Assembly: GCF_900221005.1 (NCBI RefSeq)
Contig: NZ_OBQI01000006.1
Location: 62,001-126,000, forward strand
Length of the DNA stretch: 64,000 nucleotides
Origin: Blastococcus aggregatus
GTDB lineage: Bacteria > Actinomycetota > Actinomycetes > Mycobacteriales > Geodermatophilaceae
Direction: 5' to 3'
Position numbers and translations under genes: made by a program. Below the pieces are notes generated by a model. It had not been told where the DNA came from, made no database searches, and saw only the letters and a list, made by a program, of their open reading frames with translations. How positions within the stretch are numbered: the stretch's first letter is position 1; every line of letters starts with the position of its first letter. Positions 1-64,000 of this stretch are shown here, piece after piece.

Positions 1-1506
1 GCTCGTGGCCCGGACGGTCAGCACGTGCCGACCCGGCGAGAAGTCGTAGGGCAGCACCCACTGGCGCCAGACGTCCGCGTCGATCGCCGGGGACAGCCGG
101 GCCTCCGCCCAGTCCTCGTCGTCCACGCGGACCTCGACCCGCGCGATGCCGCGGGTCTGCGCCCAGGCGACGCCGGCGATCGCGCGCCGGCCGGCCGGGA
201 ACTCGCGCAGCATCTCCGGGGTGTCGATGCGGGAAGCGATCTTGATCGGCCCCTCGACCGCCCAGTCCCGCTCGATCCAGAAGGCGTCGACGGCGTCGAA
301 CGTCGTCGCCTCGATGCGGGTGAGCCACTTGCAGGCCGAGACGTAGCCGTAGAGCCCGGGGATGATCATCCGCACCGGGAAGCCGTGGACGACCGGCAGC
401 GGCTCGCCGTTCATCCCGAAGGCCAGCATCGCGTCCTCGACCTCGAGCGCGCTGCGGGTCGGGGCGCCGATCGTCATGCCGTCCTCGGACCGGCACAGCA
501 GCTGGTCGCTGCCGGGGCGGATGCCGTTCTCCCGCAGCACGGCCGCCAGGGGGACGCCGAGCCAGCGCGCGCTGCCCGCGAGCGCGCCACCGACCTCGTT
601 GGAGACGCAGGTGAGCGTGATGTCCCGCTCGATCACGTCGGGCCGCCCGAGCAGGTCGGCCAGGGTGTAGCTGCGCGGGGAGTCGAACATGCCGGCCAGC
701 TCGAGCCGGTAGTCGGCCGGCCGGATCCGCGGCGCGATCAGCGCGGTGTCGATCCGGTAGAACGCGCCGTTGCGGGTCACCAGCGGGGTCAGGCCGTCCA
801 CCTCGGCGGCGAGGTCGGCGCCCGGCGGCAGCGCGGCCGCCGGCGAGGACGGCACCGGCAACCGGACACCGTCGCGGAGGCTGGTGACCTCGGTCCGGCG
901 CTGGAGAAGTCGGCCACCGCCGCCGGTGACGGCGGCGGCGCCGAGGGCGACCGCACCGGTGACGACGAACCGGCGGCGGTCCAGGCCGCCGGCCGCGCGG
1001 TCGCCGGCGGCGGGCACCGTCCGCAGCCGGTCGCCGAGCGGCGCGAGCAGGGCCAGGAGCGCGACGACCCCGGCCGCGGTGGCGGCCAGCGAGGGCAGCG
1101 CGTCCGGCCACTCCCCCGCGGGGCGGGTCACCGCCGCCAGGACGCCGACGGCGCCGAAGAGCAGCACGCCCAGGACGCCGAGCCGGCGGTTCCGCAGCCC
1201 GACCAGGCCGACGAGCACCGCGTAGGCCGCGACCACCAGCAGGGTGCCGACGACGAGGGCGACCTTGTCGTCCTCCCCGAACGTCCGGATCGCGAATGCC
1301 TTGACCGACTCGGGGACCCGCGCGATGGCGGCGTCGCCGACGGCGATGACCGGCGACGACGCCGGACCGACGAGGCCGGCGACGAGTTCGGCCACCCCCA
1401 GGGCGACCGCCGCCGCGAGCAGCCCGGCCAGCGCGGCCAGCGGCCAGGGCCGGCGGTGGCGGTCGACGGGGGCGACGGGGTCCGGGGCGGGCAGCGTCGT
1501 CGTCAC
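1..1506 (-). CDS. Membrane-anchored sulfite-oxidase-like molybdopterin oxidoreductase (3' end missing)
   Basis: The visible 502 codons start at a GTG and run off the left edge, so the C-terminus is missing. The N-terminal third is hydrophobic (at least three membrane segments), then a basic RRRF stretch leads into an oxidoreductase domain. That domain carries the sulfite-oxidase molybdenum motif TCVSNEVGG, with the Mo-ligating Cys near residue 300, and the dimerisation domain starts before the cut. The family uses Mo-molybdopterin to oxidise sulfite or reduce sulfoxides; the true substrate is unknown. The membrane N-terminus suggests it hands electrons to the respiratory chain. It is divergent from the small membrane protein at 1617. 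Confidence 0.9.
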   Translation of the reverse strand, partial: MTTTLPAPDPVAPVDRHRRPWPLAALAGLLAAAVALGVAELVAGLVGPASSPVIAVGDAAIARVPESVKAFAIRTFGEDDKVALVVGTLLVVAAYAVLVGLVGLRNRRLGVLGVLLFGAVGVLAAVTRPAGEWPDALPSLAATAAGVVALLALLAPLGDRLRTVPAAGDRAAGGLDRRRFVVTGAVALGAAAVTGGGGRLLQRRTEVTSLRDGVRLPVPSSPAAALPPGADLAAEVDGLTPLVTRNGAFYRIDTALIAPRIRPADYRLELAGMFDSPRSYTLADLLGRPDVIERDITLTCVSNEVGGALAGSARWLGVPLAAVLRENGIRPGSDQLLCRSEDGMTIGAPTRSALEVEDAMLAFGMNGEPLPVVHGFPVRMIIPGLYGYVSACKWLTRIEATTFDAVDAFWIERDWAVEGPIKIASRIDTPEMLREFPAGRRAIAGVAWAQTRGIARVEVRVDDEDWAEARLSPAIDADVWRQWVLPYDFSPGRHVLTVRATS

Positions 1507-1616
1507 GCCCAGTCTTCGTGCGCCGGGCCGATCGGGATGCATGCGGCGCATCATCGTCGGGTGCCCGACCGGGTGATCTCCCCGATCGGCGTCGCTCCGT
1601 CTGCCACGCTGGGGGC

Positions 1617-2060
1617 GTGACGAAGCCCACCCCCGCCCCCGCACCGGTCATGCCTCCGTCGGTGCGGGTCGCCGTCGGGGTCATGGCGGTCCTGGCACTG
1701 CTGCTGCTGGCCAGCGGCGTGCTGCTCCTGTTCGGCCTGGACGTCGTCGTGGACCGGATCACCGACGAGACCGACGCCACCGAAGACGAGGCTCGCCGGT
1801 TCGTGATCTTCCTGTCCCTGGTGCCCTCCCTGGTCCTCGGCGCGGCGCTGGCGCTGGCCGCGGTGTTCGTGCCGCGCCAGCGAGGCTGGGCACGCTGGGT
1901 CGGCGCAGCGGCCAGTGGGGTTCTCGTCGTGATCACGATCATCAGCGCGGTGATCGGCGGTGCCGTGAGTGTTACGTCGCTGCTGCTGCTCGTGCTCTCG
2001 GTCGCAGCCGTGACCAGCCTGATGGCGCGCACGACGCGCGCCTGGATGCCGGGCGCCTGA
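1617..2060 (+). CDS. Small hypothetical membrane protein, 4 TM
   Basis: A 147-residue protein read from a GTG (VTKPTPAP). It has a short Pro/Ala-rich N-tail and about four hydrophobic segments (around residues 14-38, 58-83, 88-112 and 113-135), with an acidic loop DETDATEDEA between the first two. I recognise no family. Its stop codon abuts the stop of the next gene, which is convergent with no intergenic base. The start is chosen because the reading frame upstream of it overlaps the divergent molybdoenzyme promoter region and looks non-coding. Confidence 0.75.
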   Translation: MTKPTPAPAPVMPPSVRVAVGVMAVLALLLLASGVLLLFGLDVVVDRITDETDATEDEARRFVIFLSLVPSLVLGAALALAAVFVPRQRGWARWVGAAASGVLVVITIISAVIGGAVSVTSLLLLVLSVAAVTSLMARTTRAWMPGA

Positions 2061-2765
2061 TCAGGGGCGCGGGCCGTACTGGCGCACCCAGCCCGTGTAC
2101 CGGTACCAGTCGTTGCTCGGTTTGAGCGCCAGCAGCACGACCCCGGCGACGGTGAGCAGCAGGATGAACACGCTCAGGCCGTCGAGGTAGCCGACCCCGG
2201 TGCCGCCGCCGCCCATGCCGGCGGAGCCGCTGAGCACCGAGAGCCCGCCGAAGACCCAGAGCACGACGCGGGCCCAGTTGCGCCCGCGCCAGGCGAACCA
2301 GAGGAACAGCAGGAAGACCGCCGCGAAGATCGCGCTGACGACGAGGCTGAACTGGACGACGATCTCGGCGACGTCCTGCGCGATCTCGCGGTCCTCGCCG
2401 GTCAGGCCGACGCCCGCCTGGGCGATCGCCTCGTCGAGGACCGTGTCGTAGTTGACGAACATGACCACCGCCGCGACCAGGTTGAGGACCACGGTCGCGA
2501 CGAACGCGCCGATGCCCGCCCGCACGGTCAGCGGAGGCTCGGGCGAGCCGGGCGGGGGCGGCGGCACGTAGCCGCCGTAGCCCGGCCACTGCTGCCCCGG
2601 CGGCTGCCAGCCCGGGGGCGGCGCGTTCCAGCCCTGCGGGGGCGGGGGCGGAGGCGGCGCGTTCCAGCCCTGCGGGGGCGGAGGCGGCGCGTTCCAGCCC
2701 TGCGGCGGGGGCGCGCCCGGACCGCCCTCGGGCTCGCCGTACCGGCCGCCCTGGTCGGACGTCAT
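2061..2765 (-). CDS. Proline-rich four-TM membrane protein
   Basis: This 234-residue protein begins MTSDQGG, preceded by a strong ribosome site (GGGGAGG, 7 nt before ATG). Residues 1-80 are a low-complexity cytoplasmic tail made of repeated QGWNAPPP blocks. Four membrane helices follow, and the protein ends in a short polar tail (YRYTGWVRQYGPRP). This architecture (P/G/Q-rich tail plus DUF4064-like tetraspan) is common in actinobacteria and has no defined function; such tails often bind SH3/WW-like partners or the divisome, but that is not shown here. Confidence 0.8.
   Translation of the reverse strand: MTSDQGGRYGEPEGGPGAPPPQGWNAPPPPPQGWNAPPPPPPPQGWNAPPPGWQPPGQQWPGYGGYVPPPPPGSPEPPLTVRAGIGAFVATVVLNLVAAVVMFVNYDTVLDEAIAQAGVGLTGEDREIAQDVAEIVVQFSLVVSAIFAAVFLLFLWFAWRGRNWARVVLWVFGGLSVLSGSAGMGGGGTGVGYLDGLSVFILLLTVAGVVLLALKPSNDWYRYTGWVRQYGPRP
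2611..2710. repeat. In-gene tandem repeat coding QGWNAPPP blocks
   Basis: Three near-identical copies of a GC-rich unit containing GCGTTCCAGCCCTGCGG occur at about 2623, 2659 and 2689 (spacing 36, then 30 bp). They stay in frame and encode the QGWNAPPP blocks of the proline-rich tail. Unequal spacing suggests copy-number change by slippage or recombination. Confidence 0.8.
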
Positions 2766-2853
2766 GTGGTGCCTCCCCGCCTCGGTGTGCACCGTCGATC
2801 ATGGCCGAGACGGGGCCCGCCGGACCACGGGGGGATCCGGCGGGCCGCTCGGG

Positions 2854-5445
<2,592 letters not shown>

Positions 5446-5532
5446 GGTCGCGGCGCGCGTCCTCTCGTCTCGTCGTGCACGGGCCGCCGCGGGACGGCGA
5501 CCTCGCTGATCGTCCACTGCAACGAGCGCGGA

Positions 5533-5553
5533 GTTGAGTCTGTTCCACTCAAC
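5533..5553. promoter_or_regulatory. HAIR operator for HspR upstream of clpB
   Basis: A perfect inverted repeat GTTGAGT-N7-ACTCAAC lies in the clpB/ohrR divergent region. The published HspR-associated inverted repeat is CTTGAGT-N7-ACTCAAG; here only the outermost base pair is swapped, symmetrically. HspR with DnaK as co-repressor would repress clpB from this site. Confidence 0.88.
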
Positions 5554-5639
5554 CCTGCTGAGTCCACCCCCTGCACCGTCCGCGTGCCGATCCACGAAAC
5601 CGGACCACGCCGACCTCTGGTCACCACCGCCGCGCGCCC

Positions 5640-5652
5640 TAGACTCGACGCA
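5640..5652 (+). promoter_or_regulatory. Probable leaderless promoter of ohrR
   Basis: A TAGACT -10 hexamer (5640-5645) ends 6 nt before the ATG at 5652, and no Shine-Dalgarno sequence is visible. That spacing places the transcription start on the A of ATG, the usual actinobacterial leaderless arrangement. No separate OhrR palindrome was resolved by eye. Confidence 0.55.
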
Positions 5653-6107
5653 TGACCGCCCTGCCGGCGCCGAGCGTGGCGCTCGACGACCAGCTCTGCT
5701 TCGCGCTGTACGCGGCCTCGCGCGCGGTGACGGCCCGGTACCGCCCGATGCTCGAGGCCATCGGTCTGACCTATCCGCAGTACCTGGTGATGATGCTGCT
5801 CTGGGAAGAGGACCACCAGACCGTGGGGCAACTGGGCTCGCGCCTGGCGCTGGACAGCGGCACCCTCTCCCCCCTGCTCAAGCGGCTCACCGCCGCCGGC
5901 CTGGTCACCCGCCACCGCCGCGTCGAGGACGAGCGCTCGGTCGCGATCGCGCTCACCGACGCCGGCCGCGCCCTGCAGGACAAGGCCGTCGCCATCTCCG
6001 AGGAGATGATCGGTGCCATCGGCTTCGACAGCGGCGAGTTCGCCGAGCTCAAGGGCCGGCTGCAGGTGCTCATCGAGCGGGTCAACGGCGGGGAAGCCGT
6101 CTGCTGA
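5652..6107 (+). CDS. ohrR: OhrR-like MarR-family organic-peroxide sensor
   Basis: 151 residues with a winged-helix MarR fold. Near the N-terminus the sequence [10 protein letters not shown] aligns with the OhrR signature; Cys16 would be the peroxide-reactive residue. The HTH reads [19 protein letters not shown], and the wing contains RRVEDERSV. OhrR represses an ohr/osmC-type peroxidase and releases DNA when the Cys is oxidised. The OsmC-family gene 80 bp downstream on the same strand is the expected target. Only one conserved Cys plus a terminal Cys151 are seen, so a one-Cys or two-Cys mechanism cannot be decided. Confidence 0.85.
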
Positions 6108-6187
6108 GTGCGGCGACTCCGCACCGGGTAGGGGCCGGGTCGACGCGCCGTCCAGGAGCGGGCGGCGCCCGGCACGGAAGAAGTGAC

Positions 6188-6622
6188 ATGCCCACTCGTA
6201 CCGCACGCACCGCCTGGAACGGCACCCTGCAGGAAGGGTCCGGGCAGGTCGAGCTCTCCAGCTCCAAGATCGGTACCTACGAGGTCTCGTTCCCGAAGCG
6301 CGCCGCCGACGAGGCCGGGGGCACGACCAGCCCCGAGGAGCTGATCGCGGCGGCGCACTCGTCCTGCTACGCGATGGCCCTGTCCAACGAGATCGGCAAG
6401 GCCGGCGGCACCCCCACGGCGCTCGAGGTGACCGCCGAGGTCACGCTCGGCCAGAAGGACGGCGCCTCGGCGATCACCGGCATCGCCCTCACCGTCCGCG
6501 GCGAGGTCGAGGGGCTGGACGCCGACGCGTTCCAGACCGCGGCCCAGGCGGCCAAGGTCGGCTGCCCGGTCAGCAAGGCGCTCGCCGGCACCGAGATCAC
6601 CCTGGACGCCTCGCTCGACTGA
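6188..6622 (+). CDS. OsmC-family organic hydroperoxide reductase
   Basis: 144 residues. The OsmC/Ohr fold uses two cysteines, a peroxidatic one in the helix AAAHSSCYAMAL (Cys60) and a resolving one in VGCPVSKAL (Cys126); both are present. Overall it is closer to the OsmC branch (TARTAWNGTLQEGSG start, GTTSPEELIAAAHSSC) than to Ohr. It reduces organic hydroperoxides using dihydrolipoyl-type thiols. Together with the OhrR-like gene before it, it forms a peroxide detoxification cassette. Confidence 0.9.
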   Translation: MPTRTARTAWNGTLQEGSGQVELSSSKIGTYEVSFPKRAADEAGGTTSPEELIAAAHSSCYAMALSNEIGKAGGTPTALEVTAEVTLGQKDGASAITGIALTVRGEVEGLDADAFQTAAQAAKVGCPVSKALAGTEITLDASLD

Positions 6623-6630
6623 CGCCACGG

Positions 6631-6677
6631 ACGACAGCGGCCCGCATCCCCCGGGGGATGCGGGCCGCTGCCGTCGT
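6631..6677. terminator. Bidirectional hairpin terminator
   Basis: A near-perfect stem pairs CAGCGGCCCGCATCCCC (6635-6651) with its complement at 6654-6670, extended by ACGA/TCGT flanks. It sits between the stops of the convergent osmC and MFS genes and can terminate both. Confidence 0.85.
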
Positions 6678-6679
6678 CG

Positions 6680-8290
6680 CTACTTGGGCTGCGCCTCGGC
6701 GGACTGCGCGTCGGCCCTCTCGCGCTCCAGCCGCTCGTCGCCGCTCTCGGTGCCGAGCGCGATCTCGCGGATCAGCAGGATGGCGGCGACGGCGATCACC
6801 GCGATGACGGCCGAGACCAGGAAGATCCGGCCGGTCGCATCCCCGTAGGACGCGCGGATGAGCGCCTCGACGGGGGCGGGGACGACGGTGAGGTCGGCCA
6901 GCCCGACGTCCCCGGAACCGCCGGCCTGCCCCGCACCGGGCGTGCCCTCGAGCCCCTCGGAGACGAGGGTGCCGACGCGCGAGGAGAGCACCGCGCCCAG
7001 CACCGAGACGCCGACCGTGCCACCGAGGCTGCGGAAGAACGCCACGGCCGAGCTCGCCGCACCCAGGTCGGTGGCGGCCACGGTGTTCTGCACCGCGAGG
7101 ACCAGGTTCTGCATGGTCATGCCGATCCCGGTGCCCAGGACGAACAGGAAGCAGCACAGCAGCACGATGTTCGTCTCGTGGTCGACCATCGACAGCAGCC
7201 CGAACGCCAGCACGGTCAGCATCGAGCCGGTGACCAGGAACCGCTTCCACCGGCCGGTGCGGGTGATCAGGATCCCCGAGCCGGTGGAGGAGAGCAGCAT
7301 CCCGCCGACCATCGGCACCGCCAGCAGGCCGGCCGCCGTCGGCGAGTAGCCGCGGGAGATCTGCAGGTACTGCCCGAGGAAGACCGTCGAGCCGAACATG
7401 GCGACGCCGATCGCGACGCTGGCGGCGATCGCCAGGGTCGTGGTGCGGTCGCGGAACAGCCGCAACGGGACGATCGGCTCCTTGGCCCGGGTCTCGGTGA
7501 CCAGGAAGGCCAGGACGGCGAGCACGCCGCCACCGACGAAGAGCGTCGTCTCCAGCGAGGCCCAGGGGAAGCTGCCCCCGGCCAGGGTGACCCAGATGAG
7601 CAGCGACGAGACGCCCGCCGTCAGGAACGCCGCACCCAGGTAGTCGATGTGCACCGTCCGCTTCGTCACCGGCAGGTGCAGGGTGCGCTGCAGCAGCACC
7701 AGGGCCGCCGCGGCGAAGGGCACGCCCACGTAGAAGCACCAGCGCCAGCCCAGCCAGCTGGTGTCCACCAGCAGGCCGCCGATGAGCGGGCCGCCCACGG
7801 TCGCGGTGGCGAAGACGCTCCCGAACAGTCCGGCGTAGCGCCCGCGCTCGCGGGGGCTGATCATCGCCGCCATCGCGATCTGGACCAGCGCCTGCAGACC
7901 GCCCAGCCCGAGACCCTGCAGCACCCGCCAGGCGATCAGCGTCTCCACTGACTGCGCGAGACCCGCCAGCATCGACCCCGCGATGAACACGATGATCGAG
8001 AGCTGCAGCAGCAGCTTCTTGCTGAACAGGTCGGACAGCTTCCCCCAGATGGGCGTGGAGGCGGTCGAGGACAGCAGCGTCGCGGTGACGACCCAGGTGT
8101 AGTGGCCCTGCGAGCCCTGCAGGTCGGTGATGATCGTGGGCAGCGCGTTCGAGACGACGGTCGAGGACAGGAACGCCACGAACATCGCCAGCATCATCCC
8201 GGACAGCGCCGAGAGGATCTGCCGGTGCGTCATGCCGCCCTGTTGCTCGACCGGCGCCTGGGGAGCCGGCCGGTCGACGGTGCTGGTCAT
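6680..8290 (-). CDS. DHA2-type (14-TM) MFS multidrug efflux pump
   Basis: 536 residues with fourteen hydrophobic segments and EmrB/QacA-type MFS motifs: SSTVVSNALPTI in TM1 (motif D-like), WGKLSDLFSKK (motif A) and the TM5 antiporter region RYAGLFGSVFATATVGGPLIGG. The family exports drugs using the proton gradient. The start ATG at 8290 has GGAGA 5 nt upstream. An in-frame ATG at 8353 overlaps the stop of the upstream marR gene (ATGA) and could add 21 residues through coupling. The layout of marR before pump implies substrate-induced expression. The C-terminus is acidic and charged. Confidence 0.9.
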   Translation of the reverse strand: MTSTVDRPAPQAPVEQQGGMTHRQILSALSGMMLAMFVAFLSSTVVSNALPTIITDLQGSQGHYTWVVTATLLSSTASTPIWGKLSDLFSKKLLLQLSIIVFIAGSMLAGLAQSVETLIAWRVLQGLGLGGLQALVQIAMAAMISPRERGRYAGLFGSVFATATVGGPLIGGLLVDTSWLGWRWCFYVGVPFAAAALVLLQRTLHLPVTKRTVHIDYLGAAFLTAGVSSLLIWVTLAGGSFPWASLETTLFVGGGVLAVLAFLVTETRAKEPIVPLRLFRDRTTTLAIAASVAIGVAMFGSTVFLGQYLQISRGYSPTAAGLLAVPMVGGMLLSSTGSGILITRTGRWKRFLVTGSMLTVLAFGLLSMVDHETNIVLLCCFLFVLGTGIGMTMQNLVLAVQNTVAATDLGAASSAVAFFRSLGGTVGVSVLGAVLSSRVGTLVSEGLEGTPGAGQAGGSGDVGLADLTVVPAPVEALIRASYGDATGRIFLVSAVIAVIAVAAILLIREIALGTESGDERLERERADAQSAEAQPK

Positions 8291-8349
8291 GGGTCTCCTG
8301 GGCTGCTGGGGCGAGCGATCATGCGTCGCAGGGGCGGGGCGGGTGCGGG

Positions 8350-8841
8350 TCATCGGCCGGCCCCCGTCGGCTGCCGGGGGGCGAGCGGCGCGGCCGGGAC
8401 GGCCACCTCGATGTCGGCCCGCAGGCGGTCGAGCAGGTCGGTGAGCCGGCGGGCGTCGTGCTCGTCCCAGCCGGACAGCGCGGTCAGCGCCCAGTCGGCG
8501 CGCACGGCACGCGTGCCGGCGAGCGCCTCGGCGCCCTGCGGCGTGAGCCGGAGCAGCGTGGCCCGACCGTCCCGCGGGTCGGGGTGACGCTCCACGTACC
8601 CGGACCGCTCCAGGACGGCGAGCTGCCGGCTGGCCACGGAGACGTCGATCCCGGCGCGCGCGGCGAGCGCGCTGCAGCGCTGGTCGCCGTCCTGCTCGAG
8701 CGGGAGCAGGAGCGTCCAGCCGTAGGAGGGGAGCTCGCCGTAGAGCTGGGCGGCGGCGCGCGTGCTGACGTGGCGGCCCGTGCGGATGAGCTGGGCGATG
8801 CTGGCGGTCAGCCGGTCCCGCGTATCGGGACTGATGGACAT
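8350..8841 (-). CDS. MarR-family repressor of the adjacent efflux pump
   Basis: 163 residues (MSISPDTRDR). The winged-helix region reads LAARAGIDVSVASRQLAVLERSGYVERHPDPRDGRAT, a standard MarR recognition helix and wing with DxRDGR. It is the first gene of a two-gene unit with the DHA2 pump. A sigma-70-like promoter overlapped by a perfect inverted repeat lies just upstream, a normal autoregulatory layout. The ligand is unknown. Confidence 0.88.
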   Translation of the reverse strand: MSISPDTRDRLTASIAQLIRTGRHVSTRAAAQLYGELPSYGWTLLLPLEQDGDQRCSALAARAGIDVSVASRQLAVLERSGYVERHPDPRDGRATLLRLTPQGAEALAGTRAVRADWALTALSGWDEHDARRLTDLLDRLRADIEVAVPAAPLAPRQPTGAGR

Positions 8842-8878
8842 GAGCGGAATTCCTGACGATCGAGACGTGTGCAGAGTG

Positions 8879-8909
8879 CAACCATAAACCTGTTGGTTGT
8901 GGTCTGCAA
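8879..8909 (-). promoter_or_regulatory. Promoter with overlapping operator for marR-efflux unit
   Basis: On the minus strand TTGCAG (-35) is followed after exactly 17 nt by TATGGT (-10). The inverted repeat CAACCA-N9-TGGTTG (8879-8899) covers the -10 and spacer, so a bound MarR dimer would block RNA polymerase. The region is clearly AT-richer than its surroundings. Confidence 0.75.
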
Positions 8910-8956
8910 CGAATCGCCCGTCACATGTCGTTCCGCGTCGTCGCCCGCCGGCCTCG

Positions 8957-9436
8957 TCAGCCGGTCGGTTCGTCCCCCGCTTCGCGTTCGCGCGCCTCGC
9001 CGAGCCGGTTGAGCCGGTGGAGCAGCTCGGCCAGCGTGGCGACGTCGTGCGCCGGCCAGTCACCGAGGTCGGACTCCCACCGCTCGCGGCGGGCCGTACG
9101 GATCTGCGCGAGCCGGGCAGCACCCTCGGCCGACGGCGTGAGCACCTGGGCGCGCCCGTCGTCGGGGTCCGCGCTCCGGTCCACCAGGCCGAGCGCCACC
9201 AGGCTGGCCACCTGCCGGCTCACCGTGCTCTTGTCCAGCCCCAGCCGGGCGACCAGGTCGCTGGCGCGCAGCGGGCCGGCGTCCTGCAGCAGCGCGAGCA
9301 GGCCGAAGGCGGCGCCGTCGAGATCGGGGTGCAGCTGGCCGGCCAGCCGGGCCGACATGGCCCGCGACCGGCGCAGCAGCAGGCCGATCTCCCGCTCCAG
9401 GGCGACGAAGGCCTCGTGCGCGTCGACCTCGTTCAC
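8957..9436 (-). CDS. MarR-family regulator, last gene of the dnaK operon
   Basis: 159 residues from a GTG whose GTGA overlaps the hspR stop. The MarR core is clear: LVARLGLDKSTVSRQVASLVALGLVDRSADPDDGRA, then an amphipathic C-terminal dimerisation helix. It has no candidate redox cysteine, so it probably senses a small ligand. Being translationally coupled to hspR makes it heat-inducible with the chaperones; such a fifth gene is not part of the textbook dnaK-grpE-dnaJ-hspR operon. Its targets cannot be told from sequence. Confidence 0.85.
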   Translation of the reverse strand: MNEVDAHEAFVALEREIGLLLRRSRAMSARLAGQLHPDLDGAAFGLLALLQDAGPLRASDLVARLGLDKSTVSRQVASLVALGLVDRSADPDDGRAQVLTPSAEGAARLAQIRTARRERWESDLGDWPAHDVATLAELLHRLNRLGEAREREAGDEPTG

Positions 9437-9878
9437 CGACCGCTCCGGGGGCGCCACACGACGAGGGCGTTGCCCGGCCTCCGCTGCGGCAGCAGCTCGG
9501 CGCGGTACCCGGCCGCGATCGCGGCCTCGGCGGCGATCCGCCGGTGCTCGCTGTGCTCGAGCTCGTCCAGCAGTTCGTGCACCCGGGCCTGCAGCGCCTC
9601 GACCTGCGACTCGAGCTCGATGATCCGCTTGATCCCGGCGAGGTTGACGCCGTCCTCCTGCGACAACCGCTGGACCTCGCGGAGCAGCGCGACGTCCCGG
9701 GGGCTGTAACGGCGGCCGCCCCCCGGGGTGCGCCCCGGGCTGACCAGCCCGAGGCGGTCGTACTGGCGCAGCGTCTGCGCGTGCATGCCGGCGAGCTCGG
9801 CGGCTACGGAGATCACGAAGACCGGGGCGTCCTCGGCGACGGAGCGCGACGCGCCCCGCGCCGGGTCGACCGGGCGGG

Positions 9879-9882
<4 letters not shown>
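9433..9882 (-). CDS. hspR: HspR heat-shock repressor
   Basis: 149-residue MerR-fold repressor. The segment [32 protein letters not shown] contains the HTH, followed by the wing [17 protein letters not shown] and a helical dimerisation tail. HspR binds HAIR sites and is stabilised by DnaK, so loss of free DnaK during heat shock derepresses the regulon. Here it sits in the dnaK operon (ATGA overlap with dnaJ), giving feedback. Visible likely targets are clpB (perfect HAIR) and dnaK (degenerate HAIR). Confidence 0.95.
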
Positions 9883-11096
<1,214 letters not shown>

Positions 11097-11118
11097 CGGG
11101 TGCCCCCCTCCCCGCGGA

Positions 11119-11808
11119 TCAGTCGGACGCCGCGGCGCCCGGGTCGGCCGGCACCGCGCCGTCACCGGCGGGTGCCGGGTGCTCCGGCTCGGTGACCGCG
11201 ACCATCGCCGTCCGCAGCACGCGGTCGCCGCGGCGGAAACCCTGCCGCAGGACCGTGGTGGCGGTCGGCACCGCCACGTCGGCCGACGTGTCGTGCATGA
11301 CCGCCTCGTGCAGCGCCGGGTCGAAGGCGTCGCCGGCCGCGCCGAACGCCGCCACCCCGAGGCCGTCGAGCAGGCCCAGGATGCGGTCGGCGACCAGCTT
11401 GAACGCGCCGGTCAGGTCGCCGTGGTCCCGCGCCCGCTCGATGTCGTCGACGATCGGGAACAGGCCGGTGGCGAACCGCTCGGCCGCCTGGTCGACGACC
11501 AGGGACCGGTCGCGGTCCACCCGGCGCCGGTAGTTGGCGTACTCGGCGGTGACCCGCTGCAGGTCCTCGGTCCGCTCGGCCAGCTGCGCGGCGACGTCGT
11601 CACCTGCGCCTGCGGCCGGCGCGACCGGCTCCTGCGGCTGGTCCTCCACGGGTATGTCGTGCTCGCTCATCTGCTCCCCTGCGACGGTCGGGCCGGGCGG
11701 GGCGTCGGCCGGCTGCTCGCCGGCCGACGCCCGCACCTCACCACTGATCGGGTCGATGCGCCGCTTGTCGCGGATGACGACCCGCGGCTGCTCTTCCCCC
11801 GAGGTCAT
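11119..11808 (-). CDS. grpE: GrpE nucleotide-exchange factor
   Basis: 229 residues. The start [20 protein letters not shown] resembles other actinobacterial GrpE N-termini ([15 protein letters not shown]) and its ATG overlaps the dnaK stop (ATGA). A long acidic disordered N-tail is followed by a coiled coil ([21 protein letters not shown]) and a beta-domain with [11 protein letters not shown]. It releases ADP from DnaK. Translational coupling to dnaK should hold the ratio of the two proteins. Confidence 0.96.
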
Positions 11809-13664
11809 CGCTTGTCGGTGTCCTCGTCGACGATCTCGGCGTCGACGACGTCGTCGTCACCCGCCGGGGCGCCGGCCTGCTCCCCCGCCTCGGCGCCGGG
11901 CGCACCGGCCGCGCCGGCCTCGCCCGCCTGGGCGTAGAGGGCGCCACCGACCTCCTGGGAGACCCGGGCGACCTTCTCCTGGGCGGACTTGATCGCCTCG
12001 ATGTCCGAACCGCCGAGCGCGCTGCGCAGGTCGGTCAGGGCCTCGCCGAGCTCGTCCTTCTTGTCGGCCGGGATCTTGTCGCCGTTCTCGGCCAGGAACT
12101 TCTCGGTCTGGTACTGCAGCGACTCCGCCAGGTTGCGGGTCTCGGCCTCGTCGCGGCGCTTCTTGTCCTCCTCGGCGTGCGCCTCGGCGTCCTTCATCAT
12201 CCGCTCGATGTCGTCCTTGGGCAGGGCCGAGCCGCCGGTGATGGTCATCGACTGCTCCTTGCCGGTGCCCAGGTCCTTCGCGGTGACGTGGACGATGCCG
12301 TTGGCGTCGATGTCGAAGGCGACCTCGATCTGCGGGACGCCGCGCGGCGCCGGCGGCAGGCCGGTCAGCTCGAACATGCCGAGCTTCTTGTTGTACATCG
12401 CCATCTCGCGCTCACCCTGGAACACCTGGATCTGCACGGACGGCTGGTTGTCGTCGGCCGTCGTGAAGATCTCGGAGCGCTTCGTCGGGATCGTGGTGTT
12501 GCGCTCGATCAGCTTGGTCATGATCCCGCCCTTGGTCTCGATGCCCAGGGACAGCGGGGTGACGTCGAGGAGCAGGACGTCCTTGACCTCGCCGCGGAGG
12601 ACACCGGCCTGGAGCGCGGCACCGATGGCCACGACCTCGTCCGGGTTGACGCCCTTGTTGGGCTCCTTGCCGCCGGTCAGCTCCTTGACCAGGTCGCTGA
12701 CGGCGGGCATGCGGGTGGAACCACCCACGAGGACGACGTGGTCGATCTCGCCGACCGAGATGCCGGCGTCGCGGACCACCTGGTTGAACGGGGCCCGGGC
12801 GCGGTCGAGCAGGTCCTGCGTCATCCGCTGGAACTCGGCGCGGGTGATCGTGACGTCGAGGTGCAGCGGCCCCTCGGCACCGGCGGTGATGTAGGGCAGG
12901 TTGATGTTCGACGACTGCGCGCCGGAGAGCTCGATCTTGGCCTTCTCCGCGGCCTCGCGGATGCGCTGCATCGCCAGCTTGTCCTTGGACAGGTCGATGC
13001 CGTTGGAGGCGTTGAAGGTCTTGACCAGGTGGTCCATGACCTTCTGGTCCCAGTCGTCACCACCGAGGTGGTTGTCACCGGCGGTGGCCTTGACCTCGAT
13101 GACGCCGTCCCCGATCTCGAGCAGGGAGACGTCGAAGGTGCCGCCACCGAGGTCGAAGACGAGGATCGTCTGCTCGGTCTCGCCCTTGTCCAGCCCGTAG
13201 GCCAGCGCGGCGGCGGTGGGCTCGTTGACGATGCGCAGGACGTTGAGGCCCGCGATCTCACCGGCCTCCTTGGTGGCCTGGCGCTGCGCGTCCTCGAAGT
13301 AGGCCGGGACGGTGATGACGGCGTCGGTGACCGGCTCGCCCAGGTAGGTCTCGGCGTCCCGCTTCAGCTTCTGCAGCGTGCGGGCGCTGATCTCCTGCGC
13401 GGTGTACTTCTTGCCGTCGATCTCGTCGGTGGTCCAGGTCGTGCCCATGTGGCGCTTGACGGACCGGATGGTGCGGTCGACGTTGGTGACGGCCTGGTTC
13501 TTGGCCGACTGCCCGACGAGCACCTCGCCGTTCTTGGCGAAGGCGACGACCGACGGCGTGGTGCGCGAACCCTCGGAGTTCGCGATGACCGTGGGCTCAC
13601 CGCCCTCGAGGACGGTGACGACGGAGTTGGTGGTGCCGAGGTCGATACCGACAGCTCGAGCCAT
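11805..13664 (-). CDS. dnaK: DnaK chaperone (Hsp70)
   Basis: 619 residues starting [16 protein letters not shown] (phosphate-1 loop). Other visible hallmarks are the second loop [12 protein letters not shown], the adenosine motif [13 protein letters not shown], the interdomain linker [12 protein letters not shown] and a substrate-binding domain ending in an acidic/Ala-Gly-rich tail. It is the first gene of the operon dnaK-grpE-dnaJ-hspR-marR and is transcribed divergently from the Fe-S reductase across a 425-bp region. It also acts as HspR co-repressor in this group. Confidence 0.98.
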
Positions 13665-14089
13665 GGAGATGGCCTCTCTTCCGTGTGCGGGGGGTGGTGC
13701 TGGTCCGTGGGAAGCCGAGCCCGACCCGCCTTGCGCGTGGTCCGCTCAACTTTCCTGCCCACCATAACGGCATGGTCCGGCGGCGTGTTCCCGGGTCCGG
13801 CACGGACTGTGCGGAAGCCGCCTGGCAGTCGCCGCGCCGCCGCGCAGCAGCGGGAACCCCCGCACGGGGCGGCTCCGGCAGCCGCAACGCGGCTTCTGCG
13901 TGATCGCAAGCGGCCCGCCGCTGGCGCGCCAGCTATCGTGCGATCCGTGCGGGCACGCCGTGCCCGCATGCGTTCCGCGCGCCGGTCCTCCGACCGGCGA
14001 CGACGACGGCGCGTGCACCACCCACAGCTTCGCCGTCGCCGAACGGCACGGGAGTAACCGACGCCGGCAGGCGTGCGGGGGAGGAAAAG
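13665..14089. other. Divergent intergenic region with degenerate HAIR (dnaK promoter)
   Basis: These 425 bp between dnaK and the Fe-S reductase hold no gene I can support. At 13730-13750 lies CTTGCGC-N7-GCTCAAC, a HAIR-like site with correct spacing but only partial symmetry (CTTG/CAAC outer parts and matches to the TTGAG core on one arm). It is 66-86 bp upstream of dnaK, where an HspR operator is expected. A minus-strand TATGGT (-10-like) lies just beyond it. The reductase side ends in a strong ribosome site (GGAGGAAAAG before ATG). Confidence 0.55.
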
Positions 14090-16387
14090 ATGACGGGCCC
14101 GCTGCAGATCGTCCTCGGGACGATCAGCGTCCTGTTCCTGATCGTGTCATCCGTGATGGCCTATCGAGCCGTCCGAGCCATGGTGCGGATCATCCGCATC
14201 GGCCAACCCGACGGAACCCGTTTCGGCCCGGTGAAGACCCGGCTGAAGACGTTGGCCATCGAGTCGCTGGGCCACACCCGGATGCTCAAGTGGTCGTCCA
14301 TCGGGATCGCCCACTGGTTCGTCTTCGTGGGCTTCTACGGCCTGTTCCTGACGCTGGTCGAGGCGTTCGGAGAGGTCTGGAACCCTGCGTTCCACCTGCC
14401 GCTCATCGGCAACTGGGGCATCTGGAACCTGTTCGCCGAGATCATCGGCACCGGCACGATCCTCGGGATCATCTACCTGATCTACCGGCGCCAGAAGGAC
14501 CACCCGCGCCGGCAGGGCCGCAAGAGCCGCTTCGCCGGCAGCAACGAGGGTCGCGGCTACTTCGTCGAGGCGATCGTCCTCACCGTCGGCATCTGCATCC
14601 TGCTGATCCGCGCGCTGAAGGTCTCCTCCGACCTGACCGACGCCCCCGGCTGGTCGCACCCGGTCTCCAGCGCGGTCGCCACGATCCTCCCGGACAGCCC
14701 CGACCTGCTGACCGTCGTCGCGTTCGTCAAGATCGTGGTGAGCCTGACCTGGCTGGTGGTCATCAGCCGGATCCTGAACATGGGCGTGGCCTGGCACCGG
14801 TTCAGCGCCTTCTTCAACATCTACTTCAAGCGGAACGCCGACGGCGCCCCCGCGCTCGGCCCGCTGCTGCCCATGAGCTCCGGCGGCAAGCTGATCGACT
14901 TCGAGGACCCGGGCGAGGACGACACCTTCGGCCGCGGCAAGATCGAGGACTTCACCTGGAAGGGCATGCTGGACTTCAGCACCTGCACCGAGTGCGGTCG
15001 CTGCCAGAGCCAGTGCCCGGCCTGGAACACGGGCAAGCCGCTCAGCCCGAAGATGCTGGTCATGGACCTCCGCGACCACCTCTACGCGAAGGCCCCGTAC
15101 CTGCTGGGTGCGCAGACGGCGAGCGAGACCGCGCCGGACTTCGACGTCCTCAAGCCCAGCGACGAGCAGGCCTGGGCGTCGGGCTACGCGCGCATCGAGG
15201 GCACCAACGACGCGCAGGCGCACCGCCCGCTGGTCGGCACCCTCGAGGAGGGCGGGGTCATCGACCCCGACGTCCTGTGGGGCTGCACCAACTGCGGTGC
15301 CTGCGTCGAGCAGTGCCCGGTGGACATCGAGCACATCGACCACATCAACGACATGCGTCGTTACCAGGTCCTGATCGAGAGCAACTTCCCCTCCGAGGCC
15401 GGCGTGATGCTGACCAACCTGGAGAAGCGCGGCAACCCGTGGGGCATGGGCGGCAACGTCCGCGAGGACTGGATCAAGGAGCTCGACTTCGAGGTGCGCA
15501 TGGCCGACGGCCCGCTGCCCCACGAGGTGGAGTACCTGTTCTGGGTCGGCTGCGCCGGCGCCGTCGACGACCGCGCCAAGAAGGTCACCAAGGCCGTCGC
15601 GGAGCTGCTGCACACCGCGGGCGTCGAGTTCGCCGTCCTCGGCAACGGCGAGACCTGCTCCGGTGACCCGGCCCGCCGTCTGGGCAACGAGTTCGTGTTC
15701 CAGCAGCTGGCCATGGAGAACGTCGAGACCCTCAACAGCGTCTTCGAGGGCCGCGTCCCCGGCACGCGCAAGATCGTGGCCACCTGCCCGCACTGCTTCA
15801 ACTCGCTGGGCAAGGAGTACCCGCAGGTCGGCGGCGAGTACGAGGTCATCCACCACACGCAGCTGCTCGGCCAGCTGATCGAGGAGGGCCGGCTCGTCCC
15901 GGTCACCCCGATCGACCGCAAGGTGACCTACCACGACCCGTGCTTCCTGGGCCGGCACAACAAGGTCTACACGCCGCCGCGCGAGATCCTCGACTCCGTC
16001 CAGGGCCTCTCCACGCAGGAGATGCACCGCTGCAAGGACCGTGGCTTCTGCTGCGGCGCCGGCGGCGCCCGCATGTGGATGGAGGAGAAGATCGGCAAGC
16101 GGATCAACGTCGAGCGCACCGAGGAGGCGCTCGAGCTCGATCCCGACGTCATCTCCACCGCCTGCCCGTTCTGCATCACGATGCTCAGCGACGCGCTGAC
16201 CGCCAAGAAGCAGAACGGCGAGGCCAAGGACCACGTCGAGGTCCTCGACGTCAGCCAGATCCTGCTGCGCTCGATGCAGCCGGTGGCGGCGGGCGTCCAG
16301 GGCGCGGCCTCCGGTGCCGACGTCGGCACGAAGGCCGACGACGTCGTCGGCCTGGACTCCCCCGCGACGGAGCACGACCCGAAGTAA
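14090..16387 (+). CDS. Membrane Fe-S reductase, HdrD/GlcF-like (Rv0338c family)
   Basis: 765 residues. Residues 1-260 hold about five membrane helices resembling a nitrate-reductase-gamma-like cytochrome unit. Next come two ferredoxin-type 4Fe-4S motifs, CTECGRCQSQCP (near 299) and CTNCGACVEQCP (near 399), and then two Cys-rich CCG domains (FWVGCAG...CSGDPARR...CPHCFNS and a second with CHDPC-type and CCGAGGARMW). This is the mycobacterial Rv0338c-like architecture, from memory reported essential, thought to move electrons between the quinone pool and an unknown donor. The start has GGAGGAAAAG directly upstream. Confidence 0.9.
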   Translation: MTGPLQIVLGTISVLFLIVSSVMAYRAVRAMVRIIRIGQPDGTRFGPVKTRLKTLAIESLGHTRMLKWSSIGIAHWFVFVGFYGLFLTLVEAFGEVWNPAFHLPLIGNWGIWNLFAEIIGTGTILGIIYLIYRRQKDHPRRQGRKSRFAGSNEGRGYFVEAIVLTVGICILLIRALKVSSDLTDAPGWSHPVSSAVATILPDSPDLLTVVAFVKIVVSLTWLVVISRILNMGVAWHRFSAFFNIYFKRNADGAPALGPLLPMSSGGKLIDFEDPGEDDTFGRGKIEDFTWKGMLDFSTCTECGRCQSQCPAWNTGKPLSPKMLVMDLRDHLYAKAPYLLGAQTASETAPDFDVLKPSDEQAWASGYARIEGTNDAQAHRPLVGTLEEGGVIDPDVLWGCTNCGACVEQCPVDIEHIDHINDMRRYQVLIESNFPSEAGVMLTNLEKRGNPWGMGGNVREDWIKELDFEVRMADGPLPHEVEYLFWVGCAGAVDDRAKKVTKAVAELLHTAGVEFAVLGNGETCSGDPARRLGNEFVFQQLAMENVETLNSVFEGRVPGTRKIVATCPHCFNSLGKEYPQVGGEYEVIHHTQLLGQLIEEGRLVPVTPIDRKVTYHDPCFLGRHNKVYTPPREILDSVQGLSTQEMHRCKDRGFCCGAGGARMWMEEKIGKRINVERTEEALELDPDVISTACPFCITMLSDALTAKKQNGEAKDHVEVLDVSQILLRSMQPVAAGVQGAASGADVGTKADDVVGLDSPATEHDPK

Positions 16388-16404
16388 CCGCACTCCGCTC
16401 CGCC

Positions 16405-16442
16405 GACGGCGCGCGCCCCCCCGCGAGGGGGCGCGCGCCGTC
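16405..16442. terminator. Strong 16-bp hairpin terminator
   Basis: GACGGCGCGCGCCCCC (16405-16420) pairs perfectly with 16427-16442 around a 6-nt loop, 18 bp after the Fe-S reductase stop. No U-tract follows, as is usual in high-GC actinobacteria. Confidence 0.85.
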
Positions 16443-16469
16443 GCCGTTCCGGTGGAGGACCATTCCCGC

Positions 16470-17813
16470 GTGACCCGCACCGCCGCCTCGCCCCCCACGA
16501 CCGGACGCAGCAGCACGGGCCTGGTACTGATCGGGACGGCGATCGTGCTCACCGGGCTCAACCTGCGCACCGCCGTCAACAGCGTCGGCCCGGTGCTCGA
16601 GGAGATCGAGACCGCCCTCGGCGTCTCCAGCGGCGTCGCCGGGCTGATCACCTCCCTGCCGGTGCTGGCCTTCGCGGCCATCGGGTTCGCGGGCCCTCCG
16701 CTGTCGGCCCGGTTCCGCGACGCGCACGTGCTGGGCGGCGCGCTGCTGGCGATGGCCGCCGGCATGGTGCTGCGCTCGCTGGCCGGGTCCTTCTGGCTCT
16801 TCCTCGTCGGCACGGTGCTCGCGATGGTCGGCGGAGCGCTCGGCAACGTGCTGCTGCCGGGGCTGGTGAAGCGCTACTTCCCCGACCGCACCGGCCTGAT
16901 GGTGGGCGCCTACGGCACGGCGCTCAGCGCCGGCGCCGCGGTGGTCTCGGTGAGCACGCAGCCGATCGCCGACGCCGTCGGGACCGCGGACGGCTGGCGC
17001 TGGGGCCTGGGCGTGTGGGCCGGGCTGGCGCTGGTCGCCGCGCTGGTCTGGCTCCTCGTGCGGGCCACGCCGGGGGTGTCCCGCGCCTCGCACGTCGCCG
17101 TCCGCATGCGCGATCTCGTGCACAGCCGGCTGGCGATCGCCCTGACCGTGTTCTTCGGCCTGCAGGCGATGCAGGCCTACGTGATCGTCGGCTGGTCGGC
17201 GCAGTACCTCCGCGACGCGGGGCTCAGCGCCGCCACGGCCGGGCTGCTCCTGGGCGTGAACTCGATCGTCGCCATCCCGGTCAACGCGCTGGTGCCGGCG
17301 ATGACCGTGCGACCCCGCGCGCAGTGGCCGCTGCTGTCGTTCTTCATGTGCTGCTACGCCGCCGGCTGGATCGGCCTCTGGACGGCGCCGCTGGCCGCCC
17401 CGTGGCTGTGGATGGTGCTGCTGGGCCTGGGCCTGGGCACGTTCTCGATGGTGCTCACGCTCTTCGGGCTGAGGGCCCGCACCCCGGAGACGACGGCGGC
17501 GCTGTCCACCGTCGCGCAGGGCTGGGGTTACCTGATCGCCGGCGCCGGGCCCCTGCTGGTGGGCGTGCTACGGGGAGCCACCGGCGGCTACGACGGCATG
17601 TTCGTGCTCATGCTCGCCGGCGTCGCCGGGCTGTGGACGCTGGGCTGGCTGGTGACCCGGCCCCGGTTCGTCGACGACGAGGTGAACCGGGCCGTCCCGG
17701 GGTGGTCCTCCGCCGGACCGGCCCCGGCCGGCACCGAGGTGCTGGAGAGCGCCGGCGCCGAGGCGCCGGTGAGCGCCCACGTCACTCCGGGCGGCGGGTC
17801 TCCGCGCGGGTGA
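16470..17813 (+). CDS. CynX/NimT-family MFS transporter
   Basis: 447 residues, twelve hydrophobic segments. The start region [26 protein letters not shown] is the hallmark of the CynX/NimT (cyanate permease / 2-nitroimidazole exporter) branch. The GTG start has GGAGG 11 nt upstream. The last 50 residues are a polar Ala/Gly/Pro tail, and the 3' end overlaps the convergent dcd gene by 32 bp. Substrate is unknown; family members move cyanate, nitroimidazoles or metabolites. Confidence 0.82.
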
Positions 17814-18369
17814 AGTTGCGGTAGGAGCGCGACGGCGTGGGCCCGCGCTGGTCCTGGTACCGGGAGCCGTAGACGGCCGAGCCGTAGGGGTGCTCGGCCG
17901 GGCTGGTCAGCCGGAACATGCACAGCTGCCCGATCTTCATCCCGGGCCACAGCGTGATCGGCAGGTTCGCCACGTTGGAGAGCTCGAGGGTGATGTGACC
18001 GGAGAAGCCCGGGTCCACGAAGCCCGCCGTCGAGTGGGTCAGCAGCCCCAGCCGGCCCAGCGAGGACTTCCCCTCCAGACGCGCCGCGATGTCGTCGGGA
18101 AGGCTGATCACCTCGAGCGTCGAGCCGAGCACGAACTCGCCGGGGTGCAGCACGAACGGCTCGTCGCCCTCGGGCTCGACCAGCGTCGTGAGGTCGTCCT
18201 GCTGCTCGGCCGGGTCGATGTGGGTGTACCGCGAGTTGTTGAAGACGCGGAAGAAGCGGTCCAGGCGGACGTCGATGCTGGAGGGCTGCACCAGACCCGG
18301 GTCGTAGGGCTCGATGCCGAGGCGTCCCTCGGCGATCGCGGCCGTGATGTCGCGGTCGCTCAGCAGCAT
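17782..18369 (-). CDS. dcd: dCTP deaminase
   Basis: 195 residues starting [23 protein letters not shown]. Motifs include QPSSIDVRL, the [10 protein letters not shown] region, the active-site block [27 protein letters not shown] (catalytic Glu in [15 protein letters not shown]) and a C-terminal lid [14 protein letters not shown]. It deaminates dCTP toward dUTP/dUMP for dTTP synthesis; the mycobacterial homologue also hydrolyses dUTP, which may hold here. The minus-strand TAGACT hexamer ends 7 nt before ATG, suggesting a leaderless mRNA. Confidence 0.97.
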
Positions 18370-18382
18370 GGCGCGGAGTCTA
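18370..18382 (-). promoter_or_regulatory. Probable leaderless promoter of dcd
   Basis: Minus-strand TAGACT (18382 down to 18377) is followed by 7 nt and then the dcd ATG. No Shine-Dalgarno sequence fits in that gap. Confidence 0.5.
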
Positions 18383-18518
18383 GGGACCCCCCACGGGGTG
18401 AACCCGCTCAAGGCCGCCCGCGCACCGGCCGATGGCAGCGCGATGACGCCTGCCGGCGCCCCCGAGGCGCCGGCTCCTCCCGGACCGGCCGGGCGGCCGC
18501 GTCCGGAGGACTTCACGG

Positions 18519-21185
18519 ATGACGAGCAGGAAGCTCCAGGCGCTGGCCCTGGCGGCGGCGCTGGTCGCGGGCTACGGCGGCGCGGCGGCCTACACGGCGC
18601 TGGCGGCCCCCGCCGCACCGGCGGCACCGGAATTCGGTCCGGGCGACGGGCTGACCCGGTACGTGGTCGCCGCGGCCGCCGGAACCGTGGACGACGGCCT
18701 GCTCGCCGAGCTCTCCGCCGTGGACGGCGTGCGGAGCGCACAGCCGCTCAGCGACGGGCGCGCCCTGGTGGCCACCGACGCCCTGACGCCGTCCGACCTC
18801 CGCGCCGTGCGGGGTGTGGAGGACGTCGAGCCTTCCGCCAGCGTGCCGCTGGCCGCCACCGTGACCGACCCGTGGTTCGGGACCCACGGCTGGCACCTGG
18901 AGAACACCGGGACGAATGCGGTCCACCAGTACCCCGTCGTCGCGGACGCCGACATCGACGCCGGTGCCGCCTGGGACGTCACCCGCGGCGCCGGCGTCGT
19001 GGTGGCCGTCATCGACTCCGGCTTCGACCTCGATCACCCGGACCTGGCCGGTTCGCTGTGGGTCAACCCCGCCGAACCGTGCGGCACGGTCGACACCGAC
19101 GGCAACGGCAAGGCCGGTGACTGCCACGGGTGGAACTGGTACGCCAACAACGCCGACGTGGACAACGGGGTCCACGGCAGCCATGGCGCCGCCGTCTCCG
19201 GCAGCGTCGGGGCGCGGGCGGACAACGGCATCGGTCTGGCCGGCGTCGCTCCCGAGGCGACGATCATGCCGCTGGTCGCCGGCGGCGGCAGCACCGTCGA
19301 CGTCGTCTCGGCCGCCGAGGCCATCCGCTACGCCGTGGACCACGGTGCGGACGTCATCAACGCCTCCTGGGGCGGGCCGATGGGTGGCTACGCGCTGCAG
19401 GTGCTCCAGTCGGCCGTGGCGTACGCCGCCGCACACGACGTCCTCGTCGTGGCCGCGGCCGGCAACGACACGGGCAACCGCGACACGACCATCGCCTACC
19501 CCGCCAGCCTGACCGACTGGAACGTCATCACGGTGGGCTCGTCCACCGCCGCCGACACGGCCAGCAGCTTCTCCGCCTACGGCGCCACGGCGGTCGATCT
19601 CTTCGCGCCGGGGTCGTGGGTCACCACCACCTCGAACTCCGGCGGCTACGCGCCGGTCAACGGGACCTCGTTCGCCGCGCCCCTGGTCGCGGGGGCCCTC
19701 GCCCTGTACCGCGCCGCGATGCCGGATGCCGGCGCCGCCGAGCTCAAGCAGACGCTGCTGGACGACGTCGACCCGAGGCCCGCGTTCGCCGGGCGGTCCG
19801 TGACCGGTGGCCGGCTCGCTCTCGGCCGGCTGTCGGGGACCCCGGCGGAATCCGTCCGGTACGCCTTCACCTCGATGACGGCACCGGCCGGCACGGTCAC
19901 CCCGCGGATCGGTGTCAGCGGTTCCGCCGCGGCCGGGGACTACTCGGTCGCCGTCGGCCTCGGCATGGAGCACGCCGGCGAGATCTGGGCCCTGGCCGAC
20001 AAGCCGGTCACCCTCGGTGGCGCCACCGTCGCCACCGATGACACCGGCAGTGCCGTGTTCGACCTCGGCACGCTCGCGAAGCTGGACGGTCTCGGCCTGT
20101 CCCCCACCGTGCCGCTGGCTGACGGCCGCTACGTGCTCACGGTCCAGATGCTCCGGAACGGCACCCCGGTCGGCCGCGCCGCGGCCGCGCCGCTGCTCGT
20201 CCGGACCGCCACGCCCGGCTCGGGCCCCGGCGTCCCGGGACCGACCCCCGGCACCCCGGGTGGCGGTTCCTCCCCCACCACCCCCGCCCCCGGCGGAACC
20301 GCGCCGCCCAGCACCCCAGGGCCCGGCGGCTCCACGCCGGGCGGTGGTTCCGCTCCGGCAGCCCCGGTGCCCACCACTCCCGGCACCCCCGCGCCGGCGC
20401 CGGGCACCGCCCCGACGCCCGGGACGCCTGGGACGCCGGCACCGGGCACACCCGCTCCCGGCACACCCGCTCCGGGTGCTCCGGGCACCCCCATCCCGAG
20501 CACACCCGCGCCGAGCACACCCGCCCCGGGCGCTCCGGCCCCCGGCACGCCCACGCCGGGAACCCCGGCTCCGGGCACCGGTCCCGGCGGATCCTCCCCG
20601 GCCCCGAGCACCCCGCCGGGCCCGGGCGGCGGGACGACGCCGTCGGCGCCTGGGAACGACACGACGACGTACCCCTCGGTCGGCGACTTCCGGATCACGT
20701 CGCTGAGCCCGAACGCCGTCGCCGTCGGCGGCGGCACCGTGGTGACCATCACGGGGACCGCGCTGCCGGTAGGCGCCCGGGTGCGCATCGGTGCCAGCGC
20801 CGAGGCGGCGGTCGTCTCGGCGTCGACGACGCGGCTCCAGTTCCGGACCCCCGCTCGGGTGGCCGGGGTCCACGACGTCACCGTGTTCGCCCCGGACGGC
20901 CGCACCACGGTCCTCGCCGGCGCGCTCACCTACCTCGCGGATGCACCGAGCGGCGGCGGGACGGCACCGGGGACACCTCCCGGTGGCGGAACCTCCCCCG
21001 CGCCCGGCACGGTCCCGCCCCCGTCCGGCCCCGGGACGACCCCGGCGGACCCGGGCACCGGCAGCGGGCCGGTGGAGCGCACCGGCCCCCACGGCGAGCG
21101 GCTGGTGCGGTCGGCCACCTTCTCCGCCCTGCGCGGGATCTGGTCGATCGAGTGCTCCGCCTCCTGCACCGGCGTCGCGATCTGA
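18519..21185 (+). CDS. Secreted S8 subtilisin-like protease with Pro/Gly linker and IPT/TIG domain
   Basis: 888 residues. A signal peptide ([19 protein letters not shown]...AYTALA) precedes an inhibitor-like propeptide and the S8 domain: Asp166 in [15 protein letters not shown], His219 in HGSHGAAV (family usually HGTHVAG), oxyanion Asn316 in AAAGND and Ser384 in [12 protein letters not shown]. After a beta domain (about 450-560) comes a roughly 150-residue PGTPAPG-type linker, an IPT/TIG fold ([21 protein letters not shown]), a second Pro-rich stretch and a short tail with two Cys (ECSASC). It should be exported; no sortase motif or terminal membrane helix is seen, so it is probably secreted or wall-bound. 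Confidence 0.9.
20220..20640 (+). repeat. Pro/Gly/Thr-rich repeat linker within the S8 protease
   Basis: The coding DNA is a run of degenerate 12-18 bp units encoding [16 protein letters not shown] and PGGGS. It forms an extended wall-spanning spacer between the protease and IPT/TIG parts. Such tracts are prone to slippage and to assembly error. Confidence 0.8.
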
Positions 21186-21234
21186 TCGGGCCGCCCTCGA
21201 CCCGGCGCCCCTGACCCCGGCGCCCCGACCCACT

Positions 21235-21269
21235 GCGCCCCGTCCGACTTCCCCATGCGGACGGGGCGC
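21235..21269 (+). terminator. Hairpin terminator after the S8 protease
   Basis: GCGCCCCGTCCG (21235-21246) pairs perfectly with 21258-21269 around an 11-nt loop, 50 bp after the protease stop. Confidence 0.75.
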
Positions 21270-21369
21270 GGTGTCGTCCGCCACGGTCCCGCCCGGCCCG
21301 CCGGGTGCCGATGGAGAGGAAGAGGAACCGGATCGGACGAACCGGCCCGGACACGGAGGAGGCTCGAGC

Positions 21370-21948
21370 GTGCTGGACACCCAGGCGGCGCCCGTCGGCA
21401 CGCGAGGCGCCCGTCGGCCGGTGCGGCCGACCGGGGTGGAGCGCACGTTCCCGGCCGAGGACCTGATCGTCTCCAAGACCGACCGGCGCGGCGTGATCAC
21501 CTACGCCAACGACGTCTTCCTGCGGGTGAGCGGGTACGAGCTGGACGAGGTGATCGGGCAGCCGCACAACCTGATCCGCCACCCCGACATGCCGCGCGCG
21601 GTCTTCGCGCTGCTGTGGGAGACCCTGGCCGCGGGCCGCGAGATCTTCGCCTACATCGACAACCTCGCCTCCGACGGCGGCCACTACTGGGTGCTCGCCC
21701 ACGTCACGCCGTCCTACGGCGCGAACGGTGCGATCGTCGGCTACCACTCCAACCGCCGCCGCCCCTCGCCGTCGGCCGTGGCCCGCGTGACCCCGCTGTA
21801 CCGGCAGCTGCTCGACGAGGAGCGGCGCCACCCCACGGCCAAGGCCGCCGTGGAGGCGTCGTCCCGGCTGCTGACCGAGCTGATCGCCGACCGGGCCGAC
21901 TCCTACGAGGACTTCATCTGGTCGATCATCAACCGTGAGGAGAGCTGA
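21370..21948 (+). CDS. PAS-domain protein, Aer-like sensor
   Basis: 192 residues from a GTG with GGAGGAGG upstream. It contains one PAS fold (about 30-130) with [45 protein letters not shown], almost the Aer/AerC FAD-PAS consensus (RHPDMP). A helical tail follows and there is no membrane segment. One base separates it from the chemoreceptor-type gene that follows, so the two probably make a split receptor: PAS sensor plus signalling module. FAD or heme binding is inferred from the RHPDMP resemblance only. Confidence 0.85.
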
Positions 21949-21949
21949 G

Positions 21950-22912
21950 ATGGCCGGCCGCTTCGCCCGCCGGGACGACCGTCGGCGGACCGACGCCGAG
22001 GAGCTCGAGATCCACCGCGCCTTCGTGCGCCGGCTGACCGAGACCTGCGACGCCGCCGCCCGGGGCGACCTGGAGGCGCGCAGCGCACCGGTGCCGGGGA
22101 TGGCCGACGTCCCGGAGCTGATGGCGCTGCACCACGGCGTCAACCGCGTGCTCGACGTCTCCGACGCGTACGTCCGCGAGGCGTCCGCGGCGCTGAGCAC
22201 GGCCGCGGAGGGCCGCTTCCACCGCCGGGTGCTGCTCACCGGCCTGCGCGGGGCGTTCCGGAAGGGCGCCACCGACATCAACACCGCCCGCGACGCGATG
22301 CAGGAGACCGCGGGCCACGTCACCGAGGCGCAGACGTCGCGGCTGCGGCTGGCCGACGAGTTCGAGTCGGTGGTCCTGGCCATGTCCGAGCAGGTGGCGA
22401 CCGCAGCGACGGAGATGAGCGCGTCCGCCTCGGGCCTCACGCAGGCCGCGTCGGCGGCCAGCAGCGAGGTGGGCACCGCGCGGGCGACGATCGGCTCGCT
22501 GACCCGCTCCTCGGCCGAGATCAAGGAGATCATCGCGCTGATCGACTCGGTCGCCGCCCAGACCCGCCTCCTGGCGCTCAACGCCACGATCGAGGCGGCG
22601 CGCGCGGGGGAGGCCGGCAAGGGCTTCGCCGTCGTCGCCTCGGAGGTCAAGGATCTCGCCGACCAGACCGGACGGGCCACCGAGCGGGTCACCGCGCAGG
22701 TGGAGCAGATCCGGCAGGCCTGCGAGGACGTCGCCGGCGGCATGACCACGGTGGGGGCGACGGTGGACGAGATGAACGGTGTGGTCGACGGCATCGCCAC
22801 CGCGGTCGACGGCTCCACGCTCGTCGGCGGGGCCGAGCCGATGGGCCTGTCGCAGATGGCCGAGCGCCTGCGCACCGAGGCGATCGACTTCCTGGCGGAG
22901 ATGCGCCGCTAG
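21950..22912 (+). CDS. Soluble methyl-accepting chemotaxis-type protein
   Basis: 320 residues without a membrane segment. Residues 15-130 are a helical linker with HAMP-like character. The remainder is an MCP signalling hairpin whose tip reads [32 protein letters not shown], essentially the universal CheA/CheW-contact sequence (E-I[20 protein letters not shown], here with R in place of N). It is in an operon with the PAS gene. No cheA, cheW or cheY is in the window, so any partner lies elsewhere or the pair feeds another output. Confidence 0.87.
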
Positions 22913-22948
22913 GCGCCCGGCCGCCCGGCGCGGCCCTAGCGTGGCCGC

Positions 22949-24235
22949 GTGCCCCCACCCGTCCTGGAGCCGACGGCTCCCCCGGCCCGGCGCCGGGCCT
23001 GGCCGCCGGCTCTCCGGCTGCTGCTGGGCGAACGGGCCGGCGCGTTGTGCGCGGACGCCCTGGCCCCGGCCGGCGGCCGGCCGACCCGGCTGCGGGCGAC
23101 CGGCACGAACCTGCGCCCCGACGGCGCCGCGACGGTCCGGTACGCGGCCGAGGTCACCTGGGACGGCGGACGGCGAACGCGTGAGTCGCTCGTCGCCACG
23201 GTCGGCACGGCGATCCCGCCCGGTGCCGCACTCCTCGACGAGGTGGTCGACGGGACCCCGGTCCCGGTCGGCCTCTGGCGGTGGCCGCTCGACCCCGCCC
23301 TGCCGGCGCTGGCGTGGGCGGCCCGCTCCCCCGAGGCGGCCGCCCGGCTCCGACAGCTCGGGCTGACCGACGGGCCGGTGCGGCTGCGGCTGCGCTCGTA
23401 CCGGCCCGGGCGCCGCGCCGTGGTCGAGGCGACGACCGGCTCCGGAACGCTCTTCCTCAAGGTGGTCCGGCCGTCCGCCGTCGCGGGGCTGGTCGAGCGG
23501 CACGTGCTCCTCGACGGGGCGGTGCCGGTGCCGCCGGTGCTCGGGGCCACGGACGACGGCGTGGTCGTCCTCCCCGGCCTCGCCGGAACTCCGATGCGCG
23601 AGCTGATCGCCGGCGACGGCGCCGGGCTGCCCGGCGCGGCGGCCCTGGACGCACTGCTGGATGCGCTACCCGCGGCCGCCGCAGGGGTGACCGCGGTGGG
23701 CCGCAGCCGTCCGGGCGACGCGCACGGCCGGGCGGGCGACCACGCCGCCGTCCTCTCGATGGTCGCGCCGGAGCTGGCCCCGCGGCTCGACCGGCTGCTG
23801 GCCCTCCTCGGGTCGGCCGAGCGGGGAGAGCACCCCGAGGTGCCGGTGCACGGCGACTTCTACGAGGCCCAGCTCCTGGTCGACGACGGCTCGGTGGTCG
23901 GGCTGCTCGACGTCGACACCGTGGGCCGCGGGCACCGGATCGACGACTGGTCCACTCTCCTCGGGCACCTGGCGCTGCTGGAGACGATCCTGCCCGCACC
24001 GGCCACGGCCGCGCGGTACCGCGCGGAGCTCGAGGAAGCTGCGCTGCGCCGCTGGCCGGCCGGGGAGCTGCGGCCGCGGGTCGCCGCCGTGCTGCTGGGT
24101 CTCGCGACGGGGCCGTTCCGGGTGCTGCAGCGCGACTGGAGGGTGCGGACCGACGCCCGGATCACCCTGGCCGAGCGCTGGGCGACAGCGCCCTCGGGCG
24201 GCACCGGCTCCCGGTCCGGAAGGGCCACCGTGTAG
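22949..24235 (+). CDS. Aminoglycoside-phosphotransferase-like kinase, substrate unknown
   Basis: 428 residues. The C-lobe has the APH/choline-kinase catalytic motif VHGDFYEAQLLV (Brenner-like HGDxxxxN with Q instead of N) and the metal motif GLLDVDTVGRG. The N-lobe has a plausible nucleotide lysine in GTLFLKVV. Relatives phosphorylate antibiotics, sugars or other metabolites; resistance should not be assumed. TAGCGT followed by 6 nt and the GTG start suggests a leaderless transcript. It precedes a tRNA gene by 70 bp. Confidence 0.75.
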   Translation: MPPPVLEPTAPPARRRAWPPALRLLLGERAGALCADALAPAGGRPTRLRATGTNLRPDGAATVRYAAEVTWDGGRRTRESLVATVGTAIPPGAALLDEVVDGTPVPVGLWRWPLDPALPALAWAARSPEAAARLRQLGLTDGPVRLRLRSYRPGRRAVVEATTGSGTLFLKVVRPSAVAGLVERHVLLDGAVPVPPVLGATDDGVVVLPGLAGTPMRELIAGDGAGLPGAAALDALLDALPAAAAGVTAVGRSRPGDAHGRAGDHAAVLSMVAPELAPRLDRLLALLGSAERGEHPEVPVHGDFYEAQLLVDDGSVVGLLDVDTVGRGHRIDDWSTLLGHLALLETILPAPATAARYRAELEEAALRRWPAGELRPRVAAVLLGLATGPFRVLQRDWRVRTDARITLAERWATAPSGGTGSRSGRATV

Positions 24236-24273
24236 TCTCGCGACGATCGCTCGCTCGGCGTCACGCCGGGGAG

Positions 24274-24292
24274 CTGCACGGGAAACGTGCAG
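24274..24292 (+). terminator. Small hairpin between APH-like gene and tRNA-Gly
   Basis: CTGCACG (24274-24280) pairs with CGTGCAG (24286-24292) around a GGAAA loop, 38 bp after the APH-like stop and 13 bp before the tRNA. It may be a terminator or a tRNA-precursor structure. Confidence 0.4.
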
Positions 24293-24305
24293 GTCAGAGC
24301 GGTAC

Positions 24306-24376
24306 GCGGGTGTAGTTCAATGGTAGAACATCAGCTTCCCAAGCTGACAGTGCGAGTTCGATTCTCGTCACCCGCT
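24306..24376 (+). tRNA. tRNA-Gly (anticodon CCC)
   Basis: 71-nt cloverleaf without encoded CCA. The acceptor GCGGGTG pairs with CACCCGC, the D-stem is GTTC/GAAC, the anticodon stem TCAGC/GCTGA encloses the loop TTCCCAA (anticodon CCC, reading GGG), and the T-arm GCGAG-TTCGATT-CTCGT has one G-T pair. The discriminator base is T. Confidence 0.95.
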
Positions 24377-24555
24377 CTCCTCCTCTCCCTCCGCTGCTGC
24401 TCGAGTCTCCGCATCGCAGCACGGTGACCACCTCCTCACGGAACGCACGGGCGCGCCGGATTTCGGGGCCCGGACCGGGCCCGAACGCCCGGAGGTTCGC
24501 GGCCGCGGGCCCTTGGTCCCTGGGGCGGCGGTTCCCGGAACGACACGATCCGGGT

Positions 24556-25089
24556 ATGAGCCAGTACCGGTTCCCGGGAACCGTCACCGAGTGCCCCGAG
24601 GTCCAGGCCCCCGACTCCCTTCCCACCTCCGCTCCCGCCGGCACCCCGCCCGCGGTCGAGCACCTCCAGCTCATCCCCCTCCACCCCCGCCGGCAGAGCC
24701 CCTGGCTCCTCGTGGAGGTCGACGGCACCCCCGAAGGCCACCGCGCCCTGGTGTGGGCGGTGCGCGAGGCCGCGCGCCGGGAGGCCACGGTCGTGGCCGT
24801 CGCCGTCCTCGACGCCCCTGACGGCGATCCGCTGGACGGCACCGCCCGGCTCTCACCGCGCACCCAGGCCGCCGCCCGCGACCGCCTGGAGGCACACGTC
24901 CTGCGCGCCATCGCAGAGACCGGCATCAGCGGCCGCACCCGCACCGCGGTGCTCGAGCGCGCCGTGTTCGAGGCGCTGGACGCGGCCGTGCACGGCGCCG
25001 ACCTGGTGGTGGTCGGCGCGGGCGGCAAGCGGCTGCTGCGCCCGGCCGTCCCCCGCCCACCCTTCCGTCGCGTCGCGCGTGGCGCCTGA
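24556..25089 (+). CDS. Universal stress protein (UspA family)
   Basis: 177 residues. After a 45-residue Pro-rich extension, the alpha/beta Usp fold begins (SPWLLVEVDGTPEGHRALVWAVREAARREATVVAVAVLDAP) and ends with DLVVVGAGGKRLL. The usual ATP-binding end motif GxxGxG is replaced by GAGGKRLL, so nucleotide binding is uncertain. In actinobacteria, Usp genes often sit beside DevS/DevR-type hypoxia sensors; here a DevS-like kinase follows within 100 bp. Confidence 0.82.
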   Translation: MSQYRFPGTVTECPEVQAPDSLPTSAPAGTPPAVEHLQLIPLHPRRQSPWLLVEVDGTPEGHRALVWAVREAARREATVVAVAVLDAPDGDPLDGTARLSPRTQAAARDRLEAHVLRAIAETGISGRTRTAVLERAVFEALDAAVHGADLVVVGAGGKRLLRPAVPRPPFRRVARGA

Positions 25090-25141
25090 CCAGCGGCCGG
25101 AAGCCACGCCGCACCCCCTACCCGCCGCCGGCGGGCACCCC

Positions 25142-25156
25142 TACCGTCGGGCCGTG
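25142..25156 (+). promoter_or_regulatory. Probable leaderless promoter before the kinase leader ORF
   Basis: TACCGT (25142-25147) is followed by 6 nt and then GTG at 25154. The spacing predicts a transcript that begins on that GTG. Confidence 0.5.
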
Positions 25157-25186
25157 ACCCCGCCCGACGGTGCGGTGTGCCGGTGA
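25154..25186 (+). CDS. 10-residue leader ORF coupled to the sensor kinase
   Basis: GTG at 25154 opens a ten-codon frame reading VTPPDGAVCR whose TGA overlaps the GTG (25183) of the histidine kinase in a GTGA. Leaderless initiation followed by termination-reinitiation would explain how a kinase lacking a clear Shine-Dalgarno sequence is translated. The peptide itself may have no function. It is too short to support by composition; the evidence is the promoter spacing and the overlap. Confidence 0.4.
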   Translation: MTPPDGAVCR

Positions 25187-26814
25187 GCGAACCCCCGCGC
25201 AGCTCGCCCGAGCTGGCCGCTGCGGTCCGGGCGGCCGCCTCCGGCAGCCATCTCGAGGCGACGCTGCGCGAAGTCGTCCGCGCCGCAGTCCGCCACGTGG
25301 ACGCGACCTACGGCGCGCTGGGCGTGCTCAGCACCGACGGCCGGCGGCTGGACCGGTTCGTCATCGAGGGCATGGACGACGACGACGTGCGGCGCATCGG
25401 CACGCTCCCGGCCGGCGAGGGACTGCTCGGGCTGCTCGTCGCGGAGCCGATCGCACTGCGCCTGGACGACCTGGCCGACCACCCCGCCTTCCGCGGGTTC
25501 CCCGACGGGCATCCGCCGATGCGGTCGTTCCTCGGCGTCCCGGTCTGCGTGGGAGATGAGGTCTTCGGCAACCTCTACCTCACCGAGAAGCGCTCCGGTG
25601 GCCCCTTCACCGATGCCGACGTCGAGGTCACCCAGTCCCTGGCCGCCGTCGCCGGGCTGGCCATCGAGAACGCGAAGCTGCTGGAGCGGGCGGAGCGGCG
25701 GCGCGCGTGGGGCCAGGCCGGCATGGACTGCTCGACGACGGTGCTGGCCGGTGCCGAACCCGACGAGGTCCTACGCACCGCGACCGCACGGATCGCCGAG
25801 CTCTCGGGGGCACAGGCCGGGGGCGTCCTGGTCCCGATCCCCGGGGACGACGCGGCGCTGCGCATCCTGCTGGCCTTCGGCCCGCGGGGCGCCGACGCCG
25901 AGGGCGTGCGCGTGCCCCTGGAGGACCCGATCCTGCGCGAGGTGCACCGGTCCGGAACCCCGAGACTGGTCACCGACGAGGAGTTCCAGCGGCTGGCCGG
26001 TTCCGCTCCCGCGCTCGCCGAGCAGTTCAGCCACGAGTACGGCCCCGCCATGCTGATCCCCGTGGGGGGCCCACCGGCGCTGGGCACGCTCGCGGTGCTG
26101 CGTCTCCGCGACAGCGACCCCTTCGAGGCGGAGCTGCTCGACCTCGCCGCCGCCTTCGCCGCGCAGGCCACGGTGGCCCTGGAGCTGGTCCGCAGCCAGC
26201 ACCGCGAGCGCCGCCTGCAGGTGCAGGCCGACCGCGACCGCATCGCCCGGGACCTGCACGACCACGTGGTGCAGCGGATCTTCGCCACCGCCCTGGCCCT
26301 CGACCGGATCGGCCGCTCCGTCGAGGGCGAGTCGCCCGAGCTGGCCGCCCGGCTCGCCGAACGGGTCGACGAGCTCGACGGCACCATCTCCCGCATCCGC
26401 ACCTCGATCTTCGAGCTGCAGCACCAGGACGCCTCGCCCGAAGGTGTGCGGCACCGGCTGGTCGAGGTGGTCCGCTCCGTGATCGACGGGCACGGCCTGC
26501 GGCCCGATCTCCGCATGCACGGGGAGGTCGAGGACCTGCCGCCGGAGCTGGTGCACGACGTCGTGGCGGCGGTGCGCGAGCTGGTGACCAACGTGGTCCG
26601 GCACGCCCGCGCCGAGCGGGTCACCGTCACGGTCACGGTCGCCGACGACGTCCGCGTGCAGGTGACCGACGACGGCCTCGGTCTGCCGGCGATCACGGTG
26701 CGCAGCGGGCTGGCCAACCTGGCCGACCGCGCCGAGCGTCGCGGCGGCCGGCTCGTCGCCTCGGGCGGTCCGTCCGGCAGCGAGGTCGAGTGGACGGTCC
26801 CGGTGGAGCGCTGA
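25183..26814 (+). CDS. DevS-like GAF-GAF sensor histidine kinase
   Basis: About 543 residues from GTG 25183 (an in-frame GTG at 25177 is the alternative). Two GAF domains (about 20-165 and 180-330) are followed by a HisKA_3 dimerisation helix with phospho-acceptor His359 in RDLHDHVVQRIF and a HATPase with DDGLGLP and SGLANLADRAERRGG. The first GAF has GHPPMRSFLGVPV...GNLYLTEK, close to DevS/DosT, whose heme-ligand His lies in this segment; His110 is the candidate here. It would sense O2/NO or redox and pass phosphate to a NarL-type regulator, most simply the convergent gene 10 bp away. Confidence 0.88.
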   Translation: MSEPPRSSPELAAAVRAAASGSHLEATLREVVRAAVRHVDATYGALGVLSTDGRRLDRFVIEGMDDDDVRRIGTLPAGEGLLGLLVAEPIALRLDDLADHPAFRGFPDGHPPMRSFLGVPVCVGDEVFGNLYLTEKRSGGPFTDADVEVTQSLAAVAGLAIENAKLLERAERRRAWGQAGMDCSTTVLAGAEPDEVLRTATARIAELSGAQAGGVLVPIPGDDAALRILLAFGPRGADAEGVRVPLEDPILREVHRSGTPRLVTDEEFQRLAGSAPALAEQFSHEYGPAMLIPVGGPPALGTLAVLRLRDSDPFEAELLDLAAAFAAQATVALELVRSQHRERRLQVQADRDRIARDLHDHVVQRIFATALALDRIGRSVEGESPELAARLAERVDELDGTISRIRTSIFELQHQDASPEGVRHRLVEVVRSVIDGHGLRPDLRMHGEVEDLPPELVHDVVAAVRELVTNVVRHARAERVTVTVTVADDVRVQVTDDGLGLPAITVRSGLANLADRAERRGGRLVASGGPSGSEVEWTVPVER

Positions 26815-26823
26815 CCGGCGCAC

Positions 26824-27480
26824 TCACCCGGCCGGCGCGTCCCGCAGCTGGGTGGCGAGGATCGCCGCCTGCGTCCGCCGCTCGAGCCCGAGCTTGGCCA
26901 GCAGGTGGCTGGTGTAGTTCTTCACCGTCTTCTCGGCCAGCCCCATGCGGTCGCCGATCTGCCGGTTGGTCAGCCCCTCCCCGATCAGCCGCAGCACGAT
27001 CCGCTCCTGGTCGGTGAGCAGCTCCAGCCGTTCGGCACCCGCGGGCGCGGGGGCGCGCGGGCGGGGCCGGGCAGCTCCGACCTCCTCCAGCAACGTCCCG
27101 CCCGCGGCCACGGTGTGGACGGCGGAGACCAGGGCGGGGCCGCGCACCTGCTTCAGCAGGAACCCCGTCGCCCCGGCCAGCACCGCCGCATCGCGCGCCT
27201 CGGGCTCGGAGAAGCTGGTCAGCACGAGACAGGGCAGCCCCGGGATCCGTTGCCGCAGGGAGCGGACGAGGTCCGCGCCGCTGCCGTCGGGCAGCCGCAT
27301 GTCCACGACGACGACGTCGGGACGGACGGCGGGCACGCGGGCCAGTGCCTCGGCGACCGACCCGGCCTCGCCGGCCACGACGAGGTGCGGATCGTCCTCG
27401 AGCACCTCGGCCACGCCCCGGCGGACCACTTCGTGGTCGTCGACGAGGAACACGCGCATCGTGGCCCTGTTCTCGGTCAC
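26824..27480 (-). CDS. NarL/DevR-like response regulator
   Basis: 218 residues. The receiver is MRVFLVDDHEVVRRGVAEVLEDDP with phospho-Asp in VVVDMRLPDGSG, and the LuxR HTH is LTDQERIVLRLIGEGLTNRQIGDRMGLAEKTVKNYTSHLLAKL. GTG 27480 is taken as the start because GGGGGAGG lies 5 nt upstream; the internal ATG at 27459, where similarity begins, has a poorer site. It is convergent with the DevS-like kinase and lies directly upstream of the polyketide synthase on the opposite side, so it could regulate that pathway. Confidence 0.88.
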   Translation of the reverse strand: MTENRATMRVFLVDDHEVVRRGVAEVLEDDPHLVVAGEAGSVAEALARVPAVRPDVVVVDMRLPDGSGADLVRSLRQRIPGLPCLVLTSFSEPEARDAAVLAGATGFLLKQVRGPALVSAVHTVAAGGTLLEEVGAARPRPRAPAPAGAERLELLTDQERIVLRLIGEGLTNRQIGDRMGLAEKTVKNYTSHLLAKLGLERRTQAAILATQLRDAPAG

Positions 27481-27530
27481 GCCCGCCTCCCCCAGCCCGA
27501 TGTGACCCGGGACACAGAGGGTAGGCGGTA

Positions 27531-28559
27531 TCAGGCGGGGAGCAACAGCGCCGCGTACAGCGTGAGGCCCGGACCGAACGCCATGGCCACCACCGGACCC
27601 TCGACGTCGGCCATCTCCTGAAGAACCAGCAGCACCGTGGCGGACGAGCAGTTCCCGTGCTCGGAGAGCACCCGGCGGGAGGCCGCCACCTGCTCCTCGG
27701 CCAGGCCCAGCTCGTCGCGGACGACGTCGATGATCCGCGGTCCACCCGGGTGGACCGCCCAGCCGGCCACGTCCTCGGCCCGCAGGCCGGCGCCCTTGAG
27801 CAGCTCGTCGACGACCTCGCCCACGTGCTTGGACAGCACGTCGGGCACCCGCGGGGACAGGCCCATGCGGAAGCCGAGGTCGGTGACGTCCCAGGTCATC
27901 AGGTCGGCGGTGGAGGCGTCGGTGCGGGCCACCACACCGGCCAGCCGGCGACCCCGGCCCGCGCCGGGCTCGACGACGACGGCGGCCGCCGCGTCGGAGA
28001 ACAGCGCGTGCGCCACCACCTGCTCGAGATCCCGCGCCGCCGGCTGCACGTGCAGGCTGGTCAGCTCGCAGCAGAGCAGCACGGCCGGCCGGGACCGAGC
28101 GGCGACGAAGTCGCCCACCGCCGCCAGCCCGGGGATGGCCGCGTAGCACCCCATGTGCCCGATCAGCAGCCGCTGCAGCCCCGGGGGCATGCCCAGGTCG
28201 CTGGCCAGCCGGATGTCCAGGCCCGGCGTGGCGTACCCCGTGCAGGTGGCGACGGCGAACAGCCCGACGTCGCCGGGTGCCAGCCCGGCCGCGTCCAGGG
28301 CGCCCGCGACGGCCTGCTTGCCCAGCGGCAGCGCCTCCTGGACGTAGCGCTCCATGCGGGCGCCGGTGCCCCACGTGCTGAGGTCCTCGTCCAGCGGGTT
28401 GGCCACGGCGTGCCGCTGTCGGACGCCGGCGCCCAGGAAGATCCGCTTGGCGGCGCGCACGCCCTCGTAGTGAGCGGCGAAGAAGCCGTCCCAGGCCGCC
28501 TCCTGCTCCAGCGCAGCGGGCAGGGCCGATCCGGCCCCGGTGAGGACGGCGGCGCTCAC
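27531..28559 (-). CDS. Type III polyketide synthase
   Basis: 342 residues. The thiolase fold holds the complete catalytic triad Cys138 (MGCYAAIPGL), His270 (AVHPGGPRIID) and Asn303 (EHGNCSS), with MAFGPGLTLYAALL at the end as in chalcone/stilbene synthases and actinobacterial alkylresorcinol or pyrone synthases. It condenses malonyl-CoA units on an acyl starter without a carrier protein. The GTG overlaps the stop of the upstream methyltransferase (GTGA), so PKS and methyltransferase are one unit. Starter and product cannot be read from sequence. Confidence 0.93.
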   Translation of the reverse strand: MSAAVLTGAGSALPAALEQEAAWDGFFAAHYEGVRAAKRIFLGAGVRQRHAVANPLDEDLSTWGTGARMERYVQEALPLGKQAVAGALDAAGLAPGDVGLFAVATCTGYATPGLDIRLASDLGMPPGLQRLLIGHMGCYAAIPGLAAVGDFVAARSRPAVLLCCELTSLHVQPAARDLEQVVAHALFSDAAAAVVVEPGAGRGRRLAGVVARTDASTADLMTWDVTDLGFRMGLSPRVPDVLSKHVGEVVDELLKGAGLRAEDVAGWAVHPGGPRIIDVVRDELGLAEEQVAASRRVLSEHGNCSSATVLLVLQEMADVEGPVVAMAFGPGLTLYAALLLPA

Positions 28560-29371
28560 GGCTGGGCCTGGGCGGCGCGCGGGCTCGGCGTCATGTCCTC
28601 GACGGTACGTGCGGCGCGGGCACCGTGCCCGTCCGGCGACGCGGTGGTCTCCCGGCGCTTGCGCCCGTAACCGGCGAAGACGACGGCCGTGGAGCGGATC
28701 GGCTTCATGCGGACCAGGTCCCGGCGGCCCAGCTTCCAGGCGATCGCCTCGCGGATCGACGGTCGCAGCCCCACCAGCTCCAGGTCGAGACCGAGCCGGT
28801 CCGCCGCGGCCAGGAGCAGCTTCCGGTCGACGAAGAGGGCCGGATCGTGCAGGCCCCTCGGCGGTCCCCCCGGCAGCCGCTCGAACAGGTGCACGTTGAT
28901 CAGGACCGACAGCCGGCCGGCCGCCAGCGCGTCGATGACGAGCGTCCCTCCGGGCTTCAGCAGCCGCGCGCACTCGGCGAGGACGCCGACGTGGTCCTCG
29001 ACGTGCTCGAGGATCTCTCCTGCCACCACGACGTCCGCGCAGCCGTCGGCCAGCGGAACCGCGAGGACCGACCCCCGCACCGGCGTCATCCCGTGGCCGC
29101 GGGCGAGCAGCAGCCCGCTGAGCCCGATGTCCACACCGACGTGCCGGTAGCCGAGGCGGTCGACGTGCGGGGCCATGAGCCCCCCTCCGCAGGCGAGGTC
29201 GACCAGCACCGACCCCGGCCGGTCCGCGGGCGGGATGTGCTCGGCGCGGGAGGCCGCCAGCCAGTGCAGCGCGGCGAACCCGCCGGAGGGCTCCCACCAC
29301 TGGTCGGCGAGGGTGTCGTACTGGGCGGGGTCGTTGCGCGCCCGCCGGCCGGCCCGGTCGGCACCGCTCAC
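28556..29371 (-). CDS. UbiG-like SAM methyltransferase partnered with the type III PKS
   Basis: 271 residues. The start NDPAQYDTLADQWWEPSGGFAALHWLAASR recalls UbiG O-methyltransferases. SAM motif I is LVDLACGGGLMAPHVDRLG, with VGVDIGLSGLLLARG (motif II), VVVAGEILEHVEDH and LKPGGTLVIDALA following. It precedes and overlaps the PKS, so it most likely O-methylates the polyphenol or pyrone product. The last 30 residues are polar and disordered. In many actinobacteria such pairs come with an FAD oxidoreductase and a prenyltransferase; neither is in this window. Confidence 0.85.
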   Translation of the reverse strand: MSGADRAGRRARNDPAQYDTLADQWWEPSGGFAALHWLAASRAEHIPPADRPGSVLVDLACGGGLMAPHVDRLGYRHVGVDIGLSGLLLARGHGMTPVRGSVLAVPLADGCADVVVAGEILEHVEDHVGVLAECARLLKPGGTLVIDALAAGRLSVLINVHLFERLPGGPPRGLHDPALFVDRKLLLAAADRLGLDLELVGLRPSIREAIAWKLGRRDLVRMKPIRSTAVVFAGYGRKRRETTASPDGHGARAARTVEDMTPSPRAAQAQP

Positions 29372-29462
29372 GACCCTGCCACGACCCTGTCTCCGCGGCT
29401 CCCGGTCACGGTCACCATGATCGCCGGTGTCCGTCCCCGCCCGCACCCCCACCGGAGGTCCC

Positions 29463-30389
29463 GTGTCCGTCACCGTCGTCGGCAGCGTCAACGAGGACGT
29501 GCTCGTCGCCGTCGCCCGACTGCCCGGCCGCGGCGAGACCGTGGTCGGCCGGTCGGTCATCCGCGCTCCTGGCGGCAAGGGTGCCAACCAGGCGGCCGCC
29601 GCGGGCCTGCTCGGCCCGGGGGTGCACATGGTCGGCCGGGTCGGCGAGGACGCCGCGGGCGACCGCCAGCTGGCGGCGCTGGCCGGCTCGCGGGTCAACG
29701 TGAGCCGGGTGCACCGCACCCCGGGGCTGCCCACCGGCACGGCCACCATCCCGGTCGAGGACGGCAGCGGGGAGAACCTCATCGTCGTGCAGCCGGGCGC
29801 CAACGAGGCGCTCACCCCCGAGGACGTCGACGTCGAGCCGGTGCACCGCGCCGACGTGCTGCTGCTCCAGCTCGAGGTGCCCCTGGACGCGGTCCGCGAG
29901 GCCGCCGCCACGTCGGGCGGGCGGGTCGTCCTCACCCCCGCGCCGCCGCAGCCCCTGTCCGAGGAGCTGCTGGCCCTGGTCGACGTGCTGGTGCCCAACG
30001 AGCACGAGCTGGTCCAGCTGACCGGCGCCACCCCCGGCGAGCGGACGCCCGCCGAACTCGTCGCCCTGGCGCAGCGCGTCGCCGGCCCGGTCGTGGTGGT
30101 GACCCTGGGCGCCCGCGGCGCGCTGCTGGTGCTCCGCGACGGGTCGCCCGCACTGCTGCAGCCGCCGCCGGAGGTGACGCCGGTCGACACGACCGGCGCC
30201 GGGGACTGCTTCACGGGCGCGCTGGCGCAGGCGCTCGCCGGTGGCCAGGACCTGCCCGGCGCCGTCCGCTACGCCGTCGCCGCCGCCGCGCTGTCCACGA
30301 CCGGGGAAGGTGCCCGGGGCGGCCTGCCCGGGGACGACGAGGTGCAGGCGGTGCTCGCCCGGGTGCCGCAGGCCACCGAGGTGGCCTGA
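29463..30389 (+). CDS. rbsK: Ribokinase (PfkB family)
   Basis: 308 residues. The start VSVTVVGSVNEDVLV is chosen over an in-frame GTG 36 bp upstream because GGAGG lies 4 nt before it. The PfkB signatures GGKGANQAAAAGLL (sugar binding) and DTTGAGDCFTGAL (catalytic Asp, anion hole) are intact. It phosphorylates ribose, or possibly another pentose or nucleoside. It is divergent from the methyltransferase across 91 bp and has no adjacent ribose transporter. Confidence 0.92.
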   Translation: MSVTVVGSVNEDVLVAVARLPGRGETVVGRSVIRAPGGKGANQAAAAGLLGPGVHMVGRVGEDAAGDRQLAALAGSRVNVSRVHRTPGLPTGTATIPVEDGSGENLIVVQPGANEALTPEDVDVEPVHRADVLLLQLEVPLDAVREAAATSGGRVVLTPAPPQPLSEELLALVDVLVPNEHELVQLTGATPGERTPAELVALAQRVAGPVVVVTLGARGALLVLRDGSPALLQPPPEVTPVDTTGAGDCFTGALAQALAGGQDLPGAVRYAVAAAALSTTGEGARGGLPGDDEVQAVLARVPQATEVA

Positions 30390-30494
30390 CGGTTTCCGGA
30401 GCGGGTGCCGGCCCGGAGGCGGGGCACTCGCCGTCCCGGACGATCCGGTCCGCCATACTCGCCGGGGAGTTCGGTCGTCGGCGATGGAGGACGT

Positions 30495-31409
30495 GTGCGG
30501 CACGCCATCCTCCGCGCCGGGCTGCCGGTGCTCGCCCTGCTGACCCTCACCGCCTGCTCCGGCGACGATGCCGCGGAGAGCGAGGCCGCCGTCTCGTCCG
30601 GCGAAGCGTCGGCGTGCCCCGGCGAGGTGCTCGACGTCGTGGTGTCCGTGGGCGCGTGGGGGGACGTCGTCCGGCAGCTGGGCGGGGACTGCGCGACGGT
30701 CACCACGATCGCGCCGGAGGCCGAGGCCCCGGCGGAGGTCGCACCCGCCGACCGGGAGGCCTTCACCGCGGCCGACCTCGTCGTCGTCAACGGGGCGCGG
30801 CTCGACGGGTGGGCGGCCGACGCGGCGGCGGCAGCCGGCGACCCGGTGGTGGTCAGCGCGGCGGAGGTGGCCGGCGCCGTGGGCCAGGTCCGCGACCCCC
30901 ACCTCTGGTACGACCCGGCCGTCGTCCCGGAGGTGGCCCGGGAGGTGGCGCTGGAGCTCGCCCGGCTCTCCCCGGACGCGGCGCCCTACTTCGACGCCCA
31001 GCACACCGCCTGGACCACGGCGCTGCAGCCCTGGCTCGAGGCGGTCGAGGCGCTCCGGGCCGCCTCCGACGGGCGCGCCTTCGCCGCGACCGGCAACGCG
31101 TTCGACCGGCTGGCCGACGCCGTCGGCCTGACCGACGCGACGCCCTCGGGCTACGCACGAACCGTCCGGACCGGCGGCGAGCCCACGCGCGGGGAGCTCG
31201 CCGAGTTCGAGACGGCGCTGCGCGGAGGCGCCGTCGACGTCCTCGTCCAGGTCGGCGACGACCTGCCCGACGGGCTGGACGACGCGGCCGACGAGGGCGA
31301 GGTGCCGGTCGTCGTGATCACCGAGACCCCGGACGAGGACACGCCGTTCGTGGAGTGGCAGCTCGCCCAGCTCGGCGCGCTGTCCGAGGCCCTCGCGGAG
31401 GGCCGCTGA
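30495..31409 (+). CDS. ZnuA-like metal-binding lipoprotein, orphan and partly degenerate
   Basis: 304 residues. A lipoprotein signal ends in LLTLTACSG (lipobox, Cys21). The cluster A-I solute-binding fold is recognisable: VVVSVGAWGDVVRQLGGDCATVTTI, the conserved DPHLWYDPAVV (His ligand) and ITETPDEDTPFVEWQLAQLGALSEAL. The first ligand motif, normally VDPHTYEPTP, is replaced by an Ala/Glu/Pro run (EAEAPAEVAPADREAF) with no His. No permease or ATPase gene is adjacent. It may have lost tight Zn/Mn binding or have another role. GGAGG lies 4 nt before the GTG. Confidence 0.75.
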   Translation: MRHAILRAGLPVLALLTLTACSGDDAAESEAAVSSGEASACPGEVLDVVVSVGAWGDVVRQLGGDCATVTTIAPEAEAPAEVAPADREAFTAADLVVVNGARLDGWAADAAAAAGDPVVVSAAEVAGAVGQVRDPHLWYDPAVVPEVAREVALELARLSPDAAPYFDAQHTAWTTALQPWLEAVEALRAASDGRAFAATGNAFDRLADAVGLTDATPSGYARTVRTGGEPTRGELAEFETALRGGAVDVLVQVGDDLPDGLDDAADEGEVPVVVITETPDEDTPFVEWQLAQLGALSEALAEGR

Positions 31410-31498
31410 CCTCGGCAGTGACCGAGATCTCTCCTCCGAGCTGGTGATTTCCGGCGGCCACCCGGTTCTCGCGGGAACCGCGGGGGCAGGGTGGGCCC

Positions 31499-31633
31499 AT
31501 GGACGACCAGCGCGACTCCCGGGCAGCAGACTCCACCCCGCAGACCTCCGGTGACGAGCCGTCGCCCGAGGCCTCCACCGCGGCGACGGTGGCCCGGATG
31601 CTGGCCAACCCGCGACGCATCCGCCGGGCCTGA
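31499..31633 (+). CDS. Small hypothetical protein, 44 residues
   Basis: An ATG frame with strong third-position GC. The acidic N-half (MDDQRDSRAADST...SGDEPSPEAS) is followed by a basic helix-prone end (AATVARMLANPRRIRRA). No family is recognised. The purine-rich GGGGCAGG 5-10 nt upstream is a fair ribosome site. A perfect palindrome starts 20 bp after the stop. Confidence 0.5.
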   Translation: MDDQRDSRAADSTPQTSGDEPSPEASTAATVARMLANPRRIRRA

Positions 31634-31653
31634 CCGCGCGGGCCTCCCGCCCC

Positions 31654-31670
31654 GATCACCCTGGGTGATC
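31654..31670. promoter_or_regulatory. Perfect palindrome upstream of tetR
   Basis: GATCACCC-T-GGGTGATC, 8-bp arms around one base. It lies 118 bp before the TetR start and 20 bp after the tiny ORF. Size and symmetry suit a TetR-dimer operator; a weak terminator is the alternative. Confidence 0.45.
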
Positions 31671-31788
31671 ACACCGGCCCCAGGTGCCCGTCCCGCCACG
31701 CGGAACTCGTTGTCCCCTCGTCACTCAGAGCGATCATTGTCGGCGTGCCGCGAACTGCTCCGTCACGCGCTGGGGCAGCATCGCTGAC

Positions 31789-32415
31789 GTGACCGCCGCC
31801 ATGCACCTCACCGCCGTCGACGACATCGCCAGCCCCGTCCGCCGGAGCCGGGCGGAGCGTCAGGCGATCGTGCTCGACACCGCGGAACGGCTCTTCTCCA
31901 GCCGCAGCTCGCGCAGCGTCGGCATGGACGAGCTGGTGCGCGAGACCGGGCTGGGCAAGATGACCGTCTACCGGCTCTTCAAGAGCAAGGACGACCTGGT
32001 CGGCGCCTACCTCACCCGCAAGGCGGCCACGGTGCTCGGCCTCATCGACGCCGACCTGATCCGCCTCGAGGACGACCCCCGCGCGGCGCTGCTGTCGGTC
32101 GTCGACGCCGTCGAGCGCGACGTCACCCGCAGCGGCTTCCGCGGCTGCCCGTTCACCAACGTGAGCAGCGAGTACGACGACCCCCAGCACCCGGCCCGCA
32201 GCGCGGCCGCCGACTACAAGTTCGAGCTGCACGCCCGGCTCGAGCGGCTGACCGACCAGCTCGTCCCGGGCGCCGGCGAGGACCTCGCTGCGCAGCTGCA
32301 CCTCATCATCGACGGGATGTACCTGTCCGGCGGACTCCTCGGACCCGACGGCCCGGCCTCGCACGGCCGCCGGCTGGCCGAGAAGCTCGTCGAGGCGGCG
32401 GTCGCCCGCGCCTGA
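31789..32415 (+). CDS. TetR/AcrR-family regulator
   Basis: About 208 residues from GTG 31789 (an ATG at 31801 is equally possible; neither has a clear Shine-Dalgarno). The HTH is VLDTAERLFSSRSSRSVGMDELVRETGLGKMTVYRLFKSKDDLVGAYL, followed by an all-helical ligand domain with GCPFTNVSSEYDDPQHPARS, typical of a subgroup of TetR_C domains. The ligand and targets are unknown; the palindrome upstream suggests autoregulation. Confidence 0.88.
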   Translation: MTAAMHLTAVDDIASPVRRSRAERQAIVLDTAERLFSSRSSRSVGMDELVRETGLGKMTVYRLFKSKDDLVGAYLTRKAATVLGLIDADLIRLEDDPRAALLSVVDAVERDVTRSGFRGCPFTNVSSEYDDPQHPARSAAADYKFELHARLERLTDQLVPGAGEDLAAQLHLIIDGMYLSGGLLGPDGPASHGRRLAEKLVEAAVARA

Positions 32416-32460
32416 GCGGCCCGTCGAGCGTGAACGCCTGACGCCCCGCACGATGATCTG

Positions 32461-32892
32461 GTGACGAACGACCGGACCAGGCCCGATCTCGACGACACCG
32501 CCGTCGAGGCGCTGGGCAAGCTCTCCGAGGCACTGGAGACCGTCGACCAGGCCCGCGGGTTCCTCTACGCCTTCCACCAGCTCACCGGGAAGGCCGACCG
32601 CCTCCTGCAGGAGTCGGTCGAGCTGTTCGAGCAGGCCGGCGCCACCGAGCTGGCGGCGGACCTCGACCGCGATCTCGTCGGTCGCAACGTCATCGCGGAC
32701 CGGTGGACCTTCCAGATCGTCGAGGACTTCGACGCCGGGTACTGGGACGCCTTCCGCGGCTACGACGCCCGCGCCCGCGAGGAGCTCTCCGGTGGGGACC
32801 GGCACGTGTTCGAGGCACGCATGAAGCAGCGCGAACGCACCCCGGGCCACCCCCGTCACGAGGCCGGCCCCTCCCTCGCCGACCAGCCCTGA
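32461..32892 (+). CDS. Conserved hypothetical protein
   Basis: 143 residues from a GTG. Helical and acidic, with FLYAFHQLTGKADRLLQESVELFEQAGATELAADLDRDLVGRNVI and a Trp/Phe-rich block RWTFQIVEDFDAGYWDAFRGYD, ending in a polar tail. It has no signal or membrane segment. I recall similar proteins across actinobacteria without assigned function. It is the first of three closely packed genes (with 32937 and 33098). Confidence 0.75.
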   Translation: MTNDRTRPDLDDTAVEALGKLSEALETVDQARGFLYAFHQLTGKADRLLQESVELFEQAGATELAADLDRDLVGRNVIADRWTFQIVEDFDAGYWDAFRGYDARAREELSGGDRHVFEARMKQRERTPGHPRHEAGPSLADQP

Positions 32893-32936
32893 GCCGTTTC
32901 CCGCCCCCGTTCCGCGGGCAGAACCGGAGGGTGACC

Positions 32937-33101
32937 ATGCCCGACGAGAACAGCGCAGGATCCGACCGCGAGGCCAAGCCCCTGGGGGCCGAGAAGGCGC
33001 CCGGCGAGGACCGGGAGTCGCTCGGGGACGTCCGGGGCTCGACCGACGGGATCGCCGGTCCGGCCTACCCGCCCGCCGACACCGAACCGGACGCGCAGTG
33101 A
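32937..33101 (+). CDS. Small acidic hypothetical protein, 54 residues
   Basis: ATG with GGAGGG 5 nt upstream. The sequence is hydrophilic and disordered (MPDENSAGSDREAKPLG...PPADTEPDAQ). Its TGA overlaps the GTG of the next gene (GTGA), which supports translation. Confidence 0.65.
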   Translation: MPDENSAGSDREAKPLGAEKAPGEDRESLGDVRGSTDGIAGPAYPPADTEPDAQ

Positions 33102-33463
33102 CCGCCCCCGATCCCCGCACGACGGGGACTCCCTCCGACCCGTTGAGCGTGGGCCTCGACCGGCCCGCGACCTCGCCGGAACAGGCGCAGCCGGCACAGC
33201 CGGCGCAGCCCTCCGGGCCCGGCCGCACGCGACAGGCGGCCGGCACCGTCGGCCGAGGCCTCGCCCTCGGACTGCTGATCTTCGTGACGGTCGTCCTCGT
33301 GCTGTTCGTCGTCTTCAACGGGCAGACCGTGCGGATCAGCCTCGTCTTCACCGACGTCGACGCCCCGCTGGTCCTGGCGCTGCTGATCGCGGCCGTGCTC
33401 GGCGCCCTCGTCGGCTGGCTCCTGCACCTCGTGCTGCGCACCCGCCGCCGGCACCGCTCCTGA
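33098..33463 (+). CDS. LapA-domain small membrane protein
   Basis: 121 residues. A disordered Pro/Gln N-tail (about 1-45, with QPAQPAQPSG) precedes two membrane helices (LALGLLIFVTVVLVLFVVFNGQTVRISLVF and APLVLALLIAAVLGALVGWLLHLVL) and a basic end RTRRRHRS. The FxxxNxxxVxxxFxF pattern between the helices is that of the LapA domain (DUF1049). In proteobacteria LapA tethers LPS-assembly factors; in a Gram-positive the role is unknown. Confidence 0.82.
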   Translation: MTAPDPRTTGTPSDPLSVGLDRPATSPEQAQPAQPAQPSGPGRTRQAAGTVGRGLALGLLIFVTVVLVLFVVFNGQTVRISLVFTDVDAPLVLALLIAAVLGALVGWLLHLVLRTRRRHRS

Positions 33464-33468
33464 CCTGT

Positions 33469-33528
33469 CCTCTCCGCGGGCACCCCTCCGGGCACGTCTT
33501 CGGGGGTGTCCGCGGAGAGGGGTGCCCG
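33469..33528 (+). terminator. Overlapping alternative hairpins after the LapA gene
   Basis: Two perfect stems share sequence and so compete: CCTCTCCGCGG (33469-33479) with 33510-33520, and CGGGCACCCCTC (33477-33488) with 33517-33528. Either would terminate the upstream transcript; competition between them could also act as a switch ahead of the acyl-CoA dehydrogenase 100 bp downstream. Confidence 0.65.
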
Positions 33529-33558
33529 TCTCCGCCTGCAGCCGGTATCGTTCTTTGT

Positions 33559-33570
33559 TACTGGCGAGTA
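33559..33570. promoter_or_regulatory. Inverted repeat TACT-N4-AGTA before acyl-CoA dehydrogenase
   Basis: TACT-GGCG-AGTA lies 59 bp before the ATG, in a short AT-richer patch. Palindromes of this type are common TetR-class operators in fatty-acid genes of actinobacteria, but the regulator cannot be named from sequence. Confidence 0.45.
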
Positions 33571-33628
33571 GGTCACGCCGGATCGAAGGACTTGCCGTCC
33601 ACCGGCACGGAGCACGGGAGCACAGCGC

Positions 33629-35473
33629 ATGACGCACTACACCGCCAATCTGCGGGATCTCGAGTTCAACCTCTTCGAGTTCCTCGACACGAAGGACCGG
33701 TTCGGCACCGGCCCGTTCGCGCAGATGGACACCGAGACCGCCCGCGGTGTGCTGGCCGAGATCCGCAAGCTCGCCGAGGGGCCGATCGCCGCGTCGTTCA
33801 CCGACGCCGACCGCAACCCGCCGGTCTTCGACCCGGCGACGAACTCGGTGACGCTCCCCGAATCGTTCAAGAAGTCGGTCCAGGCGCTCAACGCCGGCGA
33901 GTGGTTCCGGCTGGACCTCTCCGAGGAGCTCGGCGGCTTCGGTGCCCCGGCAGCGCTGACCTGGGGCGCGTTCGAGATGGTCCTCGGCGCGAACCCCGCC
34001 GTCTTCATGTACGGCTCCGGCCCCTCGTTCGCCCAGACCCTGTACGACCTGGGCACCGAGGACCAGAAGAAGCTCGCCCGGATCATGATCGACAAGGGCT
34101 GGGGCGCCACGATGGTGCTGACCGAGCCCGACGCAGGCTCCGACGTCGGCGCCGGCCGCACCAAGGCCGTGCAGCAGCCCGACGGCTCGTGGCACATCTC
34201 CGGCGTGAAGCGGTTCATCACCTCCGCCGAGCACGACCTCAGCGACAACATCATCCACCTCGTGCTGGCCCGCCCCGAGGGCGCGAAGGCCGGCACGAAG
34301 GGCCTCTCGCTCTTCGTCGTCCCCAAGTTCCACGTGGACCTCGAGACCGGCGAGCTCGGCGAGCGCAACGGCGCCTACGTCACCAACGTCGAGAAGAAGA
34401 TGGGCCTCAAGGTGTCCACGACCTGCGAGGTGACCTTCGGCGACGGTCCGGTGCCCGCGCAGGGGTGGCTGGTCGGCGAGGTGCACGACGGCATCGCCCA
34501 GATGTTCAAGATCATCGAGTACGCCCGGATGTTCGTCGGCACCAAGGCCATCGCCACGCTGTCGGCGGGCTACCAGGTGGCGCTGGACTACGCGAAGACC
34601 CGCGTCCAGGGCGCCGACCTGACCGCGACGTCGAAGGACGCGCCGCGGGTGACCATCACCCACCACCCCGACGTGCGCCGCTCGCTGATGCTGCAGAAGT
34701 CCTACGCCGAGGGCATGCGCGCGCTCTACCTCTACGCGGCCAGCTTCCGCGACCAGGTGACCGCCGCCGAGGCCGAGGGCACCGCGGACAGCGAGGAGGC
34801 GACGCTCGCCGCCCGCCTCAACGACCTGCTGCTGCCGATCGTGAAGGGCTTCGGCTCCGAGCGCGCCACCCAGCTGCTCACCGCGGAGTCGTTGCAGACC
34901 CTGGGCGGATCGGGCTTCCTGCAGGACTACCCGATCGAGCAGTACATCCGCGACTCCAAGATCGACACCCTCTACGAGGGCACCACGGCGATCCAGGGGC
35001 AGGACTTCTTCTTCCGGAAGATCGTCAAGGACGGCGGCGTCGCGCTGACCTGGCTGGCCGGCCAGATCCAGGCCACCGTCGACAACGAGGTGGGCAACGG
35101 CCGGCTCAAGGAGGAGCGCGCCGCGCTCGCGGCCGCGCTCAACGAGGTCCAGGGCATGCTCACCGCGATGTTCGGCCACCTCACCGAGGCCCAGCAGGAC
35201 ATGAAGGCCCTCTACAAGGTGGGCCAGAACAGCAGCCGCCTGCTGCTGTCGGTCGGCGACCTGGTCGCCGCCTGGCTGCTGGTCCGCCAGTCGGAGGTCG
35301 CGCTGTCCGCGCTGGCCGGCGACGTCAGCGAGAAGGACCGGTTCTTCTACGAGGGCAAGCTCGCCGCCACCCGCTTCTTCACCAGCCAGGTGCTCCCGCG
35401 CCTGAGCTCGGAGCGGATCATCGTCGAGAACACCGACAACGCCCTCATGGAGGTCGACGAGGCCGCGTTCTGA
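33629..35473 (+). CDS. Acyl-CoA dehydrogenase, FadE5-like
   Basis: 614 residues, longer than the usual 380-400 because of an N-terminal extension and a C-terminal helical domain as in FadE5/AidB-type dehydrogenases. It has the FAD/substrate loops [19 protein letters not shown] and [17 protein letters not shown], and [37 protein letters not shown] near residue 430. It catalyses the first, FAD-linked step of fatty-acid beta-oxidation. GGGAG lies upstream of the ATG. A strong terminator follows, so it is monocistronic. Confidence 0.93.
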
Positions 35474-35499
35474 GCCCCGTCCTGAACCTGCCCCGCGCC

Positions 35500-35536
35500 G
35501 ACGGCCGCCCCTCCCTACCCGGGAGTGGCGGCCGTC
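35500..35536. terminator. Hairpin terminator after acyl-CoA dehydrogenase
   Basis: GACGGCCGCC (35500-35509) pairs with GGCGGCCGTC (35527-35536), and inside it CTCCC pairs with GGGAG; only one C/T mismatch interrupts the stem. Confidence 0.85.
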
Positions 35537-35573
35537 GCCGTTTCAGGCCCGGGTCGAGGGGCATGGGCCGGGG

Positions 35574-35729
35574 ATGAGCGAGCCCGAAGGCACCGGTTAC
35601 CACGAGTCCCCCGACACCAGCGACGGCACCGCACCCGCCCCCGACGACGCGCCCGAGGGCTCGGCGACCCTGACCACCGACGACGAGGCCCAGCGGGACG
35701 AGGGCGTCGCCCGTCCTGGCAACGACTGA
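35574..35729 (+). CDS. Small acidic hypothetical protein, 51 residues
   Basis: An ATG frame encoding a very acidic disordered protein (MSEPEGTGYHESPDTSDGT..., ending DEGVARPGND) with no recognised family. Its TGA directly abuts the stop of the convergent glycosyltransferase with no base between. GGGG precedes the ATG. Compare the similar tiny acidic frames at 32937 and 62350. Confidence 0.55.
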   Translation: MSEPEGTGYHESPDTSDGTAPAPDDAPEGSATLTTDDEAQRDEGVARPGND

Positions 35730-38700
35730 TCAGGCGGTCACGGCCGGACGCCGCGCTCCCCGGCCGGCGGGGGCGGGCAGGCCGAGGAAGTAGCCCTGGC
35801 CGAGCCGCACGCCGCAGGAGCGCAGCGCGTCCCGCTCCGCCGCGGTCTCCACACCGGAGGCGATCACCTGGCAGTCCCGCTCGGCAGCGAAGGGCACCAG
35901 GGCAGCCAGCAGGGCGCGCCTGGCCGCGTCGTCCTCGATGCCGGCCGTGGTCTCGCGGCCGAGCTTGAGGAACGCCGGCCGGTACTGCTCGACCGTGCTG
36001 AAGCTGTCGTACCCGACGAGCGCGTGCTCGAGGGCGACCTGGACACCGATCGGGACGTCGGCGGCCGACAGCCCGCCCGCCCCCTTCTGCGCACCGGACT
36101 CCAGCACCACCGGGGTGGAGCACTCCCCCAGGATGGCCGCCAGCTCCCGACGGTCGTCCCACATGGCCGGGGACACGTTCACCGACACCCAGGCGCCCTC
36201 CGGCAGGGAGGCGGCGGCCGCCAGCGAGGCGCGCATCATCGCGCCGTCCAGGTCCACGCCGAGGCCGTTGACGCTGGCGGCGTCCAGCCGCTCCTGCGGC
36301 GGCCGCCCGTCGGCGAAGCGGCAGAGCGCCTCGTAGCCCACCGGCTCGGCGGCCTCGAGGTCGACGATCGGCTGGAAGACGGTGAAGAAGATGAAGTCGC
36401 GGAACGCGGAGACACCGGCGCGCTGCTCGGGGCCGGCGGCGACGTCCGCCTGCCTGGGCGCCGGGACGGGCCGGCGGTGCTGCGCGGACCCGGCTCCGGC
36501 CGGGTCGCCCGCGAGCGCACCACCCTCGGTGCCGGGGATCCCGTAGTGCAGCACCGAGGCCCAGTCCGCGCCCACCGGCTCCACCACGGCGCGCCGCCGG
36601 GCCGCCTGCGGAGCGCCGGACTCCCGAGGAGCCGGAACGGAGGCGGCCGGCCGCCGGGTGTCCACCGGGCGGTAGAGCCAGTCCCGCAGGTGCACCCACA
36701 GGTCGACGATGCTGTTGCCGACCCCCACGAAGGCGACCATCGCGTAGCTCGCGAGCGTGAAGTTCAGCAGCGCGTAGACTAGGTGCCCCCACTGCTCGCG
36801 CTGGATGTCGGTCACCACCGCGTACCCGGCCAGCCCGATCAGCGCCAGCGGGGCGAGGATGAAGAACGCTCCGGCGGTGGTGCGGTCCCGAACCTTCGGG
36901 GTCCGCTTGAAGGCGCTCTTCTCCCCGGTGATCAGCTGCAGGATCGACGCGAAGGACCCCGACAGGTTGACCGGCAGCAGGACGAGGTTGAACCCGTAGA
37001 TGCGCAGGACGTCGGTGCGGCGGTAGCCGGTGGAACGCAGGTCCCCGGCCATCATGAGGAAGTACGGGATCGACACGAGCAGCAGCAGCGGGTTGAGCAG
37101 TTCGGCGTTGAACGGGTAGACGAGCATCGTCACCAGGCAGACGGAGCTCCAGAAGATCGACGCCATGTAGTTGACCCGCAGGAACAGCTCGCCGAAGCGG
37201 TTGCGCTCGCCGCGCGCCCGGCGGGCCCGCATCTGCTCGCGCAGCTTCGACAGGATGAGCAGGCCGCCGTTGGCCCAGCGCTGGCGCTGGATGCACAGCG
37301 AGCCGAAGTCCGGCGGGGTCGCCGAGTAGGCCAGCCGCTCGGGATAGTTGACCAGCTGCCAGCCGTGGACGCCGAGGTCGATGGTCGACTCGGTGTCCTC
37401 GATGACCGTGCGGTCCTGGATGTAGCGGCGGATCTCGAAGTCGCCGTCGTAGTCGACCTCGACGATGTCGTCCAGGGCCTTCTTGCGCAGCACCGCGTTG
37501 GCGCCCACCCAGAAGGTGGCGTCGTACTGGGTCATCCCCTGGTGGACGATGTGCTGGAGGTCCGTCGAGGCGCCGGAGATGCGCTCCAGCCGGGTCGCCG
37601 AGCCGGGGAACGAGCTGTAGGGCGTCTGCGCGACCGCCACCCCGGAGTGCGCGCTCTGCGCGAGGAGGTGGACCATCCGGGCGGCGTACTCCGGCAGCAG
37701 CATGCTGTCGGCGTCCAGGGTGAGCACGAAGGCCGGCTCCTCGACGACCAGGTCGGCCGCGCGCGCCGAGGACCTCACCAGCGCCAGGCCGACGGGCGTC
37801 TCGACCTCCTGGTAGCTGCCACCCATCAGGCCGATGTAGCTGTTGAGGTTCATCGCCTTGTTCGGCTCGTGCGACAGCGAGCGGTACCGCTTGCGCTCGA
37901 AGCTGGTGACGCGCGCCGCGAACGTGGCGACGAGCCGGCGGTAGAGCTGCAGCAGCCGGCCGGCGGGGAGCACGATCCCCTCGTCGGCGCCCGTCGCCAG
38001 GGCCTCGCCGACGGTGGCGAGGTCCGCGGACAGCGCGCCGAGCACGTGGTCGACGAAGAACAGGTCGGTGTGGTCGATGATCTCGTGCCGGGTCGCCAGG
38101 TCGTCCAGCCACTCGACGGCGAACCGGTAGTGCCCGGCGAGCTCGCGGATGTCCTCGGTCGTCGAGGCGCGGCCACCGCCCTCGCCGATCGCGCGCTCGA
38201 AGGCCTCCTGCGCGGCGCGGAAGCGGCTCGCGGGCACACCCAGCTCGTCCTCGATGATCCCGGGCAGCGCCCGCGCATCGTCCAGGAGGGCCCGGGCCTG
38301 CCGGGTGGTCGGGTGCTGCGGGTCGTCGATGAGCAGGACCACCTGCAGCGCCGGGTACTCCTGCAACGCCGCGGACAGGAGCGTCGTCCGGATGACCCGC
38401 TCGTCCTCCTGGTACGAGGGGACCAGCACGGTCACCGGCGCCGACGGCTGGTCGAAGAAGGCGTCCAGGACGACCCGGGAGGCGCGGTTGTGCGCCCGGC
38501 TCCGGTAGAAGAAGCCGATCCGGGTGATCAGGTAGGCCATCGCCGAGGTGGCCAGCCCGGTGACCATCAGCAGGTAGACGATCGCCTCGATGACCAGCCG
38601 TGCGCTGTCGGCCTTGCCCTCGATGAACTGCTGCTCGATCGTGAAGGCCACGTAGACCGCCCACGCCGAGACCGTGAGCACGATGGCCAGCCGCCCGATC

Positions 38701-38816
38701 GCCATGCGGCTCTCGGACACCTTCGGCGGCACCAGCGGGAGCGGCGCGCGCCGGCGGTCGCTGCCCCACTGCCGCCGGATGGCGGGCCGGCGGGGATCGG
38801 GCGCGGTGCGTTGCAT
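35730..38816 (-). CDS. Family-2 glycosyltransferase fused to a degenerate EAL domain
   Basis: 1028 residues. The ATG at 38816 is preceded by AAGGTGG; an in-frame GTG at 38855 is possible. Two N-terminal membrane helices are followed by a processive GT2 domain (PSYQEDERVI, DXD in LTLDADS near 365, TED-like EDTESTID, QRQRW near 510) and a group of membrane helices (about 540-740), as in cellulose/chitin/hyaluronan synthases. After a Pro/Ala linker comes an EAL fold (about 805-1015). It keeps GYEALCRF, VSVNVSP, a Lys in FLKLGRE and GQGYFLGLP. It lacks DDFGTGYSS (EHALVGYDSF instead) and reads VIASGVET for VIAEGVET. The domain is probably a c-di-GMP receptor, not a phosphodiesterase, controlling polysaccharide synthesis at the membrane. 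Confidence 0.87.
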   Translation of the reverse strand: MQRTAPDPRRPAIRRQWGSDRRRAPLPLVPPKVSESRMAIGRLAIVLTVSAWAVYVAFTIEQQFIEGKADSARLVIEAIVYLLMVTGLATSAMAYLITRIGFFYRSRAHNRASRVVLDAFFDQPSAPVTVLVPSYQEDERVIRTTLLSAALQEYPALQVVLLIDDPQHPTTRQARALLDDARALPGIIEDELGVPASRFRAAQEAFERAIGEGGGRASTTEDIRELAGHYRFAVEWLDDLATRHEIIDHTDLFFVDHVLGALSADLATVGEALATGADEGIVLPAGRLLQLYRRLVATFAARVTSFERKRYRSLSHEPNKAMNLNSYIGLMGGSYQEVETPVGLALVRSSARAADLVVEEPAFVLTLDADSMLLPEYAARMVHLLAQSAHSGVAVAQTPYSSFPGSATRLERISGASTDLQHIVHQGMTQYDATFWVGANAVLRKKALDDIVEVDYDGDFEIRRYIQDRTVIEDTESTIDLGVHGWQLVNYPERLAYSATPPDFGSLCIQRQRWANGGLLILSKLREQMRARRARGERNRFGELFLRVNYMASIFWSSVCLVTMLVYPFNAELLNPLLLLVSIPYFLMMAGDLRSTGYRRTDVLRIYGFNLVLLPVNLSGSFASILQLITGEKSAFKRTPKVRDRTTAGAFFILAPLALIGLAGYAVVTDIQREQWGHLVYALLNFTLASYAMVAFVGVGNSIVDLWVHLRDWLYRPVDTRRPAASVPAPRESGAPQAARRRAVVEPVGADWASVLHYGIPGTEGGALAGDPAGAGSAQHRRPVPAPRQADVAAGPEQRAGVSAFRDFIFFTVFQPIVDLEAAEPVGYEALCRFADGRPPQERLDAASVNGLGVDLDGAMMRASLAAAASLPEGAWVSVNVSPAMWDDRRELAAILGECSTPVVLESGAQKGAGGLSAADVPIGVQVALEHALVGYDSFSTVEQYRPAFLKLGRETTAGIEDDAARRALLAALVPFAAERDCQVIASGVETAAERDALRSCGVRLGQGYFLGLPAPAGRGARRPAVTA

Positions 38817-38934
38817 CGAGGGGTCCACCTTCTGCTCGTCGGGTCCGACGGGCACCAGGCAGACGGGCCTGAGCTCGGACGTCCTCGGGCATCCTGCGGC
38901 GGCCGCACCCCCCGACGCTGCCCCTGCTCACTCT

Positions 38935-38984
38935 TCGTGGTGACCACGACACCCGGCGTCGCCACCCCGGGTCGATGGGGTGGC
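38935..38984. promoter_or_regulatory. Two inverted repeats in the glycosyltransferase/GH18 divergent region
   Basis: The 239-bp region between the two divergent starts holds TCGTGGT-G-ACCACGA (38935-38949, perfect) and GCCACCCC-N8-GGGGTGGC (38961-38984, perfect). Both fit dimeric-regulator operators and could control the two genes jointly. No other gene is seen in the region. Confidence 0.5.
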
Positions 38985-39055
38985 ACCGTCTGTCTCAGCT
39001 GATCCCAGGTAGCGCGCGGTCCCGCCGGTGCTCCATCGACGAGAGCGAGGCCTCC

Positions 39056-40639
39056 ATGCGCGCAGCACGCGTCGCAACCCCCGGCGAGCACCTCCAGGAC
39101 GAGCAGCCGGTCGCACGGCGGCTGTCCTGGGCGCGTCTGGGGCTGCTGCTCCTGCTCGTGGGAGCGCTGGCCGGCGGCGCGTTCGCCTCCCTGACGGGGG
39201 CCGTCGGCCGCGCGGCACCCTCGACCACGACGTCGTGGAGCGTCCCCTACGTCGACGTGACCCTCACGCCGACCTTCCAGTTCCAGGATCCGACGGCCAA
39301 CCCTGCCCGGACGGTCGCCCTGGCGTTCGTGGTCGCGGACACCGACGACGCCTGCGCCCCGAGCTGGGGCACCTACTACTCGCTCGACGAGGCCGGCTCC
39401 GACCTGGAGCTCGACCGTCGCATCGACCAGCTGCGCTCCGCAGGCGGCGACGTCATGGTCAGCTTCGGCGGGCAGGCCAACGACGAGCTCGCCGTGGCCT
39501 GCACCGACACCCGCGACCTCACCGGCGCCTACCGCGACGTCGTGGAGCGCTACGACCTGTCGGCCATCGACCTCGACATCGAGGGCACGGCCGTCGCCGA
39601 CCAGCCGGCCGCCGCACGGAGGGCCGAGGCCCTGGCGTCGCTGCAGCGCGAGCGGGCGGCCGACGACTCCCCGCTGGACGTGTGGCTCACCCTGCCGGTC
39701 GCGCCGAGCGGGCTGACTGCCGACGCGCTCGACCTGGTGCGCACCACGCTGGCCGGCGGTGTCGAGCTGACCGGTGTCAACGTGATGACCATGAACTACG
39801 GCGGCTCCCGGGCCTCGACCCAGTCGATGCTCCTGGCCACCGAGCAGGCCCTGCGGTCGACTGCCGAACAGGTCAGGACGGTGTACGGCGAGCAGGGCAC
39901 CCGGCTCAGCGACGCCGAGGCCTGGAGCCGCGTCGGCGCGACGCCGATGATCGGCCAGAACGACGTCGAGGGCGAGGTCTTCACCCTCGCGGACGCCGAG
40001 GACCTGACCGTCTTCGCCCGGGACAACGGCCTGGGCCGGGTCTCCCTGTGGTCGCTGAACCGGGACACCCGCTGCAGCGCGAGCTTCGCCGACGTCGCCG
40101 TGCACTCGAACGTCTGCAGCGGCATCGACCAGGAGTCGCTCGCCTTCGTCGACGTCTTCTCCGGCCTCGCCGGTGAGGGCCCTGCCGTCCGGGTCAGCGA
40201 CGTGGTCCGGAACCCCGACCGGCAGCCGGTCGTGGACGACCCGGCCACGAGCCCGTACCCGATCTGGCGCGCCGAGGGCCAGTATCCGACCGGCTACAAG
40301 GTCGTCTGGCACGGCGAGGTCTACCAGGCCCGCTGGTATGCCGCGGGCGTGGACCCGTCCATCCCGGCCACGACCGGGACGGAGTCGCCCTGGGCCCTGC
40401 TCGGAGCCGTGACCAGCCGGGAGGCCACCCCGGCGCCGGTGCCCACGGTCACCGGCGTGACCGAGGTCTGGACCCCCGAGGCCCTCTACCAGCGCGGCGC
40501 CCGCGTCCTGCTGGACGGTCTGCCCTACGAGGCGCGCTGGGCCAGCCGCGGCGAGGCTCCCGGAACCCTGTTCCCGATCGGGTCCGACGAGGCCTGGGCG
40601 CCGCTGTTCACCATCCCCGGCCAGCCGGCCGGGAGCTGA
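39056..40639 (+). CDS. Secreted/anchored GH18 protein with two chitin-binding-like modules
   Basis: 527 residues. An N-terminal signal anchor (RRLSWARLGLLLLLVGALAGGAFAS) is followed by a GH18 barrel with catalytic DLDIEG (Glu176), SFGGQAND on strand 3 and MNYGGS on strand 6. Two C-terminal CBM5/12-like modules follow, WRAEGQYPTGYKVVWHGEVYQARWYAAG and WTPEALYQRGARVLLDGLPYEARWASRG, each with the paired aromatic residues of chitin-binding modules. It should hydrolyse a beta-1,4-GlcNAc polymer outside the cell. Its position opposite a processive glycosyltransferase suggests it trims that enzyme's product. GAGG lies before the ATG. Confidence 0.85.
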   Translation: MRAARVATPGEHLQDEQPVARRLSWARLGLLLLLVGALAGGAFASLTGAVGRAAPSTTTSWSVPYVDVTLTPTFQFQDPTANPARTVALAFVVADTDDACAPSWGTYYSLDEAGSDLELDRRIDQLRSAGGDVMVSFGGQANDELAVACTDTRDLTGAYRDVVERYDLSAIDLDIEGTAVADQPAAARRAEALASLQRERAADDSPLDVWLTLPVAPSGLTADALDLVRTTLAGGVELTGVNVMTMNYGGSRASTQSMLLATEQALRSTAEQVRTVYGEQGTRLSDAEAWSRVGATPMIGQNDVEGEVFTLADAEDLTVFARDNGLGRVSLWSLNRDTRCSASFADVAVHSNVCSGIDQESLAFVDVFSGLAGEGPAVRVSDVVRNPDRQPVVDDPATSPYPIWRAEGQYPTGYKVVWHGEVYQARWYAAGVDPSIPATTGTESPWALLGAVTSREATPAPVPTVTGVTEVWTPEALYQRGARVLLDGLPYEARWASRGEAPGTLFPIGSDEAWAPLFTIPGQPAGS

Positions 40640-40666
40640 GGGGCGGGCGCGACCTACCCTGGCCTC

Positions 40667-41548
40667 GTGCCCGTCGCCACCGCCACCGTGCTCCTGGCGC
40701 CGGACTGGCAGACCCGGACGGCGGCGCACGAGGCACGCATCGACCGCTGGGCGGCGCCGCACCGCGAACGGCGTTCGCGCGGCGAGACGCACCCGGTGCA
40801 CGACTTCCTGTTCACGTACTACTCCGAGACGCCGGGGCGGCTGCGCCGCTGGCACCCCGGCGTCGGCACCGCGCTCGCCCCGTCGGCCGACGGCCCCGCC
40901 CCGCACGCCGGGTGGCGCTGGTACCGCGCCGGCGACGACGGCGTGGTGACCCTGGACGCGGCGGGCTACCTGGCCGACCGCGGGACGACGGTCGAGTTCG
41001 TGCGCGGGCTCCTGGCCGCCACCGCGGGCCGGCCGGTCTTCACCGGCTGCTTCGGGCTGCACGAGTGGGCGATGGTCTACCGCGCCGACGAGCGGCGGCA
41101 TGCCCTGCCCCTGCGGCTGGGCCGGGCGGGCACCGACGCCGTCGTCGAGGCCGCCCAGATCCGGTGCAGCCACTACGACGCGTTCCGCTTCTTCACGCCG
41201 GAAGCGGTCGGCCGCAACCGGCTGCAGCCCACCCGCGAGACGCAGCCCGCGATGGAGCAGCCCGGCTGCCTGCACGCCACGATGGATCTCTACAAGTGGG
41301 CCTACAAGCTCGGTCCGGCCGTCCCGGGCGAGCTGCTCGCCGACTGCTTCGACCTCGCCGCCGACGTCCGCGAGCTGGACATGCGGGCCTCGCCGTACGA
41401 CCTCCGCGACGCCGGCTACACCCCGGTCGCCATCGAGACGCCCGACGGCAGGACCGAGTACGCCGCCGCCCAGCGCGGCTTCGCCGCTCGCGGGGCGGAG
41501 CTGCGCCGCCGGCTGCTGGACGTCTGCGCGTCGCTGACCCTGGCATGA
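40667..41548 (+). CDS. Putative 3-methyladenine DNA glycosylase-like protein
   Basis: 293 residues from GTG 40667; TACCCT followed by 6 nt suggests a leaderless transcript. The motif HPVHDFLFTYYSETPGRLRRWHPG and the later RCSHYDAFRFFTPEA and QPGCLHATMDLYKWAYKL are characteristic of a conserved actinobacterial family that is commonly labelled 3-methyladenine DNA glycosylase. I see no helix-hairpin-helix or other classical glycosylase motif, so that label is doubtful and the biochemical role should be treated as unknown. Confidence 0.6.
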   Translation: MPVATATVLLAPDWQTRTAAHEARIDRWAAPHRERRSRGETHPVHDFLFTYYSETPGRLRRWHPGVGTALAPSADGPAPHAGWRWYRAGDDGVVTLDAAGYLADRGTTVEFVRGLLAATAGRPVFTGCFGLHEWAMVYRADERRHALPLRLGRAGTDAVVEAAQIRCSHYDAFRFFTPEAVGRNRLQPTRETQPAMEQPGCLHATMDLYKWAYKLGPAVPGELLADCFDLAADVRELDMRASPYDLRDAGYTPVAIETPDGRTEYAAAQRGFAARGAELRRRLLDVCASLTLA

Positions 41549-41579
41549 GGAGTTCACCGCCCCGCCGTACGGTCAGGAG

Positions 41580-42410
41580 GTGACTTCCGACTCCGACGGC
41601 CGCTGGATCCACCTCGAGGGCACCGCGAACACCCGCGACCTGGGTGGCCTGCCCACCACCGACGGCGGCCGCACGCAGCCGAACCGGATCCTGCGCAGCG
41701 ACAACCTGCAGAGCCTCAGCGACTCCGACGTGCAGCTCCTGGTCGAGAAGATCGGGCTGCGCGAGGTCATCGACCTGCGCACCAGCGCCGAGGTGCTGCT
41801 GGAGGGCCGGGGGCCGCTGCGGGAGCGCCCCGAGGTGGTCCACCGCCACTTCACGCTGCTGCCGGAGCGCGGCCAGTACACCGACGTGTTCGCCGCCGAG
41901 GAGCCCGAGGTCCAGGACCTGCCCTCCGGGTGGCTGGACTCGTTGCTGCCGCGCCACGTCGCCGAGCACGACGAGGGCGAGCCGCCGCCGGTGCGCAGCT
42001 ACCTCGGCTACCTGACCCAGCGCGGCGACGCCGTCGTCGAGGCGCTGCGCGCCCTGGCGGAGCCGGGCGAGCGCGCGTCGGTGGTGCACTGCGCCGCCGG
42101 CAAGGACCGCACCGGGGTGGTCGTCGCGCTATCCCTGGCGGTCGCCGGCGTGCCGCACGAGGAGATCGCCATCGACTACGGCCTCAGCGGGGACGTCATC
42201 GACGCGATCGTCGCCCGGCTGGCCGCCACCCGGACCTACGGCGGCGACATGGAGCGTCGGGACACCGCCGCGCACGCCCCGCGCCGGGAGACGATGGACC
42301 GGGTCCTCGAGATCCTGGACGAGCGCTTCGGCGGGCCGATCGGCTGGCTGGAGACGCACGGCTTCGGCGCCGACGAGCAGGCCGCACTGCGGGCGCGCCT
42401 GCGGGACTGA
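41580..42410 (+). CDS. MptpB-like tyrosine/dual-specificity phosphatase
   Basis: 276 residues. N-terminal NTRDLGGLPT and ILRSDNLQSLSD are typical of the MptpB/Siw14-like family. The P-loop HCAAGKDRTGVVVALSLA carries catalytic Cys and Arg with an acidic residue (KDRTG) as in triple-specificity phosphatases of phosphoinositides or phosphoproteins. It is cytosolic by sequence. TACGGT followed by 6 nt and GTG suggests leaderless transcription. Confidence 0.88.
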   Translation: MTSDSDGRWIHLEGTANTRDLGGLPTTDGGRTQPNRILRSDNLQSLSDSDVQLLVEKIGLREVIDLRTSAEVLLEGRGPLRERPEVVHRHFTLLPERGQYTDVFAAEEPEVQDLPSGWLDSLLPRHVAEHDEGEPPPVRSYLGYLTQRGDAVVEALRALAEPGERASVVHCAAGKDRTGVVVALSLAVAGVPHEEIAIDYGLSGDVIDAIVARLAATRTYGGDMERRDTAAHAPRRETMDRVLEILDERFGGPIGWLETHGFGADEQAALRARLRD

Positions 42411-42422
42411 GCGACCGGCCGG

Positions 42423-44480
42423 TCAGGCGGGTCGAGGGGAGCTCTGCCCCTGCTTGTGCCGGTACATCGCGGCGTCGGCCTGCCGCAGGAGCTCCTCGGC
42501 GTCGCTGCCCGGCTGGTGGACGGCGACGCCCACGCTCGTGCCGACCGTCACCTCCCGGCCCTCGAGCCGGAACGGCTCGTCGAAGCAGTCCACGACCCGG
42601 TCGGCCAGGCCGTGCGCGTCGGCCGCGTCGAGGAGGCCGGGCAGGATGATCGCGAACTCGTCGCCGCTGAGCCGGCCGACCGTGTCGCCGGGCCGGATCG
42701 CCGCCCCCAGACGCGCAGCGACCTGGCGGAGCAGCTCGTCACCGGCCGCGTGCCCGAGGACGTCGTTGACCTGCTTGAAGCGGTCGAGGTCGCAGAAGAG
42801 CACGCCCAGGTGGGCGCCCGGCCCGGCCGACGGCAGCTCGGCGAGCAGCCGTTCCAGGAAGAGCACCCGGTTCGGCAGTCCGGTCAGCGCGTCGTGGTGG
42901 GCCTGGTGCCGCACGGTCTCCAGCAGGCGGGCCCGCTGCAGGGCCGAGACGGCCTGGTCGCCGACGCCCTGGAGCCGGACGAGCACGTCGCCGGTGAGCT
43001 CCCCCGGGGCGGCCTCCGTCGTCCAGCTGGCCGTCGCGATGCCCAGGAAGATGCCGTCGGTGACCAGCGGGAGCGCGACGACGTCGGTGACGCCGATCTG
43101 CGCCAGCAGCGACCGCACCGCCGGGCTTCCCTCGCCGTCGCGGATGATGCGTGGCTCCCGGGTGCTGAGCAGCTCCAGCAGCTCGGGGCTCTCCTCCGGT
43201 CGCAGCGGGGTCTCGAAGAAGACCTCCTGCTTGGGCCTGCCCACGTCCGCCGAGGCACGGGCCTGCAGCTGGCCGGTGGAGGGGTCCCAGAGCATCACGG
43301 AGGCGCTGTCGCAGCCGACGACCCGCGGGAGCGCGTTCGCGACGACCTGGCAGATCGCGTCCACGGCGTCGGCGGCGGCCAGTTCGTGCGCGAGCGAGAG
43401 CAGGGCGCCGGCCCGCTCGGCCTCGAGACGAGCGCCGTCGAGCGCGAAGAGCAGCTCCAGAGCGGCGGCCGCGTGTCCGGCGTAGGCGGCCAGCATGGCC
43501 TGCTCGTCCGCCATGGAGCCGTCTCCGGAGGGGTAGACGGCAGCCAGCCGGCCGTGCCGGCGGCGCGCGGAGGCGACGTCGACGACGACGGCGCGGGGGC
43601 CGAGGTCCTCGTCGGCGAGCAGCCGGCGGGCCAGCTCCTGGGCCTCCTCGTAGGGGAGCCCGGCGCTGTGCACCAGGGGCGGGCCGCCGCCGGGGGCGGC
43701 GACGGCGAGCAGGTGGGCGGGGGCCAGGACCGCCTGACCGGCGCGGGCGACGATCTGGCGCAGGACGGTGTCCAGGTCGTCGCTGCCGGCGAGCTCGGTG
43801 GCCGTGGACTGCAACGTACGCAGCTGCCCGCGCAGCGCCGCGAGCTCGCGGTCGGTGTCCGTGCCGGAGTTGCGCCGCCGGCGCAGCCGGGACCGGCGCT
43901 CCCAGCTGACCTCGTAGATGCAGGTGCGGCCGTCGCCGGTGCGGCACTCCGCAGAGGTGACGACGCCGGCGGGCAGGCCGAACAGCTGCGGAACGGTGGT
44001 GGCCAGGCCCCGGGCGAAGTCGCAGTCCAGTGCGGAGTGCTCGTACCCCTCGTGCAGGTGGAGCGCGGTGCGCGCCGAGGTGGCGGTGGTCTCGAGGATC
44101 TCCATGGAGGAGACGGTGGTGAACTTGGCGACGGCACGCGGGAGGCGGCGGAAGACCTGCCGGGGTGAGCCGAGGGCCCGCAGCACCAGCTCCAGGGAGT
44201 GGGCCAGGCCGCTGCGCAGCGCGGCGGCGCCCACGTGGAACATGACATCGGGGTCACCGAGCACCTCGGTCGCGGCCGAGAACAGGCGCACCCGGGTGGC
44301 GTAGCTGAACCAGCGCGACTGGTCGGCGAGCTCCTCGGCGGTGTAGGAGACACCGGCCAGCTCCAGGAGCCGGGCGACCGCGTCGGGCTCGCCGTGCGTC
44401 GCGACGTAGGTCAGCAGGCCGGCCGTGGTGACACCGGAGGTCTCGCGCGGTTCCGCGCCGGCGGCCCGGACGGCGGTCAC
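42423..44480 (-). CDS. Diguanylate cyclase with two GAF-like domains and a 4VR-like N-domain
   Basis: 685 residues from GTG 44480 (AAGGA 7 nt upstream). Residues 1-190 resemble a small-molecule-binding 4VR/XylR-N-type domain ending CRTGDGRTCIYEVSWE. A coiled segment leads to two GAF-like domains (about 220-360 and 375-510), then a GGDEF domain with HHDALTGLPNR, FCDLDRFKQVND and an active-site RLSGDEF near residue 605. RxxD (RPGD) five residues upstream forms a product-inhibition I-site. It makes c-di-GMP, plausibly read by the EAL-fused glycosyltransferase 3.6 kb away. Confidence 0.88.
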   Translation of the reverse strand: MTAVRAAGAEPRETSGVTTAGLLTYVATHGEPDAVARLLELAGVSYTAEELADQSRWFSYATRVRLFSAATEVLGDPDVMFHVGAAALRSGLAHSLELVLRALGSPRQVFRRLPRAVAKFTTVSSMEILETTATSARTALHLHEGYEHSALDCDFARGLATTVPQLFGLPAGVVTSAECRTGDGRTCIYEVSWERRSRLRRRRNSGTDTDRELAALRGQLRTLQSTATELAGSDDLDTVLRQIVARAGQAVLAPAHLLAVAAPGGGPPLVHSAGLPYEEAQELARRLLADEDLGPRAVVVDVASARRRHGRLAAVYPSGDGSMADEQAMLAAYAGHAAAALELLFALDGARLEAERAGALLSLAHELAAADAVDAICQVVANALPRVVGCDSASVMLWDPSTGQLQARASADVGRPKQEVFFETPLRPEESPELLELLSTREPRIIRDGEGSPAVRSLLAQIGVTDVVALPLVTDGIFLGIATASWTTEAAPGELTGDVLVRLQGVGDQAVSALQRARLLETVRHQAHHDALTGLPNRVLFLERLLAELPSAGPGAHLGVLFCDLDRFKQVNDVLGHAAGDELLRQVAARLGAAIRPGDTVGRLSGDEFAIILPGLLDAADAHGLADRVVDCFDEPFRLEGREVTVGTSVGVAVHQPGSDAEELLRQADAAMYRHKQGQSSPRPA

Positions 44481-44651
44481 CGCGGGTCCTTCGCCGCGTC
44501 CGTGCACGTCAGAGGCACGACCGTGCTCCGACCGAGGGGTCGGGCCGGGTCGCTCCCCGTCCGCATGCACATCACGGGAGACGTTTCGGCACGAAGCGGT
44601 CCGACCATGAGCGGAACCACTCTTCCGGGTGGACGCCCCCGGACAGCATTC

Positions 44652-44679
44652 GACCCCGGCCTCCGTGAGGACCGGGGTC
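44652..44679. terminator. Hairpin terminator after the 49-residue gene
   Basis: GACCCCGG (44652-44659) pairs with CCGGGGTC (44672-44679), with an inner CCTC/GAGG stem and one bulged A. It lies 40 bp beyond the stop of the small minus-strand gene. Confidence 0.7.
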
Positions 44680-44719
44680 GCGCGGGTGGAGCGGCGCCGT
44701 CAGGGACGGCGCGGCCGCA

Positions 44720-44869
44720 TCAGCGGCGGACGTACGAGGTGGCGCCGGCCATCGTCAGGAGCTCGTCACGCATCGCAGGGCTGCTGCTGCGCGCGAGAGC
44801 CGCATCGATCGCGCGGCGGGTACGGGCCGCCTGACGCCGCTGCCGCCAGGTGGACGTGACGCTGTTCAT
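44720..44869 (-). CDS. Small basic hypothetical protein, 49 residues
   Basis: ATG 44869 with AAAGAGG 8 nt upstream. It encodes MNSVTSTWRQRRQAARTRRAIDAALARSS..., ending MAGATSYVRR; basic and probably helical. Its own ribosome site and terminator support it as a gene. From memory, short proteins of this kind occur widely in actinobacteria with no known function. Confidence 0.7.
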   Translation of the reverse strand: MNSVTSTWRQRRQAARTRRAIDAALARSSSPAMRDELLTMAGATSYVRR

Positions 44870-45015
44870 CGTTGGTGCCTCTTTCGTCGGTCATGGTGGG
44901 CCTGCACCTAGGACAGTGCCTGCGATGTCCCCATTATTCCGACGGATCGGAGGCAGAGGTCCAGCAACGCCGAGGATCTCTCATCCGGGCGGGTGAATCG
45001 GGTCACGATCGACGG

Positions 45016-45061
45016 ACGACGACGGCGCCCGCCCTCCGAGGAGGACGGGCGCCGTCGTCGT
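45016..45061. terminator. Hairpin terminator after SRPBCC gene
   Basis: A 16-bp stem, ACGACGACGGCGCCCG (45016-45031) with 45046-45061, lies 12 bp beyond the stop of the minus-strand SRPBCC gene. Confidence 0.8.
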
Positions 45062-45073
45062 GCGCGCGGGCGG

Positions 45074-45535
45074 TCAGCTGGGTCGCTGGACGTCCCCGCG
45101 CCAGGCACCGGTCTCGGTGCCGCGGCTCTCGATGAACTCCTTGAACCTCTTCGCGTCGGCCTTGACCTGGCGGTCGTCGAAGCCGAGCGCGGCGCCGGCC
45201 TTCTCGACCAGGCCCTCGGGCTCCCAGTCGATCTGGATCATCACGCGGGTCTTGGCGTCGTCCAGCCGGTGGAAGGTGACCACCCCGGCGTGCTTGGCCT
45301 CACCGGTGGTGCTGGTCCAGGCCACCCGCTCCTCGGGGTGCTGCTCGGTGATCTCGGCGTCGAACTCCCGCTTCACACCGTCGATGTTGGTGACCCAGTG
45401 CGTGTGCGTGTCATCGATCTGCGTGATCTTCTCGACCCCGCCCATGAACTGGGGGAAGGACTCGAACTGCGTCCACTGGTCGTAGACGGCCCGGATCGGG
45501 ACGTCGACGTCGACGGATTCCTGCACGCTGGCCAC
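45074..45535 (-). CDS. SRPBCC-family (polyketide cyclase/dehydrase-like) protein
   Basis: 153 residues. MASVQESVDVDVPIRAVYDQWTQFESFPQFMGGVEKI is the typical start of the START/SRPBCC fold found in actinobacterial cyclase_dehydrase proteins, followed by the beta-sheet and a long C-terminal helix (DRQVKADAKRFKEFIESRG). The fold binds hydrophobic ligands. There is no biosynthetic neighbour, so it is more likely a lipid-binding or membrane-stress protein than a cyclase. Confidence 0.85.
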   Translation of the reverse strand: MASVQESVDVDVPIRAVYDQWTQFESFPQFMGGVEKITQIDDTHTHWVTNIDGVKREFDAEITEQHPEERVAWTSTTGEAKHAGVVTFHRLDDAKTRVMIQIDWEPEGLVEKAGAALGFDDRQVKADAKRFKEFIESRGTETGAWRGDVQRPS

Positions 45536-45574
45536 GGTCTCGCTCCTCGTGTCGCTTGATCGGTCGTGTGCGAC

Positions 45575-45973
45575 CTACCCCGCGGACGACGAGGTGACAC
45601 GTCGAACGCGCCGGTCGAGCAGCAGTCCGGCGAGGAGGCGCAGCGCGGCGGTCGCGGTGACGACCAGGAGCAGCAACAGGACGATCCCCGAGCCGATGTC
45701 CGCGTCCGGGCGGTCGGACAGGGCCACCCCCAGGTGCACCCCGCCCATGCCCAGCCCGGTGATCAGCAGCACCACCCCGGTCCGCCGCCCCCGCGCGCCG
45801 GCCGACTGCGCCAGCAGCAGCCCGGCGGCGAGCAGCACGGCCGCGTAGCCCGCGAAGGCGAGCACCAGCGATCCGGCGCCGGCCTCGTCGTCCGCGTCGA
45901 CCACGGCGCCGGCGGCCCAGGTCAGCACGGCGAAGGCGACCAGGGCGACGAGGGCGGGGAGACGGCGGTCCAT
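45575..45973 (-). CDS. Small four-TM hypothetical membrane protein
   Basis: 132 residues from ATG 45973 (in-frame ATGs at 45982 and 46006 exist; AGG placed 9 nt before 45973 favours it). There are four hydrophobic segments with an acidic first loop DADDEAGAG and an Arg-rich end. The family is not recognised. It follows the E2 gene on the same strand, beyond the tandem repeat. Confidence 0.65.
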   Translation of the reverse strand: MDRRLPALVALVAFAVLTWAAGAVVDADDEAGAGSLVLAFAGYAAVLLAAGLLLAQSAGARGRRTGVVLLITGLGMGGVHLGVALSDRPDADIGSGIVLLLLLVVTATAALRLLAGLLLDRRVRRVTSSSAG

Positions 45974-45999
45974 GAGCGCCATCCTGCCGCCCACGGCCG

Positions 46000-46055
46000 C
46001 CGTCACAACGCGCCCGTCACAAGGCCCCCGTCAGAACGCCACCGTCAGAACGCCA
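46000..46055. repeat. Four tandem 14-bp repeats at the end of the E2 gene
   Basis: Copies CCGTCACAACGCGC, CCGTCACAAGGCCC, CCGTCAGAACGCCA and CCGTCAGAACGCCA occupy 46000-46055 head to tail; the last two are identical. The rightmost copy contains the E2 stop codon (TCA on the plus strand). Because 14 is not a multiple of 3, successive copies place stops in all three frames. The array looks like a recent duplication of the gene end. Confidence 0.9.
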
Positions 46056-47445
46056 GGGCCGCGCCGGGGTCGGCCAGCAGCGCGCCGACGTCCGCGAGGA
46101 ACCGGGAGCCGAGCTCGCCGTCGACGATCCGGTGGTCGAAGGAGAGCGCCAGAGAGGTGACCTGCCGCGGCCGGACCTTCCCCTTGTGCACCCAGGGGCG
46201 TTCCCGGATCGCCCCGAACGCCAGGATCGCCGCCTCGCCGGGATTGAGGATGGGCGTGCCGGTGTCGACGCCGAACACACCCACGTTGGTGATCGTGATC
46301 GTGCCGCCGGTGAGGTCGGCCGGCGCGGTGCGCCCGGCGCGGGCGGTCTCGGTCAGGTCGGCGAGCGCACCGGCCAGCTCGGCCAGCGACAGCCGCCCGG
46401 CGTCCGCGATGTTCGGGACGACGAGGCCGCGCGGGGTGGCGGCGGCGATGCCCAGGTTCACCTGCCCGTGCACGACGATCTCCTGGGCCGCCTCGTCCCA
46501 GGAACTGTTGATCATCGGATGCCGGCCGGCCGCCAGGAGCACGGCCTTGGCCACGAAGAGCAGCGGGCTGATCTTCACGCCGGCGAGCTCGGGCCGCTCG
46601 GCCAGCCGCCTGCGCAGCTTCTCCATCCGCGTGACGTCGACGGTGAGGAACTCCGTGACGTGCGGCGCGGTGAACGCGCTGGCGACCATCGCGGCGGCCA
46701 TGTGCCTCCGGACGCCCTTGATCGGGATCCGCTGCTCCTCCCCCTGGGCGGACATGGCCGTCTCCGCCCCCAGGGGCGTGCGGGCGGCGTCGACGTCGGC
46801 GCGGGTGATGACGCCGTTCGACCCGGTGCCGCGGACCGTCGCGAGGTCGACGCCCAGGTCCTTCGCGTACTTGCGCACGGGCGGCTTGGCCAGCGGCCGC
46901 GGTCCGCGCCGGCCGGGCGCGACGGCGAGGGACGGCGCGGCGTCCTCGCGGAGCGCAGCGGCCTCCGCCTGCCGGCCCACCTCCAGACCGCCGTGCCGCA
47001 TGGGCTTGGAGCGGGCATCCGGCGCGGTGGCGAGCAGCGGCGCCCGGTCGGGGAGGTCGTCGGCGGTCCGGCGGGGTCGGCGACGGGCCTCGGTGTTCCG
47101 CGGGCCGTACCCGACGAGCACCGCCGTCCGGCCGTTGGCGGTGGTCTCGCCGATCAGCCCCGTGCCGGTGGGTTCCGGAGCCTCGACGCCCCCGTCGCCG
47201 GTGTCGACCGTGATGATCGGCGTCCCGACGTCGACGGTCGCGCCGGCCTCGACGAGCAGTTCGACCACCCGGCCGGCGTAGGGCGAGGGGAGCTCGACGG
47301 CGGCCTTCGCCGTCTCGACCTCGCACAGCGGCTGGTTGACCGTGACGGTGTCGCCCACGGCGACCAGCCACTGCAGGAGCTCGGCCTCGGTCAGGCCCTC
47401 CCCGACGTCGGGCATCGCGAACCGGCGGAGCGTCGCGTTCGCCAT
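46045..47445 (-). CDS. 2-oxoacid dehydrogenase E2 (dihydrolipoamide acyltransferase)
   Basis: 466 residues. One lipoyl domain (FAMPDVGEGLTEAELLQWLVAVGD, lipoyl-Lys in VETAKAAVE) is followed by a linker, a peripheral-subunit-binding domain (PLAKPPVRKYAKDLGVDLATVRGTG) and the catalytic domain with SFDHRIVDGELG at the active site. It accepts the acyl group from E1 and transfers it to CoA. It is last in the operon E1-alpha/E1-beta/E2. The operon lacks an E3 gene, so a shared Lpd is implied. Branched-chain (Bkd-like) and pyruvate specificity cannot be separated by eye; Bkd is favoured by the split E1. Confidence 0.93.
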   Translation of the reverse strand: MANATLRRFAMPDVGEGLTEAELLQWLVAVGDTVTVNQPLCEVETAKAAVELPSPYAGRVVELLVEAGATVDVGTPIITVDTGDGGVEAPEPTGTGLIGETTANGRTAVLVGYGPRNTEARRRPRRTADDLPDRAPLLATAPDARSKPMRHGGLEVGRQAEAAALREDAAPSLAVAPGRRGPRPLAKPPVRKYAKDLGVDLATVRGTGSNGVITRADVDAARTPLGAETAMSAQGEEQRIPIKGVRRHMAAAMVASAFTAPHVTEFLTVDVTRMEKLRRRLAERPELAGVKISPLLFVAKAVLLAAGRHPMINSSWDEAAQEIVVHGQVNLGIAAATPRGLVVPNIADAGRLSLAELAGALADLTETARAGRTAPADLTGGTITITNVGVFGVDTGTPILNPGEAAILAFGAIRERPWVHKGKVRPRQVTSLALSFDHRIVDGELGSRFLADVGALLADPGAALAF

Positions 47446-47446
47446 C

Positions 47447-48451
47447 TCAGAACTCCATCGCGCGGTCGACGGCGTCCAGCACCCGGTCGAGATCGGGGAG
47501 GTAGGCCTCCTCGAGCTTCGACGGCGGATAGGGCACGTCGTAGCCGCCCACCCGCAGCACCGGGGATTCCAGGGAGTGGAAGCAGGCCTCGGTCACCCGG
47601 GCGGCGATCTCCGCACCGAGCCCGAGGGTGACCGGCGCCTCGTGCACGACGACGCAGCGGCCGGTGCGCCGGACGGAGTCGACGACCGGGTCGAGGTCCA
47701 GCGGCGAGAGCGTGCGCAGGTCGACGACCTCCAGCGAACGGCCCTCCCCCGCGGCGACCTCGGCGGCCTGCAGCGCCGTCTTCACCATGGGGCCGTACGC
47801 GAGCACGGTGACGTCGTCGCCGCCGCGCACGATCCGGGCGCCGAACAGCGGCTCGGGGGTGCCGGAGGTGTCCACCGGCGCCTTGTCCCAGTACCGGCGC
47901 TTGGGCTCGAGGAAGACCACCGGGTCGGGGCAGGCGATCGCCTGCTGGATCCCCCAGTAGGCGTCGACGGGATTGCTGACCGCGACGACCTTGAGGCCGG
48001 GCGTGTGCGCGAAGTACGCCTCCGGGCTCTCGCTGTGGTGCTCCACGGCCCCGATGCCGCCGCCGAACGGGATGCGGATGACGATCGGCATGGGCATCGC
48101 GCCGCGCGAGCGGGCGTGCAGCTTGGCCACCTGGGTGACGATCTGGTTGTAGGCGGGGAAGACGAAGCCGTCGAACTGGATCTCGACGACCGGCCGGTAG
48201 CCGCGCATCGCCAGACCCACCGCGGTGCCGACGATGCCGGCCTCGGCCAGCGGGGTGTCGACGACGCGGTCCTCGCCGAAGTCCTTCTGCAGGCCGTCGG
48301 TGATCCGGAAGACCCCGCCCAGCCGGCCGATGTCCTCGCCCATGAGCACGACCTTCGGGTCGTCCTCCATCGCGCGGCGCAGCCCGTCGTTCAGCGCCTT
48401 GCCGATGGTGAGGGTCCGGGTCGCGGGGGCGTCCAGCAGCTCGGCGCTCAC
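47447..48451 (-). CDS. 2-oxoacid dehydrogenase E1 beta subunit
   Basis: 334 residues. The start GTG overlaps the E1-alpha stop (GTGA), and one base separates its stop from the E2 start. Motifs include VVLMGEDIGRLGGVFRITDGL, DTPLAEAGIVGTAVGLAMRGYRPVVEIQF, the GGGIGAVEHHSESPEAYFAHTPGLKVV metal loop and VDLRTLSPLD. It forms the alpha2beta2 ThDP-dependent decarboxylase with E1-alpha. Confidence 0.95.
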   Translation of the reverse strand: MSAELLDAPATRTLTIGKALNDGLRRAMEDDPKVVLMGEDIGRLGGVFRITDGLQKDFGEDRVVDTPLAEAGIVGTAVGLAMRGYRPVVEIQFDGFVFPAYNQIVTQVAKLHARSRGAMPMPIVIRIPFGGGIGAVEHHSESPEAYFAHTPGLKVVAVSNPVDAYWGIQQAIACPDPVVFLEPKRRYWDKAPVDTSGTPEPLFGARIVRGGDDVTVLAYGPMVKTALQAAEVAAGEGRSLEVVDLRTLSPLDLDPVVDSVRRTGRCVVVHEAPVTLGLGAEIAARVTEACFHSLESPVLRVGGYDVPYPPSKLEEAYLPDLDRVLDAVDRAMEF

Positions 48452-49611
48452 TCGGCACCGCCGTCGAAGCCCGCCTGGTACGCCTCGAACTGCGCCCGCT
48501 GGGCGGCCAGGTGCGGGGTCTGCTCGGCGTACACCGCGTCGAACATCGCCGTGGGCGGCGGATCGGGCATCTCGACCGTGCCGCTGCGGATGCGGACGGC
48601 CAGCTCGTCGGCCGCGGCGTCCACTCCCTCGAAGAACGCGGCGTCGGCCAGCCCGCTGCGGGACAGGTAGGCCTTGAGCCGGGCGATCGGGTCGCGCAGC
48701 TTCCACTCCTCCACCTCGTCGGCGAGCCGGTAGCGGGTGGGGTCGTCCGACGTCGTGTGCGCGCCCATCCGGTAGGTGAACGCCTCGATGAAGGTCGGGC
48801 CCTGCCCCTCGCGGGCGGCGCGCAGCGCGGCGCGGGTGACGGCCAGGACGGCGAGGACGTCGTTGCCGTCGACCCGGACGCCGGGGAACCCGAAGCCGGC
48901 CGCGCGGTGGTAGAGCGGCACCTTGGACTGCCGCTCGAGCGGCACGCTGATCGCGTACTGGTTGTTCTGGCAGAAGAAGACGACGGGGGCGGCGAAGCTG
49001 GCCGCGAAGACCATGGCCTCGTTGACCTCGCCCTGGCTGGTGGCGCCGTCGCCGAGGAAGGCGAGGACGGCGGACTCGGCGCCGTCGCGCTGGATCCCCA
49101 TGGCGTAGCCCGTGGCGTGCAGGCACTGGGCGCCGATGACGATCGTGTACGGGCCGAAGCTGCGCTCGACCGGGTTCCAGCCACCGTTGTCCACGCCGCG
49201 GAACAGGCTCATGACGTGCAGCGGGTCGACCCCGCGGGCCCACGCGACCCCGTGCTCGCGGTAGGTCGGGAAGGCCATGTCGCCGTCCTCCAGCGCGCGG
49301 CCGGCGCCGAGCTGGGCGGCCTCCTGCCCGAGGAGGGAGGCCCAGATGCCGAGCTCGCCCTGCCGCTGCAGCGCCGTCGCCTCGGCGTCCCACCGGCGGA
49401 CGAGCGCCATGTCGCGGTAGAAGCCGCGCAGCTCCTCGTCGGAGACCTCCAGCGGATACCCGGGGTGCTCCACCCGCTCGCCCTCGGGGGTCAGCAGCTG
49501 CACCAGGTCCGGCTGCTGCGGGAGGTGCGGCGCTCCGGCGCCGGGGAGGGGGCCGGCGAACTCGCCGGCCTCGCCGATGTCGATCTCGGTCTCGTTGCGC
49601 ACAGCGGTCAC
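48448..49611 (-). CDS. 2-oxoacid dehydrogenase E1 alpha subunit
   Basis: 387 residues from GTG 49611 (GAGGAG about 7 nt upstream; the frame continues further up without a site). ThDP motif GDGATSQGEVNEAMVFAASFAAPVVFFCQNNQYAIS, the phosphorylation-loop-like region YRMGAHTTSDDPTRYR and GQEAAQLGAGRAL are all present. It decarboxylates 2-oxoacids (branched-chain or pyruvate). It is first gene of the three-gene operon. Confidence 0.95.
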   Translation of the reverse strand: MTAVRNETEIDIGEAGEFAGPLPGAGAPHLPQQPDLVQLLTPEGERVEHPGYPLEVSDEELRGFYRDMALVRRWDAEATALQRQGELGIWASLLGQEAAQLGAGRALEDGDMAFPTYREHGVAWARGVDPLHVMSLFRGVDNGGWNPVERSFGPYTIVIGAQCLHATGYAMGIQRDGAESAVLAFLGDGATSQGEVNEAMVFAASFAAPVVFFCQNNQYAISVPLERQSKVPLYHRAAGFGFPGVRVDGNDVLAVLAVTRAALRAAREGQGPTFIEAFTYRMGAHTTSDDPTRYRLADEVEEWKLRDPIARLKAYLSRSGLADAAFFEGVDAAADELAVRIRSGTVEMPDPPPTAMFDAVYAEQTPHLAAQRAQFEAYQAGFDGGAE

Positions 49612-49803
49612 CGCTCGCTCCTCGCCGTTCGCCGCACCGGCCGGGGTCACCGGCTCCGCGCGGAGGTGGACGTCTGCTCGGCGCCGGGGTGTGGCGCCGC
49701 TCACACATCCTGCCACGGGTCGGTGCGGCGGCCTACGAAGTCGCGGCCCTCAGCAGCCGATCGCCGCGGGTTCGCCGGGTCCCGTGTCGCCCGGACGGGT
49801 GGA
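49612..49803 (-). other. E1-alpha upstream region
   Basis: 192 bp between the DUF3253 gene stop and the E1-alpha start. I see no operator palindrome or riboswitch, and apart from the purine-rich ribosome site near 49617-49623 no signal I can support. Confidence 0.4.
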
Positions 49804-50091
49804 TCATCCCTCCGGGCGCCGGATCCGGACCGGCCCGCGGGCGGTGGCGACGTCGACGACCACCCCGCCCTGGGTGACCTCGACCTGCCCCGCGGCCGCC
49901 AGGCGTCCGGCCGCGGCGCGGGCTGCGGGCATGAGCTCGCGCCACTCCGCCGGATCCACCCGGCGGGCCGCCTCCGAGGGGCAGATCGTGGTGCCCGGGC
50001 GCCGCAGGTCGAGCAGCTCGCCGATCGCCTGCTCCAGCCGCGCGCCGCCGTCCACGGCTCGAGCCTGCGCGGCCGGCGGCCCGACCGCCAC
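49804..50091 (-). CDS. DUF3253 protein
   Basis: 95 residues. It has the DUF3253 pattern: LEQAIGELLDLRRPGTTICPSEAARRV (winged-helix-like with the conserved ICPSEAAR), WRELMPAARAAAGRLAAAGQVEVTQGG and a final RGPVRIR strand. The fold resembles a small wHTH domain and the function is unknown. It is divergent from the TIMP-like gene with 47 bp between starts. Confidence 0.85.
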   Translation of the reverse strand: MAVGPPAAQARAVDGGARLEQAIGELLDLRRPGTTICPSEAARRVDPAEWRELMPAARAAAGRLAAAGQVEVTQGGVVVDVATARGPVRIRRPEG

Positions 50092-50138
50092 CCGCCGGGT
50101 ACTGGCGCCCGCGCGCGGCGCAGGGCACGCTGCGCCCC

Positions 50139-50771
50139 GTGCGCCGTCCCGCCGTGGTCCTGCTGCTCGGTGCGCTGCTGGGCGCGGTCGGCATCTGGGT
50201 GGCCGCTCCCGCCCAGGCCTGCGACTGCTCCACGGGGACGACGGCGGAGAGCGCCGAGTGGGCCGACGCGGTGTTCACCGGCCGGCTGGTCGACAGCCGG
50301 AAGGGCCCGCCCGGGCGCTGGGGCAACGTCCCCACGGTCCTCGTGTTCGCCGTCGACACGGTGGTGAAAGGTGACGTGCTGGAGCGGCAGGAGATCGTCA
50401 CGTCGTCGGACTCGGGGAGCTGCGGGGTGTTCCTGTCCGGGAGCGGCCCGTTCGCCGTCTTCGGCACCCGCGCCGATGACGTCAGCGGGCTGTTCACCCT
50501 CGAGCCCGACCAGTTCGCCATCAACCAGTGCGACGGCACCGGCGCCCTCACCCCGGCGCTCCAGGCGCAGCTGGACGCGCTCCCCGGGACGCTGCCCGGG
50601 ACCGGCCCGGCCTCGGCGCCGACGGACGTGTCCGACGACCGCACCGGACCGGTGCTCGCCGGGGCCGTCGGGCTCGCCGCCCTGGGTGCGGCCGCGGTGC
50701 TCGTCCTGCGCCGGCGCCGGGTCCCGGTTCCGCGGACGGAGAACGCGATCGACGCCTCCGGGCCTCCGTGA
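50139..50771 (+). CDS. Exported, TIMP/netrin-like C-terminally anchored protein
   Basis: 210 residues. The signal peptide ends VAAPAQA, so the mature chain begins with Cys (CDCST), as in tissue-inhibitor-of-metalloproteinase-like folds, and has further Cys in SGSCGVFLSG and NQCDGTG. The beta-barrel segment AEWADAVFTGRLVD...VFAVDTVVKGDV is typical of bacterial netrin/TIMP-like proteins. A membrane helix (VLAGAVGLAALGAAAVLVL) followed by RRRR anchors the C-terminus. Ligand or protease target unknown. Confidence 0.75.
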   Translation: MRRPAVVLLLGALLGAVGIWVAAPAQACDCSTGTTAESAEWADAVFTGRLVDSRKGPPGRWGNVPTVLVFAVDTVVKGDVLERQEIVTSSDSGSCGVFLSGSGPFAVFGTRADDVSGLFTLEPDQFAINQCDGTGALTPALQAQLDALPGTLPGTGPASAPTDVSDDRTGPVLAGAVGLAALGAAAVLVLRRRRVPVPRTENAIDASGPP

Positions 50772-50783
50772 CACAGTCCGCGG

Positions 50784-51407
50784 ATGCAGGAGATCACCAG
50801 CGAGGCCCAGCTCCGCGCCCTGCTCGGCGAGCCGGTGCCCGCCGCGCTGGCGAAGGAGCGGACGGCGCTGGCCGACGTCGACCGGGAGTGGCTGGCGGCC
50901 TCCCCGTTCTGCCTGATCGCGACCAGCGGTGCCGACGGCAGCTGCGACGTCTCCCCCAAGGGTGATCCGCCCGGGTTCGTGCTGGTCCTCGACGACCGGA
51001 CGATCGCGATCCCCGAGCGGGCGGGCAACCGCCGGGCCGACGGCTACCGCAACATCCTGGCCAACCCGCACGTCGGGCTGATCCACCTGCTGCCCGGCCG
51101 GACCGACACGCTGCGGATCAACGGCCGCGCCCGCCTGGTGACCGATGCGGACCTGCTCGACCGGATGGTGGTGAAGGGGCACCGGCCGGTGCTGGCGGTG
51201 GTGGTCGAGATCGAGCAGGTCTTCTCCCACTGCGGCAAGGCGTTCCTGCGCTCGCAGCTCTGGGACGCCGGGAGCTGGGCGCCCGAGGCGGTCCCCTCGC
51301 GGGCACGGATCGCGCACGCGCTGGAGCGCAGGCACGAGCCGCTGGAGGAGCTGGAGCGCTACTACTCCCCCGAGACCTACGCCGCCGGCCTCTACCCGAC
51401 CGCCTGA
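50784..51407 (+). CDS. Pyridoxamine-phosphate-oxidase-fold flavoprotein (MSMEG_1061 type)
   Basis: 207 residues with the split-barrel FMN fold: FCLIATSGADGSCDVSPKGDPPGFVLVLDDRTIAIPERAGNRRADGYRNILANPHVGLIHLLPG, matching the actinobacterial MSMEG_1061 PPOX family. It ends with SHCGKAFLRSQLW and ERYY. Such proteins are F420- or FMN-linked oxidoreductases of unknown substrate. The gene is 12 bp after the TIMP-like gene and convergent (4 bp apart) with the serine hydrolase. Confidence 0.88.
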   Translation: MQEITSEAQLRALLGEPVPAALAKERTALADVDREWLAASPFCLIATSGADGSCDVSPKGDPPGFVLVLDDRTIAIPERAGNRRADGYRNILANPHVGLIHLLPGRTDTLRINGRARLVTDADLLDRMVVKGHRPVLAVVVEIEQVFSHCGKAFLRSQLWDAGSWAPEAVPSRARIAHALERRHEPLEELERYYSPETYAAGLYPTA

Positions 51408-51411
51408 CCGG

Positions 51412-52734
51412 TCAGGGGCGCCAGCCGGCCTCGTCGACGCCGCCGGGCACGGGCGCGGCGGGGTCGTAGGGCGTGCGGGTGAAGATGAAGGTGCCCAGGT
51501 CGAGGTGGTCCTCGGCGATGCGCAGCGTCTCCCCGGCGTAGTAGCCGTCCAAACCGACCCAGCGGCCGTCTCGCTGCTCGAACCGGCTCGCCCGCCCGCC
51601 GCGCCCGGGCAGCGGCCCCAGGTGCAGCCGCCCGCCGGCGACGGCACGCAGCACCACCGGCGAGACCCCCCAGAACCAGACGCCGAGCGCGGTCAACGGC
51701 ACCGGGGACGGGGACGGGCTCCAGGGCTCGACGATCCGGGGCTCGGCGGCGCGCAGGTCGGACAGCAGCCCGAAGACGACCGGATCGACGCCGGCGGTCG
51801 CGTTGGCCAGCGACACCGCGCCGGTCCGCTCGTCGCGGTCGACGAAGACGCCGGCCAGGAAGCCGGGCATCGAGCCGCCATGGCCGACCAGCGTGCGCCC
51901 GTCCACGCGCATCACCTGCAGGCCCAGGCCGTAGGCCGACCAGCCCGGCGCCGAGGAGTCGACGCCCGCGGGCTCGGTCATCTCCTCGAGCGTCGCCGGG
52001 TCCAACACGTCGGCGGTGTCACCGAGCAGGAAGGCGGCGAACCGGCCGAGGTCGGCCAGGGTCGCCCACAGCTGGCCGGCGGCCGCCATGACCCCGGCGT
52101 GGTGCTCCGGCTCGGGCAGGACGACGTCGGCCCACGGGTGCACGGCCTGCCCCTGCGCGGCCGCCCCCGACGGGCGCGGCGTGGTCCGGGACATCCCCAG
52201 GGGGCTGAGCACCCCGGTGCGCACCGCGTCCTCCCACGAGCTGCCGCGCTGTCGCGCCACGAGCTCGCCGAGCAGGCCGAAGCCGAGGTTCGAGTAGTGG
52301 AACCGCCGCGCGGCGCCGAGGACGACGTGGTCGTCCGCCAGGCCGAGGTCGGCCAGCGACCCACCCGGCACGCGCTCCCACCAGCCGCCCGGGCTCTCGG
52401 CCGAGGCGCCGGCGAGGTGCGAGAGCACCTGCCCGACGGTGCGCTCGCCGAGCGGCGTGCCCGGCAGGTGCCGCTCGAGCGGGTCGTCGAGGGAGAGCCG
52501 GCCCTCGTCGCGCAGCCGCATCACCAGGACGGCGGTGACGGTCTTGCTGATCGAGCCGAGCCGGTACTGGACGTCGGCGTGCGGCTCGGGCACGTCGCCG
52601 CGGCCGGCCGACCAGGCGAGCCCGCCGTCCCGGACGACGCCGGCGACCAGGCTCGGTGCGCGCCCGTCCGCCTGTGCGCGGGCCACGCGGGCGAGCAGGG
52701 TGCGGGCGGTCGCGGGCAGCACGGGTTCGGGCAT
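51412..52734 (-). CDS. Serine beta-lactamase-fold hydrolase (class C / PBP4-like)
   Basis: 440 residues. The active-site SxxK is at Ser61-Lys64 (GSISKT), YSN begins at Tyr147 and HGG lies in LVGHGGSMPG, giving the class C/EstB/PBP-like triad. No signal peptide is seen, so it is cytosolic and probably an esterase or peptidase, not a resistance enzyme. A C-terminal lipocalin-like domain ends the protein. The ATG is chosen because TACGGT lies 7 nt upstream (leaderless); an in-frame GTG at 52743 would fall inside that hexamer. Confidence 0.85.
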   Translation of the reverse strand: MPEPVLPATARTLLARVARAQADGRAPSLVAGVVRDGGLAWSAGRGDVPEPHADVQYRLGSISKTVTAVLVMRLRDEGRLSLDDPLERHLPGTPLGERTVGQVLSHLAGASAESPGGWWERVPGGSLADLGLADDHVVLGAARRFHYSNLGFGLLGELVARQRGSSWEDAVRTGVLSPLGMSRTTPRPSGAAAQGQAVHPWADVVLPEPEHHAGVMAAAGQLWATLADLGRFAAFLLGDTADVLDPATLEEMTEPAGVDSSAPGWSAYGLGLQVMRVDGRTLVGHGGSMPGFLAGVFVDRDERTGAVSLANATAGVDPVVFGLLSDLRAAEPRIVEPWSPSPSPVPLTALGVWFWGVSPVVLRAVAGGRLHLGPLPGRGGRASRFEQRDGRWVGLDGYYAGETLRIAEDHLDLGTFIFTRTPYDPAAPVPGGVDEAGWRP

Positions 52735-52769
52735 GACGGGGACCGTAGCGCCGCCGGGATCCCCGCAGG

Positions 52770-53096
52770 TCAGGTGGTGCGGACGGCGTCCTGCGCACCG
52801 AGCGCACCGGTGCGGGTGGCCCAGCGCTCGAACCAGATCGTCACCAGCGGCGGCACCGAGGCGGCCAGCGCGAGCAGCGTGGTGCCGGCCGACCAGCGCA
52901 GCACCCGGGCGGCGACCAGCGTGACCAGCACGTAGGCCACGAAGACGGCACCGTGGATCGGCCCGAAGATCTGCACGCCGACCTCGGAGGTCTCCAGGAT
53001 CCACTTCACGAACATGCCGGCCAGCAGCCCGACCCAGGAGCAGGCCTCGGCGATGGCGACGACGCGGAACGCGGTGGCGACGGTGCGGGGGTTCAT
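52770..53096 (-). CDS. DUF3817 membrane protein
   Basis: 108 residues with three membrane helices. The pattern [24 protein letters not shown] and [24 protein letters not shown] is that of DUF3817 (often fused or paired with transporters). The function is unknown. It lies upstream of the serine hydrolase on the same strand with its own gap of 35 bp. Confidence 0.85.
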
Positions 53097-53218
53097 CGGG
53101 GCGGGTCCTCGGGGGTCGGGAGTCGATCGGGGATCGGCGGTCGAGAGCTCAACGGGTGGCTGCGGTCCGGCGTCCCCGCGTGCGGTGTGATCCTCCCGGC
53201 AGTGGCAGGGTCGCCGTC

Positions 53219-53518
53219 GTGCGGGGGCTGGCGCGGCGGGAGTTCTGCCCCGTGCTGCTGCGCCGGATGGCCGACGTCCGCCCCGACCTCGTCGCCGAGG
53301 CGCTGCCCCGGCTCGGCGCGACGCGCGCGGAGGCGCACGCCGCGCACACCCGCTGGCAGGCGGCCGTGGACGACCTGCGGGTCTGGGAGCACGTGCTGGA
53401 CGACGTCGTCGTCCTGCCGGGGGCGCGCAGCGTCGACCCCGGCGGGGTGCGGACGACGTTCGTGTGGGGGCTCCTGCAGCGGGTGGATCAGGCCGCGATG
53501 CGGCGGGCCCCGGCGTAG
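53219..53518 (+). CDS. Hypothetical protein, start uncertain
   Basis: About 99 residues from GTG 53219 (GGCAGGG upstream; GTG 53156 also in frame). Helical, with [61 protein letters not shown]. No family is recognised. Its last 31 bp overlap the end of the convergent NlpC gene. Confidence 0.5.
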
Positions 53519-54588
53519 CCGCCTACGGCGTCCACGGGCGCGACCTTGACGACGTCGCCCGAGGTGGGCGCGTGCACCATCTGACCGTTGCCGATGTAGA
53601 TGCCCACGTGGCTGACCGGGCTGTAGAAGAACACCAGGTCGCCGGGCTGCAGGTCGCCGCGCGCGACGGACCGACCCATCTGCGACTGCATCCGGCTGGA
53701 GTGCGGCAGGTTGATGCCCGCGGCCTTGAAGGCGTACTGGGTCAGGCCGGAGCAGTCGAACGCCTTCGGGCCGCCGGCGGCCCAGACGTAGGGCTTGCCG
53801 CGCTGCGCCATGGCCGTGTCGATGGCGACCTGGGCGGCCTGGCCGTCGGCCACCACCGGTGCGGATGCGGCGGCCAGCGGCTCGGTGCGCTCGCCACGGC
53901 TGGCCCGCTCGGAGCCAGCACTCTCGGACCCGTGCGCAGCGCCCGAGGCGTGCGCGGTGGCTGCCGCAGCCGCCACGGCCCGCTGCTCCTCGGCGCTGAG
54001 CCGGTCGTGGATCGCCCGGTACTCGCCGATCTGCCGCTCGAGCTCGACCTTCTGGCCGGAGACGGCGTCGTACTGGCGCTGCGCCTCGGCGGCGGAGGCC
54101 TGCAGCTCCGCCTGGGCCCGCACGGCCACGGCGTTGGCGTCGGCCGCGACGGTGAGCAGCTCGTTCTGGTGCCCGGCGACCATCTGCAGCGTGGACATGC
54201 GGTTGACGAACTCGTCGGCGGACCCGCTGATCATCAGCGCCTGGAACGAGTTGAGCCCCGAACCGGTGTAGGCGCTACGGGCGACGCCGCGCACGCTCTG
54301 CTGCGCCTCGGCCAGCACGGCCGTGGCCCGCTCCACCTCGACCTGGGCGGCCTGGGCCGCGGCCTGCTGGGCGGCCAGGTTCTCCCGCGCCTCGTTGAAC
54401 TCCTCGGCGAGCGCCTCGAGGTCGTGACCCCGGGCGGCGATCAGCTCGGCCGCCTCGGTGGCGGTCGCCGGGTTCGTGGGGGCCGCCGAGGCGGGCACCG
54501 TCGCGAGCAGGATGCCGGCGGCGCCGGCGAGGGCCACCAGGGCCCGGCGTGCGGTGCGGCCGCGGGGAGCAGACAGGGGGAACGCCAT
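53488..54588 (-). CDS. RipA-like secreted NlpC/P60 peptidoglycan endopeptidase
   Basis: 366 residues. Signal peptide ([21 protein letters not shown]) precedes a long coiled coil (about 40-205) as in RipA, then a polar linker and a C-terminal NlpC/P60 domain with Cys279 ([14 protein letters not shown]), His in [13 protein letters not shown] and a third polar residue in MVHAP. It cleaves cross-link stem peptides during septum splitting; the coiled coil likely keeps it inactive until FtsX-like activation. A repeat resembling an MtrA box lies about 100 bp upstream. Confidence 0.93.
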
Positions 54589-54680
54589 GAGCGGGCGGCT
54601 CTCCGATTCGTTCGGTGGTCCGACGGGCTGTCACCCAGTCGGTGACGGAAAGCCCCGGCGGGCACACAGACCGTAAGGCC

Positions 54681-54696
54681 GTTACCCACCTGTGAC
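54681..54696 (-). promoter_or_regulatory. MtrA-box-like direct repeat upstream of the NlpC/P60 gene
   Basis: Minus strand reads GTCAC-N6-GTAAC (period 11), with the flanks making GTCACAGGTGG followed by GTAACGG. MtrA of actinobacteria binds direct repeats of this type and is known to control rip/NlpC genes. The 307-bp divergent region holds also a GTCACC-N5-GGTGAC hairpin (54630-54646) and no gene. Confidence 0.5.
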
Positions 54697-54886
54697 AACG
54701 GGCGAAATACAACTGTGTGGTTTGCCGAGCCGAGGTCCGGGTACTACGTCCCTCTGGCCTGCAGGAACGTGTGACGGACCCGTCCATCTTTTTCTCGGCT
54801 GTGACCACACGCACCACGGGCACCACGGGGCGCGGCCCGCACCGACGACGCCGTCGGCTGATCGGGCACCCTGGCACCCTCTACCG

Positions 54887-55717
54887 GTGCACTCCTGGAT
54901 CCGGGCCCTCCTCGCAGGCGTGCGACGGCGGCTGCAGGGGCGTGACCTCGCTCTGATCGCCGCGGGTCTCACCTTCTACGCGGGCATCGCCGTGGTGCCG
55001 CTGCTCGTCCTGGCGTTCTCGCTCACCGCCCACCTCACCTCGGCCGACCGCGTGCGCGAGCTCGGCGACCGGCTGGCCGGTCTGCTGCCGCCCGAGCTGG
55101 GCGCGCCGGACGCGGTCGCCCGGCTGGTCGAGGCCGGCGTCGGCATGAGCGTGCTCCAGAGCCTGCTCGCCCTGCTGCCCATGTCGCTGTACGGCGAGGG
55201 GCTGCGCCGGGCACTGCTGCGCTTCAGCCGCCGCGAGGAGGGCATGACCGGCTGGCGCGGCCGGCTGACCGCACTGCCGCTCCTGCTGCTCGCCCCGTTC
55301 CTGCTCTACCCCCTGCTGCTCGCCGTCGACTACATGGCCGAGCTCGCCGAGACCGGGGGCGTGGGCCCGACCGTCGGCCGGATCGCCGTCGGCTTCTACG
55401 CCTGCCTCGCCGCGCTCACCCTCCCGCTGGCGTGGGGCTTCCGGGTCGTCGGCGGCGGCCAGGTGCACTGGCCGGCGCTCGTCTGCGGCGCGCTGTTCAC
55501 GGCGGCCTGTCTGTCGGGCTTCCTGCAGGGGTTCGTGCTCTTCCTGTCCCTCCCCCTGGACCTCGGCGCACCGTTCGGCGGCCTCACCGTGGTGGGCGGG
55601 GTCGTCGCGGTCGGCTTCTGGCTGTGGCTGCTGCACCTGGTGGTGCTCGGCGGCTGGCTGCTCACCGGCTCCCTGGACGACGTGCTCGAACGCCGCCGCG
55701 GGACCGTCGCGGGCTGA
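54887..55717 (+). CDS. YihY/BrkB-family membrane protein
   Basis: 276 residues from GTG 54887 (CACCCT, 6 nt upstream, fits a leaderless start). Six membrane helices with the family start RDLALIAAGLTFYAGIAVVPLLVLAFSLTAHLTS and the later PLAWGFRVVGG and GGVVAVGFWLWLLHLVVLGGW. Formerly mis-annotated as ribonuclease BN; its real function is unknown (possibly a transporter). It is convergent with the helicase-like gene 6 bp downstream. Confidence 0.88.
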   Translation: MHSWIRALLAGVRRRLQGRDLALIAAGLTFYAGIAVVPLLVLAFSLTAHLTSADRVRELGDRLAGLLPPELGAPDAVARLVEAGVGMSVLQSLLALLPMSLYGEGLRRALLRFSRREEGMTGWRGRLTALPLLLLAPFLLYPLLLAVDYMAELAETGGVGPTVGRIAVGFYACLAALTLPLAWGFRVVGGGQVHWPALVCGALFTAACLSGFLQGFVLFLSLPLDLGAPFGGLTVVGGVVAVGFWLWLLHLVVLGGWLLTGSLDDVLERRRGTVAG

Positions 55718-55723
55718 CCGGGC

Positions 55724-57781
55724 TCAGCCCACGGGAGCGGCGGCCAGCTGGACCGGCAGGTCGCCGCGGTGCAGCACGACGAGAGTGCTGACCGCCCGGG
55801 TGAGGACGACGTACAGCCGGTGCAGCCCCCGCGGTTCGGCGGCCACGATCGCCGCCGCGTCGGCCACGACGACGGCGTCGAACTCCAGCCCCTTGGCCAG
55901 GGTCGCGGGCACGACGGCGAGGCGCGCCGGCGGCTCGCCGTCGTCGACGAGGGCCGCGGCGGGGAGGCCGGCGGCGGTCAGCAGGGCGACGACGTCGGCG
56001 ACGGCGTCGTCGGCGCAGACCACGCCGATCGATTCCGGTTCGTCCGCCAGCTCGGCCACCACGGCGGCCAGCGGGCCGGCCAGGTCGGTCACCGACCGCA
56101 CCCGGAGCGATCCGGGCTCGCCGCGCACCGCGGTCGCCGCGGGCAGGCCGGGGGCGATGACCGGCAGCAGCCGGTTGGCGTAGTCGAGCACCTCGGCCGG
56201 CACGCGGTAGCCCCGCGTCAGCGGGCGCACGACGGTGTCGGGCCGGCCCAGCCCGGTGAGGGTCTGCTGCCAGTCGGCCGCCGACCACGGGCTGGTCGCC
56301 TGCGCGAGGTCGCCGAGCACGGTGAGCGACCCGGCCGCCAGCCGGCGGGCGACCGCCCGGCACTGCATCGGGGAGAGGTCCTGCGCCTCGTCGACGACGA
56401 CGTGCCCGAAGCCCGCCGTCCGCTCGAGCAGGCCGGCGGCCTCGTCGACCAGCACCGCGTCGGCCTCGGTCCAGGGCGCCGTGCGGATCGACCGGGGCGG
56501 CACCGGCCAGGACAGCAGCGCCTGCTCGTCGTCGTCCAGGATCCCGCGGGCCGCGCGGGCGAGGAGGGCGGCGTCGGTGAACAGCGCGGCCACGAGCCCG
56601 GCGGCGTCGCGCGCTGGCCAGACCTCGTCGCAGAACGCCCGGACCTCGGCGCTGCGGGCCGCCTTGCGCGTCTCGGCGTCGGTCGGGCTGCCGCCGGCCT
56701 CCTCCTTCTGCCGGCGGGCGTCCGCGGCGAGGAGCATCGCCAGCCGCTCGCGCCCGGCGGCGTAGTGCAGCAGCTGCTGGTCGTCGGCGCCACGGGCGCG
56801 GCGGCGCAGGTCGTCGACGAAGCGCTTGAGCCGCTCCACGGGCACGCGGTAGCGGCGGCCGGCCAGCGGCACCAGCACGTCGTCGGCCGGCTTGCGGATC
56901 TCGCCCCACAGCGCCCGGCGCAGTACCTCGGCCATCCGGACGTCGCCCTTGAGGACGGCCGCCGCCGGGCCGTCGACGACGCGCACCGGCACCCGGCCGG
57001 TGAGGTCGGCGACCGTGGACTGGGCGACGTCGACCTCGCCGAGGGTCGGCAGCACCTGCTCGATGTAGCGCAGGAAGGCGCGGTTCGGCCCGACGACGAG
57101 GACGCCGGTGCGGGCCAGCTGACCGCCGTGCGTGTAGAGCAGGTAGGCGGCGCGGTGCAGCCCGACCGCGGTCTTGCCGGTGCCGGGGGCGCCCTGCACG
57201 CAGATCGACTCGGCCAGCGGGGCGCGCACGATGTCGTCCTGGTCGGGCTGGATGGTCGCCACGATGTCGCGCATCGGGCCGCTGCGGGGTCGCTCGATCT
57301 CGGCGCGGAGGAACTCCCCCGGGCCGTCGTCGCCGGTCCCGAGCCGCTCGTCCTCGTAACCGGTGAGCTCGCCGTCGGAGAAACCGAACCGGCGGCGGCG
57401 CGCGACGCCCTGGGGAGCGACGGCCGTGGCCTGGTAGAACGGCCGGCTCATCGGTGCGCGCCAGTCGATGACCACCGGGTCGCCGGCGTCGTCGCGGACG
57501 TGCCGGCGGCCGATGTGGAAGGTCTCGGGAGCCGGCCCCGTGCTGTCGGTGCGGCCGAAGAACGGCGGGACGCCGGGGTCGGCGGCCAGCAGGCGCAGCC
57601 GCTCGGCGCGGGCCGCGCCGAGCCGCTCGGACGCCCAGGCGTCCACGCCGGCGTCGGTCACGGCGGTGGTGGCCACGCGCATCTGCGCGAGGCACTCCTC
57701 GGCGCGCGCCAGGTGTGCGCGCTCGGCGGCGAGGACGGGGTCGGAGGGGGGATCGGTCTCGGTGGGGGCGACGGGAGACAC
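55724..57781 (-). CDS. HelD/HelR-like RNA polymerase recycling ATPase
   Basis: 685 residues. UvrD-type superfamily 1 fold with Walker A GAPGTGKT (197-204), Walker B VVVDEAQDLSPMQ, and the HelR-type N-terminal block GRRHVRDDAGDPVVIDWRAPMSRPFYQA plus PFFGRTDS. HelD-class proteins clear stalled RNA polymerase; HelR of Streptomyces also protects it from rifamycin. TAACGT 9 nt before the GTG is a near-leaderless promoter. No rifamycin-associated element was found in the upstream 250 bp, so induction by rifamycin is not supported. Confidence 0.88.
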   Translation of the reverse strand: MSPVAPTETDPPSDPVLAAERAHLARAEECLAQMRVATTAVTDAGVDAWASERLGAARAERLRLLAADPGVPPFFGRTDSTGPAPETFHIGRRHVRDDAGDPVVIDWRAPMSRPFYQATAVAPQGVARRRRFGFSDGELTGYEDERLGTGDDGPGEFLRAEIERPRSGPMRDIVATIQPDQDDIVRAPLAESICVQGAPGTGKTAVGLHRAAYLLYTHGGQLARTGVLVVGPNRAFLRYIEQVLPTLGEVDVAQSTVADLTGRVPVRVVDGPAAAVLKGDVRMAEVLRRALWGEIRKPADDVLVPLAGRRYRVPVERLKRFVDDLRRRARGADDQQLLHYAAGRERLAMLLAADARRQKEEAGGSPTDAETRKAARSAEVRAFCDEVWPARDAAGLVAALFTDAALLARAARGILDDDEQALLSWPVPPRSIRTAPWTEADAVLVDEAAGLLERTAGFGHVVVDEAQDLSPMQCRAVARRLAAGSLTVLGDLAQATSPWSAADWQQTLTGLGRPDTVVRPLTRGYRVPAEVLDYANRLLPVIAPGLPAATAVRGEPGSLRVRSVTDLAGPLAAVVAELADEPESIGVVCADDAVADVVALLTAAGLPAAALVDDGEPPARLAVVPATLAKGLEFDAVVVADAAAIVAAEPRGLHRLYVVLTRAVSTLVVLHRGDLPVQLAAAPVG

Positions 57782-57796
57782 GGTCGGAGGACGTTA

Positions 57797-58026
57797 CGCC
57801 GGCGGCGGGGGCCGGTCGAGTGTCTTTGTGCCGTTCCTGTGCGCGCCGAGTGGGGGCCGAAGGCTCCCGCGCAGGCGTGACGGACTCGCTCCACGCCGCC
57901 GGTCATGGCTCCTGGCCGCGGTGTCGTCCGGAGGACGACAGTGTCATGGAACGACAGCGACGCGAGAGCCGCATTCAGCGGTTCCCGCGTCGTCATCGAG
58001 GTCCTCGCTCAGCGAGGAAGAATGGT
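57797..58026. other. Intergenic, no gene supported
   Basis: Between helR and the 59-residue ORF. It contains a helR-like promoter hexamer at its left edge, direct purine-rich stretches and no convincing reading frame, tRNA or terminator by eye. Confidence 0.4.
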
Positions 58027-58206
58027 TCAGCTGTGCGCGCGGAGGATCCGTCCGAGCTTGGCGATGAAGCGGACGCCGTCACCCTGGTAGGCGCCGGCCG
58101 GGGCACGGTCCGCCTGGAAGTAGGACGGGTCGGCGTAGAGCATCGGCGCGAAGCTCATCGGGATGTTGCCGAGCGTGCTGGGCTTGTGAGCGGTGTGCGG
58201 TCCCAT
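58027..58206 (-). CDS. Small hypothetical protein, 59 residues
   Basis: ATG 58206 with AGGAGAG 4-10 nt upstream. It encodes MGPHTAHKPSTLGNIP...QGDGVRFIAKLGRILRAHS; a Gly/Pro-rich N-half with aromatics (MLYADPSYFQAD) and an amphipathic basic C-terminal helix. No family recognised. It has its own AT-richer promoter region with an inverted repeat, which argues for a regulated gene. Confidence 0.6.
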   Translation of the reverse strand: MGPHTAHKPSTLGNIPMSFAPMLYADPSYFQADRAPAGAYQGDGVRFIAKLGRILRAHS

Positions 58207-58416
58207 GACTCTCTCCTGACAGATGTCGGTGGTCGTGATTCGCATCGGCCACGCTTGGTCATTCCTTTAGTAGTTAACGACCAATTTCGGGATTGCATCC
58301 CGTGCATTCCTGAGACGCTGCTCACGCCGCTCCGGAAAAGTGTCCCAAGCCACGCTCTCGGCGTGTCCTGGACCACTTTCTGCACCGTTGCGACCATTCC
58401 GGGTCGGATTCGGTCG
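58207..58416 (-). promoter_or_regulatory. AT-richer promoter region with inverted repeat
   Basis: The stretch upstream of the 59-residue ORF is visibly AT-richer than the genome (TTTAGTAGTTAACGACCAATTT near 58265-58286, quoted partially). A perfect inverted repeat CGGGAT-TGC-ATCCCG (58288-58302) may be an operator. The region separates the acVLRF1 stop from the small ORF. Confidence 0.45.
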
Positions 58417-59085
58417 TCAGGAACGGTCGGCCGGCTCCACGATCGTGACCTCGACGGCCCGGAACTGGCCGGGGGTCTCCAGGAGCACGGCCTTGGTGGG
58501 CTCCCCCACGTCGAGGGCGGGTTCGCGCCGCAGAGCCGCCAGGCCGGTCAGCCGGCGGTCGGCCAGCACCTCGTCGACCAGGCCCTTGTCGCCGCCGGTG
58601 AACAGGGCGACCACGTCGGCCAGGTGCGGCAGCAGCACCCGCGCGGCGGTGTCCGCCGCCGAGCTCACGACCGCGTCGGTCTGGTGCCCCCGCCGCCGGG
58701 CGAACCGCTGCTGCGACCAGCCGCCGGCCGCGGTCCGCCCCTGGACCTGGCGGGCGTCGACCTTGGACACCCTCAGCCGGGCCCCGTCGAAGACGCCGAC
58801 CGCCCATCGGCCACGTCGCACGAGCAGGACGGCGGCGGTCCGGTCGGCCCGCGCGGCCGCCGTGAAGCCGGCGAGCGCCGGCTGCCCCGGCGTCCACCCG
58901 AACGGCGCCCGCAGGACGACCGTCGTGGTGTCCGCGCAGGTGAGCCGCAGCGTGCCGTCGTCGTCAGGCACCGCGTCGGCGAACGCCCCGTGCCGCTCGG
59001 CGACGCCGTCCAGCCACTTCCCGAGCCGTTCGGGGGCGACGCCGAGCCGGCGCCCTCCACCCGGAGCCGGGCGCGGCCGGGTCAC
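58417..59085 (-). CDS. acVLRF1-family peptidyl-tRNA hydrolase (ribosome rescue)
   Basis: 222 residues from GTG. It has the actinobacterial Vms1/eRF1-like pattern: VGVFDGARLRVSKVDARQVQGRTAAGGWSQQRFARRRGHQ, with GGWSQ standing for the GGxxQ release motif in the loop that reaches the peptidyl-transferase centre. Then ALFTGGDKGLVDEVLADRRL follows. It should hydrolyse peptidyl-tRNA on split 50S subunits. The start overlaps the upstream hydrolase stop (GTGA), so it is third in an MFS-hydrolase-acVLRF1 operon. Confidence 0.85.
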   Translation of the reverse strand: MTRPRPAPGGGRRLGVAPERLGKWLDGVAERHGAFADAVPDDDGTLRLTCADTTTVVLRAPFGWTPGQPALAGFTAAARADRTAAVLLVRRGRWAVGVFDGARLRVSKVDARQVQGRTAAGGWSQQRFARRRGHQTDAVVSSAADTAARVLLPHLADVVALFTGGDKGLVDEVLADRRLTGLAALRREPALDVGEPTKAVLLETPGQFRAVEVTIVEPADRS

Positions 59086-60344
59086 CGGGAGCGCAGGTCG
59101 AGCAGCCGGTCGAGGACGTCGCCGGTGCGCAGGCCGTCGTGCTCGTACTCGTTGGTCACCCAGGTGCGCACGTTGCCCACGGCGGCGGCGGTCTCCAGCG
59201 ACAGGTCGGCATCGACGAACATGTCGTCGAAGTAGACGGCGGCGTCGACCGGCACCTCGTTGGCGGCCAGCCGGACCGGGTCGTAGAGGGGCGTGTGCGC
59301 CGGGTGCTCGGCGAGCGCGTGCGCGGCGGCGGCGAAGGGCCGCAGCGAGGCGATCTCGTCGAACATCCAGGGGTAGATCATCTCGCCGGTGAACGGCAGC
59401 GGGCGCCGGCCGCCGTCGAACTCCGGGCCGCGCTCGGCCTCCGCGGCCCAGCCGGTCGCGCCGGCCCCCGAGCCGTAGATGCTCTCGTGGAGGGCGGCGT
59501 AGAGCGGGTTGTCCCAGAAGGCGGTGCGGCGGGCGACCTGGTCCAGGAACGTGTCGGCCAGCCCGGTGGGGGCGTCGTCGTCCAGCGCCTCCTCGGCCAG
59601 CCAGTGCAGCTCCTCCGCGCCGGCCTGCGTGCCCAGGACCTGGCCGACGGTCTGCAGCCGGCGCACGGAGAGCACGTCCCCGTCGGGCAGCCGCACCGGC
59701 GCGGCGGCGATCCGGTCGGCCACGTCGGCGAACCGTGCGACGTCGGCCGGATAGCGCTCGTAGAAGCGGCGCACCTTGCCCGCCACGCGCGGATAGGTGC
59801 GGCGGTAGACCTCGCCGGCGTCCGCGCGCAGCCCGGGCAGGCCGCCGGTGATCAGGCAGCGGTCGAGCGCCTCGGGCGCCACGGAGAGGTAGGTGAGGGT
59901 GAGGAAGCCGCCGTAGCTCTGGCCGAGGGTGGTCCAGCGGCGCCCGCCGTAGAGGGTGGCGCGGACGTGCTCGGCGTCGGCGACGATGGAGTCGGCCCGG
60001 AACGCGAGCAGGTGCGCCGCGGCCGCCTGCGCGTCGGGGAAGCGCCGCATCGTCGCGCCGGTGACCCGGGAGCTGCGGCCGGTGCCGCGCTGGTCGAGCA
60101 GCACCACGCGGTGGTCCTGCAGCGCCCGCGGGAGCCAGCCGCCACGCGTCGGTCGCGGCGACTTCCCGCCCGGGCCGCCCTGCAGGAAGAGCAGCAGCGG
60201 CAGGTCGGCGTCCCGCTTGTCCGGGTGCACCAGCTCGCGGACGAAGACCTCGATCGTCGCGCCGTCGTCGTCCCGCCGGTGCAGGGGGACGGGCACCGAC
60301 CGGTCGTGGACCAGCGCCCCCGGGATCTCGTACCGCTCGTCCAT
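59082..60344 (-). CDS. Alpha/beta hydrolase, prolyl-aminopeptidase-like (S33)
   Basis: 420 residues. Oxyanion loop LFLQGGPGGKSP, nucleophile Ser143 in TLGQSYGGFLTLTYL, DQRGTGRSS, and C-terminal VTNEYEHDGLR with the catalytic His. It resembles proline iminopeptidases/S33. No signal peptide. It overlaps the preceding MFS stop by one base and the following acVLRF1 start, so the three are co-translated. Confidence 0.88.
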   Translation of the reverse strand: MDERYEIPGALVHDRSVPVPLHRRDDDGATIEVFVRELVHPDKRDADLPLLLFLQGGPGGKSPRPTRGGWLPRALQDHRVVLLDQRGTGRSSRVTGATMRRFPDAQAAAAHLLAFRADSIVADAEHVRATLYGGRRWTTLGQSYGGFLTLTYLSVAPEALDRCLITGGLPGLRADAGEVYRRTYPRVAGKVRRFYERYPADVARFADVADRIAAAPVRLPDGDVLSVRRLQTVGQVLGTQAGAEELHWLAEEALDDDAPTGLADTFLDQVARRTAFWDNPLYAALHESIYGSGAGATGWAAEAERGPEFDGGRRPLPFTGEMIYPWMFDEIASLRPFAAAAHALAEHPAHTPLYDPVRLAANEVPVDAAVYFDDMFVDADLSLETAAAVGNVRTWVTNEYEHDGLRTGDVLDRLLDLRSR

Positions 60345-61558
60345 CAGCGGGCCAGCGCCGGCGCCGAGGCGTGCTCGGCCGGCACGTGCAGCGACCGCTG
60401 GCTCAGCGCGACCACCACGGCGGCGGCCGCCGCCGCGAGCGTCGCCACCGCCAGGGCGGCGTTCGCGCCCGGCCCGTCGGCGATCTTGCCCGACACCGAG
60501 GCGCCGACGGCCACGCCCAGCGCGAGCGCGGTGCCGATCCAGGTGAAGGCCTCGGTCACGGCGGCGCGGGGCACGAGCAGCTCGGCCAGGGTGAACGCGC
60601 TGATCAGCGACGGCGAGACGGCGATCCCCGCGAGCACGACGAACGGGACCATCAGCCAGACGTCCCGGACGAGCAGCAGCGGAGCGCTGAGCAGGGTCAG
60701 CAGCACGAGCACCCCCGCGAGGCGGTGCCGCAGCGGCAGCCGCCAGTGCACCGCGCCCCATCCGATGCCGCTGACCATCGAGCCGACGGCGAGCCCGGCG
60801 ATGAGCACCCCCGACATCGGTTTCTCCCCCGCCTCGTCGGCGAAAGCGAGCAGCGAGACCTGCAGGGTGCCGAGGATCGTCCCGACCGCGGCGGCGACGA
60901 CGAACAGGACCCGCAGCCCGTCGCAGCGCATGGCCGAGACGCTGCTGCGGTGCTCGTGCGCCGTCGGCCGTGGCTCGGTCCGGCGCTGCGCCGCGAACAG
61001 CAGGCTGCCGACGGTGGCGAGCACGAAGGCGGTGACCAGGCCGGAGGTGGCGTGCCCGGTGGTGGACAGGATCGTGACCAGCACCGGCCCGAGCACGAAG
61101 ACCATCTCGTCGACGACGGACTCCATCGCCATCGCGGTCGGCAGCCGGTGACTGCCCCGCAGCAGGTGGGTCCAGCGGACGCGGATCATCGAGGAGACCG
61201 GCGGGAGGCAGGCGCCGGCGAGCCCGGCGGTGGCGAAGACGGCGAGCAGCGGCCAGTCCTGGCGGACGGCGACGAGGAACGCGGTCCCGGCGGTGACGAA
61301 GACCGCCAGCACGGGCAGCAGCACCCGTCGCTGGCCGTGGGCGTCCGACAGCCGGCCGATGACCGGTCCGGACACCGCCGTCGTCACGGCGCCCACCGCG
61401 GCCACGGCACCGCCGAGGCCGTAGGAACCGGTCTCGGACGCCACGAGCAGCACGCAGCCCAGCCCCACCATCGACAGGGGCAGCCGGCCGATGAACGCCG
61501 CCAGCACCATGGGCAGGGCGTGCGGCGTGCGCAGGACCTGCAGGTAGGGATTCGCCAC
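60344..61558 (-). CDS. MFS transporter
   Basis: 404 residues, about twelve hydrophobic segments with MFS motif A-like GPVIGRLSDAHGQRRVLLP and an Arg-rich mid-loop QRRTEPRPTAHEHR. N-terminus MANPYLQVLRTPHALPMVLAAFIGRLP. Substrate unknown; operon with a peptidase-like hydrolase suggests a peptide or drug exporter, weakly. Confidence 0.82.
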   Translation of the reverse strand: MANPYLQVLRTPHALPMVLAAFIGRLPLSMVGLGCVLLVASETGSYGLGGAVAAVGAVTTAVSGPVIGRLSDAHGQRRVLLPVLAVFVTAGTAFLVAVRQDWPLLAVFATAGLAGACLPPVSSMIRVRWTHLLRGSHRLPTAMAMESVVDEMVFVLGPVLVTILSTTGHATSGLVTAFVLATVGSLLFAAQRRTEPRPTAHEHRSSVSAMRCDGLRVLFVVAAAVGTILGTLQVSLLAFADEAGEKPMSGVLIAGLAVGSMVSGIGWGAVHWRLPLRHRLAGVLVLLTLLSAPLLLVRDVWLMVPFVVLAGIAVSPSLISAFTLAELLVPRAAVTEAFTWIGTALALGVAVGASVSGKIADGPGANAALAVATLAAAAAAVVVALSQRSLHVPAEHASAPALAR

Positions 61559-61661
61559 GTGGGGAAGAGCCTCCGTCGAACGGGTTGCGGCTCTTCCACG
61601 CTAACCGACCCCGAGCGGCGACACCGGACGAGCGGGACGGCGCGCGGGGAGGTCGATCCGG

Positions 61662-61683
61662 CCGCCGACGCCGTTGTCGGCGG
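61662..61683. terminator. Hairpin between SRPBCC and MFS genes
   Basis: CCGCCGAC (61662-61669) pairs with GTCGGCGG (61676-61683), loop GCCGTT. It lies 68 bp beyond the SRPBCC stop and 104 bp before the MFS start; weak terminator or operator. Confidence 0.4.
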
Positions 61684-61750
61684 TCGGATCCCCGGCACGC
61701 TATCGCGCGGATCACAGCCCGTGGTGCAGGCCCGGGACGCGCCTCCCCCG

Positions 61751-62257
61751 TCAGGGGCGGCCGTAGGCCGGGCCGGTGGCGGCGAGGAAGGTGTCCCAGT
61801 CGCCCGGCCCGGGCGCCCCCTCCACCACGGACCCGAACTTCTCCAGGTACCAGTGCCAGCCCAGGGCGAAGTCGGTGACGTCGGCATCGGCGCCGAACAC
61901 CTGGACGAAGCGCAGCACGGTGCGGTCGCCCTCGGTGTCGAGGTCGAGGTCGACCCGCCAGGCGTCGGTGTCCTGCTGCACCCACTCGACGACCAGCCGC
62001 CGCGGCGGGTCGCACTCGACGATCCGCATCGGCTCGCCGACCGGTTCGTCCTCGTGCGTCATCGTGAAGGTGCCGGTGCCGCCCACGGCGCGCTCGCCCT
62101 CGTAGGCGCCGATCCAGCGGGCCAGCCGCTCGGGTTCGGTGAGCGCCGCCCAGACGTCGTCGACGGGGTCCGGCCAGGAGCGGCGGAACTCCAGGCGCTG
62201 CCGCCCGTCGTCCAGCCGCGTCACGACGCCCCGCCGCGACTCCACGCCCTCGGTCAT
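61751..62257 (-). CDS. SRPBCC/AHSA1-family protein
   Basis: 168 residues. RRSWPDPVDDVWAALTEPERLARWIGAYEGE and GTGTFTMTHEDEPVGEPMRIVECDPPRRLVVEWV are typical of AHSA1-like START-fold proteins; GHWYLEKFGSVVEG ends it. Likely hydrophobic-ligand binding. GAGGGGG lies before the ATG. Confidence 0.88.
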   Translation of the reverse strand: MTEGVESRRGVVTRLDDGRQRLEFRRSWPDPVDDVWAALTEPERLARWIGAYEGERAVGGTGTFTMTHEDEPVGEPMRIVECDPPRRLVVEWVQQDTDAWRVDLDLDTEGDRTVLRFVQVFGADADVTDFALGWHWYLEKFGSVVEGAPGPGDWDTFLAATGPAYGRP

Positions 62258-62349
62258 CCGCGCCCCCTCGTTGCTGCGGTGAGCCTCGCTGCCGCAGCCC
62301 ACGGGGACCAGAGGTTTCCGCCCGCGGAACGCCGGGGCATGCGCGGTGC

Positions 62350-62526
62350 ATGACCGTCACCGATCCCGACACCCCGGATCCGCTCAACGACCCCCGCACC
62401 CTGCAGGCCGACCCCGGCGCGATGGGCCAGGGCGAGGACCTCGCCTCCGCCGCCGACGACCCGGTCGCGGCCGGCGAGGACGAGCTGCCCCCTGCCGACG
62501 ACGACACCGGCTACACCGTCCCGTAG
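62350..62526 (+). CDS. Small acidic hypothetical protein, 58 residues
   Basis: ATG frame with strongly acidic disordered sequence (MTVTDPDTPDPLNDPRTLQA..., ending ADDDTGYTVP). No clear ribosome site; no family known. Similar in style to the frames at 32937 and 35574. Confidence 0.55.
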   Translation: MTVTDPDTPDPLNDPRTLQADPGAMGQGEDLASAADDPVAAGEDELPPADDDTGYTVP

Positions 62527-62605
62527 TCGGCCGCGTGGGCATGTGACGGATCGGTCCGATACGGGTACTCCACGGCCCCACCGTCGAGCACCCGAGGAGG
62601 ACCCC

Positions 62606-62848
62606 ATGGCCACCGGTGAGACCGGCTTCGAGGACGTCTTCTACGACCTCGTCTCCGTCCAGTACCACTCGCTCAAGGCCGGGCACGACTACGGCCAGTA
62701 CGTCCGGGACGCCGAGAACGCGGGCCTGGACGACATCGCGAGCTTCTTCCGCGAGGTGATGGAGCAGGACTCCGCGCGGGCGAAGCGCTGCCACGAGTTC
62801 CTGGGGCGCCTGCAGGGCACCGACCAGGGCGGTCCCGCCACCAAGTAG
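62606..62848 (+). CDS. Small helical hypothetical protein, 80 residues
   Basis: ATG with GAGGAGGA 5 nt upstream. Two predicted helices, VFYDLVSVQYHSLKAGHDYGQYVRDAENAG and DIASFFREVMEQDSARAKRCHEFLGRLQ, recall a half-ferritin-like hairpin, but no complete iron-binding set is evident. Function unknown. Confidence 0.7.
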   Translation: MATGETGFEDVFYDLVSVQYHSLKAGHDYGQYVRDAENAGLDDIASFFREVMEQDSARAKRCHEFLGRLQGTDQGGPATK

Positions 62849-62897
62849 CACGCGCTCTCCGCTCGGCCCGCACCGCCGAGCGGAGCCGGCCCCCGGG

Positions 62898-63521
62898 TCA
62901 GCGGACGAGCAGACGCATCAGGGACTCGACGAACGCCGCGGCCTGCTCCCGCCGAGGGAGCACCTCCGGGGTGCTCCGCATCATCGTCGACCAGCCGAGG
63001 TAGGCGGTGTAGGCCAGGACCGCACGGTGCCTGGACTCCTCCGCATCGATGCCCGCGGCCACCAGCTGCTCGGCCACGTAGTCGATGCGACGCCGCGTCA
63101 CCCTGGCGAGGACCTCGTCCACCGCCGGATGACCGGGGTGGGCGGCCAGGCCGACGCTGCGGTCGGGCACATCCGCATGCGTCAGGAAGATCGCCGTGAG
63201 CAGCTCCCGCAGGCGGGAGCCGCCGTCGGCCAGCGGCCCGAGCATGGCGATGACCGCGTCGGTCTCCGCGTTCTCCCACCGCTCGAGGGCAGCCCGGATG
63301 AGGTCCTCGCGGTCGCGGAAGTGCCAGTAGAAGCTGCCCTTGGTGGTCCCGAGCGACCTCGCCAGCGGCTCGATGGCCAGGCCGGTCACGCCACGCTCCC
63401 CGAGCACCTCCAGTGCCGCACGGGTCCAGGCATCCCGGTGCTGGCCCGTCGCGACTTCGGGGTGCTCCTGCGCCTGGACGACCGGCACCTGGACTTCCGC
63501 GTCAGCCTGCGTCTCCTGCAT
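62898..63521 (-). CDS. TetR-family regulator whose 5' end lies antisense over a DUF2867 remnant
   Basis: 207 residues from ATG 63521, or 196 from GTG 63488, which fits the usual TetR N-tail better. The HTH is AWTRAALEVLGERGVTGLAIEPLARSLGTTKGSFYWHFRDREDLIRAAL and the C-domain LAYTAYLGWSTMMRSTPEVLP. The first 15-30 residues are read from the complement of the DUF2867 fragment, so they are not native TetR sequence. Targets unknown; divergent from the nitronate monooxygenase remnant operon. Confidence 0.8.
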   Translation of the reverse strand: MQETQADAEVQVPVVQAQEHPEVATGQHRDAWTRAALEVLGERGVTGLAIEPLARSLGTTKGSFYWHFRDREDLIRAALERWENAETDAVIAMLGPLADGGSRLRELLTAIFLTHADVPDRSVGLAAHPGHPAVDEVLARVTRRRIDYVAEQLVAAGIDAEESRHRAVLAYTAYLGWSTMMRSTPEVLPRREQAAAFVESLMRLLVR

Positions 63522-63683
63522 TCCGGCGGGGCGGCGGAGTTCCTGCAGCTCACGACGACCGTGACCGTCCACGGCGCTCTCGGTCGGGCGTACTTCGCGC
63601 TCGTCCGCCCCTTCCACCGCCGGATCGTCCCCGCGATGCTGCGGTCCGCGGTGACGAAGGAACCGGGCACCATGGGCACGTGA
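63438..63683 (+). pseudogene. C-terminal remnant of a DUF2867-like gene
   Basis: An open frame of 81 codons reads VLARRDFGVLLRLDDRHL then DFRVSLRLLHSG, FLQLTTTVTVHGALGRAYFALV and RPFHRRIVPAMLR, the typical C-terminal strand and helix of DUF2867 proteins. Upstream the same frame is plain antisense of tetR, so the first half of the domain is absent. Its TGA overlaps the GTG of the next gene (GTGA), the sign of an original two-gene operon. The family assignment rests on recognition by eye. Confidence 0.5.
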
Positions 63684-64000
63684 TCCACACCCCCCTCACC
63701 CGCCGGTTCGACCTCTCCACGCCGGTCATCGGCGCCCCGATGGCCGGCGTCTCGGGCGGCGCGCTGGCCGCGGCCGTCTCGCGTGCCGGCGGGCTCGGGA
63801 TGATCGGCGTGAGCGGGCGGCACAGCGCCGAATTCGTGACAGCGGAGAGCGCCGTGGCCGGGCAGGACCAGCTGCCGTTCGGCGTCGGGCTGATGATCTG
63901 GACCCTGGCCGACCGGCCGGAGTTGTTCGACGCGACGGTCGCGGCGAGGCCCAGCCTGGTGTCGATGTCGTTCGGCGACCCGGCGCCCTGGGTCGGCCCG
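63680..64000 (+). CDS. Nitronate monooxygenase (NPD family), 3' part missing
   Basis: The first 107 codons from GTG: TPLTRRFDLSTPVIGAPMAGVSGGALAAAVSRAGGLGMIGVSG is the FMN-binding start of 2-nitropropane dioxygenase/nitronate monooxygenase, followed by QLPFGVGLMIWTL. These flavoenzymes oxidise nitronates. The gene runs off the right edge. It overlaps the DUF2867 remnant by GTGA. Confidence 0.88.
   Translation, partial: MIHTPLTRRFDLSTPVIGAPMAGVSGGALAAAVSRAGGLGMIGVSGRHSAEFVTAESAVAGQDQLPFGVGLMIWTLADRPELFDATVAARPSLVSMSFGDPAPWVGP

Follow-up and report, generated by a model that had tools for sequence, protein, structure and literature searches.

Divergent gene pairs of the TetR-tetA type are the closest described systems to the locus analysed here. 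For divergent pairs that include a TetR gene, Ahn, Cuthbertson and Nodwell (2012; PMC3511530) take a spacing of less than 200 bp as a sign of likely regulation. The intact relatives of our locus are alike in layout, with back-to-back genes, a short spacer and paired palindromes. The second point of comparison is a known kind of event, deletion between short direct repeats, which arises by slippage or by microhomology end joining.

The window, that is, the whole stretch of 64,000 nucleotides that was analysed, corresponds to G000:C10:62001-126000 of the Blastococcus aggregatus genome (4.62 Mb in 13 contigs). It contains a TetR-type regulator gene (tetR) abutting a truncated gene of the opposite strand, which is followed by a nitronate monooxygenase (NMO) gene, and it is very probable that this scar is the product of one deletion of ~0.81 kb inside an older divergently transcribed pair. 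The features of the locus are the following:

62606..62848, + strand: gene for a small ferritin-like protein of 80 aa, conserved as the neighbour on the left (matches in congeners)
62898..63437, - strand: retained body of tetR, 179 codons plus stop, original start codon lost (PF00440 and relatives)
63433..63439, no strand: deletion junction with the one remaining copy of the 7-bp repeat TCCCGGT (overlap of blastn blocks, L062)
63438..63521, - strand: complement of the DUF2867 piece in frame with tetR, its new N-terminus if a start there is used
63438..63683, + strand: remnant, the last 81 codons of an SRPBCC-like/DUF2867 protein (PF11066 and the C-termini of relatives)
63680..63683, + strand: GTGA stop-start overlap of remnant and NMO gene (TGA 63681-63683, GTG 63680-63682)
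63680..64000, + strand: NMO-family gene, 320 aa, continuing beyond the window end (L008:5681-6643; PF03060)

The initial annotation had read a DUF2867-like C-terminus in the forward frame at 63438-63683, and this reading was borne out. The frame is open for 81 codons up to a TGA stop and matches the Pfam family DUF2867 (PF11066) with 55.1 bits against a cut-off of 27 (E 1.4e-14); the domain is incomplete, the match being confined to the final 56 positions of the profile (87-142 of 142). Long spurious frames are plentiful in the DNA of the window, and the similarity might have been the accidental product of a G+C-rich antisense frame; however, that score, together with an identity of 69-83%, in frame and in place, to the C-termini of four intact genes (loci L061-L064, described below), leaves such a coincidence a negligible probability, and we rejected it. 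When private amino-acid changes are counted, meaning those at columns where the other four sequences agree, the remnant has 5 against 4, 1, 1 and 1 in the four relatives, a number that leans towards relaxed constraint and is too small to prove it. The only other DUF2867 match of the genome is found at another place on the contig and spans the full profile of 142 positions, as it does in most congeners; a second intact copy of the lost DUF2867-type gene was not found in the window's genome. The GTGA overlap with the NMO gene, noted correctly at the outset, is also present in one of the four intact pairs (L064), and in L061, L062 and L063, respectively, 18, 35 and 62 bp separate the stop from the NMO gene; as the intact loci differ among themselves in this respect, the overlap is a variable detail and not a mark of the deletion.

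The NMO gene is full-length and scores 134.5 bits with PF03060 (cut-off 28). NCBIfam gave sub-cut-off matches only, the best being FabK (141.9 vs 453.1), such that the name is taken from the Pfam family only and the enzyme activity is a prediction. Orthologue matches were obtained in 23/23 same-genus genomes, two of them in pieces: the gene is split over different frames in G016 (C2:1922558-1923512) and lies in pieces in G021 (C1:3505026-3505717; loci L032, L034, L033 and L037). It may be decaying in some lineages, unless the splits in G016 and G021 are sequencing errors. A literature search for Blastococcus together with nitronate monooxygenase found nothing.

The intact DUF2867 protein of G022 served as query in a scan of the named genomes, and the scan, whose reach is confined to close relatives, returned four loci. 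L061 belongs to B. xanthinilyticus DSM 46842 (G022) and is the source of the query itself, L062 to B. aurantiacus DSM 44268 (G002), L063 to B. haudaquaticus DSM 44270 (G024) and L064 to an uncultured Blastococcus MAG (G037); the last two genomes are named Blastococcus, yet in the genome collection they belong to another genus of the same family, g2. The gene order is the same in 4/4 loci: ferritin-like (+), tetR (-), SRPBCC-like/DUF2867 (+), NMO (+) and DsbA-like (-). Intact DUF2867-NMO pairs, which the initial annotation had proposed to look for in relatives, do exist, and they speak to its proposal that a regulator had replaced the start of this operon. Read alone, the window fits a foreign or relocated tetR inserted in place of the first part of a DUF2867/NMO operon, but all four intact Blastococcus loci already have the same tetR divergently upstream, beside the DUF2867 gene, a homologous divergent TetR occurs in four further genera of the family (nine genomes), and the junction shows no more than a loss at a short repeat. 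Insertion is thus very unlikely and was rejected as refuted by the intact loci, unless all of them were secondarily rebuilt. Because the lost stretch holds both the presumed tetR start and the spacer, such that the same event clipped tetR, the regulator is the old divergent partner and not an intruder.

Blastn of the window against the relatives gave two collinear blocks, the left one 82-88% and the right one 75-83% identical (the latter in two pieces in L063). The blocks overlap in the window by 7 bp (63433-63439, with L062) to 11 bp (63429-63439, with L061), so that the breakpoint originally placed near 63.44 kb was accurate to a few bases. In the relatives, the corresponding points are separated by 809 bp (L062) or 812 bp (L061, L063 and L064), all of it absent from the window. 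In the rearrangement as first proposed, the truncated DUF2867 gene and the breakpoint therefore stand, whereas the direction has to be reversed, 809-812 bp having been lost and nothing gained. TCCCGGT is found at both break ends in L061 and L062; the DUF2867 end has it in 4/4 loci, and at the tetR end 6 of 7 bases agree in L064 and 5 in L063. If two break points are drawn at random from the L062 island with a distance of at least 100 bp, at least 7 bp are common to both at a frequency of 0.0015. A short repeat is thus present at both ends of the lost stretch, with a single copy kept and no added bases seen, where the break ends are those of relatives 75-88% identical, the true parent strain being absent from the comparison. 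The sequence comes from a single assembly, in which 0.8 kb could have been collapsed by the assembler; however, the contig is 376,660 bases long and its nearer end is ~125 kb away from the junction, the assembly is 99.87% complete and a common repeat of 7 bp is too short to mislead an assembler. The repeat being only this long, we rejected a collapse, which we regard as extremely improbable. The fused form belongs to the window alone among 38 NMO loci (23/23 same-genus genomes and 15/16 of g2), so the arrangement is far from being conserved in all relatives, the outcome that the initial annotation had named as contrary to its reading.

The loss, its ends and the content that went with it follow directly from the alignment of the window with its relatives, and the single deletion probably ran as follows. 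Before it, the gene of a TetR-type repressor on the reverse strand and, on the forward strand, the SRPBCC-like/DUF2867 gene and then the NMO gene would have been read apart from a spacer of less than 60 bp carrying two 18-bp palindromes, presumably under repression by TetR. Two copies of TCCCGGT, one in codons close to the start of tetR and the other inside the DUF2867 domain, would then have been joined by replication slippage or by microhomology-using end joining; a Ku gene was found in the window's genome. The joining removed the tetR start codon, the spacer, both palindromes and presumably both promoters, and of the DUF2867 gene it took the N-terminal domain entirely and DUF2867 up to about its middle. 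What remains is a regulator that has lost its start and its binding sites, a C-terminal fragment, probably dead, and an intact NMO gene without that promoter, and the leftovers may now be decaying. The scar itself is an ordinary, routine small deletion.

The helix-turn-helix of the retained tetR body scores 44.6 bits with PF00440 against a cut-off of 24 (E 1.3e-11, profile 3-47 of 47), and from residue RDAW onward the protein is 79-89% identical to the divergent TetRs of the four intact loci. Upstream of RDAW, the frame offers GTG 63488, ATG 63521, GTG 63572 and GTG 63617, and all of these candidate starts, up to the first stop at 63698, fall within the complement of the DUF2867 piece; the first residues of the regulator would then come from there, as had been claimed. 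In the intact loci, the presumed start is a GTG 6-8 codons before RD/RE..W, with an alternative ATG 17-18 codons before it in 4/4. The tetR body has no stop and no frameshift, and its private amino-acid changes number 4 vs 6, 12, 10 and 1 in the relatives. On its own branch, calculated by hand from pairwise values for the triple window/L062/L064, dN is ~0.034 and dS ~0.101, such that dN/dS (~0.34) is not above the 0.52 of L062. As tetR does not look decayed, it is still in use unless the deletion is recent; a recent deletion explains both the undecayed tetR and the few changes of the remnant. The amino-acid identity of tetR is highest to L064 (88%), whereas the NMO and flanking genes are closest to L062, and for this reason the module may have a more complicated past. 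Among the five loci, L062 gives the window its lowest pairwise dS in each gene compared (tetR, remnant, NMO, ferritin-like and DsbA-like), which leaves a separate horizontal origin of tetR unsupported. A second close copy of this TetR was not found in the genome, the next best match being 36% identical over 55 residues.

If tetR is still in use, the locus could have been rewired, with a chimeric TetR starting in the DUF2867 complement, the NMO gene expressed by read-through from the ferritin-like gene across the antisense tetR, and remnant and NMO translationally coupled. The tetR frame open upstream with its ATG 63521 and GTG 63488, a helix-turn-helix match complete save two profile positions, the lack of an excess of private changes in tetR, the adjacency of ferritin-like and NMO genes on the same strand in 18/23 genomes, the GTGA overlap at 63680 and the lack of a terminator-like site between 62800 and 63800 would all suit such a rewiring, but an undecayed tetR is also expected if the deletion is recent, the genome offers the regulator no exact palindrome, and no sigma-70-like promoter was found, although shuffles give none either; on balance we consider it unlikely. 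Because the ferritin-like and NMO genes are adjacent and on the same strand in 18/23 genomes, they may share a transcript by ancestry. The scan of the junction region for promoters and terminators gave none, as in shuffled sequence, and since the shuffled sequence also gives none, the promoter scan is uninformative in this DNA of 74% G+C. A search for a guessed DNA motif in the window gave 2 matches vs 0.65 expected and led nowhere. As for a new product, a TetR whose first 17-28 residues come from the strand opposite the DUF2867 gene, expressed and perhaps retargeted, beside a non-contiguous operon with NMO driven from the ferritin-like gene across the antisense tetR, we find it quite improbable. 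A still-used chimeric TetR would act without an exact copy of the palindrome.

The palindromes lie in what the single deletion took away. By the starts chosen here, the spacer of the intact loci is shorter than 60 bp, far below the 200-bp limit of Ahn et al., and carries two 18-bp palindromes in 4/4, namely CCGTACGGTACCGTACGG and, 5-6 bp further, CCATACGGTCCCGTAYGG; for B. aurantiacus, the predicted candidate target DNA of TetR consists of CCGTACGGTACCGTACGG and CCATACGGTCCCGTATGG. Exact CCRTACGGNNCCGTAYGG occurs in 2/23 same-genus genomes, both with the intact module, at two sites each and in the spacer only. With one mismatch, there is one site each in five module-less congeners and a third site in G002; in the control with the pattern reversed, G016 and G021 have one such site apiece. 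A whole-genome pattern search found CCRTACGGNNCCGTAYGG absent from the window's genome at 0 and 1 mismatch; at 2 mismatches there are 3 palindrome sites vs 5 for the reversed control. Outside these genera, the exact palindrome is present in the spacer of 4/9 homologous divergent pairs and 5/9 are without it. This recurrence is good evidence for the palindrome as a predicted, conserved TetR operator. A divergent neighbour of TetR together with a palindrome spacer is present in L061-L064 and absent in the window.

The ferritin-like protein is 82-98% identical in congeners, its Pfam Ferritin match of 13.8 bits being below the cut-off of 24.5. Upstream of it (62350-62526, + strand) the window has an open frame for an acidic product of 58 aa, with matches in 21/22 congeners (not G015) that are 78-93% identical over 29-59 residues. 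In 18/23 same-genus genomes the ferritin-like gene is directly upstream of NMO without the module; the module is found in 3/23, intact in G002 and G022 and broken in G000, and in the remaining two (G015 and G016) both the module and any detectable ferritin-like gene upstream of NMO are missing. In g2, 15 of the 16 genomes (not G036) matched NMO at E 1e-60, and there the module is present in two (G024 and G037), the ferritin-like gene stands beside NMO without the module in 11, and two have neither. The rpoB tree of 23 genomes puts the window with G016 (89/53) and G015 (90/87), neither fork being at the starred level, and G002 with G011 (98/97), G022 being far away; by parsimony on it, the module needs at least three gains or losses. 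The module may be ancestral with many losses, or it may have passed sideways from genome to genome through recombination in its flanks. When the intact island was compared by blastn with the 20 module-less loci of the genus, no convincing relic turned up (best E 0.009). It looks as if the site upstream of NMO were prone to loss in the clade of the window, G015 (L015) and G016 (L034). Family-wide, 14/112 genomes match the alignment of intact proteins at 1e-10, and a divergent TetR stands beside the match in 14/14, the window's scar included. In the nine genomes outside the two genera, no NMO match was found within 1.5 kb either side, and because of this the TetR/DUF2867-type pair looks old and NMO appears to be its Blastococcus-specific neighbour.

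The intact proteins of L062-L064 are 78-80% identical to that of L061, and the two examined, L061 and L064, cover DUF2867 profile positions 6-142. Besides DUF2867 they have an SRPBCC-like N-terminal half, and they are distinct from the product of the DUF2867 gene that most congeners have elsewhere. In B. aurantiacus, a second DUF2867 match (G002:C17:151159-151458, L059) has an internal TGA and is perhaps a broken copy of that other DUF2867-type gene. The N-terminal half of the intact relatives matches Polyketide_cyc2 with 20.7 and 23.7 bits, below the cut-off of 27.4. The AlphaFold model of the intact protein is weak (mean pLDDT 62), and Foldseek with it gave 26 matches at E <=0.001 with TM-scores by query length of only 0.21-0.29, mostly cyclase, START and AHSA1-type structures, which we take to be SRPBCC folds, among them the two-domain aromatase/cyclases BexL (PDB 4xrw) and StfQ (PDB 4xrt); one of the 26 is a chain of the BamACDE complex. 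SRPBCC-like is thus a lead suggested by the model for the lost N-terminal half, not an assignment. A PDB sequence search with the intact protein returned only two mitochondrial ribosomal S14 matches (E 0.11 and 0.14), NCBIfam gave no match to it at E 0.1, and among the papers searched DUF2867 is named in a single one, on osteopontin.

The scar matters for the divergon that it exposed: a recurring unit of the Geodermatophilaceae composed of TetR and an SRPBCC-like/DUF2867 protein with a well-defined 18-bp palindrome, which in Blastococcus sits between the ferritin-like gene and NMO. The intact divergon is a useful by-product, its relatives revealing what are likely TetR binding sites. In the window, spacer, palindromes and target have been deleted together by nature, so that strains in which the module is intact, absent or broken lend themselves to a comparison aimed at the role of DUF2867 proteins. 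Like the deletions known to occur between short direct repeats, that of the window has up to 7 identical bases at its two ends. Unlike divergent pairs of the TetR-tetA type, the window has lost the spacer, the palindromes and most of the target, and the body of the regulator alone is left.
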